A DNA stretch of 64,000 bases from Gloeophyllum trabeum ATCC 11539. Its lineage: Eukaryota > Basidiomycota > Agaricomycetes > Gloeophyllales > Gloeophyllaceae. Below are positions 1 to 64,000 of the stretch, piece after piece; the stretch's first letter is position 1, and each line of letters begins with the position of its first letter. Where the stretch lies: positions 2,017,414 through 2,081,413 of the forward strand of contig NW_006920412.1 of the NCBI RefSeq assembly GCF_000344685.1, in the 5' to 3' direction. The notes under the pieces are model-generated. The model was not told the origin of the DNA. It worked only from the letters and a program-made list of their open reading frames with translations, and ran no database searches. The position numbers and the translations under genes are program-made.

Positions 1-73
1 GGGGACCACTCGGATAGTATCCGGGACGACCCCGCCCTACGGGTCACGTCAGTATACCATTTTCGTTCACCGG

Positions 74-667
74 TCATGCAGACCCACTCGAATTCGCATA
101 ACGACTTGACCGGCCCCTCAGCAATTCTTCGAATAGGAACCTGAGAGCGAATTAGACGAGTGAGAGGTGGAAGGCACGTCTACTACCCACATGTAGAACA
201 TCAGATCTTCCTCGTAGTCCGATTCGTATTCTTCGGAGTCCTCGTAATAATCATCCTCGTCATCGTAATCGTCGTCGAAATGTCCAAAGGGACCGAAAGC
301 GCTAGAGCCACCGAAGGAATGAGAATGGCCGAAATCTGAGCGGGGAGGCGCAGAAGTTCGGTCCAGGTGCTTGAGCAAGACATTGTATGCTTCACTCAGG
401 CGCTGGAATTGGGCTGTAGCGTCTTCATTCCCAGGATTCTTATCCGGATGAGTTCGTAGCGCGAGCTGCACAAGGACTGGTCAAGAATGATGCCACCTCA
501 AGAACAGTCTACTCCATACTTGTCTGTATGTGCTCTTGACAACTTCTAGAGATGAACCCTATGAAGCCTTCAGCAAGTGATATTGCGCGATTAAGCTAGA
601 GCTGTCCCACCTGTTCGACCCCCAAGACTGAGTAGGCTTCGCTGACCGTGCTATGCTTGTGTACCAT
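74..667 (-). CDS. J-domain (DnaJ/Hsp40-like) co-chaperone
   Basis: I see four exons: 611-667, 520-558, 191-465 and 74-140. Every join keeps the frame and gives 145 residues. The N-terminal half is a J-domain: YSVLGV, then a helix with VVKSTYRQLALR, the HPD tripeptide (THPDKNPGN) and a closing helix QRLSEAYNVL. After it comes a Gly/Phe/Ser stretch, a very acidic Asp/Glu/Tyr segment and a short FYMFLFEELLRG-type end. J-domains stimulate the ATPase of Hsp70, so the partner is presumably an Hsp70; no Zn-finger or substrate-binding domain is present. The last intron (141-190) matters: reading through it gives an unlike tail (MFYMWVVDVPST), while splicing restores the hydrophobic ending. The client and cellular compartment cannot be told from the sequence. 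Confidence 0.85.
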
Positions 668-2431
668 CGCGTCCACTATCCTCGCAGAACAGGCGTGGAC
701 GCTTAGAAGTGGCAAAAAATAACGCGTATATGAGACGCGCCGCTGCTATAAATAGAATATTGGCAAACAGCGGCAAACGCGTTTGTCTAGTTTGGCTTTG
801 TGGCTTCGCGCCCGACCAACGAGGGCCAGGCTTACACCGGTTACAGTTGCACGTTATTAGCGTCGAGCACTGGCGACTGCCCTCACTGACATGTACAGAG
901 TTTGAAGGAATGAGAAACTGGGCCATGCAGATATCTTCTCGCTCTTACTGCTTTTTGCGCCGGCCATGTTCCTGGCCGATACACTCCCGACCGCTTTGTC
1001 TATATACGAGTACCACCGTAGACCTCGAGGAAAGACAGTTCAATAGATGGCAGCATATTTGACAATGTCTTGCATGGCCAATGGCTATATGTGTCGGCTT
1101 ATGCCGGTTCCACTCCCAAAGTCATGATGTCTGTCCTCTGACCGACACACTTAAGCTTCAGTGTCAGTGACCACCTCCCACCCCAGCACCATAACTTCTA
1201 CTGACCTCAAGGGTGAACCAATTGGCATGAGGAGCCTCCTCGAATACCAGGTCAGTGTATACCGGGACCTACCATTGGTCTAGGGTCAAACCTCTAATAC
1301 TCACGAATACCGGATTATAGAAGGACAGAGTCGAGATCACCAATGTCAATATGTAGGCAGTAGGAACACGCGATCATACGAGCGACATGCAGCATGTCAA
1401 TGCGACTTGTCCGTTTACATCCAGATATAGGAGAGGAAATGAGTCGGACAGTCACCAGAAGTACCAGGGGGTCCAGGAGGGCGGGACAAGTCATCCCTAA
1501 TCAATCTCTCTCCAAACCCAGTCGCACGGATGGTCGTATACTAGCCAGGACAAGCGTATATGACGCGCAGGGAGCTTCTGGACGGCTAACCCGCATGCCA
1601 GGGTTGGGACATCCCGAGAAAACTCGGCGAGCCAGAGGAGAGTCATGATAGAGCGTCCTTATGTCTGGGATGACACGCATGATATGTAAACTGGCCCTGG
1701 CCCTTGGATGATGCCTAGCGATGTGACCGGGATTTCTTCTCCACATGAAGTCAGCTTTGGGAGCTGACGTCAAGTATGAGGGGAATCTCAGGCTCGTCCT
1801 CTGTAAACGTATATATACCATCTTGGACTCAGAAGGGACGTAAACGGATTGTACACACTTATTGATAATATCACCAAACATGTTGCGCAACACAGGCCAG
1901 CCGCTAAAGGACCACCACACGACACCTGAGTATAAGGCAAGAGTCGTAATGCCCTATGTATCAGCGGGTCCAAGAACAGCCATTTCACAAGTATTGCTCC
2001 AGAAAGGTTACCAAGTCGAATACAAGTTGGCGGACGGTAGGGTCGAACGGCTGTCGATGTCATAACCAAAAGCCACTGCAGCTGACCGTCCTTGCTCGCT
2101 ATGGAGATCCCGGTAGGCGGCATGTTGCACATATCGCTGTGTCACCCTTGACAAGCACCTGTGCAGGAGATGAATTTTGCGAAGATTCTGAAGAAGAGTC
2201 AGTAGACGTCCTACAGTGGTGGAAGGACTCATCCATCATTAGAGCCGTATCAAACATGTTTTACATCGTTGTGAAGAAATACACAAACGTTGTGACTATA
2301 CCCCTTCAATTTCGTAGGCGGTCAGGTTGCATGTCGTCGTCAAAATCATGTCTGCAAGGGTGCGTAATACGCATTCGTTAAAGTACGTCCTGTGGTTATC
2401 AATCTCAGCAGAACCTGTCACTATTCATTGC
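668..2431. other. Gene-free stretch with a possible transposase scrap
   Basis: This stretch of about 1.76 kb lies between the J-domain gene and the 3' end of the FRG1-like gene. It has many short open frames on both strands. None shows a recognisable domain, and I could not chain any with plausible introns. One phrase at about 2181-2235 (+), EEESVDVLQWWKDSS, faintly resembles the C-terminal dimerisation segment of hAT transposases. Nothing else around it supports a working element. Confidence 0.4.
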
Positions 2432-3416
2432 TTAGCAACTGCGGGAAACCAGACGTGGGGTTATCATGGCATACCTTTTCAGTTTTGCCCGCCGATCCAG
2501 CATGGTCTCAGCTAACCGGCCCTCTTTCTTCGCGCGTTTTATCTGCAGAGCACTAAGCTGGACGATAACAGTACGCAATTGAGCACAGCTCACCTCTTTC
2601 TTGTCTTCCTTCGAGACCACAGATCTTCCAGCGCCCCAAGCCTGATACATGCGGCTGCAACGCTTCAGCGACAAGGATCGTCCAAACTGAGGAATGGACA
2701 CACTTGACATTAGCTTCATCCGCAGAAGGTTCTTCGATCAGGCCAGCCTTCTTCTTTTTCTCCTCCTCTGTCGCTTCTTTCTTGTAGTGGCTCTGTATCT
2801 TAACCCAAAACCGTTCTGCAAACCCTACTTCTTCACTGTCTCCTCGTAGCTGCAGGACACCGCCAGCAGCTTCGTCAACACCGAGATACTTCTCATATAT
2901 ATTCTGGAATGCGACCATGCCATCGGGCAAGATAACAGGCGTCCATTCTTCTTGAGGGCCTCGAGCCTCTCGGTCTGCGGACACAATCCCATGCTTGTCG
3001 CAGGACAGGAACTTGCCTTCTCCAACGCCGGTACGCAGGTTAATAGTAGACGCACCCGCGACTCGAGTAATGACCCAGACCTGAGACACTTCTGTGGGCA
3101 CGCGTTCCAACAAGCTTGGGTTCACCCCGCTATCCTCGGTTTTATCACGGTCGAGTGCATGGAGAACGATGCGATTTCGCGTTGAGTCAAATGTGATACA
3201 GATGGGTGAGGGGTCTGAAGGGTGGAATATGAATGCAGGGCCCCTTATTTGAGTGGGATCGTCAGGAAAGACCCAGGCTTCGGGTTCCTGGTCATCGTCC
3301 TGCTTGCGCCGGCGACTGCTTCTCCCCGTCTCGTCATCGTCGTCATGTTTTCGTTTCTTCTTGGGCTTTTCGCCTTTAAACTTCAGCTTCGTGGATCTCA
3401 CCTTGTCCGTAGACAT
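2432..3416 (-). CDS. FRG1: FRG1-like nuclear protein
   Basis: Four coding exons are 2704-3416, 2594-2654, 2475-2542 and 2432-2438; the frame closes at 282 residues. The protein begins with a Lys-rich, nuclear-signal-like region (KFKGEKPKKKRKH). Next comes a beta-trefoil (fascin-like) fold typical of FRG1, with the signature RGPQEEWTPV followed by KYLGVDEAAGG. It ends in the FRG1 tail GRLAETMLDRRAKLK. FRG1 relatives bind RNA and actin and associate with spliceosomal complexes; that role is family knowledge, not visible here. I chose the Met at 3416 because upstream codons in the same frame look unlike the family. The last coding exon holds only 7 bases including the stop. It diverges from RPL26 across 718 bases. 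Confidence 0.88.
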
Positions 3417-4134
3417 AGCGAAGAGCAGGCAGGAATGATTGATGCGAGGAGGTAACTTATTGAAGAGTACTGACACAGGGAGGGGTTCTAGCACCCCCAA
3501 TATGCGGACCACTTTTCGACCGACCGGCACATCCCGGCGTGCCATGTTTGGCTTTAGTGGCGCCACTACTGAATGAGGACTTGTTCTCAAATCAGCTCTT
3601 GAATCCGTCAGAGTACACAGTTGCTTCAATAAGATGTGTGCAGTCCACTCGGAATGGAATGTATGGAATTCAAACTCACCTCCATGTTTATGTTGTTTTG
3701 TGACCACTTATAAGTGCAAATTTCATTTGCATGCAATGATTGAATAAACCTCGGAAACCCATGCAATCCAGATAAATGTACACATGGAATGTCTCTCGAA
3801 CTGCCCGTAGAGTTCCACTGGACCTCCCGGACCTGGAAACTCACCCAGCCCGATTAACAGCATGCGAAATGACTATGACTCGAGGTGTTAACGTTGATCT
3901 CAATATGCTATGATACAATAATGGGTATGGAATAGTACTCAAGCTCAACTTATACACAAAGGAGGGGTAAGCTGCCGACAGCCGTCGGCGCTTCTCGAGT
4001 GACAGTATGCTATCGGGATTTGCCGCAGGCGCTATCGGGATTCACCGCAAGGGCCACGTGCTGTATTCCCTCTATTGCTACTGACCCTTACAGCACAGGC
4101 CGCCCTCATCGTCAAGCCCGTCCTCAAGACCACA
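3417..4134. promoter_or_regulatory. Divergent promoter region FRG1-like / RPL26
   Basis: This is the shared upstream region of two divergent genes. The RPL26-proximal part holds several organised motifs: an inverted repeat GCCGAC/GTCGGC (3974-3989), an adjacent 22-base direct repeat (4009-4052) and an E-box CACGTG (4055-4060), ending about 75 bases before the RPL26 start codon. No coding signal is visible. Use of these motifs as regulatory sites is inferred from position and repetition. Confidence 0.5.
4009..4052 (+). repeat. 22-base tandem repeat in the RPL26 promoter
   Basis: Two adjacent 22-base units, 4009-4030 and 4031-4052, share GCTATCGGGATT, then two variable bases, then CCGCA. They differ at four positions. 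The palindrome CACGTG follows two bases later. The arrangement suggests a double transcription-factor site. Confidence 0.7.
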
Positions 4135-4896
4135 ATGAAGTTTAACCCTGGTTAGTTCTTTTCCTGTTGCTATGCTTGACCGCGGTATCCCGTACTTCTG
4201 CAACACTGGGCTCTTTCCATGCGATGGCTAGGATGGATGGGTTCTATGAGTGGTGGATGCGGTCTCCGAGCTTGGATTGACCAGTTAGTTTGGAGCGCTG
4301 TCTAACAGTATGTTTGCTCATTCTAGACGTCTCCTCATCTCGGCGTAAGGCCCACAAGGCCCACTTTTCCGCTCCTTCATCCGTTCGCCGCAAGATTATG
4401 TCGTCCTCGCTCGCTAAGGACCTCCGGGCCAAGCACAACGTATGGTGATCTGATTTCTGCTTGAGCTATGGTCTGACGTCTCATTAGACACGCTCTGTGC
4501 CGATTCGCAAAGACGATGAGGTGCGCGTTGTCAGGGGCAAGTACAAGGGACGTGAGGGGAAGGTCACACAAGTGTACCGGAAGAAATGGGTCATCCACAT
4601 CGACCGGGTACAACGTGACAAGTCAAACGGTGCATCGGTACCGATTGGCATCCACCCGAGTAACGTTGTCATTACTTCTCTCAAGTTGGACAAGGACCGG
4701 TGCGTGCTGTTCGCAGAGTTTGCAAGCCTTCACTAACTAAACTGTACCTCAGACGGGCAATTCTGGATCGTAAAGACAGGAAGAAGAATCCCCCTCCCAA
4801 CTTGGCTCGGACCTCAGGCGAGGACGTCGAGATGGTTGACGTGAGTAATACAGCTGCTTTTGCTGGACCAGAATATCTTATCGGTTCAAGCAGTAA
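4135..4896 (+). CDS. RPL26: 60S ribosomal protein L26 (uL24)
   Basis: Five coding exons are 4135-4150, 4327-4439, 4488-4699, 4753-4840 and 4894-4896, giving 143 residues, which is the normal size of eukaryotic L26. The N-terminus [19 protein letters not shown], the KOW motif ([15 protein letters not shown]) and [18 protein letters not shown] are textbook uL24. The protein sits near the peptide exit tunnel of the large ribosomal subunit. The first exon has only 16 coding bases, as is common in fungal ribosomal protein genes. Oddly, the last coding exon is only the stop codon TAA: the intron after ...EDVEMVD ends exactly in front of it. It converges with the V-ATPase D gene, 188 bases away. Confidence 0.95.
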
Positions 4897-5084
4897 TCGT
4901 CCGCCTGTTCGACATTATGCTCTCTGTTTCGTGTTGTTTGGGCACCTCAAAACACTCATGTACTTATGCGTGCACTATTCCATATATGACATGCTGCATG
5001 GTACCGGCAGTCCTTTACGGCGTCGGCGCAGTCATGATTCGTGAAGGCACTATCAAACGAACGAACAAACAGGTACCATGCTAT

Positions 5085-6033
5085 TCAGAAAATGACATCT
5101 TCGTCTTTGCTATTGAGAAGATCGCCTGGGCTATCATCTGCTGCAATCTCCTGTGTCGGCGGACTGATTTCATCTGCTATTGGCAGCGCTGCTCGTCTGG
5201 CGTCCTCCGCTTGAGCATCGCGCTTCTTCTTTGCCTGGACTTTCTTGAGACTGTCAATGCATTAGTGTGTCCGATATCAACTAGATGGCAGTAAGATCGT
5301 CCTACCGGAAGAACTCTTCTCGGTCCATCTCATCTAGCTCACTCGTGATGTACTTGATCGTATTTTCCAACCGAGGGATAACAACATGTTCAATAGCGTT
5401 AACCCGCCGGTTCGTTGCCCGGATGACTTCGTCAAGAATCATGAACGCTGTCTGCAGGGAGGCCAGTTCTACTAGAGTCTCCACAGCTTTAGCATACACT
5501 TCTTTAGCCTTCAACACTTGCTGGCCACCACGTCCGAGACCAGTGAGATTGAAATCTGAGCAATGAGGTGTTGACTTGCGGTGTACAGTGCAATGATCAT
5601 GGATGGACCCACCAGATCCCGCTACCCTGTCAACCTCGAATGCAGGGAGGACGACACCCGAAACATTCTCTTGCTTCGCCTTCACTTTGAAGGATGCGGC
5701 CTTGGCCTGTTCCCTGACGAGATAGGATATGTCTCCAGTAGCATAGGTAACCTCTGCCAAAGAGAAGGAGGCTAGCTGCATCACCCTGCCCATCTTGCGC
5801 TTAGCCTTTGTTCATCAAGAACGAGACGAAATTAGATATTTCGGCCGAATGACATGCAGGGCCGCACGTACTTCGTCCACTTTCTTCAAGATAGCTCGAA
5901 ACCGAGTCGTCAAAGCATCGCGTTTCTTAGCTAACAGCGAATGACCTGTCTGTGCGCCTTTCAACCGCTGCTTCGTATTGGTGAGGGCCATTCGAGTCGG
6001 AAATATGTTTTCGCGCTGCCCAGCACCAGACAT
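5085..6033 (-). CDS. VMA8: V-type proton ATPase subunit D
   Basis: Four exons (5872-6033, 5613-5805, 5306-5555, 5085-5250) give 256 residues, the usual length. Recognisable blocks are [20 protein letters not shown] near the start, [10 protein letters not shown], the central [23 protein letters not shown], and [19 protein letters not shown], followed by a charged C-terminal helix ([15 protein letters not shown]). Subunit D is the central rotor shaft of the V1 sector and couples ATP hydrolysis to proton pumping into vacuoles and endosomes. The antiparallel long helices expected for this subunit are visible as Leu/Ala/Glu/Lys-rich N- and C-terminal segments. I see no missing key region. A tRNA-Phe gene starts 112 bases upstream. 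Confidence 0.95.
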
Positions 6034-6145
6034 AGTAACTGCGAGAGCTGGAGCGGCGAGGTGTGCTACGGGTCTGTCTCGATGTCAGGAAACACTGTCA
6101 GGGGAAGTATGGGGATCTATTTATAAAAAATGCAATAGCAGCAAT

Positions 6146-6232
6146 GCCGAGATAGCTCAGCTGGGAGAGCAATAGACTGAAGTTGTTATTCGGTAAATCT
6201 AGAGGTCCCGTGTTCAATCCACGGTCTTGGCA
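6146..6232 (+). tRNA. tRNA-Phe (anticodon GAA) with 14-base intron
   Basis: A full cloverleaf can be drawn. The acceptor stem is GCCGAGA/TCTTGGC with one G-T wobble. The D arm is GCTC/GAGC, the anticodon loop CTGAAGA has GAA at 6179-6181, and the T arm is CCGTG/CACGG around TTCAATC. An intron (6183-6196) sits one base 3' of the anticodon, the canonical nuclear tRNA position. A run of four T follows at 6236-6239 as the Pol III terminator. The anticodon stem has one mismatch (A27 opposite G43). Confidence 0.93.
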
Positions 6233-7513
6233 TTATTTTGCTTCGGCATTTCCCGATGTATTCAGCCTGTATCATGAATACCTTGTGAACGCGGGTCGGT
6301 CTCCAAACGCACCCAGCTACCTGCATGCCAGTACTGTTATTCGTACAAACCGACTTCGGTCAAAGAAGCCATGAGATCATGCGTTGTGGTGTTTTTCTCT
6401 AGTGACTAGTCTTCTGCATCCGAGTTGGACAGGCTCTTTGGTCAGGTGGTCTTTCTGTGTCGGAAAATCTGGAAAAGACTGATAAGCCCTGACAGAACCT
6501 GACGGACTGATCAGGCATTATAATGTTATGTTTCAAGGCTGATAAGCCCTTATCAGGTGTTGTCAGGTTTGGATTAGGTCGGGGCTTCTGGTGGTGCTGT
6601 AATATCACAGGAATTCTGTAGTATACATAGATCCTGTACGTCGGAAACATCTTGAAATACGGTCGTAGCCTTGACACGGGTTGAGTGTCTTAAAGGTGGC
6701 ATGTTGACTACAGTAACATTATAGTCTAAGTCTAAAGTTATGGCGAAATCTACAAGAGCCGTACGTCTATACGTCAGAGGACGTGAGCGCGAGCGACGGT
6801 ATCCAAGTCCAGCTGCAGTCATTACGAGTCGCCCGGTAAGGCAGTATGTATGATGTATATATACCAATGTGAGACCCACACAACTATTGTTGCGTAGTGT
6901 ATTAGTTATATTGTTAGTCTTTACATATATTATCATTGTTCGACTCAAGGCCGCTCGTTCGAATCAAAGTCGAAGTACCTGTATTAAAGTGACGTCTTAG
7001 ATGGTGGTGTCAATGGCCATCAGGTGGCGTGAGTGGCTCCTCCTTTTCTCATTTCTGGGACTCATGGCCTTATCCGGGCTTATCATGCCTTATAATGGCT
7101 TGTAACCCCCGTCAGGCCTGATCAGCCTGACGGAGGCTTACATGCGCTTTTCGATCATTTCTGAACCCGATAACTCTCCTCGAACCTGATTGACTTATCA
7201 GTGCATTATCTGGCATTGTATAGCAATATCATGCTTTTCTGATTTTTCCGACATGCTTACCGTGGTGGGAGGGGGTGACCTCGCACAGAACGGACCACGC
7301 CTTTCTCGCGAAGCGGTTGCATGTCGGGGGTTTGTCAATCAACTCGCCCCAAATGGTCTTGCCATGCTTCGGGCCGATGATATAGACCTAATACGGTTTG
7401 CGTTGTGGGGAAAGAACGCCTCGCCTGCGTGAACGGTGTAAGGCAGTTACTCAGTCCTTCCCAGAGAATATCTAAACGCAACCACCACAACCTCTAGTTC
7501 AGGGATCCCTAGG
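6233..7513. other. Intergenic region with inverted-repeat element
   Basis: No supported gene lies between the tRNA and the transhydrogenase. Most of it is taken up by the degenerate inverted-repeat structure listed separately (6458-7253). The rest (7254-7513) is the presumed NNT promoter; I see no clear TATA box in it. Confidence 0.5.
6458..7253. mobile_element. Degenerate MITE-like / foldback element
   Basis: The outer ends are near-perfect inverted copies: TGTCGGAAAATCTGGAAAAG at 6458-6477, and the reverse complement of TGTCGGAAAAATCAGAAAAG at 7234-7253. Moving inward, both arms show the same ordered set of short words in inverted orientation: CTGATAAG, CTGATCAGGC, CATTATAA, TGATAAGCCC. 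That argues for long, decayed terminal inverted repeats, not chance. The roughly 800-base interior has no recognisable transposase. I could not identify a clean target-site duplication, so the true boundaries may lie slightly further out. Confidence 0.5.
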
Positions 7514-10500
7514 ATGGTCTTGCTGTCTACGAGCTTCAGGCTCATCGAGGCGGGCAAGACTCCATTTCCCAAAGGCACTGCCCAGTCAATTAGTACAGGT
7601 GAGTGACACTTACTATCTGTCTCGGCAGAGCATTTACACAAGAATCGCTCAAGGTCTAAGAGCGTGGTGTCGTCCGTACCATGCCTCGAGTAGGCTCTCC
7701 AATGAACGGACGGACAATTCCGCTAGTGCTACCAGCCCAGAGGGTACGTACAAGGACAAAGCGTCGACAACTCAAAAGGGATACTATCTCATACCGGTCT
7801 TATATCCGAAGCTATACCTTACTCAGCACTGACAATTGGTGCCCCGACGGAGATTTATCCGAATGAGCGGCGTGTCTCTATCACCCCCCAGAATGCCGCT
7901 TTATTGCTGAAGAAGGGCTTCTCTAAGGTGCTGGTAGAACGTGGCGCCGGGATTCGTGCACAGTTTGTGGACGAGCAATACGCGGCAGCTGGTGCAACTC
8001 TGGTTATGCGGGATGATGTTCTCAAAGCTTCGGACATCCTGCTCAAAGTGCGGCCTCCACTTTTGGGGAAGGAGGCTGAGCACCTCAGGGAACACAGCAC
8101 AATCATATCGTTCCTCTACCCGGCTCAGAACAAGGACATTGTAGACGTATTAGCTCAGAGGAAGGTCAATGCATTCGCTATGGATATGATACCCCGCATC
8201 TCTCGCGCACAAGGCTTCGATGCTCTGAGGTATATGAGCGTGTGCTATGAGCTTCTGGACCACTGACGAAACTTGATTCACAGTTCCATGGCCAATATTG
8301 CGGGTTATAAAGCGGTTCTCGAAGCCTCAAACCATTTCGGACGTTACATGACTGGTCAAGTGACAGCTGCCGGGTACGTCCTTTCCTATTCACTTCTTGG
8401 ATGAGACCTGAGTCCGTCGTTTTTGATAGAAAGGTAATTAGTGCACCGTCACAGCGCGCATCGTACGCGGTTCTGAATTTTGGATAGATCCCGCCTTGTA
8501 AGGTCCTCGTCATCGGTGCTGGCGTCGCTGGTCTGAGCGCCATAGCCACGGTTAGTTCTGGAGGGCCGTATGCATCGACCAACTGAGTGACGTTCTGGAC
8601 AGGCCAAACGCATGGGTGCTATTGTACGCGGTTTTGATACCCGTGCTCCAGCTTTGGAACAAGTCAAATCCTTAGGAGGTGAACCCCTTGAGGTCTCCAT
8701 AAAAGAAGAAGGCAGCGGTTCAGGTGGTTACGCGAAAGAGATGTCGAAGGAGTTCATCGATGCTGAGATGGCTTTGTTCCTGGAGCAATGCAAGGATGTC
8801 GATATTGTTATAACCACGGTGCGGCCAGTATAGTCGCTGTGGTTGTAAAAACATAACGTCTTTTGTAGGCTCTTATCCCCGGGAAACCCGCACCAAAGCT
8901 CATCACGAAGGAGGTAGGACTTGTTTATGTTGTAACACTCAGGGTCTTGACATGCAGGCGACAGATGGTAGCTGCCATGAAGCAAGGCTCAGTCATCGTG
9001 GATCTCGCTGCTGAATCTGGAGGCAACTGTGAGCTGACGCGACCCGGCCAACTCCATGTTGAGAAAGGCGTCACTATCATCGGTGGGGTTCAATCTCGCT
9101 GAGAGACTGGGAGGGATGCTTATGTTTGTTAACGGCATGACCCACCTCCCAGGTTATACCGATCTTCCATCACGGCTGCCCACTCAGTCTTCGACTTTAT
9201 ATTCGAACAATATCACGAAGTTCCTGCTTTCCATAGGCGGAGATGGTAAATTCGCGATCGACTTGAACGACGAAGTCGTGAGGGGTGCAATTGTTGTCCA
9301 CAAAGGTACAATCCTGCCTCCTGCGCCTCGTCCCGCTCCGCCGCCACCCCCACAACCCACGACTGCTAAGATCGAAGAAGAGAAAAAAATAACAGCTCTG
9401 ACACCTTGGCAGAAAGCTCAGAGAGAAGTCGCGACAATTACTGCAGGGATGGGGACAGCCGTTGCTATTGGCAAGTATGCTGCCCCTGCAGCGGTATCAA
9501 CGCTTTTCACATCTTTCGCATTCGCCGGCTTGATCGGATATCGTGTGGTTTGGGGGGTAGCTCCTGCCTTGCATTCTCCTCTGATGTCCGTTACGAATGC
9601 AATCTCCGGTAAGGTATCAACCCTCGCCTAACCTGCTTCATACGCTAAGCAATGTTCCCAGGGATGGTCGGTGTGGGCGGTCTATTCGTGATGGGAGGCG
9701 GCTATCTTCCAGGGACTATTCCTCAAGCGTTGGGTGCCTTGTCTGTGCTATTGGCCAGCGTGAACGTTTTCGGCGGGTTCGTTATTACGAAGCGCATGCT
9801 CGACATGTTTAAACGTAAGCAAGCAACACATGGTACCCTTCGTAGATTATTGACAAATAGCCCTCCATAGGCCCCACGGACCCACCTGAATATCCTTGGT
9901 TGTATGCCCTCCCTGCCATTGTTTTCACTGGCGGATTTTTGGCTGCTGCAAGCACCGGAATGGCAGGCCTTGTCCAAGCAGGATACCTCACTAGTAGTAT
10001 CCTGTGTATTGGTAGGTTACTAAGTTTAACGGCCCCGTCGAGTTCGGTTGACTCTGGTGTCTAGGATCATTATCGGGACTTGGGTCCCAAGGCACTGCAC
10101 GACAGGGTAACATCCTTGGCATTCTCGGGGTCATGTCCGGTATTATCTCGTCTCTGGCGGCGGTCGGGTTTTCCCCTGAGGTCATGGTACAGTTCGCAAC
10201 AGTATCAGCTATTGGGGGCACGATAGGCGCGATCCTCGGGCGACGAATCACACCGACCGAATTGCCTCAGATGGTGGCTGCACTCCACTCGGTGGTCGGT
10301 CTGGCCGCAGTCTTTACTAGTATTGGTAGTGTCTTAGCAGATATCGATCATGCATCCACAATGCACCTTGTCACCGCATACCTTGGGGTCCTCATTGGTA
10401 GGTTATCATCCGCCTCGTGACGTTCCTGCAGTCTTACGTCTCCCTAGGCGGTATCACATTCACAGGCTCTATCGTCGCGTTCCTCAAGCTAGCTGGACGC

Positions 10501-11877
10501 ATGTCATCCAGGCCTCTCCTGCTACCTGGAAGACACTTAATCAATAGTTCTCTGCTGGGTATCAATCTCGCCGCCATAGGGCCATTTTTGTCGATGGCTC
10601 CTTCTGCACCTATGGTGGCGGCAGGATTCCTTGGTGCCAATACGGTTCTCAGCTTCATCAAGGGTTTCACAACTACAGCAGCTATCGGCGGAGCGGATAT
10701 GCGTTAGTGACTTATTTCGTCGTCGTTACGCTCAAAGCTAGATGTCTTTGCAGCGGTCGTGATCACTGTTCTGAATGCATATTCCGGTTTCGCTCTGGTT
10801 GCGGAAGGTCCGTCTGCATCGACATTCTTTGGGTATGCTAGACTGATGAATCCCAGGATTCATGCTGGATAATACATTGCTGACAACTGTTGGGTCGCTA
10901 ATCGGCGTTAGTGGTTCCATCCTGTCGTACATCATGGTATATTCGTTTTCCTATGTTTCCCGATGACATCTCAATAATAGGTTAACAGTGTGTGGCCATG
11001 AATCGTTCGCTCATCAACGTGCTCTTCGGTGGAATTGGGACACAAGCACCTACAGAGGGACCCAAGATCGAAGGCACAATCACGAAAACGACAGTAGATG
11101 AGACTGTTGATGCCCTTGCCAATGCAGACAGCGTGATATTAGTGAGTACAAGGATCTGTCAGACCTAATGGCTGTAGCTGACGTCTCGCATTACAGGTCG
11201 TAGGTAAGAGCTGTCTTCTAGTCAGCTACAGACAAGCCGCTAACTGTGATCAGGATATGGCATGGCGGTTGCGCGGGCACAATACGCTATCTCCGAGTTC
11301 GTCTCGTTGTTAAGATCAAAAGGTATCCAGGTTCGCTTTGCAATCCATCCAGTGGCGGGCAGGATGCCCGGCCAGTGCAATGTTCTCTTAGCAGAAGCGT
11401 CCGTGCCATATGACAGTAAGTCACCCGGCTGGAAATAGGGCTTCAGCGGGGCTCGTCTAAACGACTTTCTAGTCGTATTGGAGATGGATGAGATCAACGA
11501 CGATTTCTCCGAGACCGACGTTACCCTCGTCATTGGCGCTAATGACACGGTCAATCCGATTGCACTGGAGCCGGGCTCTCCCATAGCTGGCATGCCCGTC
11601 CTGCATGCCTGGAAGAGCAAGCAGGTGATAGTGATGAAGAGAGGAATGTCCAGCGGCTACGGTATGCAGCGACCATGCGCCCCGTTAATCATCCATGTCA
11701 CTGACGCGCGACACAGCGGACGTTCCCAACCCGATGTTCTACATGCCGAATACGAAGATGTTGTTCGGTGATGCGAAGGATACATGCGAAGGTGAGCATT
11801 CACTATTCCTGATACTTCTAGGGACGTATTGACGGTGTGGTACAGCCATTAAGGAGGGTCTCAAATCGAGAGGTTGA
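7514..11877 (+). CDS. NNT: Mitochondrial NAD(P) transhydrogenase (proton-translocating)
   Basis: This single-polypeptide transhydrogenase has about 1,060 residues and roughly 22 exons. It uses proton motive force to drive hydride transfer from NADH to NADP+ in the inner mitochondrial membrane. Order of domains: presequence ending near [12 protein letters not shown]-binding domain I ([13 protein letters not shown], then [14 protein letters not shown]); a Pro-rich linker; membrane domain II with many hydrophobic helices; NADP-binding domain III ([55 protein letters not shown]). The order is the animal type, with alpha and beta parts fused. Two exons are tiny: 8430-8433 (4 nt) and 11197-11203 (7 nt). 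The first exon (7514-7598, spliced to 7654) is the least certain part. Many well-studied yeasts lack this enzyme. Confidence 0.92.
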
Positions 11878-12312
11878 TTGCCAGATCATGATCTACTGTG
11901 TTGGAACGTTGTAATTTAAGGGGCCAAATCACACGTAACATACAGGAATTTCAGCCAACGCATTTTCATTGATAGGTTGCGGCCTCAACCTCTGCACAAA
12001 CAGATAATGAGGAGCACATCATCCTTCAGCACGGAGATCGAACGCAGCATTTATATCATGTTTGAGATTCTTATAATTTCCTTTGCTCTGTCCGTCCAGG
12101 TATACGGATGTCAATACATCCTAGGGCGAAGTAATACGAAGTAGTCTGTTGTCCGCCGATCGGCCAAAACAGATAAAAAGGCAGCCGATCGCGTTAGTCC
12201 GAATATTAATGGTGAAATACGAAGGTCCAAAGGGTTCGTGACTACTCGAATGTAAAGTAATAAGAAGGTCCATTTCAATCCACTATATCACCTCAACATC
12301 AACACTGGCATG
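11878..12312. other. Intergenic region between convergent genes
   Basis: These 435 bases lie between the 3' ends of NNT and the nucleotide-sugar transporter. It is A/T-leaning, with no open frame of interest and no repeat that I can see. Confidence 0.6.
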
Positions 12313-14074
12313 TCATGATGAACCGGGCCCTGCTTGAGAGATGGGCGATGCGTCCTCCAGCACGAACGACGTCCGCGGTGATTGGTACATGGGCGGTGGC
12401 GTCCGTGATACAGGCACCGGGTGTCCGGGAAGCAGGGAAAGCGAAGACGACCGCGGCGCGGTAGATCCATGATGCGGGGACGCGGGCGGTCTGATGAGGG
12501 GCTCGGGCGCGTCGTTGAGCGAGATGACGCCCTGGCGGGGAGGCTGTGAGAACGAGATGAAGTGCGAAAGTGATAGCGAAGAGCCGTGCTTCTTCTTCTC
12601 CAGGTCGGGCGATTGGGGATCCCACGGCGCAGGGGAAGCAGAGCGCGAGGTGGGGAGGACAGGCGAAAGAGGTCTCCGCGGGGTAACGGATGCACTGGAC
12701 ACGCTGACACCTGAGGATCTCCTCCACAATGAGCATGGTCGTGACCATTTCCAGCCCTTCCCGTTCGACGAATCAGGCTGGTTGTAGAGCCAAGTCGCGA
12801 GCAACACGGTCAAAGAGCCGACCGTGAACGCAAACGTAATCCTGAAGTCGAAAAGGGCCACGGAAGCGAGGAACGAGATGACGATGCTCAAACTTGTGGC
12901 GAAACCCTTCATGATGTTGTCGGAATATTTGATGACCAGAGCAGTCACCAAACCACCGAACACCTGGATTAACACGGTCGCCCACGCCCAAGGACCGAAG
13001 TTGCGGAACAGGTTCGTCAAGAAGCATCCTTGACTGGCAACAGCCGCAGCTTCCACGGGAGAAGAGGCGTTCGCCGCAATGATGGGCACAAGCGCGGGTA
13101 GAAGCGAGAATAGGGACAGTTGGACATTGCGTACCCAGAGGTCCGCAGGAGAGTTCTTCAACACCATCTCAAAGTACACTCCCGCAAGGCCGGACGTGAA
13201 ACACGCTGCAGCGACGGCGAGGAATCCCTTGAGCGGCTGCATGACATGAACATCAGTCGATGCTGCAGACGTGATTTTGACAGCACCACTCTGGATCTGT
13301 ACGATGCCAACACCGACGGCCAATAGTAAGAGCGCAAACCATTTGGTGAAGCTGAGCTTTCGTCGTAGTAAGAGCACCGAGAAGGCAGCGGTGGTGAGGA
13401 TCTTCATCTGGTAAGATACTTGGAAGGTAGCAGCGTCTAAGTTGGAAGCAGCAACGTATTGGAGATTATTTTGGATAACTGAATGAAACAGAATTATTGT
13501 ATGACTGTAGTCAGAAATGCGACAACATACCGTATAAGATAGATGGGATTGACAGCTTCCAGCAATCGGGACTGAAGACCTCTCGTCCTAACCTTCTGAA
13601 CTTGGACATCAAGTTCCTTGGATGGCAGGTCTTGAAGATGGTCACTCCCGAGATACTGAGGGTGGTTTTCGGGGCGCTGGGGGTATGTTCTTGGCGATCA
13701 AGCCGAACGAAGGCGATGACGAGGGAAATGAATCCCTTGAGAAGCTCGTTCATGAGCACAGCGGCAGCTGCGGAGTACGTGCGTGACGGCGCGGTCGACA
13801 CGCGTGAATAGTGCATGATGATCGTGAGGAGGGCATTTTGGACTGCCAGAGTCACCAAGCTACGAGAATCACGCGGTCAATTGCATGCTACGCTGGCGAC
13901 CGGGAAAGACACTCACGAGACGTATTTAAGGGGCATGCCACATATTGACGGGACGGCGGCGGGCGCGTCGTTCAGCTGAGGAATCCCAAGCTCCTCAGAG
14001 TCATACTTGTCCTGCTGTGACTTGGAGAACTGGGCAGAATGGGGCGGGTAAAGGTCGGGGCTCTGGGGAGACAT
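12313..14074 (-). CDS. Nucleotide-sugar (UDP-galactose type) transporter
   Basis: Three exons (13917-14074, 13531-13859, 12313-13478) give 550 residues. The core is a multi-helix membrane protein of the SLC35A/UDP-galactose transporter family. It shows QNALLTIIMHYSRV, the NNLQYVAASNLDAATFQVSYQ block, LSFTKWFALLLLAVGVGIVQ, and GFATSLSIVISFLASVALFDF near the end of the helices. Such transporters move nucleotide sugars from cytosol into the Golgi lumen in exchange for nucleoside monophosphate, supplying glycosylation. After the last helix (ending ATWLYNQPD) a polar tail of about 170 residues, rich in Ser and Pro, is present and is longer than usual for the family. Substrate specificity cannot be settled from sequence alone. 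Confidence 0.85.
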
Positions 14075-14991
14075 GGTGGTATAGCAATGTCGGGGCAAGA
14101 AACGTCCAACCGAGCGCAAGGTCGCAGCCAGCCACGGGGTATCGGGTCGAGGTAGAGACAGAACGTCTAAGGTCTATGAGAATTTGAGACACCCGCCAGC
14201 TTCGCCGCAGTCCGACCAGGGCGCGCGCTCTCCTCTATAAACAGCGCCTCGGTGGCTGTAGTCTATATTCGGCGTTTCCCTTCCCGAGCCTGATCGTCTC
14301 GCTCAGACGTTTATCCGCCCCTGGGATTTGTTCATGATACTCTTGATGACGTCGAAAACATGTTACGGACGCGTTCAGCAATCGCGTAGACCGATATCGA
14401 ACCTTCCAACGTTGCAGCAGAGGAAATGGTGCAACATCAGCGGTTGAGAACATGCCAATGAAATAGCGTACGCCACCACCAATGGGACAAGGTATATCTG
14501 TGCGTGGGCGCATCTCGGAGGTTTGGCCTTCGCAGGAGGTATCAATCATCACCCACTTCCTCTTCTTCTCCATTCCCTCTGGGAAGCGCGCAAGTGCCCC
14601 AAACGACATTGATCTCTTGTGATAAAGTTCCCGAGCCCAGCATGCTGCAGTCCCACTCCCAAGGCTTCTTCTGCAATTGACGCAACGCGGGATGCTTACA
14701 CAAAATCGTCGCCAAGATCCACCGAATACACACCAGGATCGACGTCATCCGGCGTACTTTCACTACGCGCGAGTTTGCACACAAGCGCTACGACCAACAG
14801 GGCAAAGTGAAGCCAGGATACTGGCGAATAGTCTGTCTCCCGAATGCTGTTCAGCAGTTGAGTCCGCGTCGTAGTATTGGCAGTGTAAGGTGATAGTTGG
14901 AAATACATGTGATGATAGAGATACAACAAATCCATAAAGATACAAAGACTAAACTGCATTCATACCGCGCACTCGAGCTCCCGGCAAGCCT
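14075..14991. other. Intergenic region, no gene seen
   Basis: These 917 bases lie upstream of the sugar transporter and downstream of the single-pass membrane protein gene. Short frames exist on both strands but none has domain-like composition or a convincing intron chain. Confidence 0.5.
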
Positions 14992-16968
14992 TTAACGGAA
15001 CGTCGAAACCCTAAAGTCACCCGGACCGAAACGGCTCTTCCGCTCTTCCTCTGTGTAGTATCCATAGATACTATAAGTTGGGCAACTATAGCTTGCGTAG
15101 TCTTCAGGGTTGGCATGTTGCATGGCCATCTGAGCCAAAGATGGCATCAGGGGTGGAGACGGAACACGGGGTGGCTTATCATCCGCCCTTTTCGAGTTCC
15201 CCGAGTATTTGAATTGCTCCTCGGTCCGCGCTACCATTTCCGAAGACGACTCCTCCAGCTCCTCAAACGATCGCGACTGTGCAGGTGTACCAAACCCGTT
15301 CAGCATCAGATTGCCTAGGGAAGTGCTAGGTTCCATGGGTGGAGTGACTGCGTGCATATTGTCCGCGTTGATCTTCCGAGTTGGCATGGGATGGGCGTAC
15401 AGCTTGTCCCCCACGACGCTCAGAGAATCGTCGGGATAGATGGTCATCTCGGGGGAAGGCGGTGACGTCAGTCCAAGTACAGCAGTAATAGCCTTTGTAT
15501 CCCGCGCACGACGAGCTTCCGACTTCTCCAGTACAGGTATAGGCGGCACAGGTATCCTTCGGACATCCTCGAAGGGGTTGATGTTGGACACGAAAGACGA
15601 AGCAGAAGCCGAAGTACGAAGAGAAGTACTAGGATAAGGCGCCTTGATACGTTCCCGACCACGAGCGAGAGCTGGTGAAGGCGAATCCATTGTCGGAACT
15701 GGTGGAATATACTTGTCCGCGATAGGCGAGGTAACATCCGCGCCTCCGTATAAGGATGCGCAAGTGTCCCGTGTGTTCCCTTTGCCTTTGTCCAAGCCAT
15801 GCACGCTCTGTCTCGCGCTAAGTCGACGAGCTGACCGAAGTGATACTCTCTTAGCAGCAACGTCTTCCCCAATCTGTGTGGGCTGACCGTTTGTGGGAGA
15901 ACCAACAGTAGTAGTATCTAGAGCAAGTCCTATATGCTGAGGAGCCGTCGTGTCACAGCCAATACGAGGGGAAGAGTAAGACATCATGGAGAGCCTAGAC
16001 ATGGTCCGCTTCCCGCTCCCTTCACGGTTACCAACAGAAAGGGGGCGCTGGTTCGTTTGAGGCGGAGTGGGGAATGTGGCAAGCATCTCCAATGTCTTGG
16101 ACTGAGGTCGTACTTTCGAGGCGGGCGCATCAAGGCGGAGATTTTGATAAGGACCAGATACGTTTCCCAGAGAGCCGGGTTTCTCAGATAAGGTTCCTTC
16201 TCCCTGGGAGTACTGCGTCCAGGTCCAGCGGTGCTCCACGTTGTCTGACAGCCTTTCTTTGCCGCCAAATATGGGTGACTCTTCCGGAGACTGCTGATCT
16301 GGGTATGCATCCTGCAAGATCGGGAGAGACGGGGTCGGCAGATTCCGTCGTTTGGGACGGCGGCAAGCCCTAAGGATTATGCAGAGGCCAACGGAGGCAA
16401 AAGCAGAGCCAAGGGCAACAAGTACTATAATGATTGTACGAATGTGCTTAGAAGTGTCCTCGTGGGCAGCAGCCGCCGAGCTTTCAGGAGTAGTGACTGC
16501 CGTGGAGGCTAGCAGCACAGAAGAAGTTGCCGTTGCCAGCAAAGTAGAAGCTAGACCAGCCGTCGCGGGTACTGCAGCCTGTACGACGTCCGTGTTCACG
16601 GGCGCAGTAGAAGAAACGGAATTAGACACAGTTAGAGTATGAAGAGCGGCGCCTTGAAAACCTGTGTCGGGAATAGGAGCCGGAACGTTAGAGACTTCTT
16701 TCTTGGAACCGTCGTTGCCTGATTTCCCAGTAGACTTAGCTGTCTTGCCAGCGCTTGTTGGCTTCATATCCTTTGCTTCCGTGGTTGTGTGCTTGTGGTC
16801 CTGGTCCAGCTCGTCCGCGTTTTGCACATGATTGAAATATTTCCCTTTACGCAGGACAGTATCTGGACGCGTCTTTTTGCTCTGGGTTTTCTTCTTCCGA
16901 CGAGCCGCTGGAGTACTGGAAGGAGATGAGCGTCGGGACGGAGACAAAGGAGAGTCGTTAGTAGACAT
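14992..16968 (-). CDS. Single-pass membrane protein with Ser/Thr-rich segment, unknown function
   Basis: An uninterrupted frame of 658 residues starts at 16968. I do not recognise a family. The N-terminus is basic and lacks a signal peptide (SRRSSPSS, ARRKKKTQSKK). Residues about 105-175 form a Ser/Thr/Ala/Val-rich stretch. A hydrophobic span at about 177-199 (IIIVLVALGSAFASVGLCII) is followed by a stop-transfer cluster (RRPKRR). The long C-terminal part is disordered, with many SP/TP sites. It ends in a more conserved-looking tail with YSIYGYYTEEERKSRFGPGD. The arrangement resembles fungal one-helix surface or sensor proteins, but without a signal peptide the topology is unclear. Lack of introns stands out among its neighbours. 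Confidence 0.7.
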   Translation of the reverse strand: MSTNDSPLSPSRRSSPSSTPAARRKKKTQSKKTRPDTVLRKGKYFNHVQNADELDQDHKHTTTEAKDMKPTSAGKTAKSTGKSGNDGSKKEVSNVPAPIPDTGFQGAALHTLTVSNSVSSTAPVNTDVVQAAVPATAGLASTLLATATSSVLLASTAVTTPESSAAAAHEDTSKHIRTIIIVLVALGSAFASVGLCIILRACRRPKRRNLPTPSLPILQDAYPDQQSPEESPIFGGKERLSDNVEHRWTWTQYSQGEGTLSEKPGSLGNVSGPYQNLRLDAPASKVRPQSKTLEMLATFPTPPQTNQRPLSVGNREGSGKRTMSRLSMMSYSSPRIGCDTTAPQHIGLALDTTTVGSPTNGQPTQIGEDVAAKRVSLRSARRLSARQSVHGLDKGKGNTRDTCASLYGGADVTSPIADKYIPPVPTMDSPSPALARGRERIKAPYPSTSLRTSASASSFVSNINPFEDVRRIPVPPIPVLEKSEARRARDTKAITAVLGLTSPPSPEMTIYPDDSLSVVGDKLYAHPMPTRKINADNMHAVTPPMEPSTSLGNLMLNGFGTPAQSRSFEELEESSSEMVARTEEQFKYSGNSKRADDKPPRVPSPPLMPSLAQMAMQHANPEDYASYSCPTYSIYGYYTEEERKSRFGPGDFRVSTFR

Positions 16969-17497
16969 GTTCGGATAGCAGCGACCAGCGCGGCCCAAGG
17001 ATAAACACAAGGACACGCTCCGACCCTGGAGGACGTGCCAGTTCAAAGTTGAAACGGCGTCTCAACCTCCTGCCGCGGGAGAAGCCGTCGGGGGTTACTT
17101 GATTTGGAGATGCCAATATACGCGTCGGTCACGTGGACGCGGCGACCCTAGTGGACTTCCTCGCGAACGACCGCGACGGCGACCTCGCAAGTCATTCCAA
17201 TTTATTACCAGCGTCGGCTCCGTCGCGGTCTTCAAGCTAATAGTGGAAACCCTGCTCGTTGACTGGATAAAAGGCGTCCATCGACTGTCTTCTTGGGCAA
17301 CTAGGTTCTCCGTCTTGTGTTCTGTCCTGATCTGTTCGCTTGTCATCGAGGACCACAGCTATCACTAAACCTGCCCCTCAGCACGAAGTCCTTTTGCGCT
17401 GCCCAGGTGCTCGCCCGCGCTTCCTTACATCTTGGGGTAGTTAGACAGACCGGCACACACGTTTCGCTCGTTGGGAAGAGCATCGGCGTCACCGGCG
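16969..17497. promoter_or_regulatory. Divergent promoter, membrane protein / checkpoint protein
   Basis: These 529 bases separate two divergent start codons. They have no coding signal and no repeat that I can identify, so this is taken as a shared upstream region. Confidence 0.4.
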
Positions 17498-20400
17498 ATG
17501 GAAAACATTACTATGTACGTGGTCCTACAAAGCCATTTTGCCGCTTACCTCTGAACTAACATCTAAGACTTACTATATATACAGTGACTACTCTGAAAGC
17601 GAGTCCCAAGCAAGCCAAATTCTTGAGAATCTAGCGCGTGGCGCAGGGACAGGATGGAAGTCTGCACCGGATAGTGTTCCCGATCAACGGATGGGTCAAT
17701 CCTCAGCCAATTCGTCGACAGATACTTCTGGTGATTCGTCTATTCCGCGCACCTCTGTCCCGGTCTACCACTTTCACGGTCTCGCCGCCACCCAGACTCA
17801 GTCTCAATATGATGATGGTCCCAGTAATGAGGATTCTCAGAAGGAAAACACGCCTGCTCCCCATGACAGCAGATCACAGTGTCCTTCCACTCCAGGGCAT
17901 CAATCCTCAGCATACACATCCTCAGGCTCGAAATCACCGAACAAAGTGTCGTCTCAAGGCGATGACAACCTCATATCCGAGAGTCCTGCACGGAAATCTG
18001 AGAATACCACCGCTATCTTGGACGGTGTGACGCCTGATATATCCAGTAACACCACTCGTTCGCCATTTAAGGACAAAGTTCCTTTGTTCAGTAGACCGAC
18101 AAAAGTAGTCTCTTTCATCTCGCCCAATCCGAAATCGAACCCTTCGGGTCCGTCTGTGGCACAAAGGCGTGGCATGTCTGCTTCCAGGCCCGTGTGGCCT
18201 GATCCGCCCTCTCCCGCTTCGCAAGACTCTTTTATCGATCCACTCCCTGAGCCGGACAAAGTCTTCATCGCGACTTCGAGGGAGTTTGCCATCCCTTTGT
18301 CCCAACTCGGCGCGGAAGAGAATTCCGAAGACTCAAGCCAGTCTCAAGCTGAGGGCTTACCTCGTGGAGGCCAACACGCGACGTCGTCGAGTGCCATGCT
18401 CCCCGGAACCCGTCGAATTCCGACCCCCAGGGTACCCTCTCCAACGAGCAACCCTTCCCGAGTGGAGACCGTCCTAGTGGCATCCACTCCATCCAACTCT
18501 GATAGCTCCCAAAGCTCCGTCTCCCAGGCAAATCGGTGGGATGACTCTCAAGACAGCGACCTATATCCCAATCGCCAACGTAGCCCCTCACCTCCATTTC
18601 CGTATGATGCTAACCCAAGCTCCGCAGCCCGCGATGAGAGCCAGGAAACCCAGGTGTGGCAGCCGACTCAGCTGGTGGACGATGCAAGCCAACCGCCATC
18701 AGACGATGCCCATCACTATCCTCCGTCCACCGTCATTGCCACGCAGGCGACGGAGTACCAGGAAACACAAATAATAAGTGATCCTGGTGATACTGATGAA
18801 CCTCTACGAGAGCATATCGCTAACGCGCTGCCCGCGAAGACTGTGGCAGCTTCGGCCGCTCCGTCTTCTACCTCAAATACGACTGGAATGGGTCCCAGTA
18901 GTCTCCTCAGCTTGGTACCCGCCCATAAACGGCAGAGGTATGCAGGCATTGTCCCGGAATTACGTAGGGATAGAGTGCCAGACGTACCAGCAATACCGGA
19001 AAGGCAGTTCATGGATGAACCTGAGGCGACGCAGATTATTGAAGACGAAGAATCCGCGCCTCCCACGAATTCGTCTTCTCGCCGTTTCCCGCCTGCGGCT
19101 CCCCAGGATAGCAGACATGGGAAGGGCTCAGCAGCGGACGAACCTTCTGAGGTTGTTCCTGACTCCGAGCCAGCGAGGCTGGAATCGAGCCCGTCGATTC
19201 CTCTTGCAGACTTAATGAGACCCTCTCGAGGGACAAGTGTAGGAGCGCACCTAAGCAAGGATAGGCAGGATGCAGCGTCCGAAGAGGAAGAGGCTCGGGA
19301 GTCTCTATACCATCGCGGTCGACGGCAGGGGTCAAATTCGGGCAATAAGGGTAAAAGGAAGATGGTACGCAGTATCTCCATTTGTGACAATCCACTCGAC
19401 TAATAGCATCGAAGAAGGATAGCACACGAGAATCCGCGATTGAACCAGTGGGACGAAGCAGCTACGCCTCTGCAAGGGATAACCATGGAGTTGCGTCCCT
19501 GGGTGCCTCAGATCAGGGTAAGCATGCTGCGAAAGAAGACGAAGTGCCATCTTCAGTCCCAGATCAAGATCTACGGACCAATCCAAAGACCTCCACTGGA
19601 CTCGCTCTCGCTGCCAACAGGAGGGCAGCGACTAGGCGAAAGGCAACCGGGAACAATCGCGAACGAGGGATGGACGTGGAAAGCAATGCAGATTCCGAGA
19701 CTGAAGAGCCGGATGATTCCTGCCGTGGTATTGCTGGTCCTTCGAACGGCTGCAACGCCTTCAAAGAAGAGGAGGAAGAGACGGAACCCGAGGATCGCGA
19801 GGACGGCGGCGACGTTGCCATGAATGGCAGCGAAGAGGAGGCCGAAGTGTCGCGCCCCACACCCTCAAAAAGTGTCTCACGAAAGCGAAAGCGGTCTAAC
19901 ACCGTGGCGCGCGGGAAGTCGAGGGCAACCTCTCGTACGCCCACAGCGAAGGGGAGTTATGCGCCTTCCATAGCTTCGACTGCTGAGAGGTCTAGTAAGC
20001 GGGCGAGGACGACGACGCCTAGTCAGCGTCAGCTTCGGGGCACTAGGGTCTTCGCGCTCTGGCGACAAGATGGTCATTACTATCCCGGTGTTATCCTGGG
20101 GGCAACGGCGGAACTGAACTGTTACACCGTCTTTTTTGACGATAACACCCGCGCCGATGTCGAGATCTCCAAAATGCGGCGTTGCCGACTTCGTGAAGGG
20201 GACAACGTCTTGATTGCTGTGAAAATGGGTAATGGTAAGAAACAGAGAGTCCAGAGAGCACGTGTCGTCGAAGTGCAGGGTGAGACTGCTCAGTCGAGCG
20301 TACGCGTGGAGATCGACCAGTTGGAGGGGGTGGAAGAGCTGCAAGTGTGCATCAGCGAGATCGTAATCGCTGGCAAGACCATCACCACCCATTGGAACGA

Positions 20401-21387
20401 CAGGCTATTGGACCCAAGTGACATCGGGCCTGTCCAGCACACTACGACCAGGCAATCCCCCAGAACCCAAGTTGAAACTGATGAAGCGGTGAATAAGGTG
20501 ATATATAAGACAGCCTTCGTAATATCCAGCAGCATCACCGACCCTCAACCGAATCGAGAGCGAACGGTCAACATCATCAAAAACTCTGGTGGCATAGTTG
20601 TGGATGACTGGATTTCCGTGATACGCATGGAGGGTCAATTCATTTCGGACTACCACTGGGTTGCCCATCAAAAAGATGTCAAGTGGTGTGGCCACCAGAA
20701 GATCGATAAAATCTTCTTGCTGTCTGACGATTGTTCAACTAAACCGAAGTTCCTCATGGCCCTTGCCCTTGGTATACCGTGCGTGGACATACGCTGGATA
20801 CAGGAGTGTGGGGAGGTAAGCAACCTCAGCCTCTCGTCAGAGGATGGCATTTGACTTGATGTTTTATCGTAGCGCGACTGGCAATCGTATTTACTGCCTG
20901 CCGGATTCAGTGAAACTTTGCAAGCAAGAATTTCACAAATGATCGATCTGGACTGGGGCAACTCCGTGGATTATGTGCAGGACATCATGAACAATGCGGT
21001 CGCACCCAAACTCTTCTCTAATAAATCCGTCTTATGTGTGGATGAGAAATTTGTTCCTGTCCCAGCGAAGACCGTCGGCAAGGTAAGCACTATTGCTCTT
21101 CAGTAGGCATCTATCCTTGTCTGACCTCTCGGCAGAAGAAGGCTACTGCTTCCCGAGGAGAAATGAGCTGCATCCCGCAGATAATATTGGCAATGGGGGC
21201 GAGCACGGTCGAAGCTGCCACAGAGTCTTGCCATCTGGCGCAAGATGCGTTGCGCACATACGACTATGTTGTTGTGAGGACTCTTGCCGAAGTCGAATCG
21301 GTCCGTAAAGATGGTGTCACCGTCGTTACTTGGGACTGGGTGAAGGACTGCCTCATTGCGGGAAGACTCTTTGATATGCCTGCTTAG
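17498..21387 (+). CDS. crb2: DNA-damage checkpoint mediator, Crb2/Rad9/53BP1 type
   Basis: Five exons (17498-17514, 17585-19364, 19418-20815, 20873-21082, 21136-21387) give 1,218 residues. The first 750 or so are disordered and rich in SQ/TQ pairs (TQTQSQ, QETQVWQPTQ, EYQETQII, ATQIIED), the sites used by ATM/ATR-class kinases. At about 805-905 is a Tudor-type module (GTRVFALWRQDGHYYPGVIL, then VFFDDNTRADVEI), which in this family reads methylated histone H4. Two BRCT domains close the protein, about 960-1090 (ending CVDIRWIQECGE) and 1130-1218 (VTWDWVKDCLIAG). Such mediators hold damage-site chromatin and recruit the effector kinase (Chk1/Rad53 class). The start rests on a strong GTACGT donor after 17 coding bases. 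Confidence 0.9.
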
Positions 21388-21859
21388 TTTTAACAAATCT
21401 ATTACGATGCATCTTGTATGTACTATCCAACGCTACCCTATGCCGTCGATTACATTGTATGTTAGTTTTATCTGCGTGCTTCGACGGTTATTTAATGTAC
21501 ATATACTGTCGTGATCATCAGGGTCTCAGAGCATCTCGTGAAATTAGGTCGATTAGAAGTATTCAACAATACACGGCTAGGACACGACAAAGACACGGTA
21601 CAGTGAACGAATAAAATATGATACAAGGCAACGAGGACAGTGAGATACAAAGTGGAGGATAACGTAGTCAGAAGACAAACTATAGCAGGTAAACAACTTC
21701 ATAAGACCAAGGTTCAAAAGAATGGCAATACAGTTGCGTGGATGTCCCGAGCGTACTTGGCCCACTGAGATGGCGCCAAGGGAGGACGGAGTCGAATACG
21801 ACATAGATGGATACAGATAATTCAGTCGTTCAGTTACGCCTGAAACAAGAGATGATATA
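21388..21859. other. Intergenic region between convergent genes
   Basis: These 472 bases separate the 3' ends of the checkpoint gene and the PKA gene. The region is A/T-leaning, with no gene or repeat seen. Confidence 0.6.
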
Positions 21860-23349
21860 TTAGAATTCAAGGAACTGGTAGGCAATTGGGTCAAAACGTT
21901 GGTATAGGGGTGGCGGCCTCTCTTCTCTGAACAAACCCGGTATCTCCTCTGTGGGAGGTAGCGGAATGTGAGAGTAATGTCGAGTATCATCGGAAGCCGA
22001 TATCTGAGGGATGATTGGTGCCTAAGATCATGTCAGCACTGAGTGGCAAGGGGGGCGTTTGTCGAACATACTCGAATCTCGCGGCGTTCCAATGCGTCCC
22101 AGTCCACACCTCTAAACCAGGGGTGCTCCAGAACGTCTTGCGGTCCTCCGATGAGGTTACCCAACCTTTTGCTCCTGTCTGGATGTAGGAAAGCTTTAAT
22201 AAGGTCTCTGGACAGGGTATCCATGTCCCTCGGCCAGTTGATATTCCCCTGAAGTATCTTCTCGTAGATACCGTAGGCCGTTTCGTCAAAGAACGGGGGG
22301 TAACCGACCATCATCTCGTAGGCCAAAATGCCACAGGCCCACCAGTCAGCTGCTTTTCCATGTCCGTCAGACTGGATGATCTCTGGGGCCAGATATTCGG
22401 GCGTGCCACAGAGAGTCCAAGTACGGTCGTCGACAGTCTTCGCAAAACCAAAGTCTGTCAGACGCAAGTAACCTCGGGTGTCAAGAAGAAGGTTCTCAGG
22501 CTTAAGATCTCGGTAGATAATATTGAAGGAGTGAAGATATTTTAGCGCTAGCGTGATGGTTGCCAGATAGAACCGAGTCACGTCGGGTGTGAAGCGCCCA
22601 GCTCGGCGAAGATGTGTGAACAGTTCGCCCCCAGGCACGTATGAAAGCAGCATATAGATGTTCAGGCTGTCTTGAAACGTAGCATAGAGATCAACGATGA
22701 ACGGATGCCGTATACGCGAGAGGATGTAGCGCTCTGCATTGACATGCTCTACTTGACGGAGCCGCACGATCTCTGTTTTCCGCAGGACCTTCATCGCAAA
22801 GCAGTTGCCTGTGCGGCCGGGTGAATTCCTCAGGCGGACAAGGAGTACACGTCCAAAAGTACCCGTTCCTATCAAATATATCATAGTGAGAGATACTTCA
22901 TGAGGCATGTGAATCTGACACGTACCAAGGGTACCCTTGACCTCGAAGTCAGTTAACTTCAAATTACCCTTGGCGACATGGGGCGGCTCGTTCTCAAGAA
23001 GTCTGAGCGGAGGTTTGGGGGGTGTCCTCGGTCTGGCGGGTCCTTCTTGGTCCATCGCTTGTGATGAAGGACTCCCTATGTGCTCTTGATTAACAGGTGC
23101 AGGCTGTGGATTGGCCGGATCCTTCGAGACCCCACTGTATCGAGGCTCTGCATCTACCATGATAGAAGGTTCATTGTCAGCACCGTCCTGGGGTCCAGGA
23201 GACATAGGCGGTGTAATGGGACCGTCAGTGAGCATTGCTTCAGAGTCTCGGCGGAAGGATGTCGGTTGAAAGGGGGGGTTACTTGCTCGGATTTCAGATG
23301 GTATAGGCAAGGACGAAGAACGGGGAAATGGGAGGATGGGTCGGTCCAT
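21860..23349 (-). CDS. cAMP-dependent protein kinase catalytic subunit
   Basis: Three exons (22926-23349, 22072-22868, 21860-22021) give 460 residues. A disordered Pro/Ser-rich N-terminal extension of about 130 residues precedes an AGC kinase domain. All key residues are present: Gly loop LGTGTFGRV, catalytic Lys in FAMKVL, YRDLKPEN, DFGFAK, activation-loop Thr in TWTLCGTPEYLAPE, and HPWFRGVDWDALERREI. The very C-terminus FLEF is the FxxF hydrophobic motif that ends PKA catalytic subunits. This separates it from Sch9/Akt kinases, which extend further. The kinase acts in nutrient, growth and mating signalling and is held inactive by a regulatory subunit. The intron at 22869-22925 splits the glycine loop. 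Confidence 0.93.
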
Positions 23350-24532
23350 GTTTGGCAAGTAGATGAGGCGAAGCCCAGAGTAAGCAGGTGTAGATCGCTT
23401 GTTAATAAACAGATGCCAGTGGCAGATCAATTGGTTTTCGCAGAAGGGTTGACGTGGTCCGTGAAACCCAGAGGAAATATTATAACGAATATGAGGTCAA
23501 TCACTTAGGCTTGAGCGTTCTATTGGCACCTCCAGTTCAGTTGCTCTGGAACTCTGCAACGCATACGAAGGTCACACGTACGGTATGTTGCTCTGATTAT
23601 GCCGATATACTTCTCGCGTCCTGCGCCAGAGGAAGCCCTAGAACTGGTTGGTGGTTGCAAGATGTGACGAATTTCACTCAATGTACAGAAGGAGGTAAGC
23701 AATAAAGAGTAGAGTAATGGAACAAATACCTACAGGCTGCAGTGGGAGCGCGGCAGAGTACGTGCTGTGCGACGAACCGAGATCTTCCATAATCGGTAAT
23801 TTCCCTTTCGAAAGCCGCGCGATCACCGTGGACGACGTGCGAGAACCCATCACTGCTGCAGCTTCAGTAATACCCAGGCCGCTGTATCCTCATCCAAGTT
23901 AGTGTCGACCAGAAGCATGGGCTCGTTACGGCGGAGGAGGAGCAGGGGACGCGACGCCTGAAAGCGCAATCGGTTCTGGTACCTCGCTTCAGTGCTTATT
24001 GATTATTGGTGGAGCGCGAGACCATGATACAGCCTAGTTGCAGCAGTCCGTTGAATTCGAAGCGGAAGTCGACAGGAAGAGAGAACCTTATTGCAACATA
24101 AGGGGAGCCTCTCGGTATGATATGTTCTGGTCGTAGGAAGAGTTGCACGGTCTCGCTGAAAATGGCAAGCCAGGCAAGGGATAAGCCATAGTCGCTTGCC
24201 GGCTGGTCCAGGTATAGTTAGTTAGTAGAAAGAGACATCGCCTCCAAAGGTTTACTGTAAGACGTGGCGCGGAGAAGCATATTGGTGCTGATCCAGGCTA
24301 TGATACATAGTTCGTCTTCTACGTCCGTGCTACTATAATACATTAGGAACATGCGACAGGATAGCGATAAAAATTGCGAAAGCAAGAGAATAACGATGAC
24401 CATATATCACCTGAGAATACATTACAGCGGCCGTAGCTTTGATACAAGACAAAATATCATGGTCGCAACTACGCCGTAGACAAGGTCATGAGTTTACGTG
24501 TCGTTAGTCCGGGTGATGAGCAGATTCACGCA
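23350..24532. other. Upstream region of PKA gene, no gene seen
   Basis: These 1,183 bases hold only short, domain-free frames. They include the PKA promoter and probably a long 5' leader. No repeats or RNA genes are apparent. Confidence 0.5.
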
Positions 24533-27500
24533 TCAGCTGCGCCGGCGCGACCTCGGTGTCGGAGGGGGCCTGCTCACAGCCCTCTCCGGCGGATCTTCAT
24601 GCAGCTCGAAGGTAACCCCAGGTCTGTACCTCCTATCCTTCCCGCGCTGTACTTGCTCTGCCTCAGCCTGATTTCTCCATTCTTGTGTCGCCGCCCAAGG
24701 GTCTCGGTATGGAATGGGGGGTGGAGACGTGCTCAGAGTGGAAGCCGTAGGAGAGTTGAGAACGGTTGTCTGAGCGATTTGTAAGCACGAGAATCTGGCA
24801 TTCTATGAGAGAACTTCTCACCGCTGTCCCATCCAGTGCTTCGACGGACGCCGACGACATAGTCCGATGTCTCTTGGGGGTGAGAATTTTCGCGAACAAA
24901 CCCTGCTTCGCAGCTGGGCTCTTTCTTCCAGACGGCTGTACGGGTATCTGCAGAGCCACAGGACGCGCGCCTTCGATCCTTGACGAGGAGCTGGGTGCAG
25001 CCTTCTTACCGTCGCGCGACGGCTTCGCCACTCGAGACGAGGTAGGATGCTCCAAAACTTCCTCTTTGGTTCCAGAATCTAAGCGCGAGTACACCATCTG
25101 GGAAGTCTTCGATTTCGACTGAGGAGGGGCATCCCATATCTCGTGAGAACTAACGAAAGAGTCAGTCGGTTTGGCAGGCCCGGATGACTTCGTGCGAAAC
25201 AGCGTATTGAAGAAACCGCCCTTCTTCTTCGCAGAGTCTTGTGAGGGCGTGGCGGAAAGCGGTGGCGGCACGGGAGTGACAGACGGCGTCACCAAAGAAG
25301 ACGGAGTCTTCAGCCCGTCGGACTCTCGGGAACGCGACGTATTGACGGGAGGCGGCACTATTAACGCGGGTGTTGGTTTGGACGCTAGGGGCGAGGCTAC
25401 GGGCCGCTTTGGCTGTAACTCTGCTGGAACAGACGACGTTTGAGCATGGGCGCTTTGAGACAGCAGAACAGTGTCTGTGTTGCTTCTGACAGGAGTGGGA
25501 GTCAGTGCAGGATTCGATGTGGTCGGGACTGCAGACATCGATAATGACACAGTAGACTTGTGGTGCTCAGTCGTACGTTCAGGATGAGCGGTGGGTTTAG
25601 AAGGCCGAGACGGGTCAGGACTCTTTGCGTGGGACAGGGGCGACGGAGCAACAATGTCGGCTGTTGGATGCAATGATGATGCTTCACGATTCCGAGTGTC
25701 CTGCGGCCTCTCTTGGGTTCTTTGACTATGAGCACCTGGGCCCACACGCTGAGCCGATGCTGTGGAACGTGGTTCAGCCCTTGGTGGACCGTATCCAGCA
25801 GGGAGAGCTGCAGGAGGAATGGAAGGAGGCAGGGAGATCGGGGCTTGGGAACTCTGTGCTGCCTCCACGGACGATTTGCGATCAGTAGATGTTGGCGGTA
25901 TGGATGCACCTGTATGTGGGAGTTCTGAACTGTAGCCTCGTGCAGCATGATCTGGGGGCTTATTGGGCTTCACAGATGCAGGTGGAATACTTTGAGCGAC
26001 GTCTTGCATGGCGGGTGGCTGTGGGTATGTAGATCGAGTTTGACCAGGGTATACACTAGATGCAGGGTATCCCGAGGATTCTTGTGGTGCAGGGTGATTC
26101 TGAGCGCGAGAAGCGCTGCGTGCAGGAATATTAGAAGAATGGATATTATCAGTTGCATTGGCAGCAGCAGCAAGATGTGTTATGTCCTGAAATCGCTCTG
26201 GAGGAAGATACGCTGGTGAATCCCTCATAGGAAGAGGTCTCATAAGGACCGGTCGAGGCGTAACCTATCCAAAGGACGTCATGAGATCAAGTGTGCATAA
26301 TGTGTAAACCTTTGCGAACTCACGTCGTTGTCAGGTATGTCATTGTTAGAATTAGATCGAGAATAAGGTGGGACAGCCAAGCGGCGAGGCTCCTGAGGCG
26401 CTGGCGCTCCAGTGGTGGACTGTGGTACGTTGTGAGAATAGACGATCCGGGATACGGATTCACTGGGTCTCGGGTTGGCACCGACGTCACGCTGGGGAGC
26501 AGGGTGCTGATCCGGTACTTCTCTCAGCGGACGAGAAGGCGTTCCCTGAGGGACTTGAGTTGGTGGCCGGTTCGGAGAGCCTGAGTTAGTGAAGATCATC
26601 CTGGCTGTTGCGACCTTGGCCGAGCTGGGCGTCGAGAACAACTGGCCAGGAAGTTCTTGTGTGGGAGCGATCGGATGCACTGCACCGTCTGTGACGCGAG
26701 GTTGACGAGGGGGAGAATGTCTGATGGACGCGGAACTCGAGGGTTGAGCACGATGCGAAGGGCCATGATCGACAGATGGCTGAGGCACCGATAGATGTAC
26801 ATTCCACTCGTCAGCAAGCACCTCTTCATGTCTGGTGGGAGGCGTTAGGTCTTGTGCCGTATGAGGTGGACGTGTGGGACTAGACCTTAGCTTCCCGGAG
26901 CGCAATCGAGCAGACGACGAAAGTATCGGCGTTTCTGACGTTCCTGCGGCAGGATCGCCAACTCTAGGTACCAAAGAGGTTAGTTCGTCCATTCCATGAT
27001 TTGATTTCTCCGCTACACGAAAACGGGGAGAGTGATCTAACTCCTGCAAAGGTATACTGTTCGAGGCCGCGAGAGCCACTGGTGGACCCAGGGGCTGATC
27101 CACTGTGTGAGTCGTCCGAGGCGCGAAGGAAGCGGCGGCAGGCGGAGGCTCCTTAGAAGGAGGAGCTATCTGGTAAGAACGCGCTATCTGCTGCCCAGCA
27201 GTCTCTCCCTCCGTATCGTTAGCTAAGGCTGTCGCAGATTGCGCGCGCGGTGGATCCCCTCTGGCGGACCTGTAGAGATGTTCTGCAGAGTTCTTGCTCC
27301 GGACCGGGGGCTCTCGTTGACTGCCGGGAATGCCAGACACTCTCTGATTAACCTGAATCATTTCGGGGGAAAGCGTGTTTGTCTGCGCGGCATTCCTCGA
27401 CTCAGTATGCCCATTGCCAGGAGACGCAGAAGGACGAAACGGATCCGACAGTATTTCGCTCAGAGACGCGACGAGGTTCTTGGGAACAAGCTTACGTTCC

Positions 27501-30491
27501 TGATGACCGCCGGTTTGTTCTCCCTGAGCCGGGCCTGGAGGCTGGTTGAAGGATGAGGAAGGCGTCATTGCAACAGCAGCCGAAGGTCTCTGAGATGACG
27601 TCCCACTTGGCACATGAAGGATAGGCTTATACTCTGGCAGCACAGAATAGGAGAGCGGGATCTGCTGGGACTGTGAATGATGGCTAAAACCATTCGGATG
27701 CTGAGGATCGTAGGAACGTGTTATGGAAGGAACAGTCTGGCTCTGAGGCTTCTGTTGGTCTGCTTGGCCAGATAACGACCGTTGCATGTGAGGAGAATCT
27801 CTGTTCACGCCGACTGTAGCAAGGTCAGGATCATGCCCATGACCCCTGTCTACTCGTTCTGTCGTCCGCTGAGAGTCCACAGGTTGGAGTTGCGTGTGAT
27901 CGTTCAAGTTAGGGCGATGGTCATATGAGGCTGACTGGGACACGGGGAGCTGTCCATGGACATGGCCTTCGGAAGCTGGAAGGGGGCGTCCCTGAGGAAC
28001 AGACGAAGGCACCAACCGACGACCGTCATCTGCATCAAGACTACCTGTACCTCGCCTCGGCGTCCGTTCTGTTTGTGCTGAACTACTGCCACCTACGATG
28101 GGCGTCTGGTGCGGCGGGGTCCCGACTTTGACATCTCTTCGGAACGAAGGCTTGCGATTAACAGAGTGAGGCACAGGTGGTATATCATATTGAGGCAGGA
28201 TCGGCGTCGGTTGGACTCGAGCTGATGAGCGGCCATCTGGCACCGGACTAGAGTAGACTAAAGGAGTGGCCGACGAGTAGGCAGCATTGGAAGACGGCGC
28301 CACTTGATACGATGGAAAGGCGACAGTGGTATTTCCTCTAGCCTCGGGCACCAACCGGTCGCCGTGCCGAGACTGCTCTCGTGATGAGACGGGCGGGGCT
28401 GCGGGGGAAGACTTCTTCCAGGCTTCATCCATTGCGTCTAGGGTCGCAGGCGCAGGAAAGGACATCGCAACAGGACGTTGATTTGACGCATCCGTAAGAG
28501 GAACGTTTGCTTGCAGTGGCGCGTTGCTAGTCCCATCGGCAACAGACGTGGAAGCATTCGACGTTACTCCCGTCGCGCCTCTACTTACATGATCCACAGG
28601 AAGACCTGGAGGGACAACTGGAGCAGCAGAAGGGCGAGGAGTTGCATGGACTCGCTCTCTCTCTCGCTCTCTTTCTCTACTGTCGATAGCAATGGGTTCT
28701 CCCTCAGTGCGAGCGGCAGTTGTTGAGACGTTCGTAGGCGCGGACGTCCCTGCAGCCGCAGAGGCAACTTGTGGCCCGGGGGTGGGATGAGAATGCCGAG
28801 ACACTTCCGGCGCATTGGGCCCTTTGCTCCTATCATTCTTTGACTTAGCCTTTGTCGACTCTCGACGAAAAAGCCAGTTCAACGATCCCTTTTTCTGCGG
28901 ACCAATGATTTCAGCAGCTTTCGGTTGAGGAATGATAGGCACCAACCTGGTGTCCTCCTGAAGTTTCTTGAGCGGCAATATTGCCTGCTACATGCTCCTC
29001 ATTGGACTTTGGCTCTGGCTGCTTAGCCGGATCAAGCACTGGCAAAACACCAGAGTGGTGTTGACCTTGCCCACCGACTACCATATCCACGGGTTTCGCG
29101 CTCGAAGTCTGTCGAAAAGGACGTTAGGTATGGACGAATAACGTAATAGGTAACGAACTTGGGTCCGATTGTATTCTCTCTCGGTCTCACTTCCAGCTAA
29201 CGCGGCCTCTCGGTCGCGATTCCTCGCTAAATCCTTTCCACGATAGGACTGGTGGTACCGTTCTTGATCCACAACCTGATGCTGCGGTTGAACCTGCATG
29301 ACAGTACCACCGTGACGGCTCCGGTAGAGACTAGCTGAGCTTGACGTAGGTCCGTTAGCGGTGAAACTAGCTCGCGTTGTCGCATCATCCGGGCCAGCAG
29401 TATACGCTGCTGGAGGTTGCGCTTTCTGCTGATACACCATTGGTTGACGATATGCGTAATCTTGAGCCTATACACGCACATATGGTCAGAGAAAGGAGCG
29501 TATACTCTCTAAGGACAGCACTTGCAGCAGAACTACCAGTCACAAATTCCGCCTGATAACGACTACCATGAGCTCCTGCCAATCGCCTACGCGAAGCATC
29601 CGATTCATCCGAATCTTTATGCCTATCTTCTGGATACTGCCGTGTCGGTTGTGTAGACCTCGAGAGTTTTCGTGATTCTGCTTTCCTCGCATCGTCCGCT
29701 CTTCTATCTTCTTTCGCAACGCGATAACGCTCCTCCGCATAGGTTCTCTCCGCGAGTTGCCTTGCCCTTTGCTTTTCCTCTTCTCTTTGCCTCCGCCGTC
29801 TCACCCTGTCCTCCTCATCGCGACGATCGTATTCCTCCTTTGAACCACGACCCGTCGATTTCGTCCTGACCTTCTCTGAAGAACCATCATAAGGCCATGC
29901 TTGCGAAACAGCAGTTGCGGAGGGCGTGGCGGCAGGAGCAGTGCGAGGTGCTGATGAAGTCGCATGTTCCTGACGAGCATAGTGAGCACGACGAACGTCT
30001 TCAGTGGTTGGAACCCTGTCAGCCGAAGCACTGGGTCGCTCTAATCCGTTCCGCCGGTAGTGAGGGTACGGGACAGACGTTTCCACTTTTTCCTTCCGCC
30101 TATTCTCATCGTCTGCGCGCGGATACGATGGTTGGTAAATCGGCGCCTGAGGTCTGGCGGTCGATGTAGTATGCTTCTGGGGATGGGTGGCATACTGACT
30201 CTGCGTACGGCTAGAAGTAGCTTTGCTTGCAGAAACACCCGAGATAGGGTGGGAAGCAGAGGTGCGGTGTAAGGAAGACGAGATGTGTCCATTGGAGGAG
30301 TAGACTCGACTCGATAAGTGAGGCCTCCGAGAGGATTCTGCCATGGATCCAATGTTGTCATAGCTATGTTGTTGGGTGCTCGAAGGTCTTCGCCGACTCT
30401 GCTCTGGAGGTCCAGCAGGGGGAATCCAGCGTTCGTGATTGTGGGTGTCTTTGGGTGTCGAATCGTAAGTGTCATAACGCCGACTGCTCAT
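24533..30491 (-). CDS. Giant intrinsically disordered protein, unknown function
   Basis: Six exons (29544-30491, 29159-29467, 29040-29108, 26324-28987, 24822-26264, 24533-24769) give about 1,889 residues. All five introns are phase 0. I do not recognise a family. The N-terminal third is Arg/Ser/Tyr-rich with a highly charged probable coiled coil (EEDRVRRRRQREEEKQRARQ). The rest is low-complexity Ser/Pro/Gln/His sequence. Three short, similar basic-hydrophobic modules stand out: KKGSLNWLFRRES (about 28863-28899), KKKGGFFNTLFRTK (about 25186-25235) and KQGLFAKILTPKRH (about 24880-24925). The third intron (28988-29039) is the least certain. Scaffold or cell-surface-associated roles are possible but unsupported. 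It could in principle be two adjacent genes, though clean splice joins argue for one. Confidence 0.7.
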
Positions 30492-31815
30492 CTAGTCATT
30501 CAGTTCAAGTGCCAACGGCGAAGGTAACAGTCTGGGACAACAGCTTCAGGGTCGTTTTATAGGGAAAGAAGGAATGCACTACGAAAGCGAACATAGAAGG
30601 AAAAGGCAGCGCCCGTGGCGGACATGAGGCATCGAGCACCGTGAGCAACCGGTCCAAGAACAGTTCCGTGTCTCCACTGGCGTACTAACGACGCATTTGG
30701 GATTTCTGCCCATTGATGTCGGAGAACATAGAATATATCCAACAGGACATGATCGAACATGCAAAGTGCAGCTGCCCTATCTAAGCCGATTCTAGGCAAC
30801 CTTGACCGTTTGAATGACAGTTGTCTCGTCAACGAATGCACATCCTTGTTGCAATCCAAATGCTTCAGCTTCAACACCCACTAATTCTAAACTCCCCAAT
30901 TAGAGCGGGACAGACCCTCAGGCCTCAGGCATAAAACTCTCCGCGATCCAGTCGACCGCAGATTGCCCTCGGGCCTCATATGCATGCAAAACACCTGATG
31001 ATGCTTCCAAACATACAGCGACACACTTGCAACTTACACAGCCTGCTATGCACAATTCTGTTGAATGAGATAATTCATGTATATTACTACTACATAGGCA
31101 TAGACGATGTAACATTGAGAACTGTATGCCACAGGTATAGGGAGGACTCGCATACGTGCCCCATGGCAGGACAAGCGAGCTCTTCCATACCAATTGGCCG
31201 AGCCCAAGATGGGGAACAAGCTGACCATGATTCAATACGAGTCACAGGCCAGGCATTCCCCCAGGGTTACTCTTACACGATTTTGACTCATTACCGACAG
31301 TGAACAGCGGAAAAGCTGGTAAAGGTGGAAACCTTCCTGTCGACATAATTTAAGGGATCGTGTGGTGACTGCTGGTCCTCGAAGAGCAAATACGGCCGAC
31401 GTTCTTATCAAGTCAATGATGATAACACATAGTATTACAAACAAGTAAGATAGCCAGCGTCGAGCGTGGTCGAGTGCGAAGACCTGAGGCTTTTGGCAAA
31501 GGCTTTGTTGGCCTTATATAGGTTGGCTGTGGCGAGACTCGATTACCAATACTGGCGCGGGTCCGCCCGGACTCCGCGCAGAGACTGCACTTCGCAGTGA
31601 CCTTAATAACGCCGTCATCCTCAACGCGCTCGTCTATTTCGCTCTCTTTTCTATTGCTGCACTGCGAACGCGGCCTGTATCGTATCAGAAACTAGTGACT
31701 CGAAAGAGGAACGCAGTGCTGGCATAGGAGATCGAGTCATTTGGTACGTGTATCATGCTGGTTCTATCATTGTCGGTACAGCCTTAGCCATTCCCTATCC
31801 TCTCCAGATGAAACT
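30492..31815. other. Divergent intergenic region, no gene seen
   Basis: These 1,324 bases separate the divergent starts of the disordered-protein gene and the deubiquitinase gene. A TATATA-like run occurs near 31515, about 300 bases before the deubiquitinase start. Short frames lack recognisable content. Confidence 0.5.
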
Positions 31816-36070
<4,255 letters not shown>

Positions 36071-36303
36071 ACTGCGAAGTGAGTATGGTGATTTGTGCGC
36101 TTGTCATTTAGCCCTACAGTGGGCGGACATGTTTGGCTCTCGCTGTATGCTATGGAGTGATTACCGAGGGATTGCTGTAGTGTTACTTGCAACTGTATTA
36201 TTTCTTTCTCAATTTTATAACTGAACGCTCATGATGCTCGATGCAAGGGATGTTTCAATGATGCAACCAGAGAACAAAGGAGGAACAGGTGATAACATTC
36301 GTT

Positions 36304-37193
36304 CTACTTCCGCTTCTTGCCCTTCTTATTGGACTAGACAGGGATCAGACATCACCAATACTCACATGAGGAAAGAGACGCACAGATTTCGAAGGTGACT
36401 TAGGCGACGAAGGTGAAGGCGAACGCGTTCTCTCGCTCTCGTTCCCACTGTCAGCACCTGGGGCAGACGGTGGTGTAAGGCCATTCGCATTCGCCAATGG
36501 CGGGCTTGCAGGCTGAAGAGGGGCTGATGGCTTAGGGGATTGAGGGAGGGTCTCGGGTCCTGCCGCGATCGCTTTCTTCGTCTGCTTGCCATACTTTGCC
36601 TCTGACGACACGTGAATTGGAAGGAGACATCCCAGCAACGACATGACATACCCTTCTCCGCCCTTGCCTTGGCCGACGCTTCGATCACGCCCCGTATTTT
36701 CTCGTTGTTTATCATCTCGCTAGCGGTCTGGAAGATTATCTGACCCCAACCCTCGACAAATGTATTCGCCTCAGCCACGACTTCCAGAATCTCTGCTTCC
36801 ATCTCCTTTTCCGCCGCCAATAGACTGTTCCATAGATCGTCTCCAACAGATCCCTTCTGCAGCAAGAGCTGCAATGCGGGCTTGTCTTCACGGATTTTAA
36901 GGATTCGCTGGACGTCAGCTACCGCGCGGCGGAGCAGAGCAGCTTTAAGGAGCGTCTCATTTGCAGGTGGATCGGTCTGTTGTAGGAGGGTAATATACTG
37001 GTTTCGCTCCACATGCGAGGGGAAATAAGGTTCCAATTGTCTCTCTAATGAGACGCGTCGAAGTCAATACATGGGCCGGTAAGTAACTCAGCGGAGACGA
37101 ACTGGCGGCGCGTTTGCGGTAGAAATAACTGAAGATTCCGAGACTGCCGATGACAAGGACAAGGTACAGAACGGGAACGAAGACCGAGGCCAT
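36304..37193 (-). CDS. SEC66: ER translocation subunit Sec66 (Sec71)
   Basis: Four exons (37103-37193, 36652-37044, 36384-36601, 36304-36333) give 243 residues. The N-terminus is one membrane helix (VLYLVLVIGSLGIFSYFY) followed by RKR. Then comes the Sec66 core: EPYFPSHVERNQYITLLQQ, ALLRRAVADVQRI, and LAAEKEMEAEILEVVAEAN, with helices extending to ASAKARAEK. The C-terminus is Ser/Pro-rich and ends in a basic KKGKKRK. Sec66 belongs to the fungal Sec62/Sec63 complex, which drives post-translational import into the ER. Splicing the first intron joins ...RKRAAKRQLEPYFP cleanly. The gene shares a 264-base divergent promoter with citrate synthase. Confidence 0.85.
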
Positions 37194-37457
37194 TCCCAAG
37201 AGAAGGAGGGAGAAAGAGAGGACTACTATGAGCTGGCAGAGACAAGCAATGAAGCAGGCAATAATGCGGTGGCAGGTGACCTGGCCGGACGCGCTGCCGC
37301 AATGCAGCCGCATCAAATTGTTTGGCTTTACTTGGCTCCGGTGGCGGCAGCTGTCTCCGTGAAGTCGATCGCCAATCTCAGGCTCCCCGGTATTTAAGTA
37401 GCCGGAACTCATGCGGGGTAGGCAAGTGTCCCCGGATTGCTCCTCGTCCCCTCTGAC

Positions 37458-39693
37458 ATGTTTGCCCAAAGCACCATCCGTAAAGTCACCTTCAAGAGGG
37501 CAACGTGCGGTTTGACCCAGAGGAGACTCGCTTCGACTCAGGTAGGTTCCAGCCAGTGCTCGCGGTGCATTGTGTTCATCATAGAGTGCGCACCGTGTCT
37601 GGTAGTCTCTGAAGGAAGTCTTGCAAGACGTAGTGCCAGCTAAGCAGGAACAGTTGAAGAAGCTCGTGAGTCCATTCAATCGGTAGGTTTGGGACCCCGT
37701 TCTCAAACAGATTGTAGAAAGCCGAACACGCGCAGACCGTGATCGGAGATGTCAAGGTAAGACTCGTAACATGATTGAAATAAACGGCGTTGCTGAGACG
37801 CAGCAGGTTGAGCAAGTTGTCGGCGGTATGAGAGGGCTCAAAGCTATGCTTTGGGAAGCGTCGGTGTTAGACCCAAACGAGGTGACGTCTGAGCAGTCCC
37901 CTTCGAGGCTCAAACATCTCACCAAGCTCCTTTGCTAGGGCATCCGCTTCCATGGCATGACTATACCAGAATGTCAGAAACACCTCCCAGCGGCTCCTGG
38001 GGGAAAGGAGATTCTACCTGAAAGTATGCTGTGGCTGCTCCTCACAGGACAGGTCCCTACCGAGAGCCAAGTTCGACAACTCTCTGCGGAACTGGCGGCC
38101 AAAGGAGCATTGCCTTCTTACGTCGAGAAGCTTATTGACTCGTATGTCACTGCGTCTGCTTAATGTAAGATGATCTGACGTCGCTCTCAGGCTACCGAAC
38201 AACCTGCATCCCATGACGCAGCTGGGTATGGGTGTCGCCGCCTTGAATAAGGAAAGTGTCTTCGCAGAAGCCTACGAGAAAGGCATTAAGAAGAGCGAAT
38301 ATTGGCACTACACGTTGGAAGACTGTCTCAACCTGATTGCCCGGCTACCGGCTCTCGCCGCACGCATATATCGCAATGTCTACAATCCCGGTGCTCCGAT
38401 ACCTGAAGTGTCCTCTGATTTGGATCTCGTGGGTCCGTACGAAGATGGTTGCCCATCTTGCATCCGCTTTTCTGACATGCCTTACAGGAAACTACGCCAG
38501 GATGCTAGGATTCGCGAACGAGGACTTGACTGAGTACCTCCGCCTGTATATCGCTATTCATGGTGACCATGAAGGCGGCAACGCATCTGCTCACACCGCT
38601 CGTGCGTCACTTAATGTGCACTAGGACCTTGGTTATCGTATCTAACCATGTCAACGGCAGATCTGGTCGGTTCTACCCTTTCTGACCCATATCTGTCCTA
38701 CTCGGCGGCGTTGTATGCGCTAGCTGGCCCCTTGCACGGGTAGGTCAGAAGCTTGTCGTTGTACAGTTATCGCTGAGATTATCCTTCTTGCAGTCTTGCC
38801 AATCAAGAAGTATTACGGTGGCAGCTCGCCATGCAGAAGGAACTGGGCGACAACGTTACCCATGATCAGATTAAGGATTACCTGTGGAAGACTCTTAAGA
38901 GCGGACAGGTCGTGCCGGGGTATGCAACAGGTGCTCCCGCAATGTTTGCCGCATCCTCACCGTGTCGTTGAATTCTAGATACGGCCACGGAGTGCTGAGA
39001 AACCCCGACCCGAGGTTTATGGCCCTGCAGGAGTTCTGCGATGCTCGCCCGGAGTTGCTTAAGAGTCCCATTATCCAAATGGTCAAGAAGGCGAGTACAG
39101 CAAGGTCGCCTCTTCAGATGGTCGACTTCATTGACCTCGACACCATGTAGACTTATGAAGTTGCACCAGGTGTCCTCAAGGAACATGGGAAGGTACGTAT
39201 GCGGGCACAATTGGTCTATGCCCTGGGCTCATTTGTCTTGGCTTGATAGACGAAGAACCCATACCCCAATGTCGACGCCACCTCTGGTACGTGCTTCGCC
39301 TCCGTATTTCCTGTGGACATCCGCTCAATATCCATCTCCAGGTTGTGTACTATACCATTATGGTCTGACTCAGTTCAAGGTGAGTCTTCGCACCGCACCG
39401 TAAGCATATGGCTAAATAAAGATCCCTCTCAGTACTACACGGTCATTTTCGGCGTCTCCAGAGGTAGGCTTGATGTGTGTTGCCCGTCTTACGGAAAAAA
39501 ATCTGACGATCTCCGTCTCAGCTTTGGGTGCACTTACTCAGCTGGTGTGGGCTAGAGCGTTAGGCTTACCTATCGAGAGGCCTAAATGTAGGTGCACCTT
39601 GAATACCACGGTGACTTGCGGCTCACGTTCTTCTGTCCATGGACAGCGCTCTCAATGGATGCGATTGAGAAGCTCATCGGCGCCTCCCGCTAA
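37458..39693 (+). CDS. CIT1: Mitochondrial citrate synthase
   Basis: This multi-exon gene starts with a presequence ([19 protein letters not shown]...RRLAS) typical of matrix import. Core blocks: [93 protein letters not shown] and [11 protein letters not shown]. The catalytic triad (His in LHGLANQE, His in GYGHGV, Asp in NVDATSG) is present. It condenses acetyl-CoA with oxaloacetate at the entry of the TCA cycle. One intron (39091-39150) uses a GC donor, the only GC-AG intron I found here. Final residues are [15 protein letters not shown]. Confidence 0.95.
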
Positions 39694-40334
39694 GCTTCAT
39701 GGTCAACTCATCAGTAAGCTGATCTGTTTCAATCTGGGGGATGCGATGCATGCAAGCCAGGTTTAGCAGCGGCTGGGGAGCAGACACTGCAGTCGCAAAA
39801 TTAACATCGCATGGGAACGCGGATAGTTCCCACTGTAATAATAATCAGTCATACGGAATAACTAGTAATCAAGAACATGATCCGTTGCACTTGCAAGTCG
39901 TATCACGATGGTACTGTTCCAATTGATTCGGCGAACGGGACATCGTATCGAGCCCAGAGAACGCTCTGTTTGTCTCTAAAGAGTTCTGGCCATGAGAAGC
40001 CGTCAACATAGATTGCTTCACAACCACTAAACACGATGGAAGCCAAAGGAAAAACAGAAAAACTATTCTGACACACAATCGCTGCGTAAGCCCCCAAGCT
40101 GATGTACATGGGTAAAGGAGTGCAAAGGAAAATGAAAGGAAACCGGACGTATCCTCTTATATTTACAGGCCCAATGAGCAATCAGGTTCACGACGCCAGG
40201 CCGGGAATTCAAGAAAGCCTCGGCGACGTCATCAAGTCCTGAACAGAGTTCTGCCTTGCTCTCCAATAGAAAGCAAATTGAAGTCCTGCTAGCTATCTGC
40301 TCATGTACAGACGCAGAGGCTGCAAGCCTGACGA
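39694..40334. other. Intergenic region between convergent genes
   Basis: These 641 bases lie between citrate synthase and the proline-rich protein gene. No gene or repeat is recognisable. Confidence 0.6.
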
Positions 40335-41716
40335 TTAGAATCTGCCGCCTTGACCAGGAACGGGTTGGCGCATCTGCGGAGGCGGAGGAGACCTAAACCC
40401 TTGCGGAGCTGGCATGCCAGGCCCTGGCATACCCATCGGCGGCCCGGGCCTTGGCTGACCAGCGCCTGGTCCGTATCCTTGCGGAGGGAATCCGCCAGGG
40501 CCTGGTGGAGGAGCACCGTTGGGTCCTGGCGGCGGGTATCCTCTGCCAAAGCCCCCTGGAGGAGGCGGGCCACCGGGCCCTGGGGGAGGTCCGCGCATAC
40601 TCGCGCCAGGGGCAGGGCCCGGGAAGCCGCCTGGGGGTGCGGGGCCCGCGGGGCCTGGTGGGCCGCGCTGCTGCTGGGGAGGCGGGGGACCCTGGTTCGG
40701 CGGGACTTGGCCTTGGGGAGGACGGGCACCCGGGTCACGGAGGGTGACGGGCACGGGCTGCCGGCCGTGGAGGGTGGGCGTGGATGCTGAGGGAGAGGGT
40801 CCCCCTGACTTCTCTGCCGCTTTAATAATCTCATCGCTTTGGGGCAAGAGCAAGCGTTAGAGACTGCAACGGTTGATCTCGCCAAGCAAAGCCTAGAGGA
40901 ACTCACTCGAGCAGGTTGAGCGCAGCGCAAAGGACTACCCATTCCACACAGTCCTCGTTGCCTTCGCCAAGTGTCTGCCACACCGCCTTCTCCTCGGGCG
41001 TCTTGCCAGTGATGCTGATTCTCGTCCCTCCTCCGTTAGGCCCGGGCGGGTTCTTCTGGATCTTCCCAAACTCGATACGCTTCGGGGGTATGTTATGACC
41101 AGCATATGCAAAATAGAACATGCTCCAGAATCCAGCATTGGGGTTGGGTTTGCTGATTTGGAACAAGGGGAGGTCGGGCGAGTCGGGAGAGGGGAGGGAG
41201 AGCTTGTAGATAGGAGATATCACGCCAGTATTGGCTATGGTCCACTTGAGATTGCGAGACGCTTCGCAGCGCACGACACGCGGTTGTGATGCAGAGGCAT
41301 GAGATGAAGACGAATGACCAGGGTCAGAAGCAGACGCTTTCGTGTTGGTCGGTGCTCCGGGACGGGGAGGGAAGAGCTTGGCGACACAAAGGTCGCCTTG
41401 CGGAGACGGAGTGAGCAGATAGTTTTCGGTGTTCTACTGGCACGTTCAGATAGAAGTTGAAGACGAGATACGCTGTACTCACGTAGTTTGTGTGCAGGTA
41501 CGAATACAGGATATTCTGAGGTTGACCTGGGCGATCCATGAGCCGAGAGCTTCCGGAGCAAACAGGACTTACCTACCATGCGGCGTGACTATCAAGGTAG
41601 GTAAATGGTTGGGTATAGGCGGATGAGTGGGAGACGTGTACACGGCGTAAATCGCTGCAACTGCAGTGAGCAACGGACCGAAGCCGGCGAATCACCGGCC
41701 CAAACTCACCAGCCAT
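40335..41716 (-). CDS. Protein with folded N-terminal domain and Pro/Gly-rich tail, unknown function
   Basis: Five exons are 41710-41716 (7 nt), 41577-41588 (12 nt), 41483-41526, 40907-41433 and 40335-40836, giving 363 residues in frame. I do not know the family. The first 230 residues look folded: MAVTPHGQPQNIL, LLTPSPQGDLCVAKLFPP, RCEASRNLKWTIANTG, then PNAGFWSMFYFAYAGHNIPP, IQKNPPGPNGG and CVEWVVLCAALNLL. This resembles a beta-rich PH-like domain, but that is a guess. After EIIKAAEKSG, the last 140 residues are PPGP/PGG/GRG low-complexity sequence ending in QGGRF, as in proteins that bind SH3/WW partners or RNA. The two tiny 5' exons are needed to reach an initiator Met; an alternative start at 41539 (MDRPGQ) would avoid them. 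Confidence 0.7.
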
Positions 41717-42117
41717 GCTGCAACAAAGTCCTTACAAAGAGTAGTAAAACAGAGGAAATGAGAAACAAGTAGAAGGGAGAGCTAGCAGGCGGGAGTCAGG
41801 CAGGGGGTCGGCAGCGTTGCTAGTAGGATGCGGGCTGAAATGGACGCCTTCGGAGAAAGATCCGGGATATGCTGCTACACGCGACTACCATATTTATCCC
41901 CGTATACACGCTGCTGCGCTCGATCCTTACTCGTTGCTATAAATTCCCCATGTCATAGTCAACAGTCAAGACAACACGATCACACAACATAATGCAGAGA
42001 AAAAAAGAAATGAAGTGCGTTTAATCAGTGCGTATTGTACATGCGGTCATTATTTTGGTCATGTCCGGAAAGCGCGAAAATACAATACATTCATGCAGAG
42101 CAAATGACGAACACCCC
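41717..42117. other. Intergenic region, no gene seen
   Basis: These 401 bases hold the promoter of the proline-rich gene and the 3' flank of Hsp70. No structured element is visible. Confidence 0.5.
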
Positions 42118-44370
<2,253 letters not shown>

Positions 44371-44466
44371 GATTATTGCGCTCGATAAACTCTAGAGGTT
44401 TTAGAGTAGTCGTATGCGAGTCGTAGAGAATTATCAAACTGCAGAACGACGCTTGCTGGCCCGCCA

Positions 44467-44475
44467 TATTTTATA
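44467..44475 (-). promoter_or_regulatory. TATA box of the Hsp70 gene
   Basis: The minus strand reads TATAAAATA, about 97 bases upstream of the Hsp70 start codon. It lies between that codon and the heat-shock element, a normal fungal core-promoter arrangement. Confidence 0.7.
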
Positions 44476-44487
44476 CACTTGAAAAGC

Positions 44488-44505
44488 GAATGTTCCAGGA
44501 GGTTC
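44488..44505 (-). promoter_or_regulatory. Heat-shock element (HSF1 site)
   Basis: On the minus strand the site is GAAccTCCtgGAAcaTTC. That is four alternating 5-base units with a single mismatch (TCC for TTC), matching the nGAAnnTTCn array bound by trimeric heat-shock factor. It sits 13 bases upstream of the TATA box. Confidence 0.75.
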
Positions 44506-45260
44506 TTTCCTTCTCCATTACCTTACGTAAGTCATACATCATTGCAAAACCGCTCATCTTTCTCTCAGCCACCTGTGGCGGGAGAACCTTGGAATCGCCT
44601 GGTATGTTCGCATTCCTGCGGGCTGTGGTGCGGAATATTGCTGCTCAGTACTTGCGAACAGTCCGGAATGTGTACGCAACATCTACAATGATCCTGTGGC
44701 TTCAGAAGTAACCAGTATTTTTCAAAACGGTTGGTCTCAGTAGTACCGTAAGCGTAGTAAACCCAGCAAGGGAAAATGGATATCGGATGTTAGCAGATTA
44801 TACAGTAGGTGCTACACTGAAAATGCAATGCACGGATCACAAAGGAGTGCAGAGAATCGATTCCACTGAAAGGCAGACATCGCCGCTACTTGGGAGGGGA
44901 ACATAGTTACAAACGAACCATTGGAACAGAGAAAAAAAAGAGGGCCTGCCAACCGAAGCAGAAATGGATATATGTATAGCGATGTGCGCAGTGCGGCATA
45001 AAACAAAGGTCCGTGTGGCACTGTCACAAAGAGACACACCACCTCTGCGGAGAACATCGCTCAGGCTTCAGCCGCCTGTGGGCCGCCTAACGAGTCGTCC
45101 AGACTGCGGTGATTTTGCAGGTCACGCAAAACGGTAGGGTCGACTACAGAGCAGAATTCAGTCATGCATGCTATAGGTCTGATAACTCGGAGTTTACCTG
45201 GGAGGACACTCTTGCGGCGGACGTGAGGCCCCGTAGGCGACGTCGGTGAGTGCTCGAGGC
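44506..45260. other. Rest of the Hsp70 upstream region, no gene seen
   Basis: These 755 bases lie upstream of the heat-shock element and downstream of the PP2A B56 gene. Short frames lack domain content. Confidence 0.5.
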
Positions 45261-47605
45261 CTACTTCTGGAAAGGATCGCTATGAACAGCGCGCTCAGGT
45301 AACGTGCATACGTGCTCTGGCATCCCACTTACATCCACCCCAGGGTCTGCCATTGGCACCCTTTCAATCCCACTCTCGTCAAGCTCATTTGGCATATCCC
45401 CGTCAATCGTGACAGCATTCAACTCCATCGTCAAATTGATAATATCAGAATCATCGATGGCTGGAGGTGGAGGGGGGGGCTCAGGCTCGTTTTCCATGAA
45501 CCCTTCGGGTAGCTTGCCGTGAGCGTTTTGAATGGCTTTCTCGCGCAGCTTCTTCCACGCTTCATACTGAGCAATTGCGTGTTGCCGCTCCCTGTGTCAC
45601 GTAACACGCCGTCAGTATCTAGATACTCTTAAAGCTAGAACGGAACATACTCCATTTTACGCTGCTTGTATTGATGCATCGTCTCATCAAAGAGGTCAGG
45701 ATTAACTTCCATGAAGAATTTCAATGCATTGTACACCATGCCGTGTATTGTCCTGGCTTCACGGTCAGGAAGAACATGAACGGATGTCGATAATGTGTGC
45801 GCACCGGTTCCAATGTGACCTAGAGTTCTGATACAAGGCGGGGAACACGATGGGCAATATCACAGAGAGATTATCGCTCATCAGGTTCACGATATACTCG
45901 TTGTGCCAGTATGACAAAGCACGTTCGGCCACTTGGAAATGCTGGCTATTGATACATCTCGCAATCTGAGTGAAGAGGGGTACCATGACCTTCTGAAATT
46001 CGGCAGGATCGATGACGTCCAAAATCTCGTCCACCTCGGTCAGGAACATCACCTCCTTCGGAGAATTCACTTTCGGCCAATACTTCAACAGTCCGAGAAT
46101 AACATCTTCCGCTAAGGAAGAGTCTTTCTCAAGGAACTGAACCACACAATATGCGAGCTGGGGATGATACAGCGATAGACTCTTCACTTTGTGCAAAGGG
46201 ATGAGGACCTTGAGCAAGAACGTCTTGTGTTCATCCTTCAATGGCAATGCGAAACCATTGATGATCGACCCCAGGATCTCCAACAGTTCTGCGATGCCGT
46301 TGTGTCGCTCCGTCTCGTAGATGAAGTGGAAAAAGACATTGTTGATGGATCGCCGAATGAAGGCTCGCAAGTTCAGGAACTTGCCATAGATACGATGCAG
46401 GGTGGTCTTGAGGAAGTCCCGCTCCCGAGGATCTTCGGAGTCGAATAATTCAAGGAGATTTAGCACGAAAGACTGGTCGATGTAGCGTTTCGCGACGTTA
46501 GTGTTGAAGTCCGGGCTTTCGACGAAGCGCAGGAAGAATTCATAGACAAATTGCAGGTGGGGCCAAGCCAGTTCCAGCACGGGTTCATCCTCTTCAGGGT
46601 CAAAAGCATCTCCGGTCGGATTTACAGGAGGTGGTATCGAGCGAAAAAGGTTGGTAGCAAACTGGACACAAAACAATTAAGGGAGTTTATGACGGACATG
46701 CGCGATGAACCAACCATGTTGACAACCTCGGGGTATATGTTTTCGGTAATGACACCTCGCTGGGTGGTGATGTATTCCAGCATTTCGTGCAGGGTTTGCG
46801 CCTTAATCTGTTTACCCTTTAGCTCTGAGCTGGCATCGTTGAAGTCGAACAGGACATTGCATTGGTGGATCTTCTTGATGAAGAGTTGCATTCTTTCATT
46901 AGGCGGGGTCTCTAGACCATCGGGTGGTAGATCAACATGAATGCACCACGGCCGTGGATACGACAAACGTACCTGAGAAAGCAGGCAGCCTCTCGATTTC
47001 CACCTTCTCTGTCACAACAAAACGACTGCTTCTTTGCTTCCGGGGCGGTTTCCCGACGATAGGGATAGTATCCTTGGGACCAGAGCGTAGACGATTCAGC
47101 GTCCCCGCACGAGGTGGTGTTGCCCCTCCTGGGCCAGTGAGTGGTTCCAGTCCTACAGAAGCCCTTTCTGGGGAATTGTGTATGCCGTTACGAGGAGCCG
47201 CTTCAGGGTCCGGGCTGACCACTACTATAGGAGGGGCAGCTGCGGCTCTGTCCAACACATCGTACTCATGATTAAGAGCAGGAGGACGAGGAGCAATAAC
47301 AGATACTGACCGGCTCGATGAGGCACTTTGCGCCGCAGGAGTCAAGTGGCTGTTGATGCTGTTGCTAGAGATATTGTTCAAATTGGTGATTGCGGACGAG
47401 CCGTTTGGTGCTGTAGGTTTGGGGGGAGGTGGAGGGGCAGCGGCTGCGCTGCTGCCAGACTTCCCATCCTTACTCTTCGATGAAGTCGTTGAATCTTGTG
47501 AGCTTTTCCTGTTGAGCTGTCATTGATCGGCTGTAAGTATACGATCTCCTGCTGGTGCATATCCAAGGAGCTCACCCCGCCGAACGTCTTCTTAAGGCCC
47601 TTCAT
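45261..47605 (-). CDS. RTS1: PP2A regulatory subunit B56 (B-prime)
   Basis: Six exons (47576-47605, 46973-47516, 46715-46911, 46661-45805, 45651-45752, 45261-45591) close in frame at 686 residues. The N-terminal 200 residues are Ser/Pro/Ala-rich. The all-helical B56 core follows: [67 protein letters not shown], and [19 protein letters not shown]. The subunit directs the PP2A phosphatase to substrates at kinetochores, the septum and stress pathways by reading LxxIxE motifs. The C-terminus is Pro/acidic. Splicing at 46911 uses an AG that removes a stretch otherwise open in another frame. No key helix is missing. Confidence 0.95.
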
Positions 47606-48278
47606 GGCGGATAAGCGTGAAACGTAGCGGGCACGTCGTCTTCAGACTTGCTGCAGATCCCTTAGAACGTACAATCGCACAGAAGAAACCGTTGGCCGCC
47701 AGTCGGATCGATGAGTGCACAACCGTAGTGGACGGGAAAGTAGCGCGAACTGGCGTGACAGTTATGTGACGCCTGGCGCAACGAGGCGCGCTCAACGATG
47801 GCCTGAGCTATAGCCAACCTCTTCTGGATGAAAATCTATCATCACGGTCTCTGTCCCATTCGGTTATTTTTCGGCAATACTCTACGCGGAGGGCTCTTCA
47901 CAACCTTTCTGTATGGTACGCTCAAGAATGGGAGAATAGCCTTAGACGTTCGTCTGGCAAGGCGCCTTTAGAACGGTTTGCAGTTGTACTGCTGGGCGAC
48001 ATTTCGCTGATCCAAAATCAACACCGGATCAGAGATATGCCAATAGGTGTCCTGTGATTGACCTTAATAATGGGATAATATGTTTACAGGTGCCGCCCTT
48101 AGGGTCGGGGCCGCCATAAGAAAGAAGAGCCGCAACGCTAAGACAAGTCGCAGTAGACCGGCGCGTCATGGATCCTTGGACCTCATACACAAACGATGTA
48201 CAGTATTCTGTAACCAGAACACAACCGCTTTTGCTTATCCAGGAATCGGTCCATTCTACCCGCGCGGTATCCGTCGTT
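47606..48278. other. Upstream region of B56 gene, no gene seen
   Basis: These 673 bases are the B56 promoter side and the PhoD 3' flank. No recognised gene or repeat is present. Confidence 0.5.
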
Positions 48279-51200
48279 TCAGACTACAGTTGACTTCAGA
48301 ACTCCCGCCGCGACGTTCCCACCCGCTACTGGGCGCGTCAGCTTGTTTGCGCCTATACATACAACACCAACATGAGACTAGGCAATAATCTGGCATACGA
48401 CAAGCCCTTACCCTTCTGTACATTGAACTGCGCGCTGGAGAACCCATCGAGGTTGGCAGTTTCTATGGACTGCGTCAGCGAAACCCGGCCACCGAAAGAT
48501 GCTCGCGTACTGATATTGTTCATTGCGTAATAAGTCGCATTGATGTTATTGGCGTCGATGGTTAGTGTAAAGAATCCTCGGTAAGAGCCTTCACTCCATT
48601 GCAAGTCAGGGTTGGCTGCCACATAGACTTGAGATATCTTGTCTGCTGCTTGCGGGGAGATCCCTGCACCAAATGCCGAGGAAGAGGTAACTGCTGTTCC
48701 GGCAAACTCGACCCCAATAGCGCCATCCCCGGTATTAGGGTTGTACCTTGCATGCTCTTTTAACAGGTGAGTCTCTCGGATCAGCCTCCAACTTACGTGG
48801 TCGTATCATTCGGGACTTGTCAGGTACGGTTAATCCAGCCATTACGAGTGGAACATGTCACTCACTCGCCAGATCGGAGACCCAGTTTGCATGACTATCT
48901 CCTGACAGGATGATTGTATTCGTGATATGATTGTTGTACAGATAGTCCAAGACACGCATTCGATTCGCGCGGTAACCGTCCCAAGCGTCCTTAAGTGGAT
49001 TAACGCAATAAAGGCGATGAATGAAAGTCAGCTTATCTGCTTTGAGGGTAGGCACTAACCAGATCAACTGTTCAACAGAAACATTCCATTATTACATGCC
49101 GGGTCATGGAGAAGGTACACAACACGCACAGGTACCAGATTCGTTTAGTTGCGAAAACACGATTTGCTGACTGGGGAGCGAAGGTTCAAGTTATTTCTGA
49201 CGTGAGGCTTCCCGTCGAGGGTCCGGACGTACCCAATGATTCGCCAAACGGCACCTCGCGCCTGCGACTCGGACAGAGAACTGTAAAACCCTGGAGGAAG
49301 AGTTCACTCTGGACCGTCCCGGACACTGGGCGTTCGGGAAACTTACAATTTTCTTGTTCGAATCCCATGATTGAGCGATTCGGATACGAAGAGATGGTAT
49401 TGACATCTGTAATCTGCCTTACACAAGTGCTCATATACATGGTGGCTTAGGACTCACATTCTGTGAAAGATCTCATGGCTTGCTAAACCTCTGTCGCCAT
49501 GAACGACTCACCAGTATTGAAGTATAGCTGCATCTGTTATTCAGTATTATTCAGAGAATGCTCAGGCAGGTTACTTACATCAGTAATATCTCGATCATAT
49601 TGGCCTTGGTGAGTTTCACTCATTAGCAGAATATCATCATCGAAGATATTGCCGTGGCTAACTTACGGGTATCTAGCATCGTTAGATCCTGTCCATTCGC
49701 AGTCAGTGAGCTCGTACTCGCGCATAAAACAATCAGCCCTACCAGGAGCTTTCCGATCTGGAAGTTGCGCCATATTCGTAATTTGTCGTCTGCTACTACC
49801 TGCCGGATAGCTATGGCACAAGCGCTATGAGAGGACGGGCGAAAGCTCGACAATGCCGGATATACTCACGGATCCATTCATGGTATGCTCGGACAGCAGC
49901 GAGCTTTCTGTCCGTGAAGCATGCACCAGAAGGCGAGAAGCTGCATCCTACTGTCGTATCATTCGAATCCGCCGTCCCGGCCTTCCACGCTTGGTCGGCG
50001 ACCTTAGTGTTGGTGAGTGGCCTCAATGGTGAGCACTAATTATGAAGATGAGCTGACCTCATGGTCATCCTGCGCAGAAATCGAGATTTAACCACTTGAC
50101 GCCCGTTTGAACGTAGAGCCTGACTCACCCTTCCGCGGCGATATCAGTGAAAGCTATACATGCAGCACTGAGTCTGACCTACCAGACTGTTATCCACGGG
50201 GAATACTGATGGGCATAAATGAGACTGGTGTCTGTGCGATATTGGCCTAGGCGCTGACGATAGTCGAAGATAGTCGCCAACTCTCTGCCCAAGGTCTGTC
50301 GGCCAATCGAGGCCCTGCAAAGAGCAAACTCGGCATTGTGGCTCCAAGGAAAGAAGGAAGCTGTAAATACCCGTTCCCTAGAGACTCGTAGATCTGAATG
50401 AATTGTCAGCGCCATAGATGGATGGTAGGTGGCCATCACTGACATAATCACCCAGGTGGATGAAGATATCTGCCGAGGTATTATGCGCAGCATATCCGTA
50501 TGCATTGAAATAACCTCAAGGGATATCGCACTCTTTTCAGTCGGATGTCATCCGGGCTCGACACCGACTTACCGTCCTGCCATCTAGAGCATGAGAACAC
50601 CGCCAAGGTTAACGGTTTGCCGCCGTTGACGTCCTCCGCGGGGGCTACGACGGTTAAATTAGGTGAGCATGCCACAGGTTAGAGAATGTAGACATACTAT
50701 CAGGGTCCGGCAGGGTCCTGGTCGCTCCTACGGGGCTCACCGTAACGGCATTAGTGCAATCAGCGAATTGGTACCAGTATCGAGTATCAGCTTTCAATCC
50801 CGTAGCTTCAACTTTGACGGTCCAGTCGACATCGTAAGAGGTGAATGCTTCTCCAGAATTGATCACCGACCCAGACAGTCGCGGGTTGTCGAAGACTTTA
50901 TAGGAGACACAGATCGGAACATCGACGTCTGGTCCCGGGTTCGCAGTCGATACAGGAGCAGCACGGGTCCACAGTAGAACAGATGTGTCAAACGGATCTC
51001 CCTACAGTACGCGATGCTCCAGAACAACAGCAGCGGGTCGTGTGTTTGATTAGTACTTACACTGGCAACTATCAGGTTTCTTCAGTCTACTGCCGTAAAC
51101 GCAATATCAGGTATTACCTACCGTTGTGGGTGAAGTTGACTCCACCGCTCCAGACGAATGGTGCCTACAGCCAGTCATTCAAAAGCGTCCTTGTCACAAA

Positions 51201-51518
51201 GAAGTAACCCCTAAATTAGGGTCCTCACATTGCTGAAGTCGCCACCATAGAAGGTAGGATAATGCTCGTCGCTGAAGCCGCTGGAGCTCTCTACCTGTCT
51301 CTTTGCATGCCGGACCTGACGTTCGTGGATCTCGCGAGTATCATGACCGAACTTTTTAAGATGCGGATTATTACGATCCATCAAGTGACTTCTGAGTAGC
51401 CAAGGCGTCCCACCTGCGGATGTTCGAAGAAGGGAGAACGGTACACCAAGTTGCGGTCCAAAAGTTGAGTACCCACAACTGCTGGTATCAGCAGCAGGAT
51501 GCTGGCGATTAGATGCAT
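48279..51518 (-). CDS. Secreted PhoD-type alkaline phosphatase with 24 exons
   Basis: I rebuilt 24 exons whose frame closes at 623 residues. A signal peptide (MHLIASILLLIPAVVGTQ) indicates secretion or vacuolar targeting. The PhoD order follows: an Ig-like N-terminal domain with HNVASGDPFDTSVLLWTRA, then the metallophosphatase core with FIHLGDYIYESLG, VWDDHEVADQAW, MLDTRQYDRDITD, WFYSSLSESQARGA, LSGDSHANWVSD and the end LTRPVAGGNVAAG. Metal-ligand Asp/His residues of GDY, DDHE and GDSHAN are intact. The enzyme releases phosphate from phosphomono- and diesters. Several exons are extremely short: 51061-51068 (8 nt), 50371-50393 (23), 50129 (1), 50058-50069 (12), 49667-49688 (22), 49512-49527 (16), 49060-49067 (8), 48797-48815 (19). 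Introns are mostly 50-60 bases. Confidence 0.88.
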
Positions 51519-51961
51519 CGCGTTGGCCTGGTAGTATCGTCACAGCTGTGTCCTTTTATAAGGCAAAGATGGTCAGAGCGCTGTCGCGCAATTTACGGCA
51601 CTCACATTCACTGCCTGGTTTCGCGGTCCGGCTGGCCAATTATAACGGTTGTACTTACGCCTGACCCGAGTGCAAGCCTGTCGAGAGACGCACGTTCGTC
51701 CAGCAGGCACAAGAAGATTTCCCAACGAGAGGTATCCCGATTACATGCGTGTATAGAGTACCGGCGAGATGGTCGGCCTTTCGGATATAACGGCAGACAG
51801 ACCGTTTGTGGTTGAAGAAGTTGGATTGCACTCAACATCCACTGCTTCCCCGGGTGATAGACGGAATAATCATTGTGACTGACGAACGTTTCAAGAGAGA
51901 ACCAACACGATATTCTTACACTTTGCATCACATGCGTAGCAGACAGTTCCAAACCAGACGC
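51519..51961. other. Intergenic region, no gene seen
   Basis: These 443 bases are the presumed PhoD promoter and the 3' flank of the aldolase-like gene. No structured element is visible. Confidence 0.5.
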
Positions 51962-53099
51962 TCATTCAACCTTTGCTTGGAATTTAAACTTTACGCCCTC
52001 GGTAGCTTCCAGCAGAGCGAACTCGGGCTGGGCAGCGAACCAGCCTACCCGGCCGTTACCAGTCTTCTTCCAGGTGTCGTAGGCCTGTTCTTCGGGTATC
52101 TTGAGGGTATCTTGTCCCCTGCCAGCGGCAGCAGCGTCTGCCAGCAGCTGCACCTGGCAGCACCTTTCTAAAGACATGTAGAAGCTGACGGTCGCTTCTA
52201 TCGAGTCGGTAGCGACGAGAAGGCCGTGGTTCTATGGGTAGTTATTAATTATTTGGACCTGAGATGCGGAAAGTCGAACACACCTGCAGAAGGACATATT
52301 AGGACCTACCTTCTTATTGCCCAAAGCGGTTGCAATATGCGCGCCCTCCTCCTTGTCCAACACGAGACCGTTGAACTGCGTATATACGGCATGGTCCTGT
52401 GGCTCTTTAGTAGCTGTAATGGCCAGGCTAGCATCGTACCTGTACACCTACATTATAGAAGGCGCAGCTGTCTTGGGTGATTATGTCGAGCTCTTTACCC
52501 AGGGCGCAGTATGCTCTTCCATAGATGGAGTGAGTGTGGGCTGCACACATAACATCCGGTCTCCTATGGATCGCGGAATGGATCATGAAAGCGGCTTCAT
52601 TGAGTATCCTGTTTGGCCCTGACTCGTCGAGGACGTTGCCATCGTGGTCGACCAGTAGCAAGTCTGACGGCTGGATTTGCTTGAAGTGCACTCCCTGCGC
52701 ATCCTAAGCAGCATGCTCCACCAAAGGATAGTCCATTCCTTACATAGGGATTCACCCAGAAGCAGTCTGGTTTGATGGGGTCCTTCGATGAGCTCGGATG
52801 TCAGCACCGCGTACATGCAGCATACGTCATTGCGCTACGCTCGCACATACCCTTACGGTAATATGCCCAGCGATCCCCTCATCGTAGCCCTGCTTACCTG
52901 TGATACCAGAACACTTGACATCAACGAAGGTCCCATATCAAACATAAGATAGGCACTGCTGACCGAAGATGCGGAAGGCTTGCGCTAGCCGGAACTTTAG
53001 AAATTCTCTTTCGTCGACTTTGGAAGAGAACGCAGGAGGTTTGGGCCACGCCGACTTGGACAAACCCCCCGAGTCTTGTTGTGCAGAGGTAGCGGTCAT
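51962..53099 (-). CDS. Class II aldolase/adducin-head domain protein
   Basis: This gene has about six exons; the first runs 52964-53099 and begins MTATSAQQDSGG. The domain starts at FLKFRLAQAFRIFG and continues GYDEGIAGHITVRDP and FWVNPYGVHFKQIQPSDLLLV. The zinc-binding HxH occurs in AAHTHSIYGRAYCA, and the third His in NHGLLVATDSIEATVSFY. The family includes L-fuculose/ribulose-phosphate aldolases, epimerases and the non-catalytic adducin head. Fungal members are common but mostly uncharacterised, so the substrate is unknown. The C-terminal helix LERCCQVQLLADAAAAG fits the family. It diverges from SOG2. Confidence 0.88.
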
Positions 53100-53498
53100 G
53101 CTGGTTGTAGATGCACGAGACTGAGCGCATACGACATGCTGGCTTATATCGAGAAGTGTAGCGCCCTACGGCTCCCCGTCCTTACGTGCCCGATTTACTG
53201 ACTGTATCATGAGGACAAGTTCTATCAGCACCGAAACATAGTTGCAAGCTTGACAGTCTTCTGCCACTGGAGTTGTGAGAGTCACTCGATCGGCAACTGC
53301 TCAGTTGGCAGGATGGTGAGATGTCTGCTTGCTATTGTTTCCGCCAGTGCACGTGGACAGTGCTTCGTTCCCAAGCGAGCGTTCCCTTGGTGTTCTTGCT
53401 TTGGCAAGTGAATTGGTACGGCTGTGGGTTGATTGTATGCGCTGCTGGGCTCGTCTGTTTTATTGCGCCTCTTTCTCTGCCCGGACGTCCTCCAACTA
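53100..53498. promoter_or_regulatory. Divergent promoter aldolase-like / SOG2
   Basis: These 399 bases separate the two start codons. There is no coding signal, and I saw no clear motif. Confidence 0.4.
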
Positions 53499-56400
53499 AT
53501 GCCTGGCCATCATGCGGAACGTTCCCCTGTTCGTCGTACCTCGCCGCATCCGAGCAGGAACGGGAAGACCTCGCCCTGGCCTTCGACATCCCTGAACCAT
53601 GTTCACATCACCGACGCGCTACTGAGGTCTCCCGATGATGGTGTTACATTGGACTTGTCCCACAAGGGATTGACGGACATTGGAGAGTCGGGGGTCGAGG
53701 AGCTCGCCACGATCGGTAGGGAGGATCTGGTGGAGGACGAGAGTTCTATCCAGAGGTATGTACGCCTCTGGGATCCCTCTCGAGACACATTCTCACCGCG
53801 AGATATCCTTCCCCGCATGTGCAGAATAACACTGGGGCATAATCATCTGACAACCCTTCCTATGGCGTTTGCACTGCTGTCTCGGTTACGGTACCTCAAT
53901 TTGAAGTCCAACAATATCATCGTTTTCCCTGACGTCGTATGTTATGGATGCTCTCTGTTCCAAGGCTGGAATAACACCTCCACATAGCTCACTGTTATGC
54001 CGTCACTGGAAATCCTGGATATAGGCAGGAACAAGATCAAGCGATTCCCCTCCCAGCCTGGTTCTCTAGTCAATCTGAAGGTTCGTTCATCTAGACTGTG
54101 GTTGCACGTGCACGGCAATACCAACGCTAGGTGTCCATTAGGTCTTTTCTATATCCCGGAACAAAATCACTAGGCTACCTACCTACTTCAAGGAGTTCCA
54201 TCGCTTGACCTTGTTCCAAATTGACCACAATCCGATAGAATGGCCTCCGCGAGATATCATGGAGAATGGCGGTGGTGCAGATGGCTCACAGGAAATGAAG
54301 GATTGGATCCGCGGCATACAGAAATGGATAGAAGACAATACGACGTTTCCCGACGACCGTAAGTCGTCGATTCTCGGCGAATACGTCGACAGTCCGGCGC
54401 ATGAACCAAGGTAAGAATGCTTGGGCCCCGGACTTTGTTAGAGCATATTAATCAATAACCTATCCTCCCAGTGATGAGCCCGCCGACACTCGGTTTCGTT
54501 TCCCAGTTAGAAACCAGAGCTTTGACTCGGGGATCGCGCCGCACTTGCGCTCTTTCTCTATTGAATCCGATGTGTCAATCAACTCTGACATCAACCGAGT
54601 GCAGAATGGCCTGCGTGCTTCAGACATACCTTCTCCCATTGGTCCGCCACGGCTATACACGAATCCTAATAGTTCATTTCCTGGTTTAGGCGCAGCTACG
54701 TCTCTGCCTTCAAGATCACCTGATCGGTATCTACCCACGCCCGAGGAGTCTGTCGCGTCAGCCGACGAGGATTTGACACAAGCATCGCAACAGCATGGGC
54801 GAAATGCTTCTTTTGCGAGCAGCACGCGGAAGCCCACTCGCCCGCTTCTCTTGACGAAGAAGAGTTTGCCTGACCTGCGCACCGCAAAGGTCCAGTTCGG
54901 ACCTGGCAGGAGAGAGACCGGCTTGACCGAGCCCGCCATTCGAGATAGCGGGGTCATACCCGCAGACTTCCATCAGCCATCCCCAGTGTCGTCAAGACAG
55001 GATTCCAGTTCGTCAGAGGACACCGCCGCGAGATCGAAAGGCGCACGCCCGTCACCCTTTGCTGCCAGTACTCCCATCACATCGTCCCCGACGGCATTGG
55101 AGCGGCCGATACCGTCCATGGATATTGAACGCAACTCGTATTTCCGCCGATTATCAACCTTGCCGTCGTCGACCATTTCGAAGACCATCCCCGACTCGCT
55201 ACTGTCTTTAGTGGACGCCGTTCGCGGGATACTGTTTGCCCTGTCTCAGATATACCAGACGCTCCAGCACTACACAGTTTATGCCATCGACGATCGGCTC
55301 TCCTCCGTCCTGACGAAAGTGCTTGACCCTGCGAGTACTTACCTGACTCAGCTGATCAATGCCCTAGACCGCTTCGACTCGATGAGTCGGAGGCACCTGC
55401 CACATCCATCCGTGTGCAGGACTGTTGTCGAGAGCTGCAAGGACAACGTGGCAGTTTTCGGCAAGGCGGTGAGCGTATTGGCGCTGCAGCTCAAAGTCTT
55501 GGCTACGGGGGACGATGTGCGATATACTCGGCAAATGTTACTCACTCTTTACGGAGCAACTGCAGAAATCTCGAATGCGTGGCAGTCTATAGTTCCGCAC
55601 ATTGCTGCTGTTGAGCCGCTGCTTCGGGACCATCGACCACCTCCGGCTTCGAAGGGACAAGGATCAACTTGGTCTACTATGCCGTCTGTATCCGAGAGCG
55701 CCGAGGAGGAACCGTCAACGGCCTCTCCGCTCACGTATTCGCTCTTCAGCCCAGGCACAACGGCGTACCCGTTGATGCGCTCGCACTCAGCTCAGCCGCC
55801 TAACAAGGTCCTGATCAATCGCCGCCACGCGGGGTCCTTCAGTTCTCGGGACGTGGAAGTGGGGAAGACTTTACCTTCGTATGTTGAGCCGCTGCATAGG
55901 GCGACGGGTGTTATCAGGGGTGGCCCGTTGGAATCGCCTGTATCACGAACGGGCCTGCGTTCGGCGACTGGCTCGCCCGCGTTACCGTCTCCGCCTATTC
56001 TACATCAGCCCATAGCGTCGTCGTCGAGGATAGACCCTTATGCAAGAGCGCGAGATGCTCACTCGAGGCAAACATCTCTGTCGTCCCTGAAGACGTCTTC
56101 AAATCAACCGTCTCCGCGAACCACTTCGAGGCCGCCGCTGCTGGACATACCAACGAATTCAACGACGCTCGTCGACAAGGAAGCGCTAGACGCTATGACT
56201 ACGGCGGTGGAAGCTGCGCCGGTTGTATGGGAGATGATAGACGAAATTCTGAACGACAGCGGCGACGAGCGCGAGGATCTTCGAGAGACACTTGCAAAGG
56301 CTGAAGCTGTCACGATCAGTTTGAGGGATAACATCCGATTAGTACAGGAGAACGACCCGGTAGCCGACAGAAAGACCCTGCGAGAGGACGCACACGTGTT

Positions 56401-56882
56401 CGTGAAGGTATTTGATCTTTCTCTTGGAAGATCATATCAATATGTCTGACTTGCTGCCCACTTGCGCGCCTCGTGGTTAGACCGTTGTACAGTTATCAAA
56501 TGCTATCAAGAGTTATGGGGAAGGCCACCCTGTGTCCCCCAAACTTCGTAGCAGCATGGTCAAATTGACCAATGCTACGGAAGAGTTCGTCATTCTCTTA
56601 CATGTCTCCTCCTTCTCGCCATCGGCGACGCCGAGACCATTTTCACCCATGGTTCCCAGCCAGCCAAACGGCGCGGGGCTTGCGCCGGAAGATGGCAAGT
56701 TGGGTGCTAACCTGTCCAGGAGTCGGAGCGCCCTACCTCCCTCCAGTTCCAAGCTCACACCTTCACCGCGAGATGGGTCGCGCAGCGCGATGGCCCATCA
56801 GCAGACATTCAAGCTGCCGAATACCCCCCGGCCAGGCGCCTCGAGGGACCACGACAACGCCGGATCCAGCCTGGGATCATAA
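53499..56882 (+). CDS. SOG2: RAM-pathway leucine-rich repeat protein SOG2
   Basis: This multi-exon gene starts MPGHHAERSP. Leucine-rich repeats occupy roughly residues 45-210 (VTLDLSHKGLTDIGE, ITLGHNHLTTLPMAFALLSRLRYLNLKSN, LEILDIGRNKIKRFP, ISRNKITRLPTYF). A long Ser-rich region is followed by the SOG2 domain: SLVDAVRGILFALSQIY, STYLTQLINALDRFDSM, DDVRYTRQMLLTLYGAT and, after a gap, APVVWEMIDEIL and LVQENDPVADRKTLREDAHVFVK. SOG2 is a scaffold of the RAM network (NDR kinase Cbk1/Orb6, Mob2, Furry), which controls polarity and hyphal morphogenesis. The last intron follows FVK; the ending is disordered with many SP sites. The exact start Met is the least certain point. Confidence 0.9.
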
Positions 56883-57216
56883 CGCATAACTTATCCAAGC
56901 TAATACCTAATCCATTGATACACCCTACCTAGCCGCCCTCTATCTATCTATCTATCCCCCCGTGTCTAATAGGTCGAGTTCATATAATGCACATCTTATT
57001 GGGTCTGTACTGTCACTGCGCGCGCCGTTCGTTCGTTCGTTTACTGGCATATTTATCCTACTTTGCTCTCCACTTGCAATGCTATTCGGTTTGATAGGTC
57101 CTCATGCGCAATGCGGCGAGAATCACCCTCCACGGGTCTTCGTTTCATGCGTCAAAAGGTATGATCCGAACAAATGCGATGATATGCTACATCTCTCCCT
57201 CTGTCCAGAGTCAACG
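56883..57216. other. Intergenic region with a short TATC microsatellite
   Basis: These 334 bases lie between convergent 3' ends. A (TATC)4 tract occurs at 56941-56956. Nothing else was recognised. Confidence 0.6.
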
Positions 57217-59827
57217 CTAGCTGCTCGGGATGCCCCCCGCGTTCCCCGACCGCCCGCCCGCGGCGAGCATGCGCTCGATCTCCGCGCGGATCTCGCGCAG
57301 GTTGAGCTTGAGCGTGCGCGCGTCCTCGAACTTGCGGCGCGCGAGCGCCTCCGCGACGAACGTCTCCAGCAGCGCCTCCTGCTCGAGCAGCGGCTGCAGC
57401 CGCCGCGCGAGCGCCGAGTCCGGGTCGACCGCGGGCGCGTCGCGCTCGGACACGGGCGAGCTGGCGCCCGTCGACGTGGCGGACTCGGGTTTGTGCCTCG
57501 GGCGGGAGAGGGACTTGCGTGCAAGTCGGTGAGTTGGTTGGTCGATTAGTGTGAGAGAAGGGAGCGGGGAGCGCGCGCACCTGGAGAGGCAGCATGTGCT
57601 GCTGCAGGAAGAGGTTCGCGCGCGCGGACACGGCGGCCTGCACGCGCTCCTGCGAGCTGCCCTTGGCGCAGGGCAGCTTGCGGATGCGCTTCGCGAGCGC
57701 GTCGTACTGCGCGAAGCTGTCGAGCAGGTGCCTGCGGATCGCGGACGCCTCCTTCGTCGGCTGCTCGTCGTTGCTGGCGGGGCGTGAGCGGCGGCGAGGC
57801 ATGTCAGGGTGGGTACGGACGCACCTGAGGGTGACGAGGAGCTCTTGGAATTGCGGGAGCGTCTCCTCGATGTCTTTTTCCAGCGAGATGAACGCCTGTC
57901 GAACGATAAATCAATCATAAGCTCCCCGTACGACCTACGCCTCACCTCGTACAGCCTCGCAAACACCGGCACCTGCCTAACCTCCTGCTGGTACTGCTGC
58001 TGCCTGCATCCACACCGATCAGCACCCCTCCCTCCCCACCCACCAAACCAAGCAAACGCTCACTCACATCAACACCGGCCGACACTCCCTGCAAATCCTT
58101 ACGCCCTTCAGAAACTTCTCCGCCTCGTCCATCCCCTGCCCCGCGCCCGCGGTCCTCCGGCGCACGCCATAGTCGACGCCCTCGCCGACCTCCTCGATGC
58201 GGCCGTCGCTCACGACGAAGAGCAGCGAGCAGGGCGGCGCGCGCGGGAGCGAGCAGACGACGCGCCCGCAGAGGCGGCAGTGGTGTTTGCGGTTGGTCAG
58301 CGGGTGGAAGGAGGTTCTAGGTGGGGTGGGGTGAGTGGGAGGGGGAGGGGGAAGAGGGGGGAGAGGGGGGAGCGTACGAGCAGAGCGGGCAGGCGGAGAC
58401 TTCCGCGTCGTCCTGCCAGGGCGTGATCTTCTGCTCCGCGGCTACAACCAGTAAACAGACGCGCGCAGACTTTGATATTAACCCATGCGCAGGCCAACCC
58501 CGAATGCAGCGAAGGAGAACGCACCTCGGATGTCCGTCTTCCCGCCGTGCGCCTGCGCCTGGCCCTGCACGACGCCCTTCCACAGCTCGCCCGCGGCCAT
58601 CCTGCGCAGGTCCGTCAAATCCAGATCAAAGAACGACGACGCGCGCTTCGCGGGCAGCGGGCGCTTGTCCTCCTCCTTGCCCTTGTCACGAGCTGGCGGG
58701 GGAAAGTGCAGCTGGATGAGCTTCTCGAGGCGGCGCGCGAGGCGGGTGCGCTCGATGCGGCCTGCGGCGCGCGCGGCGGTGCGCAGCTGGAGGAACTCGT
58801 CCGTGCGCGGGCGGTAGACGCCTTTGGGCTGGAAGCCGGGGCGGTAGAGCGCGGCGGGGCGCGGGGAGGGGGTCGGCGTGGGCGGGGCAGGGGTGGAACG
58901 CGGGGTGTACGCGGCGGGGACGGGTTGGGGTTGGGGAGGGACGGCGGGCGAGGAGGTGCGGGAGGCGGTAGAGGAGAGAGCGGGGGAGGGCGCGTGGGGC
59001 GGGAGGGAGGTCGAGCGCGGTGGGGGCGTGAGGTCGACGGAGTGCTCCGCTGGACGTGATGGGACGGGGTGCCGGAGCGCCTCGGCGGGGGGGATCGGGA
59101 GCAGGACGCGGTCGTTCTGCGGCGTCGGGGGCGCGGTGTCCGGCTGGGACGCGCAGGACGGCGTGCGGGAGTGGGAGGGCGTGGAGGTGGCGCCGGGGCG
59201 GAGGGGCGAGGAGGGGAGCGGGGAGCGGGAGTTGGCGGGGCGGAGGGGGAGGCGGCGGAAGGTCGAGGATTTGCGGGTCGTCGGCGCGGGCTTGGGCGGG
59301 ACGGGCGATGCTGTGGAAGGACCTGCGACGGGCGCCTCTGACGGTTCTTTGATGGCGGGGATTGGCGCGGGGACGGGAGATGGCGGCGTGGCGGGCGGAG
59401 ACGACAAGGGCGAGGAAGCGTCGCTGCCGCCGTTGGCAGGCGAGGCTGCTTGTGACACAGTACCGTTTCCGTTCATAGCACCGGCTGTCGTTGTCGTGGG
59501 CGAAGGGGGCTGCGCGTCGGGCGTGGCGGCGACTGCGCCGACGTCGGACGCAGACGGTGCACCATTGTCACTGCCGTTGGCTGCCTGAGCGTCTGTCCAG
59601 TTGGGCACGACCGGGGCGCTGGCGGTGAGGAGACTGGTCGGGCGGGACCGGGGCGGGGGCGGGGACGCGGGGTTGGCGAGCTGGGGATTGGAGGACGCGC
59701 GGGCGAGCTGGGGATTGGAGGACGCGCGGGCGTGCTGGCGCTTGGACTAGCGGGGATGAGACAGAGCGACAGACTCGGGCGTGTGACAGACCTTGTAGGC
59801 GGCGTACGGCACTGCGGGCGGGTCCAT
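57217..59827 (-). CDS. PEP7: Rabenosyn-5/Pep7 (Vac1)-like FYVE protein
   Basis: This multi-exon gene starts at 59827 (MDPPAVPYAAYK, exon 59792-59827). A Pro/Ser/Ala-rich N-terminal half of about 350 residues precedes the FYVE finger. The finger has VSACPLC, NRKHHCRLCGRVVC, a longer loop to PPCSLLFV, and ICRECRPVL. R/KHHCRxCGR is the phosphatidylinositol-3-phosphate pocket. The C-terminus is helical with YDALAKRIRKLP, ALARRLQPLLEQEALLETFV and FEDARTLKLNLREIRAEIERM, matching the Rab-binding end of rabenosyn. Such proteins tether Golgi-derived vesicles to endosomes with Rab5/Vps21 and Vps45. The coding sequence is very GC-rich, which creates long shadow frames opposite it. It contains a 27-base in-frame tandem duplication (59676-59729). 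Confidence 0.88.
59676..59729 (-). repeat. PEP7: 27-base tandem duplication in the rabenosyn coding region
   Basis: Two identical 27-base units, 59676-59702 and 59703-59729, encode ARASSNPQL twice. Exact identity suggests a recent slippage or duplication event that keeps the frame. Confidence 0.9.
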
Positions 59828-59942
59828 GGTTCTAGTCGAGAGCAAAGGCAGTCTTTGACAGTCTTTGAAAGCCAGTCTACGCAAGAGTGCTACGTCTGCC
59901 ACCGGTCCGGGCCCTTCCGCCATCTCTTCAGCCTCACCCGCC
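59828..59942. promoter_or_regulatory. 115-base bidirectional promoter, rabenosyn / twinfilin
   Basis: Only 115 bases separate the two divergent start codons. They contain an exact tandem 10-mer CAGTCTTTGA (59849-59858 and 59859-59868), and a third partial copy follows. Both 5' leaders and the core promoters must fit in, or overlap, this space. Confidence 0.7.
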
Positions 59943-61174
59943 ATGTCCGCAACGTCTGGGATCGGCGTCTCCCCCGACCTCCGCGACGTCTTCGCCGCCG
60001 CCCTCGACTCCAACTCCGTCCGCTTCATCAAGGTCTCCATCCACAACGGTCGCCCCTCTCCTCCTCCTTATCCGCACTCATCTCACCTCCCCTTCCAGAG
60101 ACCCTCGTCCACGATCTCTCCTTTGCTGTCGCCAACTCCCTGCAAGACGACCTGCCCGTCCTCCACGACGCCCTCGACGACAACACGCCCGCGTACGTCC
60201 TCGCCAGGCTCGACGACCCGCCCACCGACTGGCTCGCCATCTTCTACGTCCCCGACTCCGCCAAAGTCCGGGACAAGGTCCGTGCCCTCCACTACACTGC
60301 CCTCCCCCTCTCCCCCTCACAGCTATCTAGATGCTCTACGCCTCCTCCCGCAACGCCCTCACCAAATCCCTCGGCTCCGCCCACTTTACCGACTCCCTCT
60401 TCGCCACCTCCAAGGCCGACCTCACCCCCGAGGCCTACGCCGCCCACAAGCGCCACCAGGCCGCGCCCCAGCCCATGAGCGCCCGCGAGAAGGAGATGGC
60501 CGACATCAGGGCCGCCGAGCGCGAGGGCGGCGTGCCCTACCGCGGCAGCCAGGTCCGGCAGAACGTCATGGGCACCGGCGTGGGCTTGAATTGGGGCCCG
60601 GAGGTGGAGGAGGCGGTCAAGGGGTTGGGCGACGGCGACGGGAGTTGGTTGGTTGTTCTCGTGAGGCATCTACGCTTCGCTGAAGGACTCGTGCTGAATC
60701 GGACCACCGCAGACGATCGACCCCGCGACGGAGACACTCCTCCTATCTAGCTCGTCCGAGAAATCCGTGCACGAGCTGTCCACCGCCCTCCCTACATCGG
60801 AGCCATGTACGTCCCCATCCCCCCGTCTCGCATCTATCTAACCCCCCGCAGGCTACGCCTTCTTCGCCTACCCCCACCCCTCCGCGCGCACGATCGTCTT
60901 CATCTACTCCTGCCCCTCCGCCTCGCCCATCAAGCACCGCATGCTCTACTCCTCCGGCTCGTCGGGCGTGTACGCCGCCGCGAAATCCCTGCTCGCGTCG
61001 TCCCAGTCGCAGGTGGCGGGGCGGAAGGTCGAGACGAGCGACCCCGCGGAGCTGACGGAGGGGTATTTGGAGAGCGAGCTGGGCTTGGGCGACGGGGAGC
61101 AGAAGGCGGCGCCGGCTGCTGTGGGCTCAGGAGGAGGGTTTGCGAGGCCGAAGGGGCCCGGGAGGAGGAGATGA
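59943..61174 (+). CDS. TWF1: Twinfilin, actin-depolymerising factor family
   Basis: Five exons are joined by short introns. The start MSATSGIGVSPDLRDVF opens the first ADF-homology domain ([50 protein letters not shown]). A linker with QPMSAREKEMADIRAAE leads to the second ADF-homology domain (VGLNWGPEVEEAV, WLVVLTIDPATETLLL, CYAFFAYPHPSARTIVFIYSCPS, IKHRMLYSSG). The gene ends with a basic PKGPGRRR tail. Twinfilin sequesters ADP-actin monomers and caps barbed ends with capping protein at endocytic sites. The joins DK|MLY, VVL|TID and EPC|YAF all restore family sequence. Coding GC is very high. Confidence 0.93.
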
Positions 61175-61586
61175 GGACAAGAGGTACAAGAGAATGTGTA
61201 CGATGGAAGAATCGACGACTTGTATAATTTCGTGGATCTCGGGACCTGTTGGTATACTGAACGCCAGTCTCTGCGCTACAAACGTTCTCTCTCGGCGTCT
61301 TTCCTCTCATAGCATTCAAGCTTCGGTACAATGTCCATCTATCGCGCTACGCATGATACACTGATCACTTCCCGCCACCGATTCCGAAAACGTCGAATCC
61401 ATTTCCTGATCCGGACGCACGCTCTGTGGCACGCGAGCGGGCGCGCCGTCCCCGCCTCATCAGGTGCCCAACTGCTAGAACATATATGCCGCGCGCTGCT
61501 ATAACATAAGAACTCGACTGCCCTCGTCCGGTTCTCGGGTCGCCGCCGACACTGCACTACGTACTTACCCCTCGCTGTCCCCAATT
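61175..61586. other. Intergenic region, tandem genes
   Basis: These 412 bases run from twinfilin's end to the SCOT start and presumably hold the SCOT promoter. No element was recognised. Confidence 0.5.
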
Positions 61587-63604
61587 ATGCTGAGGAGACA
61601 GACCGCAGTGCTGAGGGTCGTCGCGGGGAGGAGGTACTACGCGAGCGCCGTCGAGGCTGCTGTGCCGAAGAAGAAGAAGGTGTGGGACAGCGCGGAGGAG
61701 GCGGTGGGGGACGTCAAGGCGGGGGATATGATCCTCAGCGGAGGTGCGTGGTCTGAGCTTAGAGTGTTCTGTGCTGGTGCTCATGCCTGGTTCGTACCAT
61801 GTATGTAGGCTTCGGGCTGTGCGGGACGCCTGGTGAGCGTGTACTTTACTTTGTCTCTGCGTGTGTGGTGCATTAGGGAGGGTGCTGATGCTCGGGGGGT
61901 GTAGATACCCTCATCGGGGCGCTGGCGAAGAGGCCCGAGGTGAAGATGTTGACGGCCGTGTCTAACAACGCCGGGTCGGGCGAGCTGGGTCTCGGTATGC
62001 GTCTCGTACCAGCAGCTACACGAAATGTGGTTAACTAACAGGGACCCAGGCAAGCTCCTGCAGTCCGGGCAAATAGACAAGATGATCGCGTCCTACATCG
62101 GCGGGTGCGCCCCCACCCCTTCCTCCCCGTAACCCACAACAGCAACTGACACGCTCTGACATAGAAACAAAGTCTTCGAATCCATGTACCTCAAAGGCCA
62201 GATCTCGCTGGAGCTCGTCCCGCAGGGCACGCTCGCGGAGCGCATGCGCGCCGGCGCCGCGGGCATCCCCGCGTTCTACACGCCCACGGGCGCCTCCACC
62301 GCCGTCGAGCAGGGCGCGATCCCGCAGCGCTACGCGAGCGGGGGCATGCAGGCGGGGGTGAAGGTCCCCGGGAATCGGAAGGAGAGCAGGGAGTTTGGGG
62401 GGCGGCGGTATGTGCTTGAGCCGGCGATTTATGGGGATGTCGCGCTTGTGAGGGCGTGGAAGGTGGATGAGGTGGGGAATTGTGTGTTTAGGTGGGTGGT
62501 GGGCTTGCATTGTTTGGGGAGGGACTCAATAATGGTGGGTTTGGCAGGTATACGGCGAATAATTTCAGCACGGTCATGGCGAAGAACGCGAGGCTCACGA
62601 TCGTCGAGGTACGCTAAGCAGACATTTGATGCGCTCATGTCTGTAACGATGCGCCTCAGGCCGAGAACATCGTCCCCGTGGGCTCGCTCTCCCCGAACGC
62701 CATCCACCTGCCGGGCATCTACGTCGACCGCATCGTCCCCGCGACGACGCCAAAGCAGATCGAGATCGAGACCGTCGCGGTGGACACGACGCAGCCGTCC
62801 GAAACGCCGAGCAAGAAGGATCTGGCGAAGGACATGCGCCACCGCATCGCGCGGCGGGCGGCGAAGGAGCTCAGGGATGGGTTTTATGTGAATTTGGGGA
62901 TTGGCATGCCGACGCTCGTGCCGGAGCATTTGGAGCCGGGCGTGAAGGTGTGGCTGCAGAGCGAGAATGGGATTCTCGGGATGGGGCCGTACCCGACCAG
63001 GGCTCAGCTGGATGCGGATATTATTAATGCGGGCAAGGAGACCGTTACTCTCTTGCCGGGCGCGTCGGTCTTTGGTATGTGGTCCCCTCAAGTGGTTTGG
63101 TTTGTTTGCAGCTGAAGGTTGGTTTTGCCCAGATTCCAGTGAATCCTTTGGTATGATCCGTGGCGGACATATTGATGTTGCTATCCTGGGTGCAATGCAA
63201 GTATCGCAGGCTGGTGACATTGCCAACTTTATGATCCCCGGAAAGCTTGTCAAAGGTGCCCTTTGCGCGCGAATAACTTTGCGGCCTGTTTATCTGATCG
63301 CAGGCTTTATCCAGGTATCGGAGGTGCCATGGACCTAGTATCCAATCCAGACAGGACCAAGGTTATTGCTGTCCTGGAGCATTGCGCAAAAGATGGTAGC
63401 CCGAAGATCCTGAAAGAGTGCGCCTTGCCATTGACAGGAGCTCGGACTGTCAGCCTCATCATCACGGACCTCGCGGTATTTGAGGTGGACCGCAACGCGG
63501 GGGAGCTGGAGTTGATTGAGCTTGCGGACGGTGTTACCCTTGACGAGGTCAAGGCTAAGACGGGATGCGAGTTCAAGGTGAGGAGTAACCTGGGGAAGGT
63601 CTGA
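61587..63604 (+). CDS. OXCT1: Succinyl-CoA:3-ketoacid CoA transferase (SCOT), mitochondrial
   Basis: The protein starts with a presequence ([20 protein letters not shown]) and contains both halves of the CoA-transferase fold. The A part has [68 protein letters not shown] and [16 protein letters not shown]. After a linker with [10 protein letters not shown] comes the B part, with [15 protein letters not shown], the catalytic Glu in [26 protein letters not shown], and [23 protein letters not shown]. It moves CoA from succinyl-CoA to acetoacetate (ketone use), or in fungi possibly to related acids such as acetate or propionate. At least eight introns interrupt it; one exon is only 24 bases (GFGLCGTP). 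Coding GC is very high in the 5' two thirds. Confidence 0.94.
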
Positions 63605-64000
63605 TTGTAAGGATACGCACCCGCGCTCGCTACCGTATTCGGCCAGTAGATTCCTTATTCGGCTACTCGCTACTATATTCGGACTCTAAGCTATACGGCT
63701 CCTTCGGAGCCTTCGAGTTAATCCTCTTCGCATTCATTTCGTCTCTTCTCGTATTCTTCTATTTTCTGTCTCTATCTCTTCTATTCGGTACATGTAATCT
63801 CGTAGTATAAAAGCCCAGCCCATGTACCTCATACCTAAGTCTTTTTCGAACACGAATCTCTTGCTACTCATCCCTGTGAGAGACTCGAACGTTGAAGACT
63901 TTCCGTGGTGTCGCTTATCTAATCAGCGACCTCACATTTTTTTGAGTCGTTTTTTCTATTTCTATTCGTGTTTAACGCAGACGGACTGATCACCCGTTTG
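63605..64000. other. 3' flank with short repeats and a second promoter-like motif
   Basis: The composition drops sharply to pyrimidine-rich, A/T-richer DNA just after the SCOT stop. TATTCGG recurs at 63636, 63656 and 63676, exactly 20 bases apart, and again at 63782. A perfect hairpin GGCTCC-TTC-GGAGCC lies at 63697-63711, a TATAAAA at 63806-63812, and a nested stem structure at 63875-63936. No gene is complete before the window ends. Confidence 0.5.

What the first reader, a model, noticed from the sequence alone, without database searches (positions are those of the whole stretch)
50129..50129. Candidate single-nucleotide exon in the PhoD phosphatase gene
On the minus strand the exon before ends ...ACA GTC TG (50183) and the exon after starts GAT GAC CAT GAG (50069). 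Between them are two normal-looking introns, 50130-50182 (53 nt, GTAGGT...AAG) and 50070-50128 (59 nt, GTGAGT...CAG), separated by exactly one base, G. Including that G completes the Trp codon and gives VWDDHEVAD, the conserved PhoD metal-binding motif. Skipping it shifts the frame and destroys the motif. With it, the 24-exon model closes exactly at 624 codons. Exons of one base are among the rarest gene structures known. A competing reading, a single 118-nt intron starting at an internal GTCTGG donor (50187), would keep frame but delete Val-Trp from the motif.
Basis: partly seen in the sequence, partly recalled or inferred. Interest (0 to 1): 0.88.

Follow-up and report, generated by a model that had tools for sequence, protein, structure and literature searches.

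The report
One-base exon in mushroom phosphatase gene
A wood-rotting fungus appears to splice a single DNA letter into the message for a phosphatase enzyme, completing the codon just before the enzyme's metal-binding residues, and matching errors in the database proteins of many mushroom relatives suggest that this one-letter exon is old, shared and usually misread.

Summary
The described structure is in the sequence at 50129 (minus strand). The window is Gloeophyllum trabeum ATCC 11539; the gene encodes a PhoD phosphatase. Two ordinary GT-AG introns (53 and 59 nt) flank one G that completes Trp in VWDDHEV.

Best evidence: of 109 listed homologues from five Agaricomycete orders, 82 are damaged at VW|DDHE; of 17 from Cantharellales, Auriculariales and Phallomycetidae none is, nor any of 9 unnamed, apparently spliced proteins. 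The damage spells two donors: inserts after VW that begin with V continue S/R/C/G in 16 of 16 (phase-0 donor GTNNGT); 15 of the other 19 begin with a T-codon residue (phase-2 donor TG|GTNN). The database protein of this genome deletes VW.

One-base exons are a known kind (plant APC11 and VPS55, Fusarium CYP621A); my searches showed none in a basidiomycete. No RNA of this species and no relative's DNA could be read; mature mRNA alone cannot exclude a single GT-CA intron; and the gene tree does not resolve the exon's origin.

The parts
48279..51518 (-). PhoD phosphatase gene, 26 exons, 610 aa, 25 GT-AG introns of 48-70 nt
   Evidence: Model; Pfam PhoD 337.5 bits (cut-off 27) and PhoD_N 80.4 (cut-off 30); homologue alignment
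50183..50314 (-). Exon 9 (132 nt), ends in phase 2 with TG of the Trp codon
50130..50182 (-). Intron 9, 53 nt, GTAGGT...GGAAG; CTGAT (50147-50143) lies 18 nt from its 3' end, a possible branch site
   Evidence: Donor 8.5 bits, acceptor 2.3 bits (weak); CTGAT by motif listing
50129..50129 (-). Exon 10: a single G, third base of Trp294
   Evidence: relatives
50070..50128 (-). Intron 10, 59 nt, GTGAGT...GCGCAG; none of the branch-like motifs that I listed occurs in it (true of 9 of the 24 introns of that call)
   Evidence: Donor 9.7 bits, acceptor 5.7 bits; motif listing
50058..50069 (-). Exon 11, 12 nt, GATGACCATGAG = DDHE
   Evidence: DD aligned with the WDDHE of 2yeq
50182..50187 (-). GTCTGG, weak donor whose use deletes Val-Trp; the database protein of this genome (P0002) has that deletion
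   Evidence: 1.8 bits; P0002
49458..49460 (-). Exon 17, 3 nt (AAT), between introns 49461-49511 and 49407-49457 (51 nt each); completes Glu-Tyr
   Evidence: damaged in 0.65 of 109 core homologues, 0 of 9 unnamed spliced proteins
49060..49067 (-). Exon 21, 8 nt (TTGATCTG)
   Evidence: junction damage 0.30 before and 0.14 after it in the core group
51061..51068 (-). Exon 4, 8 nt (TTGCCAGT)
   Evidence: junction damage 0.15 and 0.10

Best explanation
Base 50129 is a one-nucleotide exon. Each flanking intron (53 and 59 nt) is recognised on its own, across the intron, and the two are removed one after the other, because two spliceosomes can hardly sit on an acceptor and a donor one base apart. Either order gives TG-G-GAT. 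The better sites of intron 10 suggest that it leaves first, after which intron 9 uses AAG|GGATGACC. The result is the Trp codon directly before the metal-binding Asp pair of PhoD. The exon is probably an old feature shared by several orders of Agaricomycetes that gene-prediction programs mostly fail to write. Shown: sequence, coordinates, frame, splice-site scores, protein-level damage in relatives. Inferred: inclusion in RNA of this species, splicing order, DNA structure of relatives, age.
For: Sequence and frame. Both introns of ordinary length with strong donors. Skipping the base gives a stop at codon 316; keeping intron 9 a stop at 295, keeping intron 10 a stop at 336. Removing Val-Trp costs 14.7 bits of the PhoD score. 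Bacterial relatives: W-DDH[ED] contiguous in 79 of 80 loci. Relatives with damage exactly here: 82 of 109 in five orders, against 0 of 17 in three early-branching groups and 0 of 9 unnamed spliced proteins. The rate of length damage at the VW|DDH junction is 0.73 against a median of 0.009 per position. Kinds of damage: exact loss of VW in 21 proteins of all five orders; inserts that spell a phase-0 donor (16 of 16 V-type inserts with a second residue continue S/R/C/G) and a phase-2 donor (15 of the 19 others). Two Armillaria proteins, 94.8% identical, show one kind each; two Lentinula proteins, 98.5% identical, are intact and VW-deleted. Neolentinus insert KGE...GQ, 63 nt, fits AAG-G-GTGAG... 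with a 59-nt intron (my reading).
Against: No RNA read of this species and no DNA of a relative was available. Acceptor 1 is weak and lacks a pyrimidine tract, and no listed branch motif is seen in intron 10. 27 of 109 core annotations are intact at the motif, as is Amylostereum P0121, which was left out of that count. An unnamed ORF, P0122, reads straight through VWDDHEV while another intron seems unspliced, so some relatives may have no intron there. The gene tree puts the three intact Phallomycetidae beside damaged Hymenochaetales, and three Hymenochaetales (two intact, one damaged) beside Auriculariales, with some weak nodes, so a single clean origin is not shown.
Confidence: 0.88

Rival explanations
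1. One 112-nt intron with non-canonical ends, GT...CA (50182-50071) or TA...AG (50181-50070). It gives exactly the same mRNA and protein; the inner AAG-G-GTGAGT would be chance.
For: Cannot be excluded by mature mRNA or protein. In 2.9% of shuffles AG-G-GT arises in a suitable place.
Against: The shifted ends score -8.5 bits (acceptor) and -11.2 bits (donor); with a strong inner donor the chance figure falls to 0.125%. An intron of that length would be an outlier among 48-70 nt. The V-S/R/C/G inserts show an inner GTNNGT donor after TGG in relatives.
Confidence: 0.05
2. One 118-nt intron from GTCTGG at 50187, so that the protein lacks Val-Trp. This is what the database protein P0002 of this genome shows, and what the first reader named as the competing reading.
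For: It keeps the frame, and 21 of 135 listed homologues share exactly this deletion.
Against: Donor 1.8 bits, rank 61 of 207. W before DDH[ED] in 79 of 80 bacterial loci, and VW or a like pair in 9 of 9 unnamed spliced proteins. Loses 14.7 bits of the PhoD score. A 98.5% identical Lentinula protein keeps VW where its sister has lost it.
Confidence: 0.03
3. The exon is real in G. trabeum and perhaps a few relatives, but the damage elsewhere has mixed causes, such as mispredicted ordinary single introns, so it is not an old shared exon. This differs from the best explanation only about relatives.
For: V-type inserts alone could be retained single phase-0 introns. 27 of 109 core annotations are intact. 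The gene tree does not resolve the origin.
Against: A single ordinary intron would not make programs pick a poor donor before VW (21 proteins, five orders) or add one T-codon residue before DDHE (8 proteins: P0027, P0033, P0051, P0052, P0054, P0066, P0075, P0112). Both imply a phase-2 donor or worse facing a phase-0 acceptor.
Confidence: 0.15
4. An assembly error or a decaying gene: one base is missing or extra near a normal intron.
For: A one-base deficit is what a sequencing error would make.
Against: The rest of the 610-aa frame is open and conserved, and the same deficit is implied in relatives sequenced separately.
Confidence: 0.01

Closest known systems
Fusarium CYP621A one-nucleotide exon (PMC12940212; parts 1 and 2 of 3 read)
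   Same: Fungal nuclear gene; the same AGGGT core; a G that completes a codon in a conserved motif; two short introns in place of one of twice the usual length; gene models wrong at the motif in almost all species.
   Different: An ascomycete genus and a P450; supported there by SRA reads. Here a basidiomycete phosphatase, with relatives in several orders but no RNA.
Plant APC11 and VPS55 1-nt microexons (PMC4674806, parts 1 and 2 of 3 read; PMC8831610, passages)
   Same: One-base exon, missing from annotations, conserved over long times; sequential intron-defined splicing proposed.
   Different: Plants; proven by base changes (APC11) and RNA (both); flanking introns there can be long (the 1-nt exon lies 333 nt into a 422-nt stretch in APC11). 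Splicing here is not proven.
Stwintrons, nested fungal introns (PMC5639578; passages; others seen only in the listing)
   Same: Two short introns with almost nothing between them (a 109-nt case in A. niger of 52 + 57 nt), removed one after the other.
   Different: In a stwintron the inner intron splits a splice signal of the outer one. Here each intron has its own complete donor and acceptor, and one base stays in the mRNA.
Mitochondrial one-base exons, e.g. placozoan cox1 (PMC5436844; seen only in the listing)
   Same: An exon of one base.
   Different: Organelle introns, not spliceosomal ones (recalled).

Membership tests
One-nucleotide spliceosomal exon | Exactly one base between an AG acceptor and a GT donor | tested here: met
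   AAG-G-GTGAGT at 50129
One-nucleotide spliceosomal exon | Both flanking stretches are complete introns of usual size | tested here: met
   53 and 59 nt against 48-70 nt for the other 23; three sites in the range of the gene, acceptor 1 just below it
One-nucleotide spliceosomal exon | Inclusion needed for frame and a conserved motif | tested here: met
One-nucleotide spliceosomal exon | Conserved in relatives | tested here: inconclusive
   Strong at protein level; DNA of relatives not readable here; gene tree ambiguous
One-nucleotide spliceosomal exon | Base present in mature RNA of this species | not testable with these tools
   No G. trabeum transcript among the listed hits
One-nucleotide spliceosomal exon | Changing the base changes the cDNA | not testable with these tools
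   Bench test
Stwintron | A splice signal of one intron is split by the other | tested here: not met
   Both introns have unbroken GT...AG ends in the sequence
Zero-length exon / recursive splice site | AG directly followed by GT | tested here: not met
   AAG-G-GT, one base between
PhoD phosphatase (PF09423) | Score above Pfam's cut-off and conserved metal-ligand Asp pair | tested here: met
   337.5 bits against 27; DD aligned with WDDHE of 2yeq, the pair being D265/D266 by spacing with PMC4223295 section 17 (numbering inferred); activity not tested

The most novel reading that the evidence does not exclude
One-base exons are a hidden but ordinary class in intron-dense mushroom genomes: they arise wherever two introns happen to land one base apart, intron-defined splicing tolerates them, and they last for very long times unnoticed because annotation programs cannot write them. 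This PhoD exon, shared across several Agaricomycete orders, would be one of many. With 25 introns placed at random in 1,833 coding bases, at least one 1-nt exon is expected in 28% of such genes.
Probability: 0.4. Interest if true: 0.85.

Novelty: new member of a known kind. Interest (0 to 1): 0.72.

Why it matters
It would be the first one-base exon in a basidiomycete that I could find (literature searches; open-licence papers only) and, by protein evidence, one shared across several orders. It means that the database proteins for this enzyme are broken at the active site in 82 of the 109 core homologues listed here. It also offers a cheap method: errors in annotated proteins that spell out splice donors and cluster at one codon in many species reveal exons too small for gene finders. 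And it gives a natural case, in fungi that can be grown, for asking how the spliceosome handles an acceptor and a donor one base apart.

Tried and rejected

Tried without result: a scan of viral contigs for relatives (3 pattern matches, no relative). There 77 of 80 read W-DDHE, 2 read W-DDHD, and 1 (L053) was not resolved by my pattern; a first, narrower pattern had caught 58 of 80. A search with a 186-aa piece for G. trabeum transcript fragments listed none. The other PhoD-like locus of the genome (L006) is distant and shows no intron between Tyr and DDHE, so it is no paralogous test. A search for papers on G. trabeum and PhoD gave one paper, on Frankia by its title (listing only).

Considered and rejected: the two introns as copies of each other or as multiplied introns. 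Their similarity ranks 29 of 300 intron pairs and the 115-bp stretch was found once in the genome (that search skips very common words). A stwintron: each intron has complete signals. Fisher tests (1.5e-9 and 1.1e-5) are given for direction only, because the proteins are related.

Rows and limits: searches found 7,549 and 7,954 proteins but list the best 120 each, so all counts are of listed proteins. The counts use 135 of the 188 listed proteins; P0121-P0173 (short pieces and many apparently bacterial proteins) were left out; of these P0121 (Amylostereum) and P0126, P0144 and P0151 are intact at VW, while P0123, P0124 and P0125 are damaged there. Orders were given to genera from my own knowledge; only G. 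trabeum was looked up.

Full report
What it is. The window lies in a contig of 3,215,449 bases, the same length as the contig of the database protein GLOTRDRAFT_37518 of Gloeophyllum trabeum ATCC 11539 (P0002). The species belongs to the Gloeophyllales; it is a brown-rot fungus (recalled). The gene on the minus strand, 51518-48279, encodes a PhoD phosphatase: Pfam PhoD 337.5 bits against a cut-off of 27, PhoD_N 80.4 against 30, with a signal-like N-terminus (own reading). Only two solved sequences matched: B. subtilis PhoD (2yeq) and 9uya.

Observation. Every coordinate of the finding is right. The corrected model has 26 exons and 610 residues. Internal exons include 1, 3, 8, 8, 12, 16, 19, 22, 23 and 26 nt, and all 25 introns are GT-AG of 48-70 nt. 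Homologues showed that my first model had two wrong intron ends and had read through a 48-nt intron. A 3-nt exon, AAT, completes Glu-Tyr.

Strength of the sites. With matrices from the other 23 introns of the gene, donor 50182 scores 8.5 and donor 50128 scores 9.7 bits (ranks 11 and 5 of 207 GT). Acceptor 2 scores 5.7. Acceptor 1 is weak, 2.3 against a minimum of 2.5. The GTCTGG donor behind the database protein scores 1.8, rank 61. Shuffles give AG-G-GT in a suitable place in 2.9% and AG-G-GTRNGT in 0.125% (all). The matrices are small and come from this gene alone.

Why the base is needed. The motif is PWITVWDDHEV. The B. subtilis paper lists metal-ligand changes that abolished activity (among them D265, N271, N272) or drastically reduced it (D207, D266) (PMC4223295, section 17 and passages). 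The chain reads WDDHEVENN, whose spacing fits those numbers, so the exon completes the Trp codon directly before two metal ligands; that numbering is my inference. Skipping the base gives a stop at codon 316, keeping intron 10 a stop at 336, keeping intron 9 a stop at 295. Deleting VW costs 14.7 bits of the PhoD score. The database protein of this genome lacks VW, lacks the residues of the 16-nt and 3-nt exons, retains part of another intron and starts late.

Relatives. I aligned 135 listed homologues (searches, each a capped list of 120) with the model. In Agaricales, Polyporales, Russulales, Hymenochaetales and Gloeophyllales, 27 of 109 are intact at the motif and 82 are damaged: 21 lack exactly VW, 26 have an insert between W and D, 24 lose DDHE too or are otherwise broken, 11 are other cases that keep DDHE. 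In Cantharellales (11), Auriculariales (3) and Phallomycetidae (3) all 17 are intact. Nine unnamed proteins of 598-617 aa, five of them on contigs of about 2.0-2.3 kb, are all intact. An unbroken frame of that size is what spliced RNA would give; that they are RNA is inferred, and an intronless gene would look the same.

Tree. In the gene tree seven of the nine unnamed proteins branch inside groups with damage; P0006, P0007 and P0013 are 84.6-84.9% identical to the VW-deleted Gloeopeniophorella protein. Against a simple history: the three intact Phallomycetidae group with five damaged Hymenochaetales, and three other Hymenochaetales (P0055 and P0103 intact, P0120 damaged) group with Auriculariales; several nodes are weak. 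So the point of origin and any losses are open.

The spot stands out. Over the core group the rate of length damage is 0.73 at the VW|DDH junctions and 0.65 at the 3-nt exon, against a median of 0.009 per position. Only a loop at 111-113 is higher (0.84), and there the unnamed spliced proteins vary too (1.00), while they show 0.00 at both tiny exons. The 8-nt exon at 49067-49060 comes next among the junctions (0.30, unnamed 0.11). The three Phallomycetidae are one residue short at the 3-nt exon, so that exon may be older than the 1-nt one.

The damage spells the donors. Thirty-six proteins carry extra residues right after VW. Seventeen start with V; of the 16 with a second residue, 16 have S, R, C or G, exactly the residues of AGT, CGT, TGT and GGT: a GTNNGT donor read after TGG (chance frequency of these residues 0.222, p 3e-11). 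Of the other 19, 15 start with F, L, S, Y, C or W, residues of TNN codons: TG followed directly by GTNN (p 2e-5). Eight of the 15 are a single residue followed by DDHE, as when a program shifts the donor by 4 nt (GTNN|GT) to mend the frame. Four fit neither class (P0001, P0020, P0068, P0078). Such repairs, and the choice of a GTCTGG-type donor that deletes VW, make sense if a phase-2 donor faces a phase-0 acceptor, a deficit of one base. Two Armillaria proteins (94.8% identical) show one kind each; two Lentinula proteins (98.5% identical) are intact and VW-deleted. The Neolentinus insert of 21 residues (63 nt) starts K-G-E and ends G-Q, which fits AAG, G, GTGAG... and a 59-nt intron, the length seen here (my reading).

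Mechanism. The two introns are of ordinary size and carry their own signals, so intron definition with removal one after the other is the likely route, as proposed for APC11 (PMC4674806). After removal of intron 9 the donor of intron 10 still scores 8.7 bits; the reverse order leaves AAG|GGATGACC. The order is not shown.

Origin. Neither similarity of the two introns (rank 29 of 300 pairs) nor genome copies (one found) suggests duplication. The gene is intron-dense. A bacterial amylase gene in basidiomycetes is reported to have gained many introns after transfer (PMC3584928, abstract and passages); whether PhoD has such a history was not tested. With 25 introns at random in 1,833 bases, a 1-nt exon is expected in 28% of genes, so two introns landing one base apart would be enough; the puzzle is then why so few are reported. 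Nelson and Syed propose rescue after loss of a base beside an intron (PMC12940212).

Novelty. One-base exons are a known kind: Arabidopsis APC11 (PMC4674806), APC11 and VPS55 in land plants (PMC8831610, passages), Fusarium CYP621A (PMC12940212). Searches for one-base exons, and for micro-exons with basidiomycete, Agaricomycetes or mushroom terms, showed no basidiomycete case; only open-licence papers are held, and most were seen as listings. PMC4014442 and PMC3990503 were read in passages only and mention settings of mapping software.

Limits. No RNA of this species, no relative's DNA with this structure. Mature mRNA cannot separate the one-base exon from a single GT-CA intron; a base change or partly spliced RNA can. 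Counts are of related, listed proteins. An intact annotation does not show that the structure is absent.

Noticed in passing
49458-49460 (minus strand): A 3-nt exon (AAT) in the same gene, missed in many homologues: length damage 0.65 of 109 core proteins, 0 of 9 unnamed spliced proteins. It would be among the smallest exons too.
   Followed up: partly
49060-49067 and 51061-51068 (minus strand): Two 8-nt exons; the junction before the first is the next most damaged one in relatives (0.30).
   Followed up: partly
G000:C3:2539094-2539627, L006: A second, distant PhoD-like gene of the same genome, with no intron between Tyr and DDHE and apparently an intron right after DDHE, as in the window's gene (by eye).
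   Followed up: partly
P0055, P0103, P0120: Three Hymenochaetales proteins branch with Auriculariales rather than with the other five, perhaps an old second copy.
   Followed up: no
48279-51518 (minus strand): PhoD here has 25 introns while bacterial relatives 37-43% identical have none; transfer from bacteria followed by intron gain is a possible history.
   Followed up: no
P0122: An unnamed 138-aa ORF reads VWDDHEV without a break but seems to run into an unspliced intron after DLTD: a relative without introns at the motif, or partly spliced RNA.
   Followed up: no
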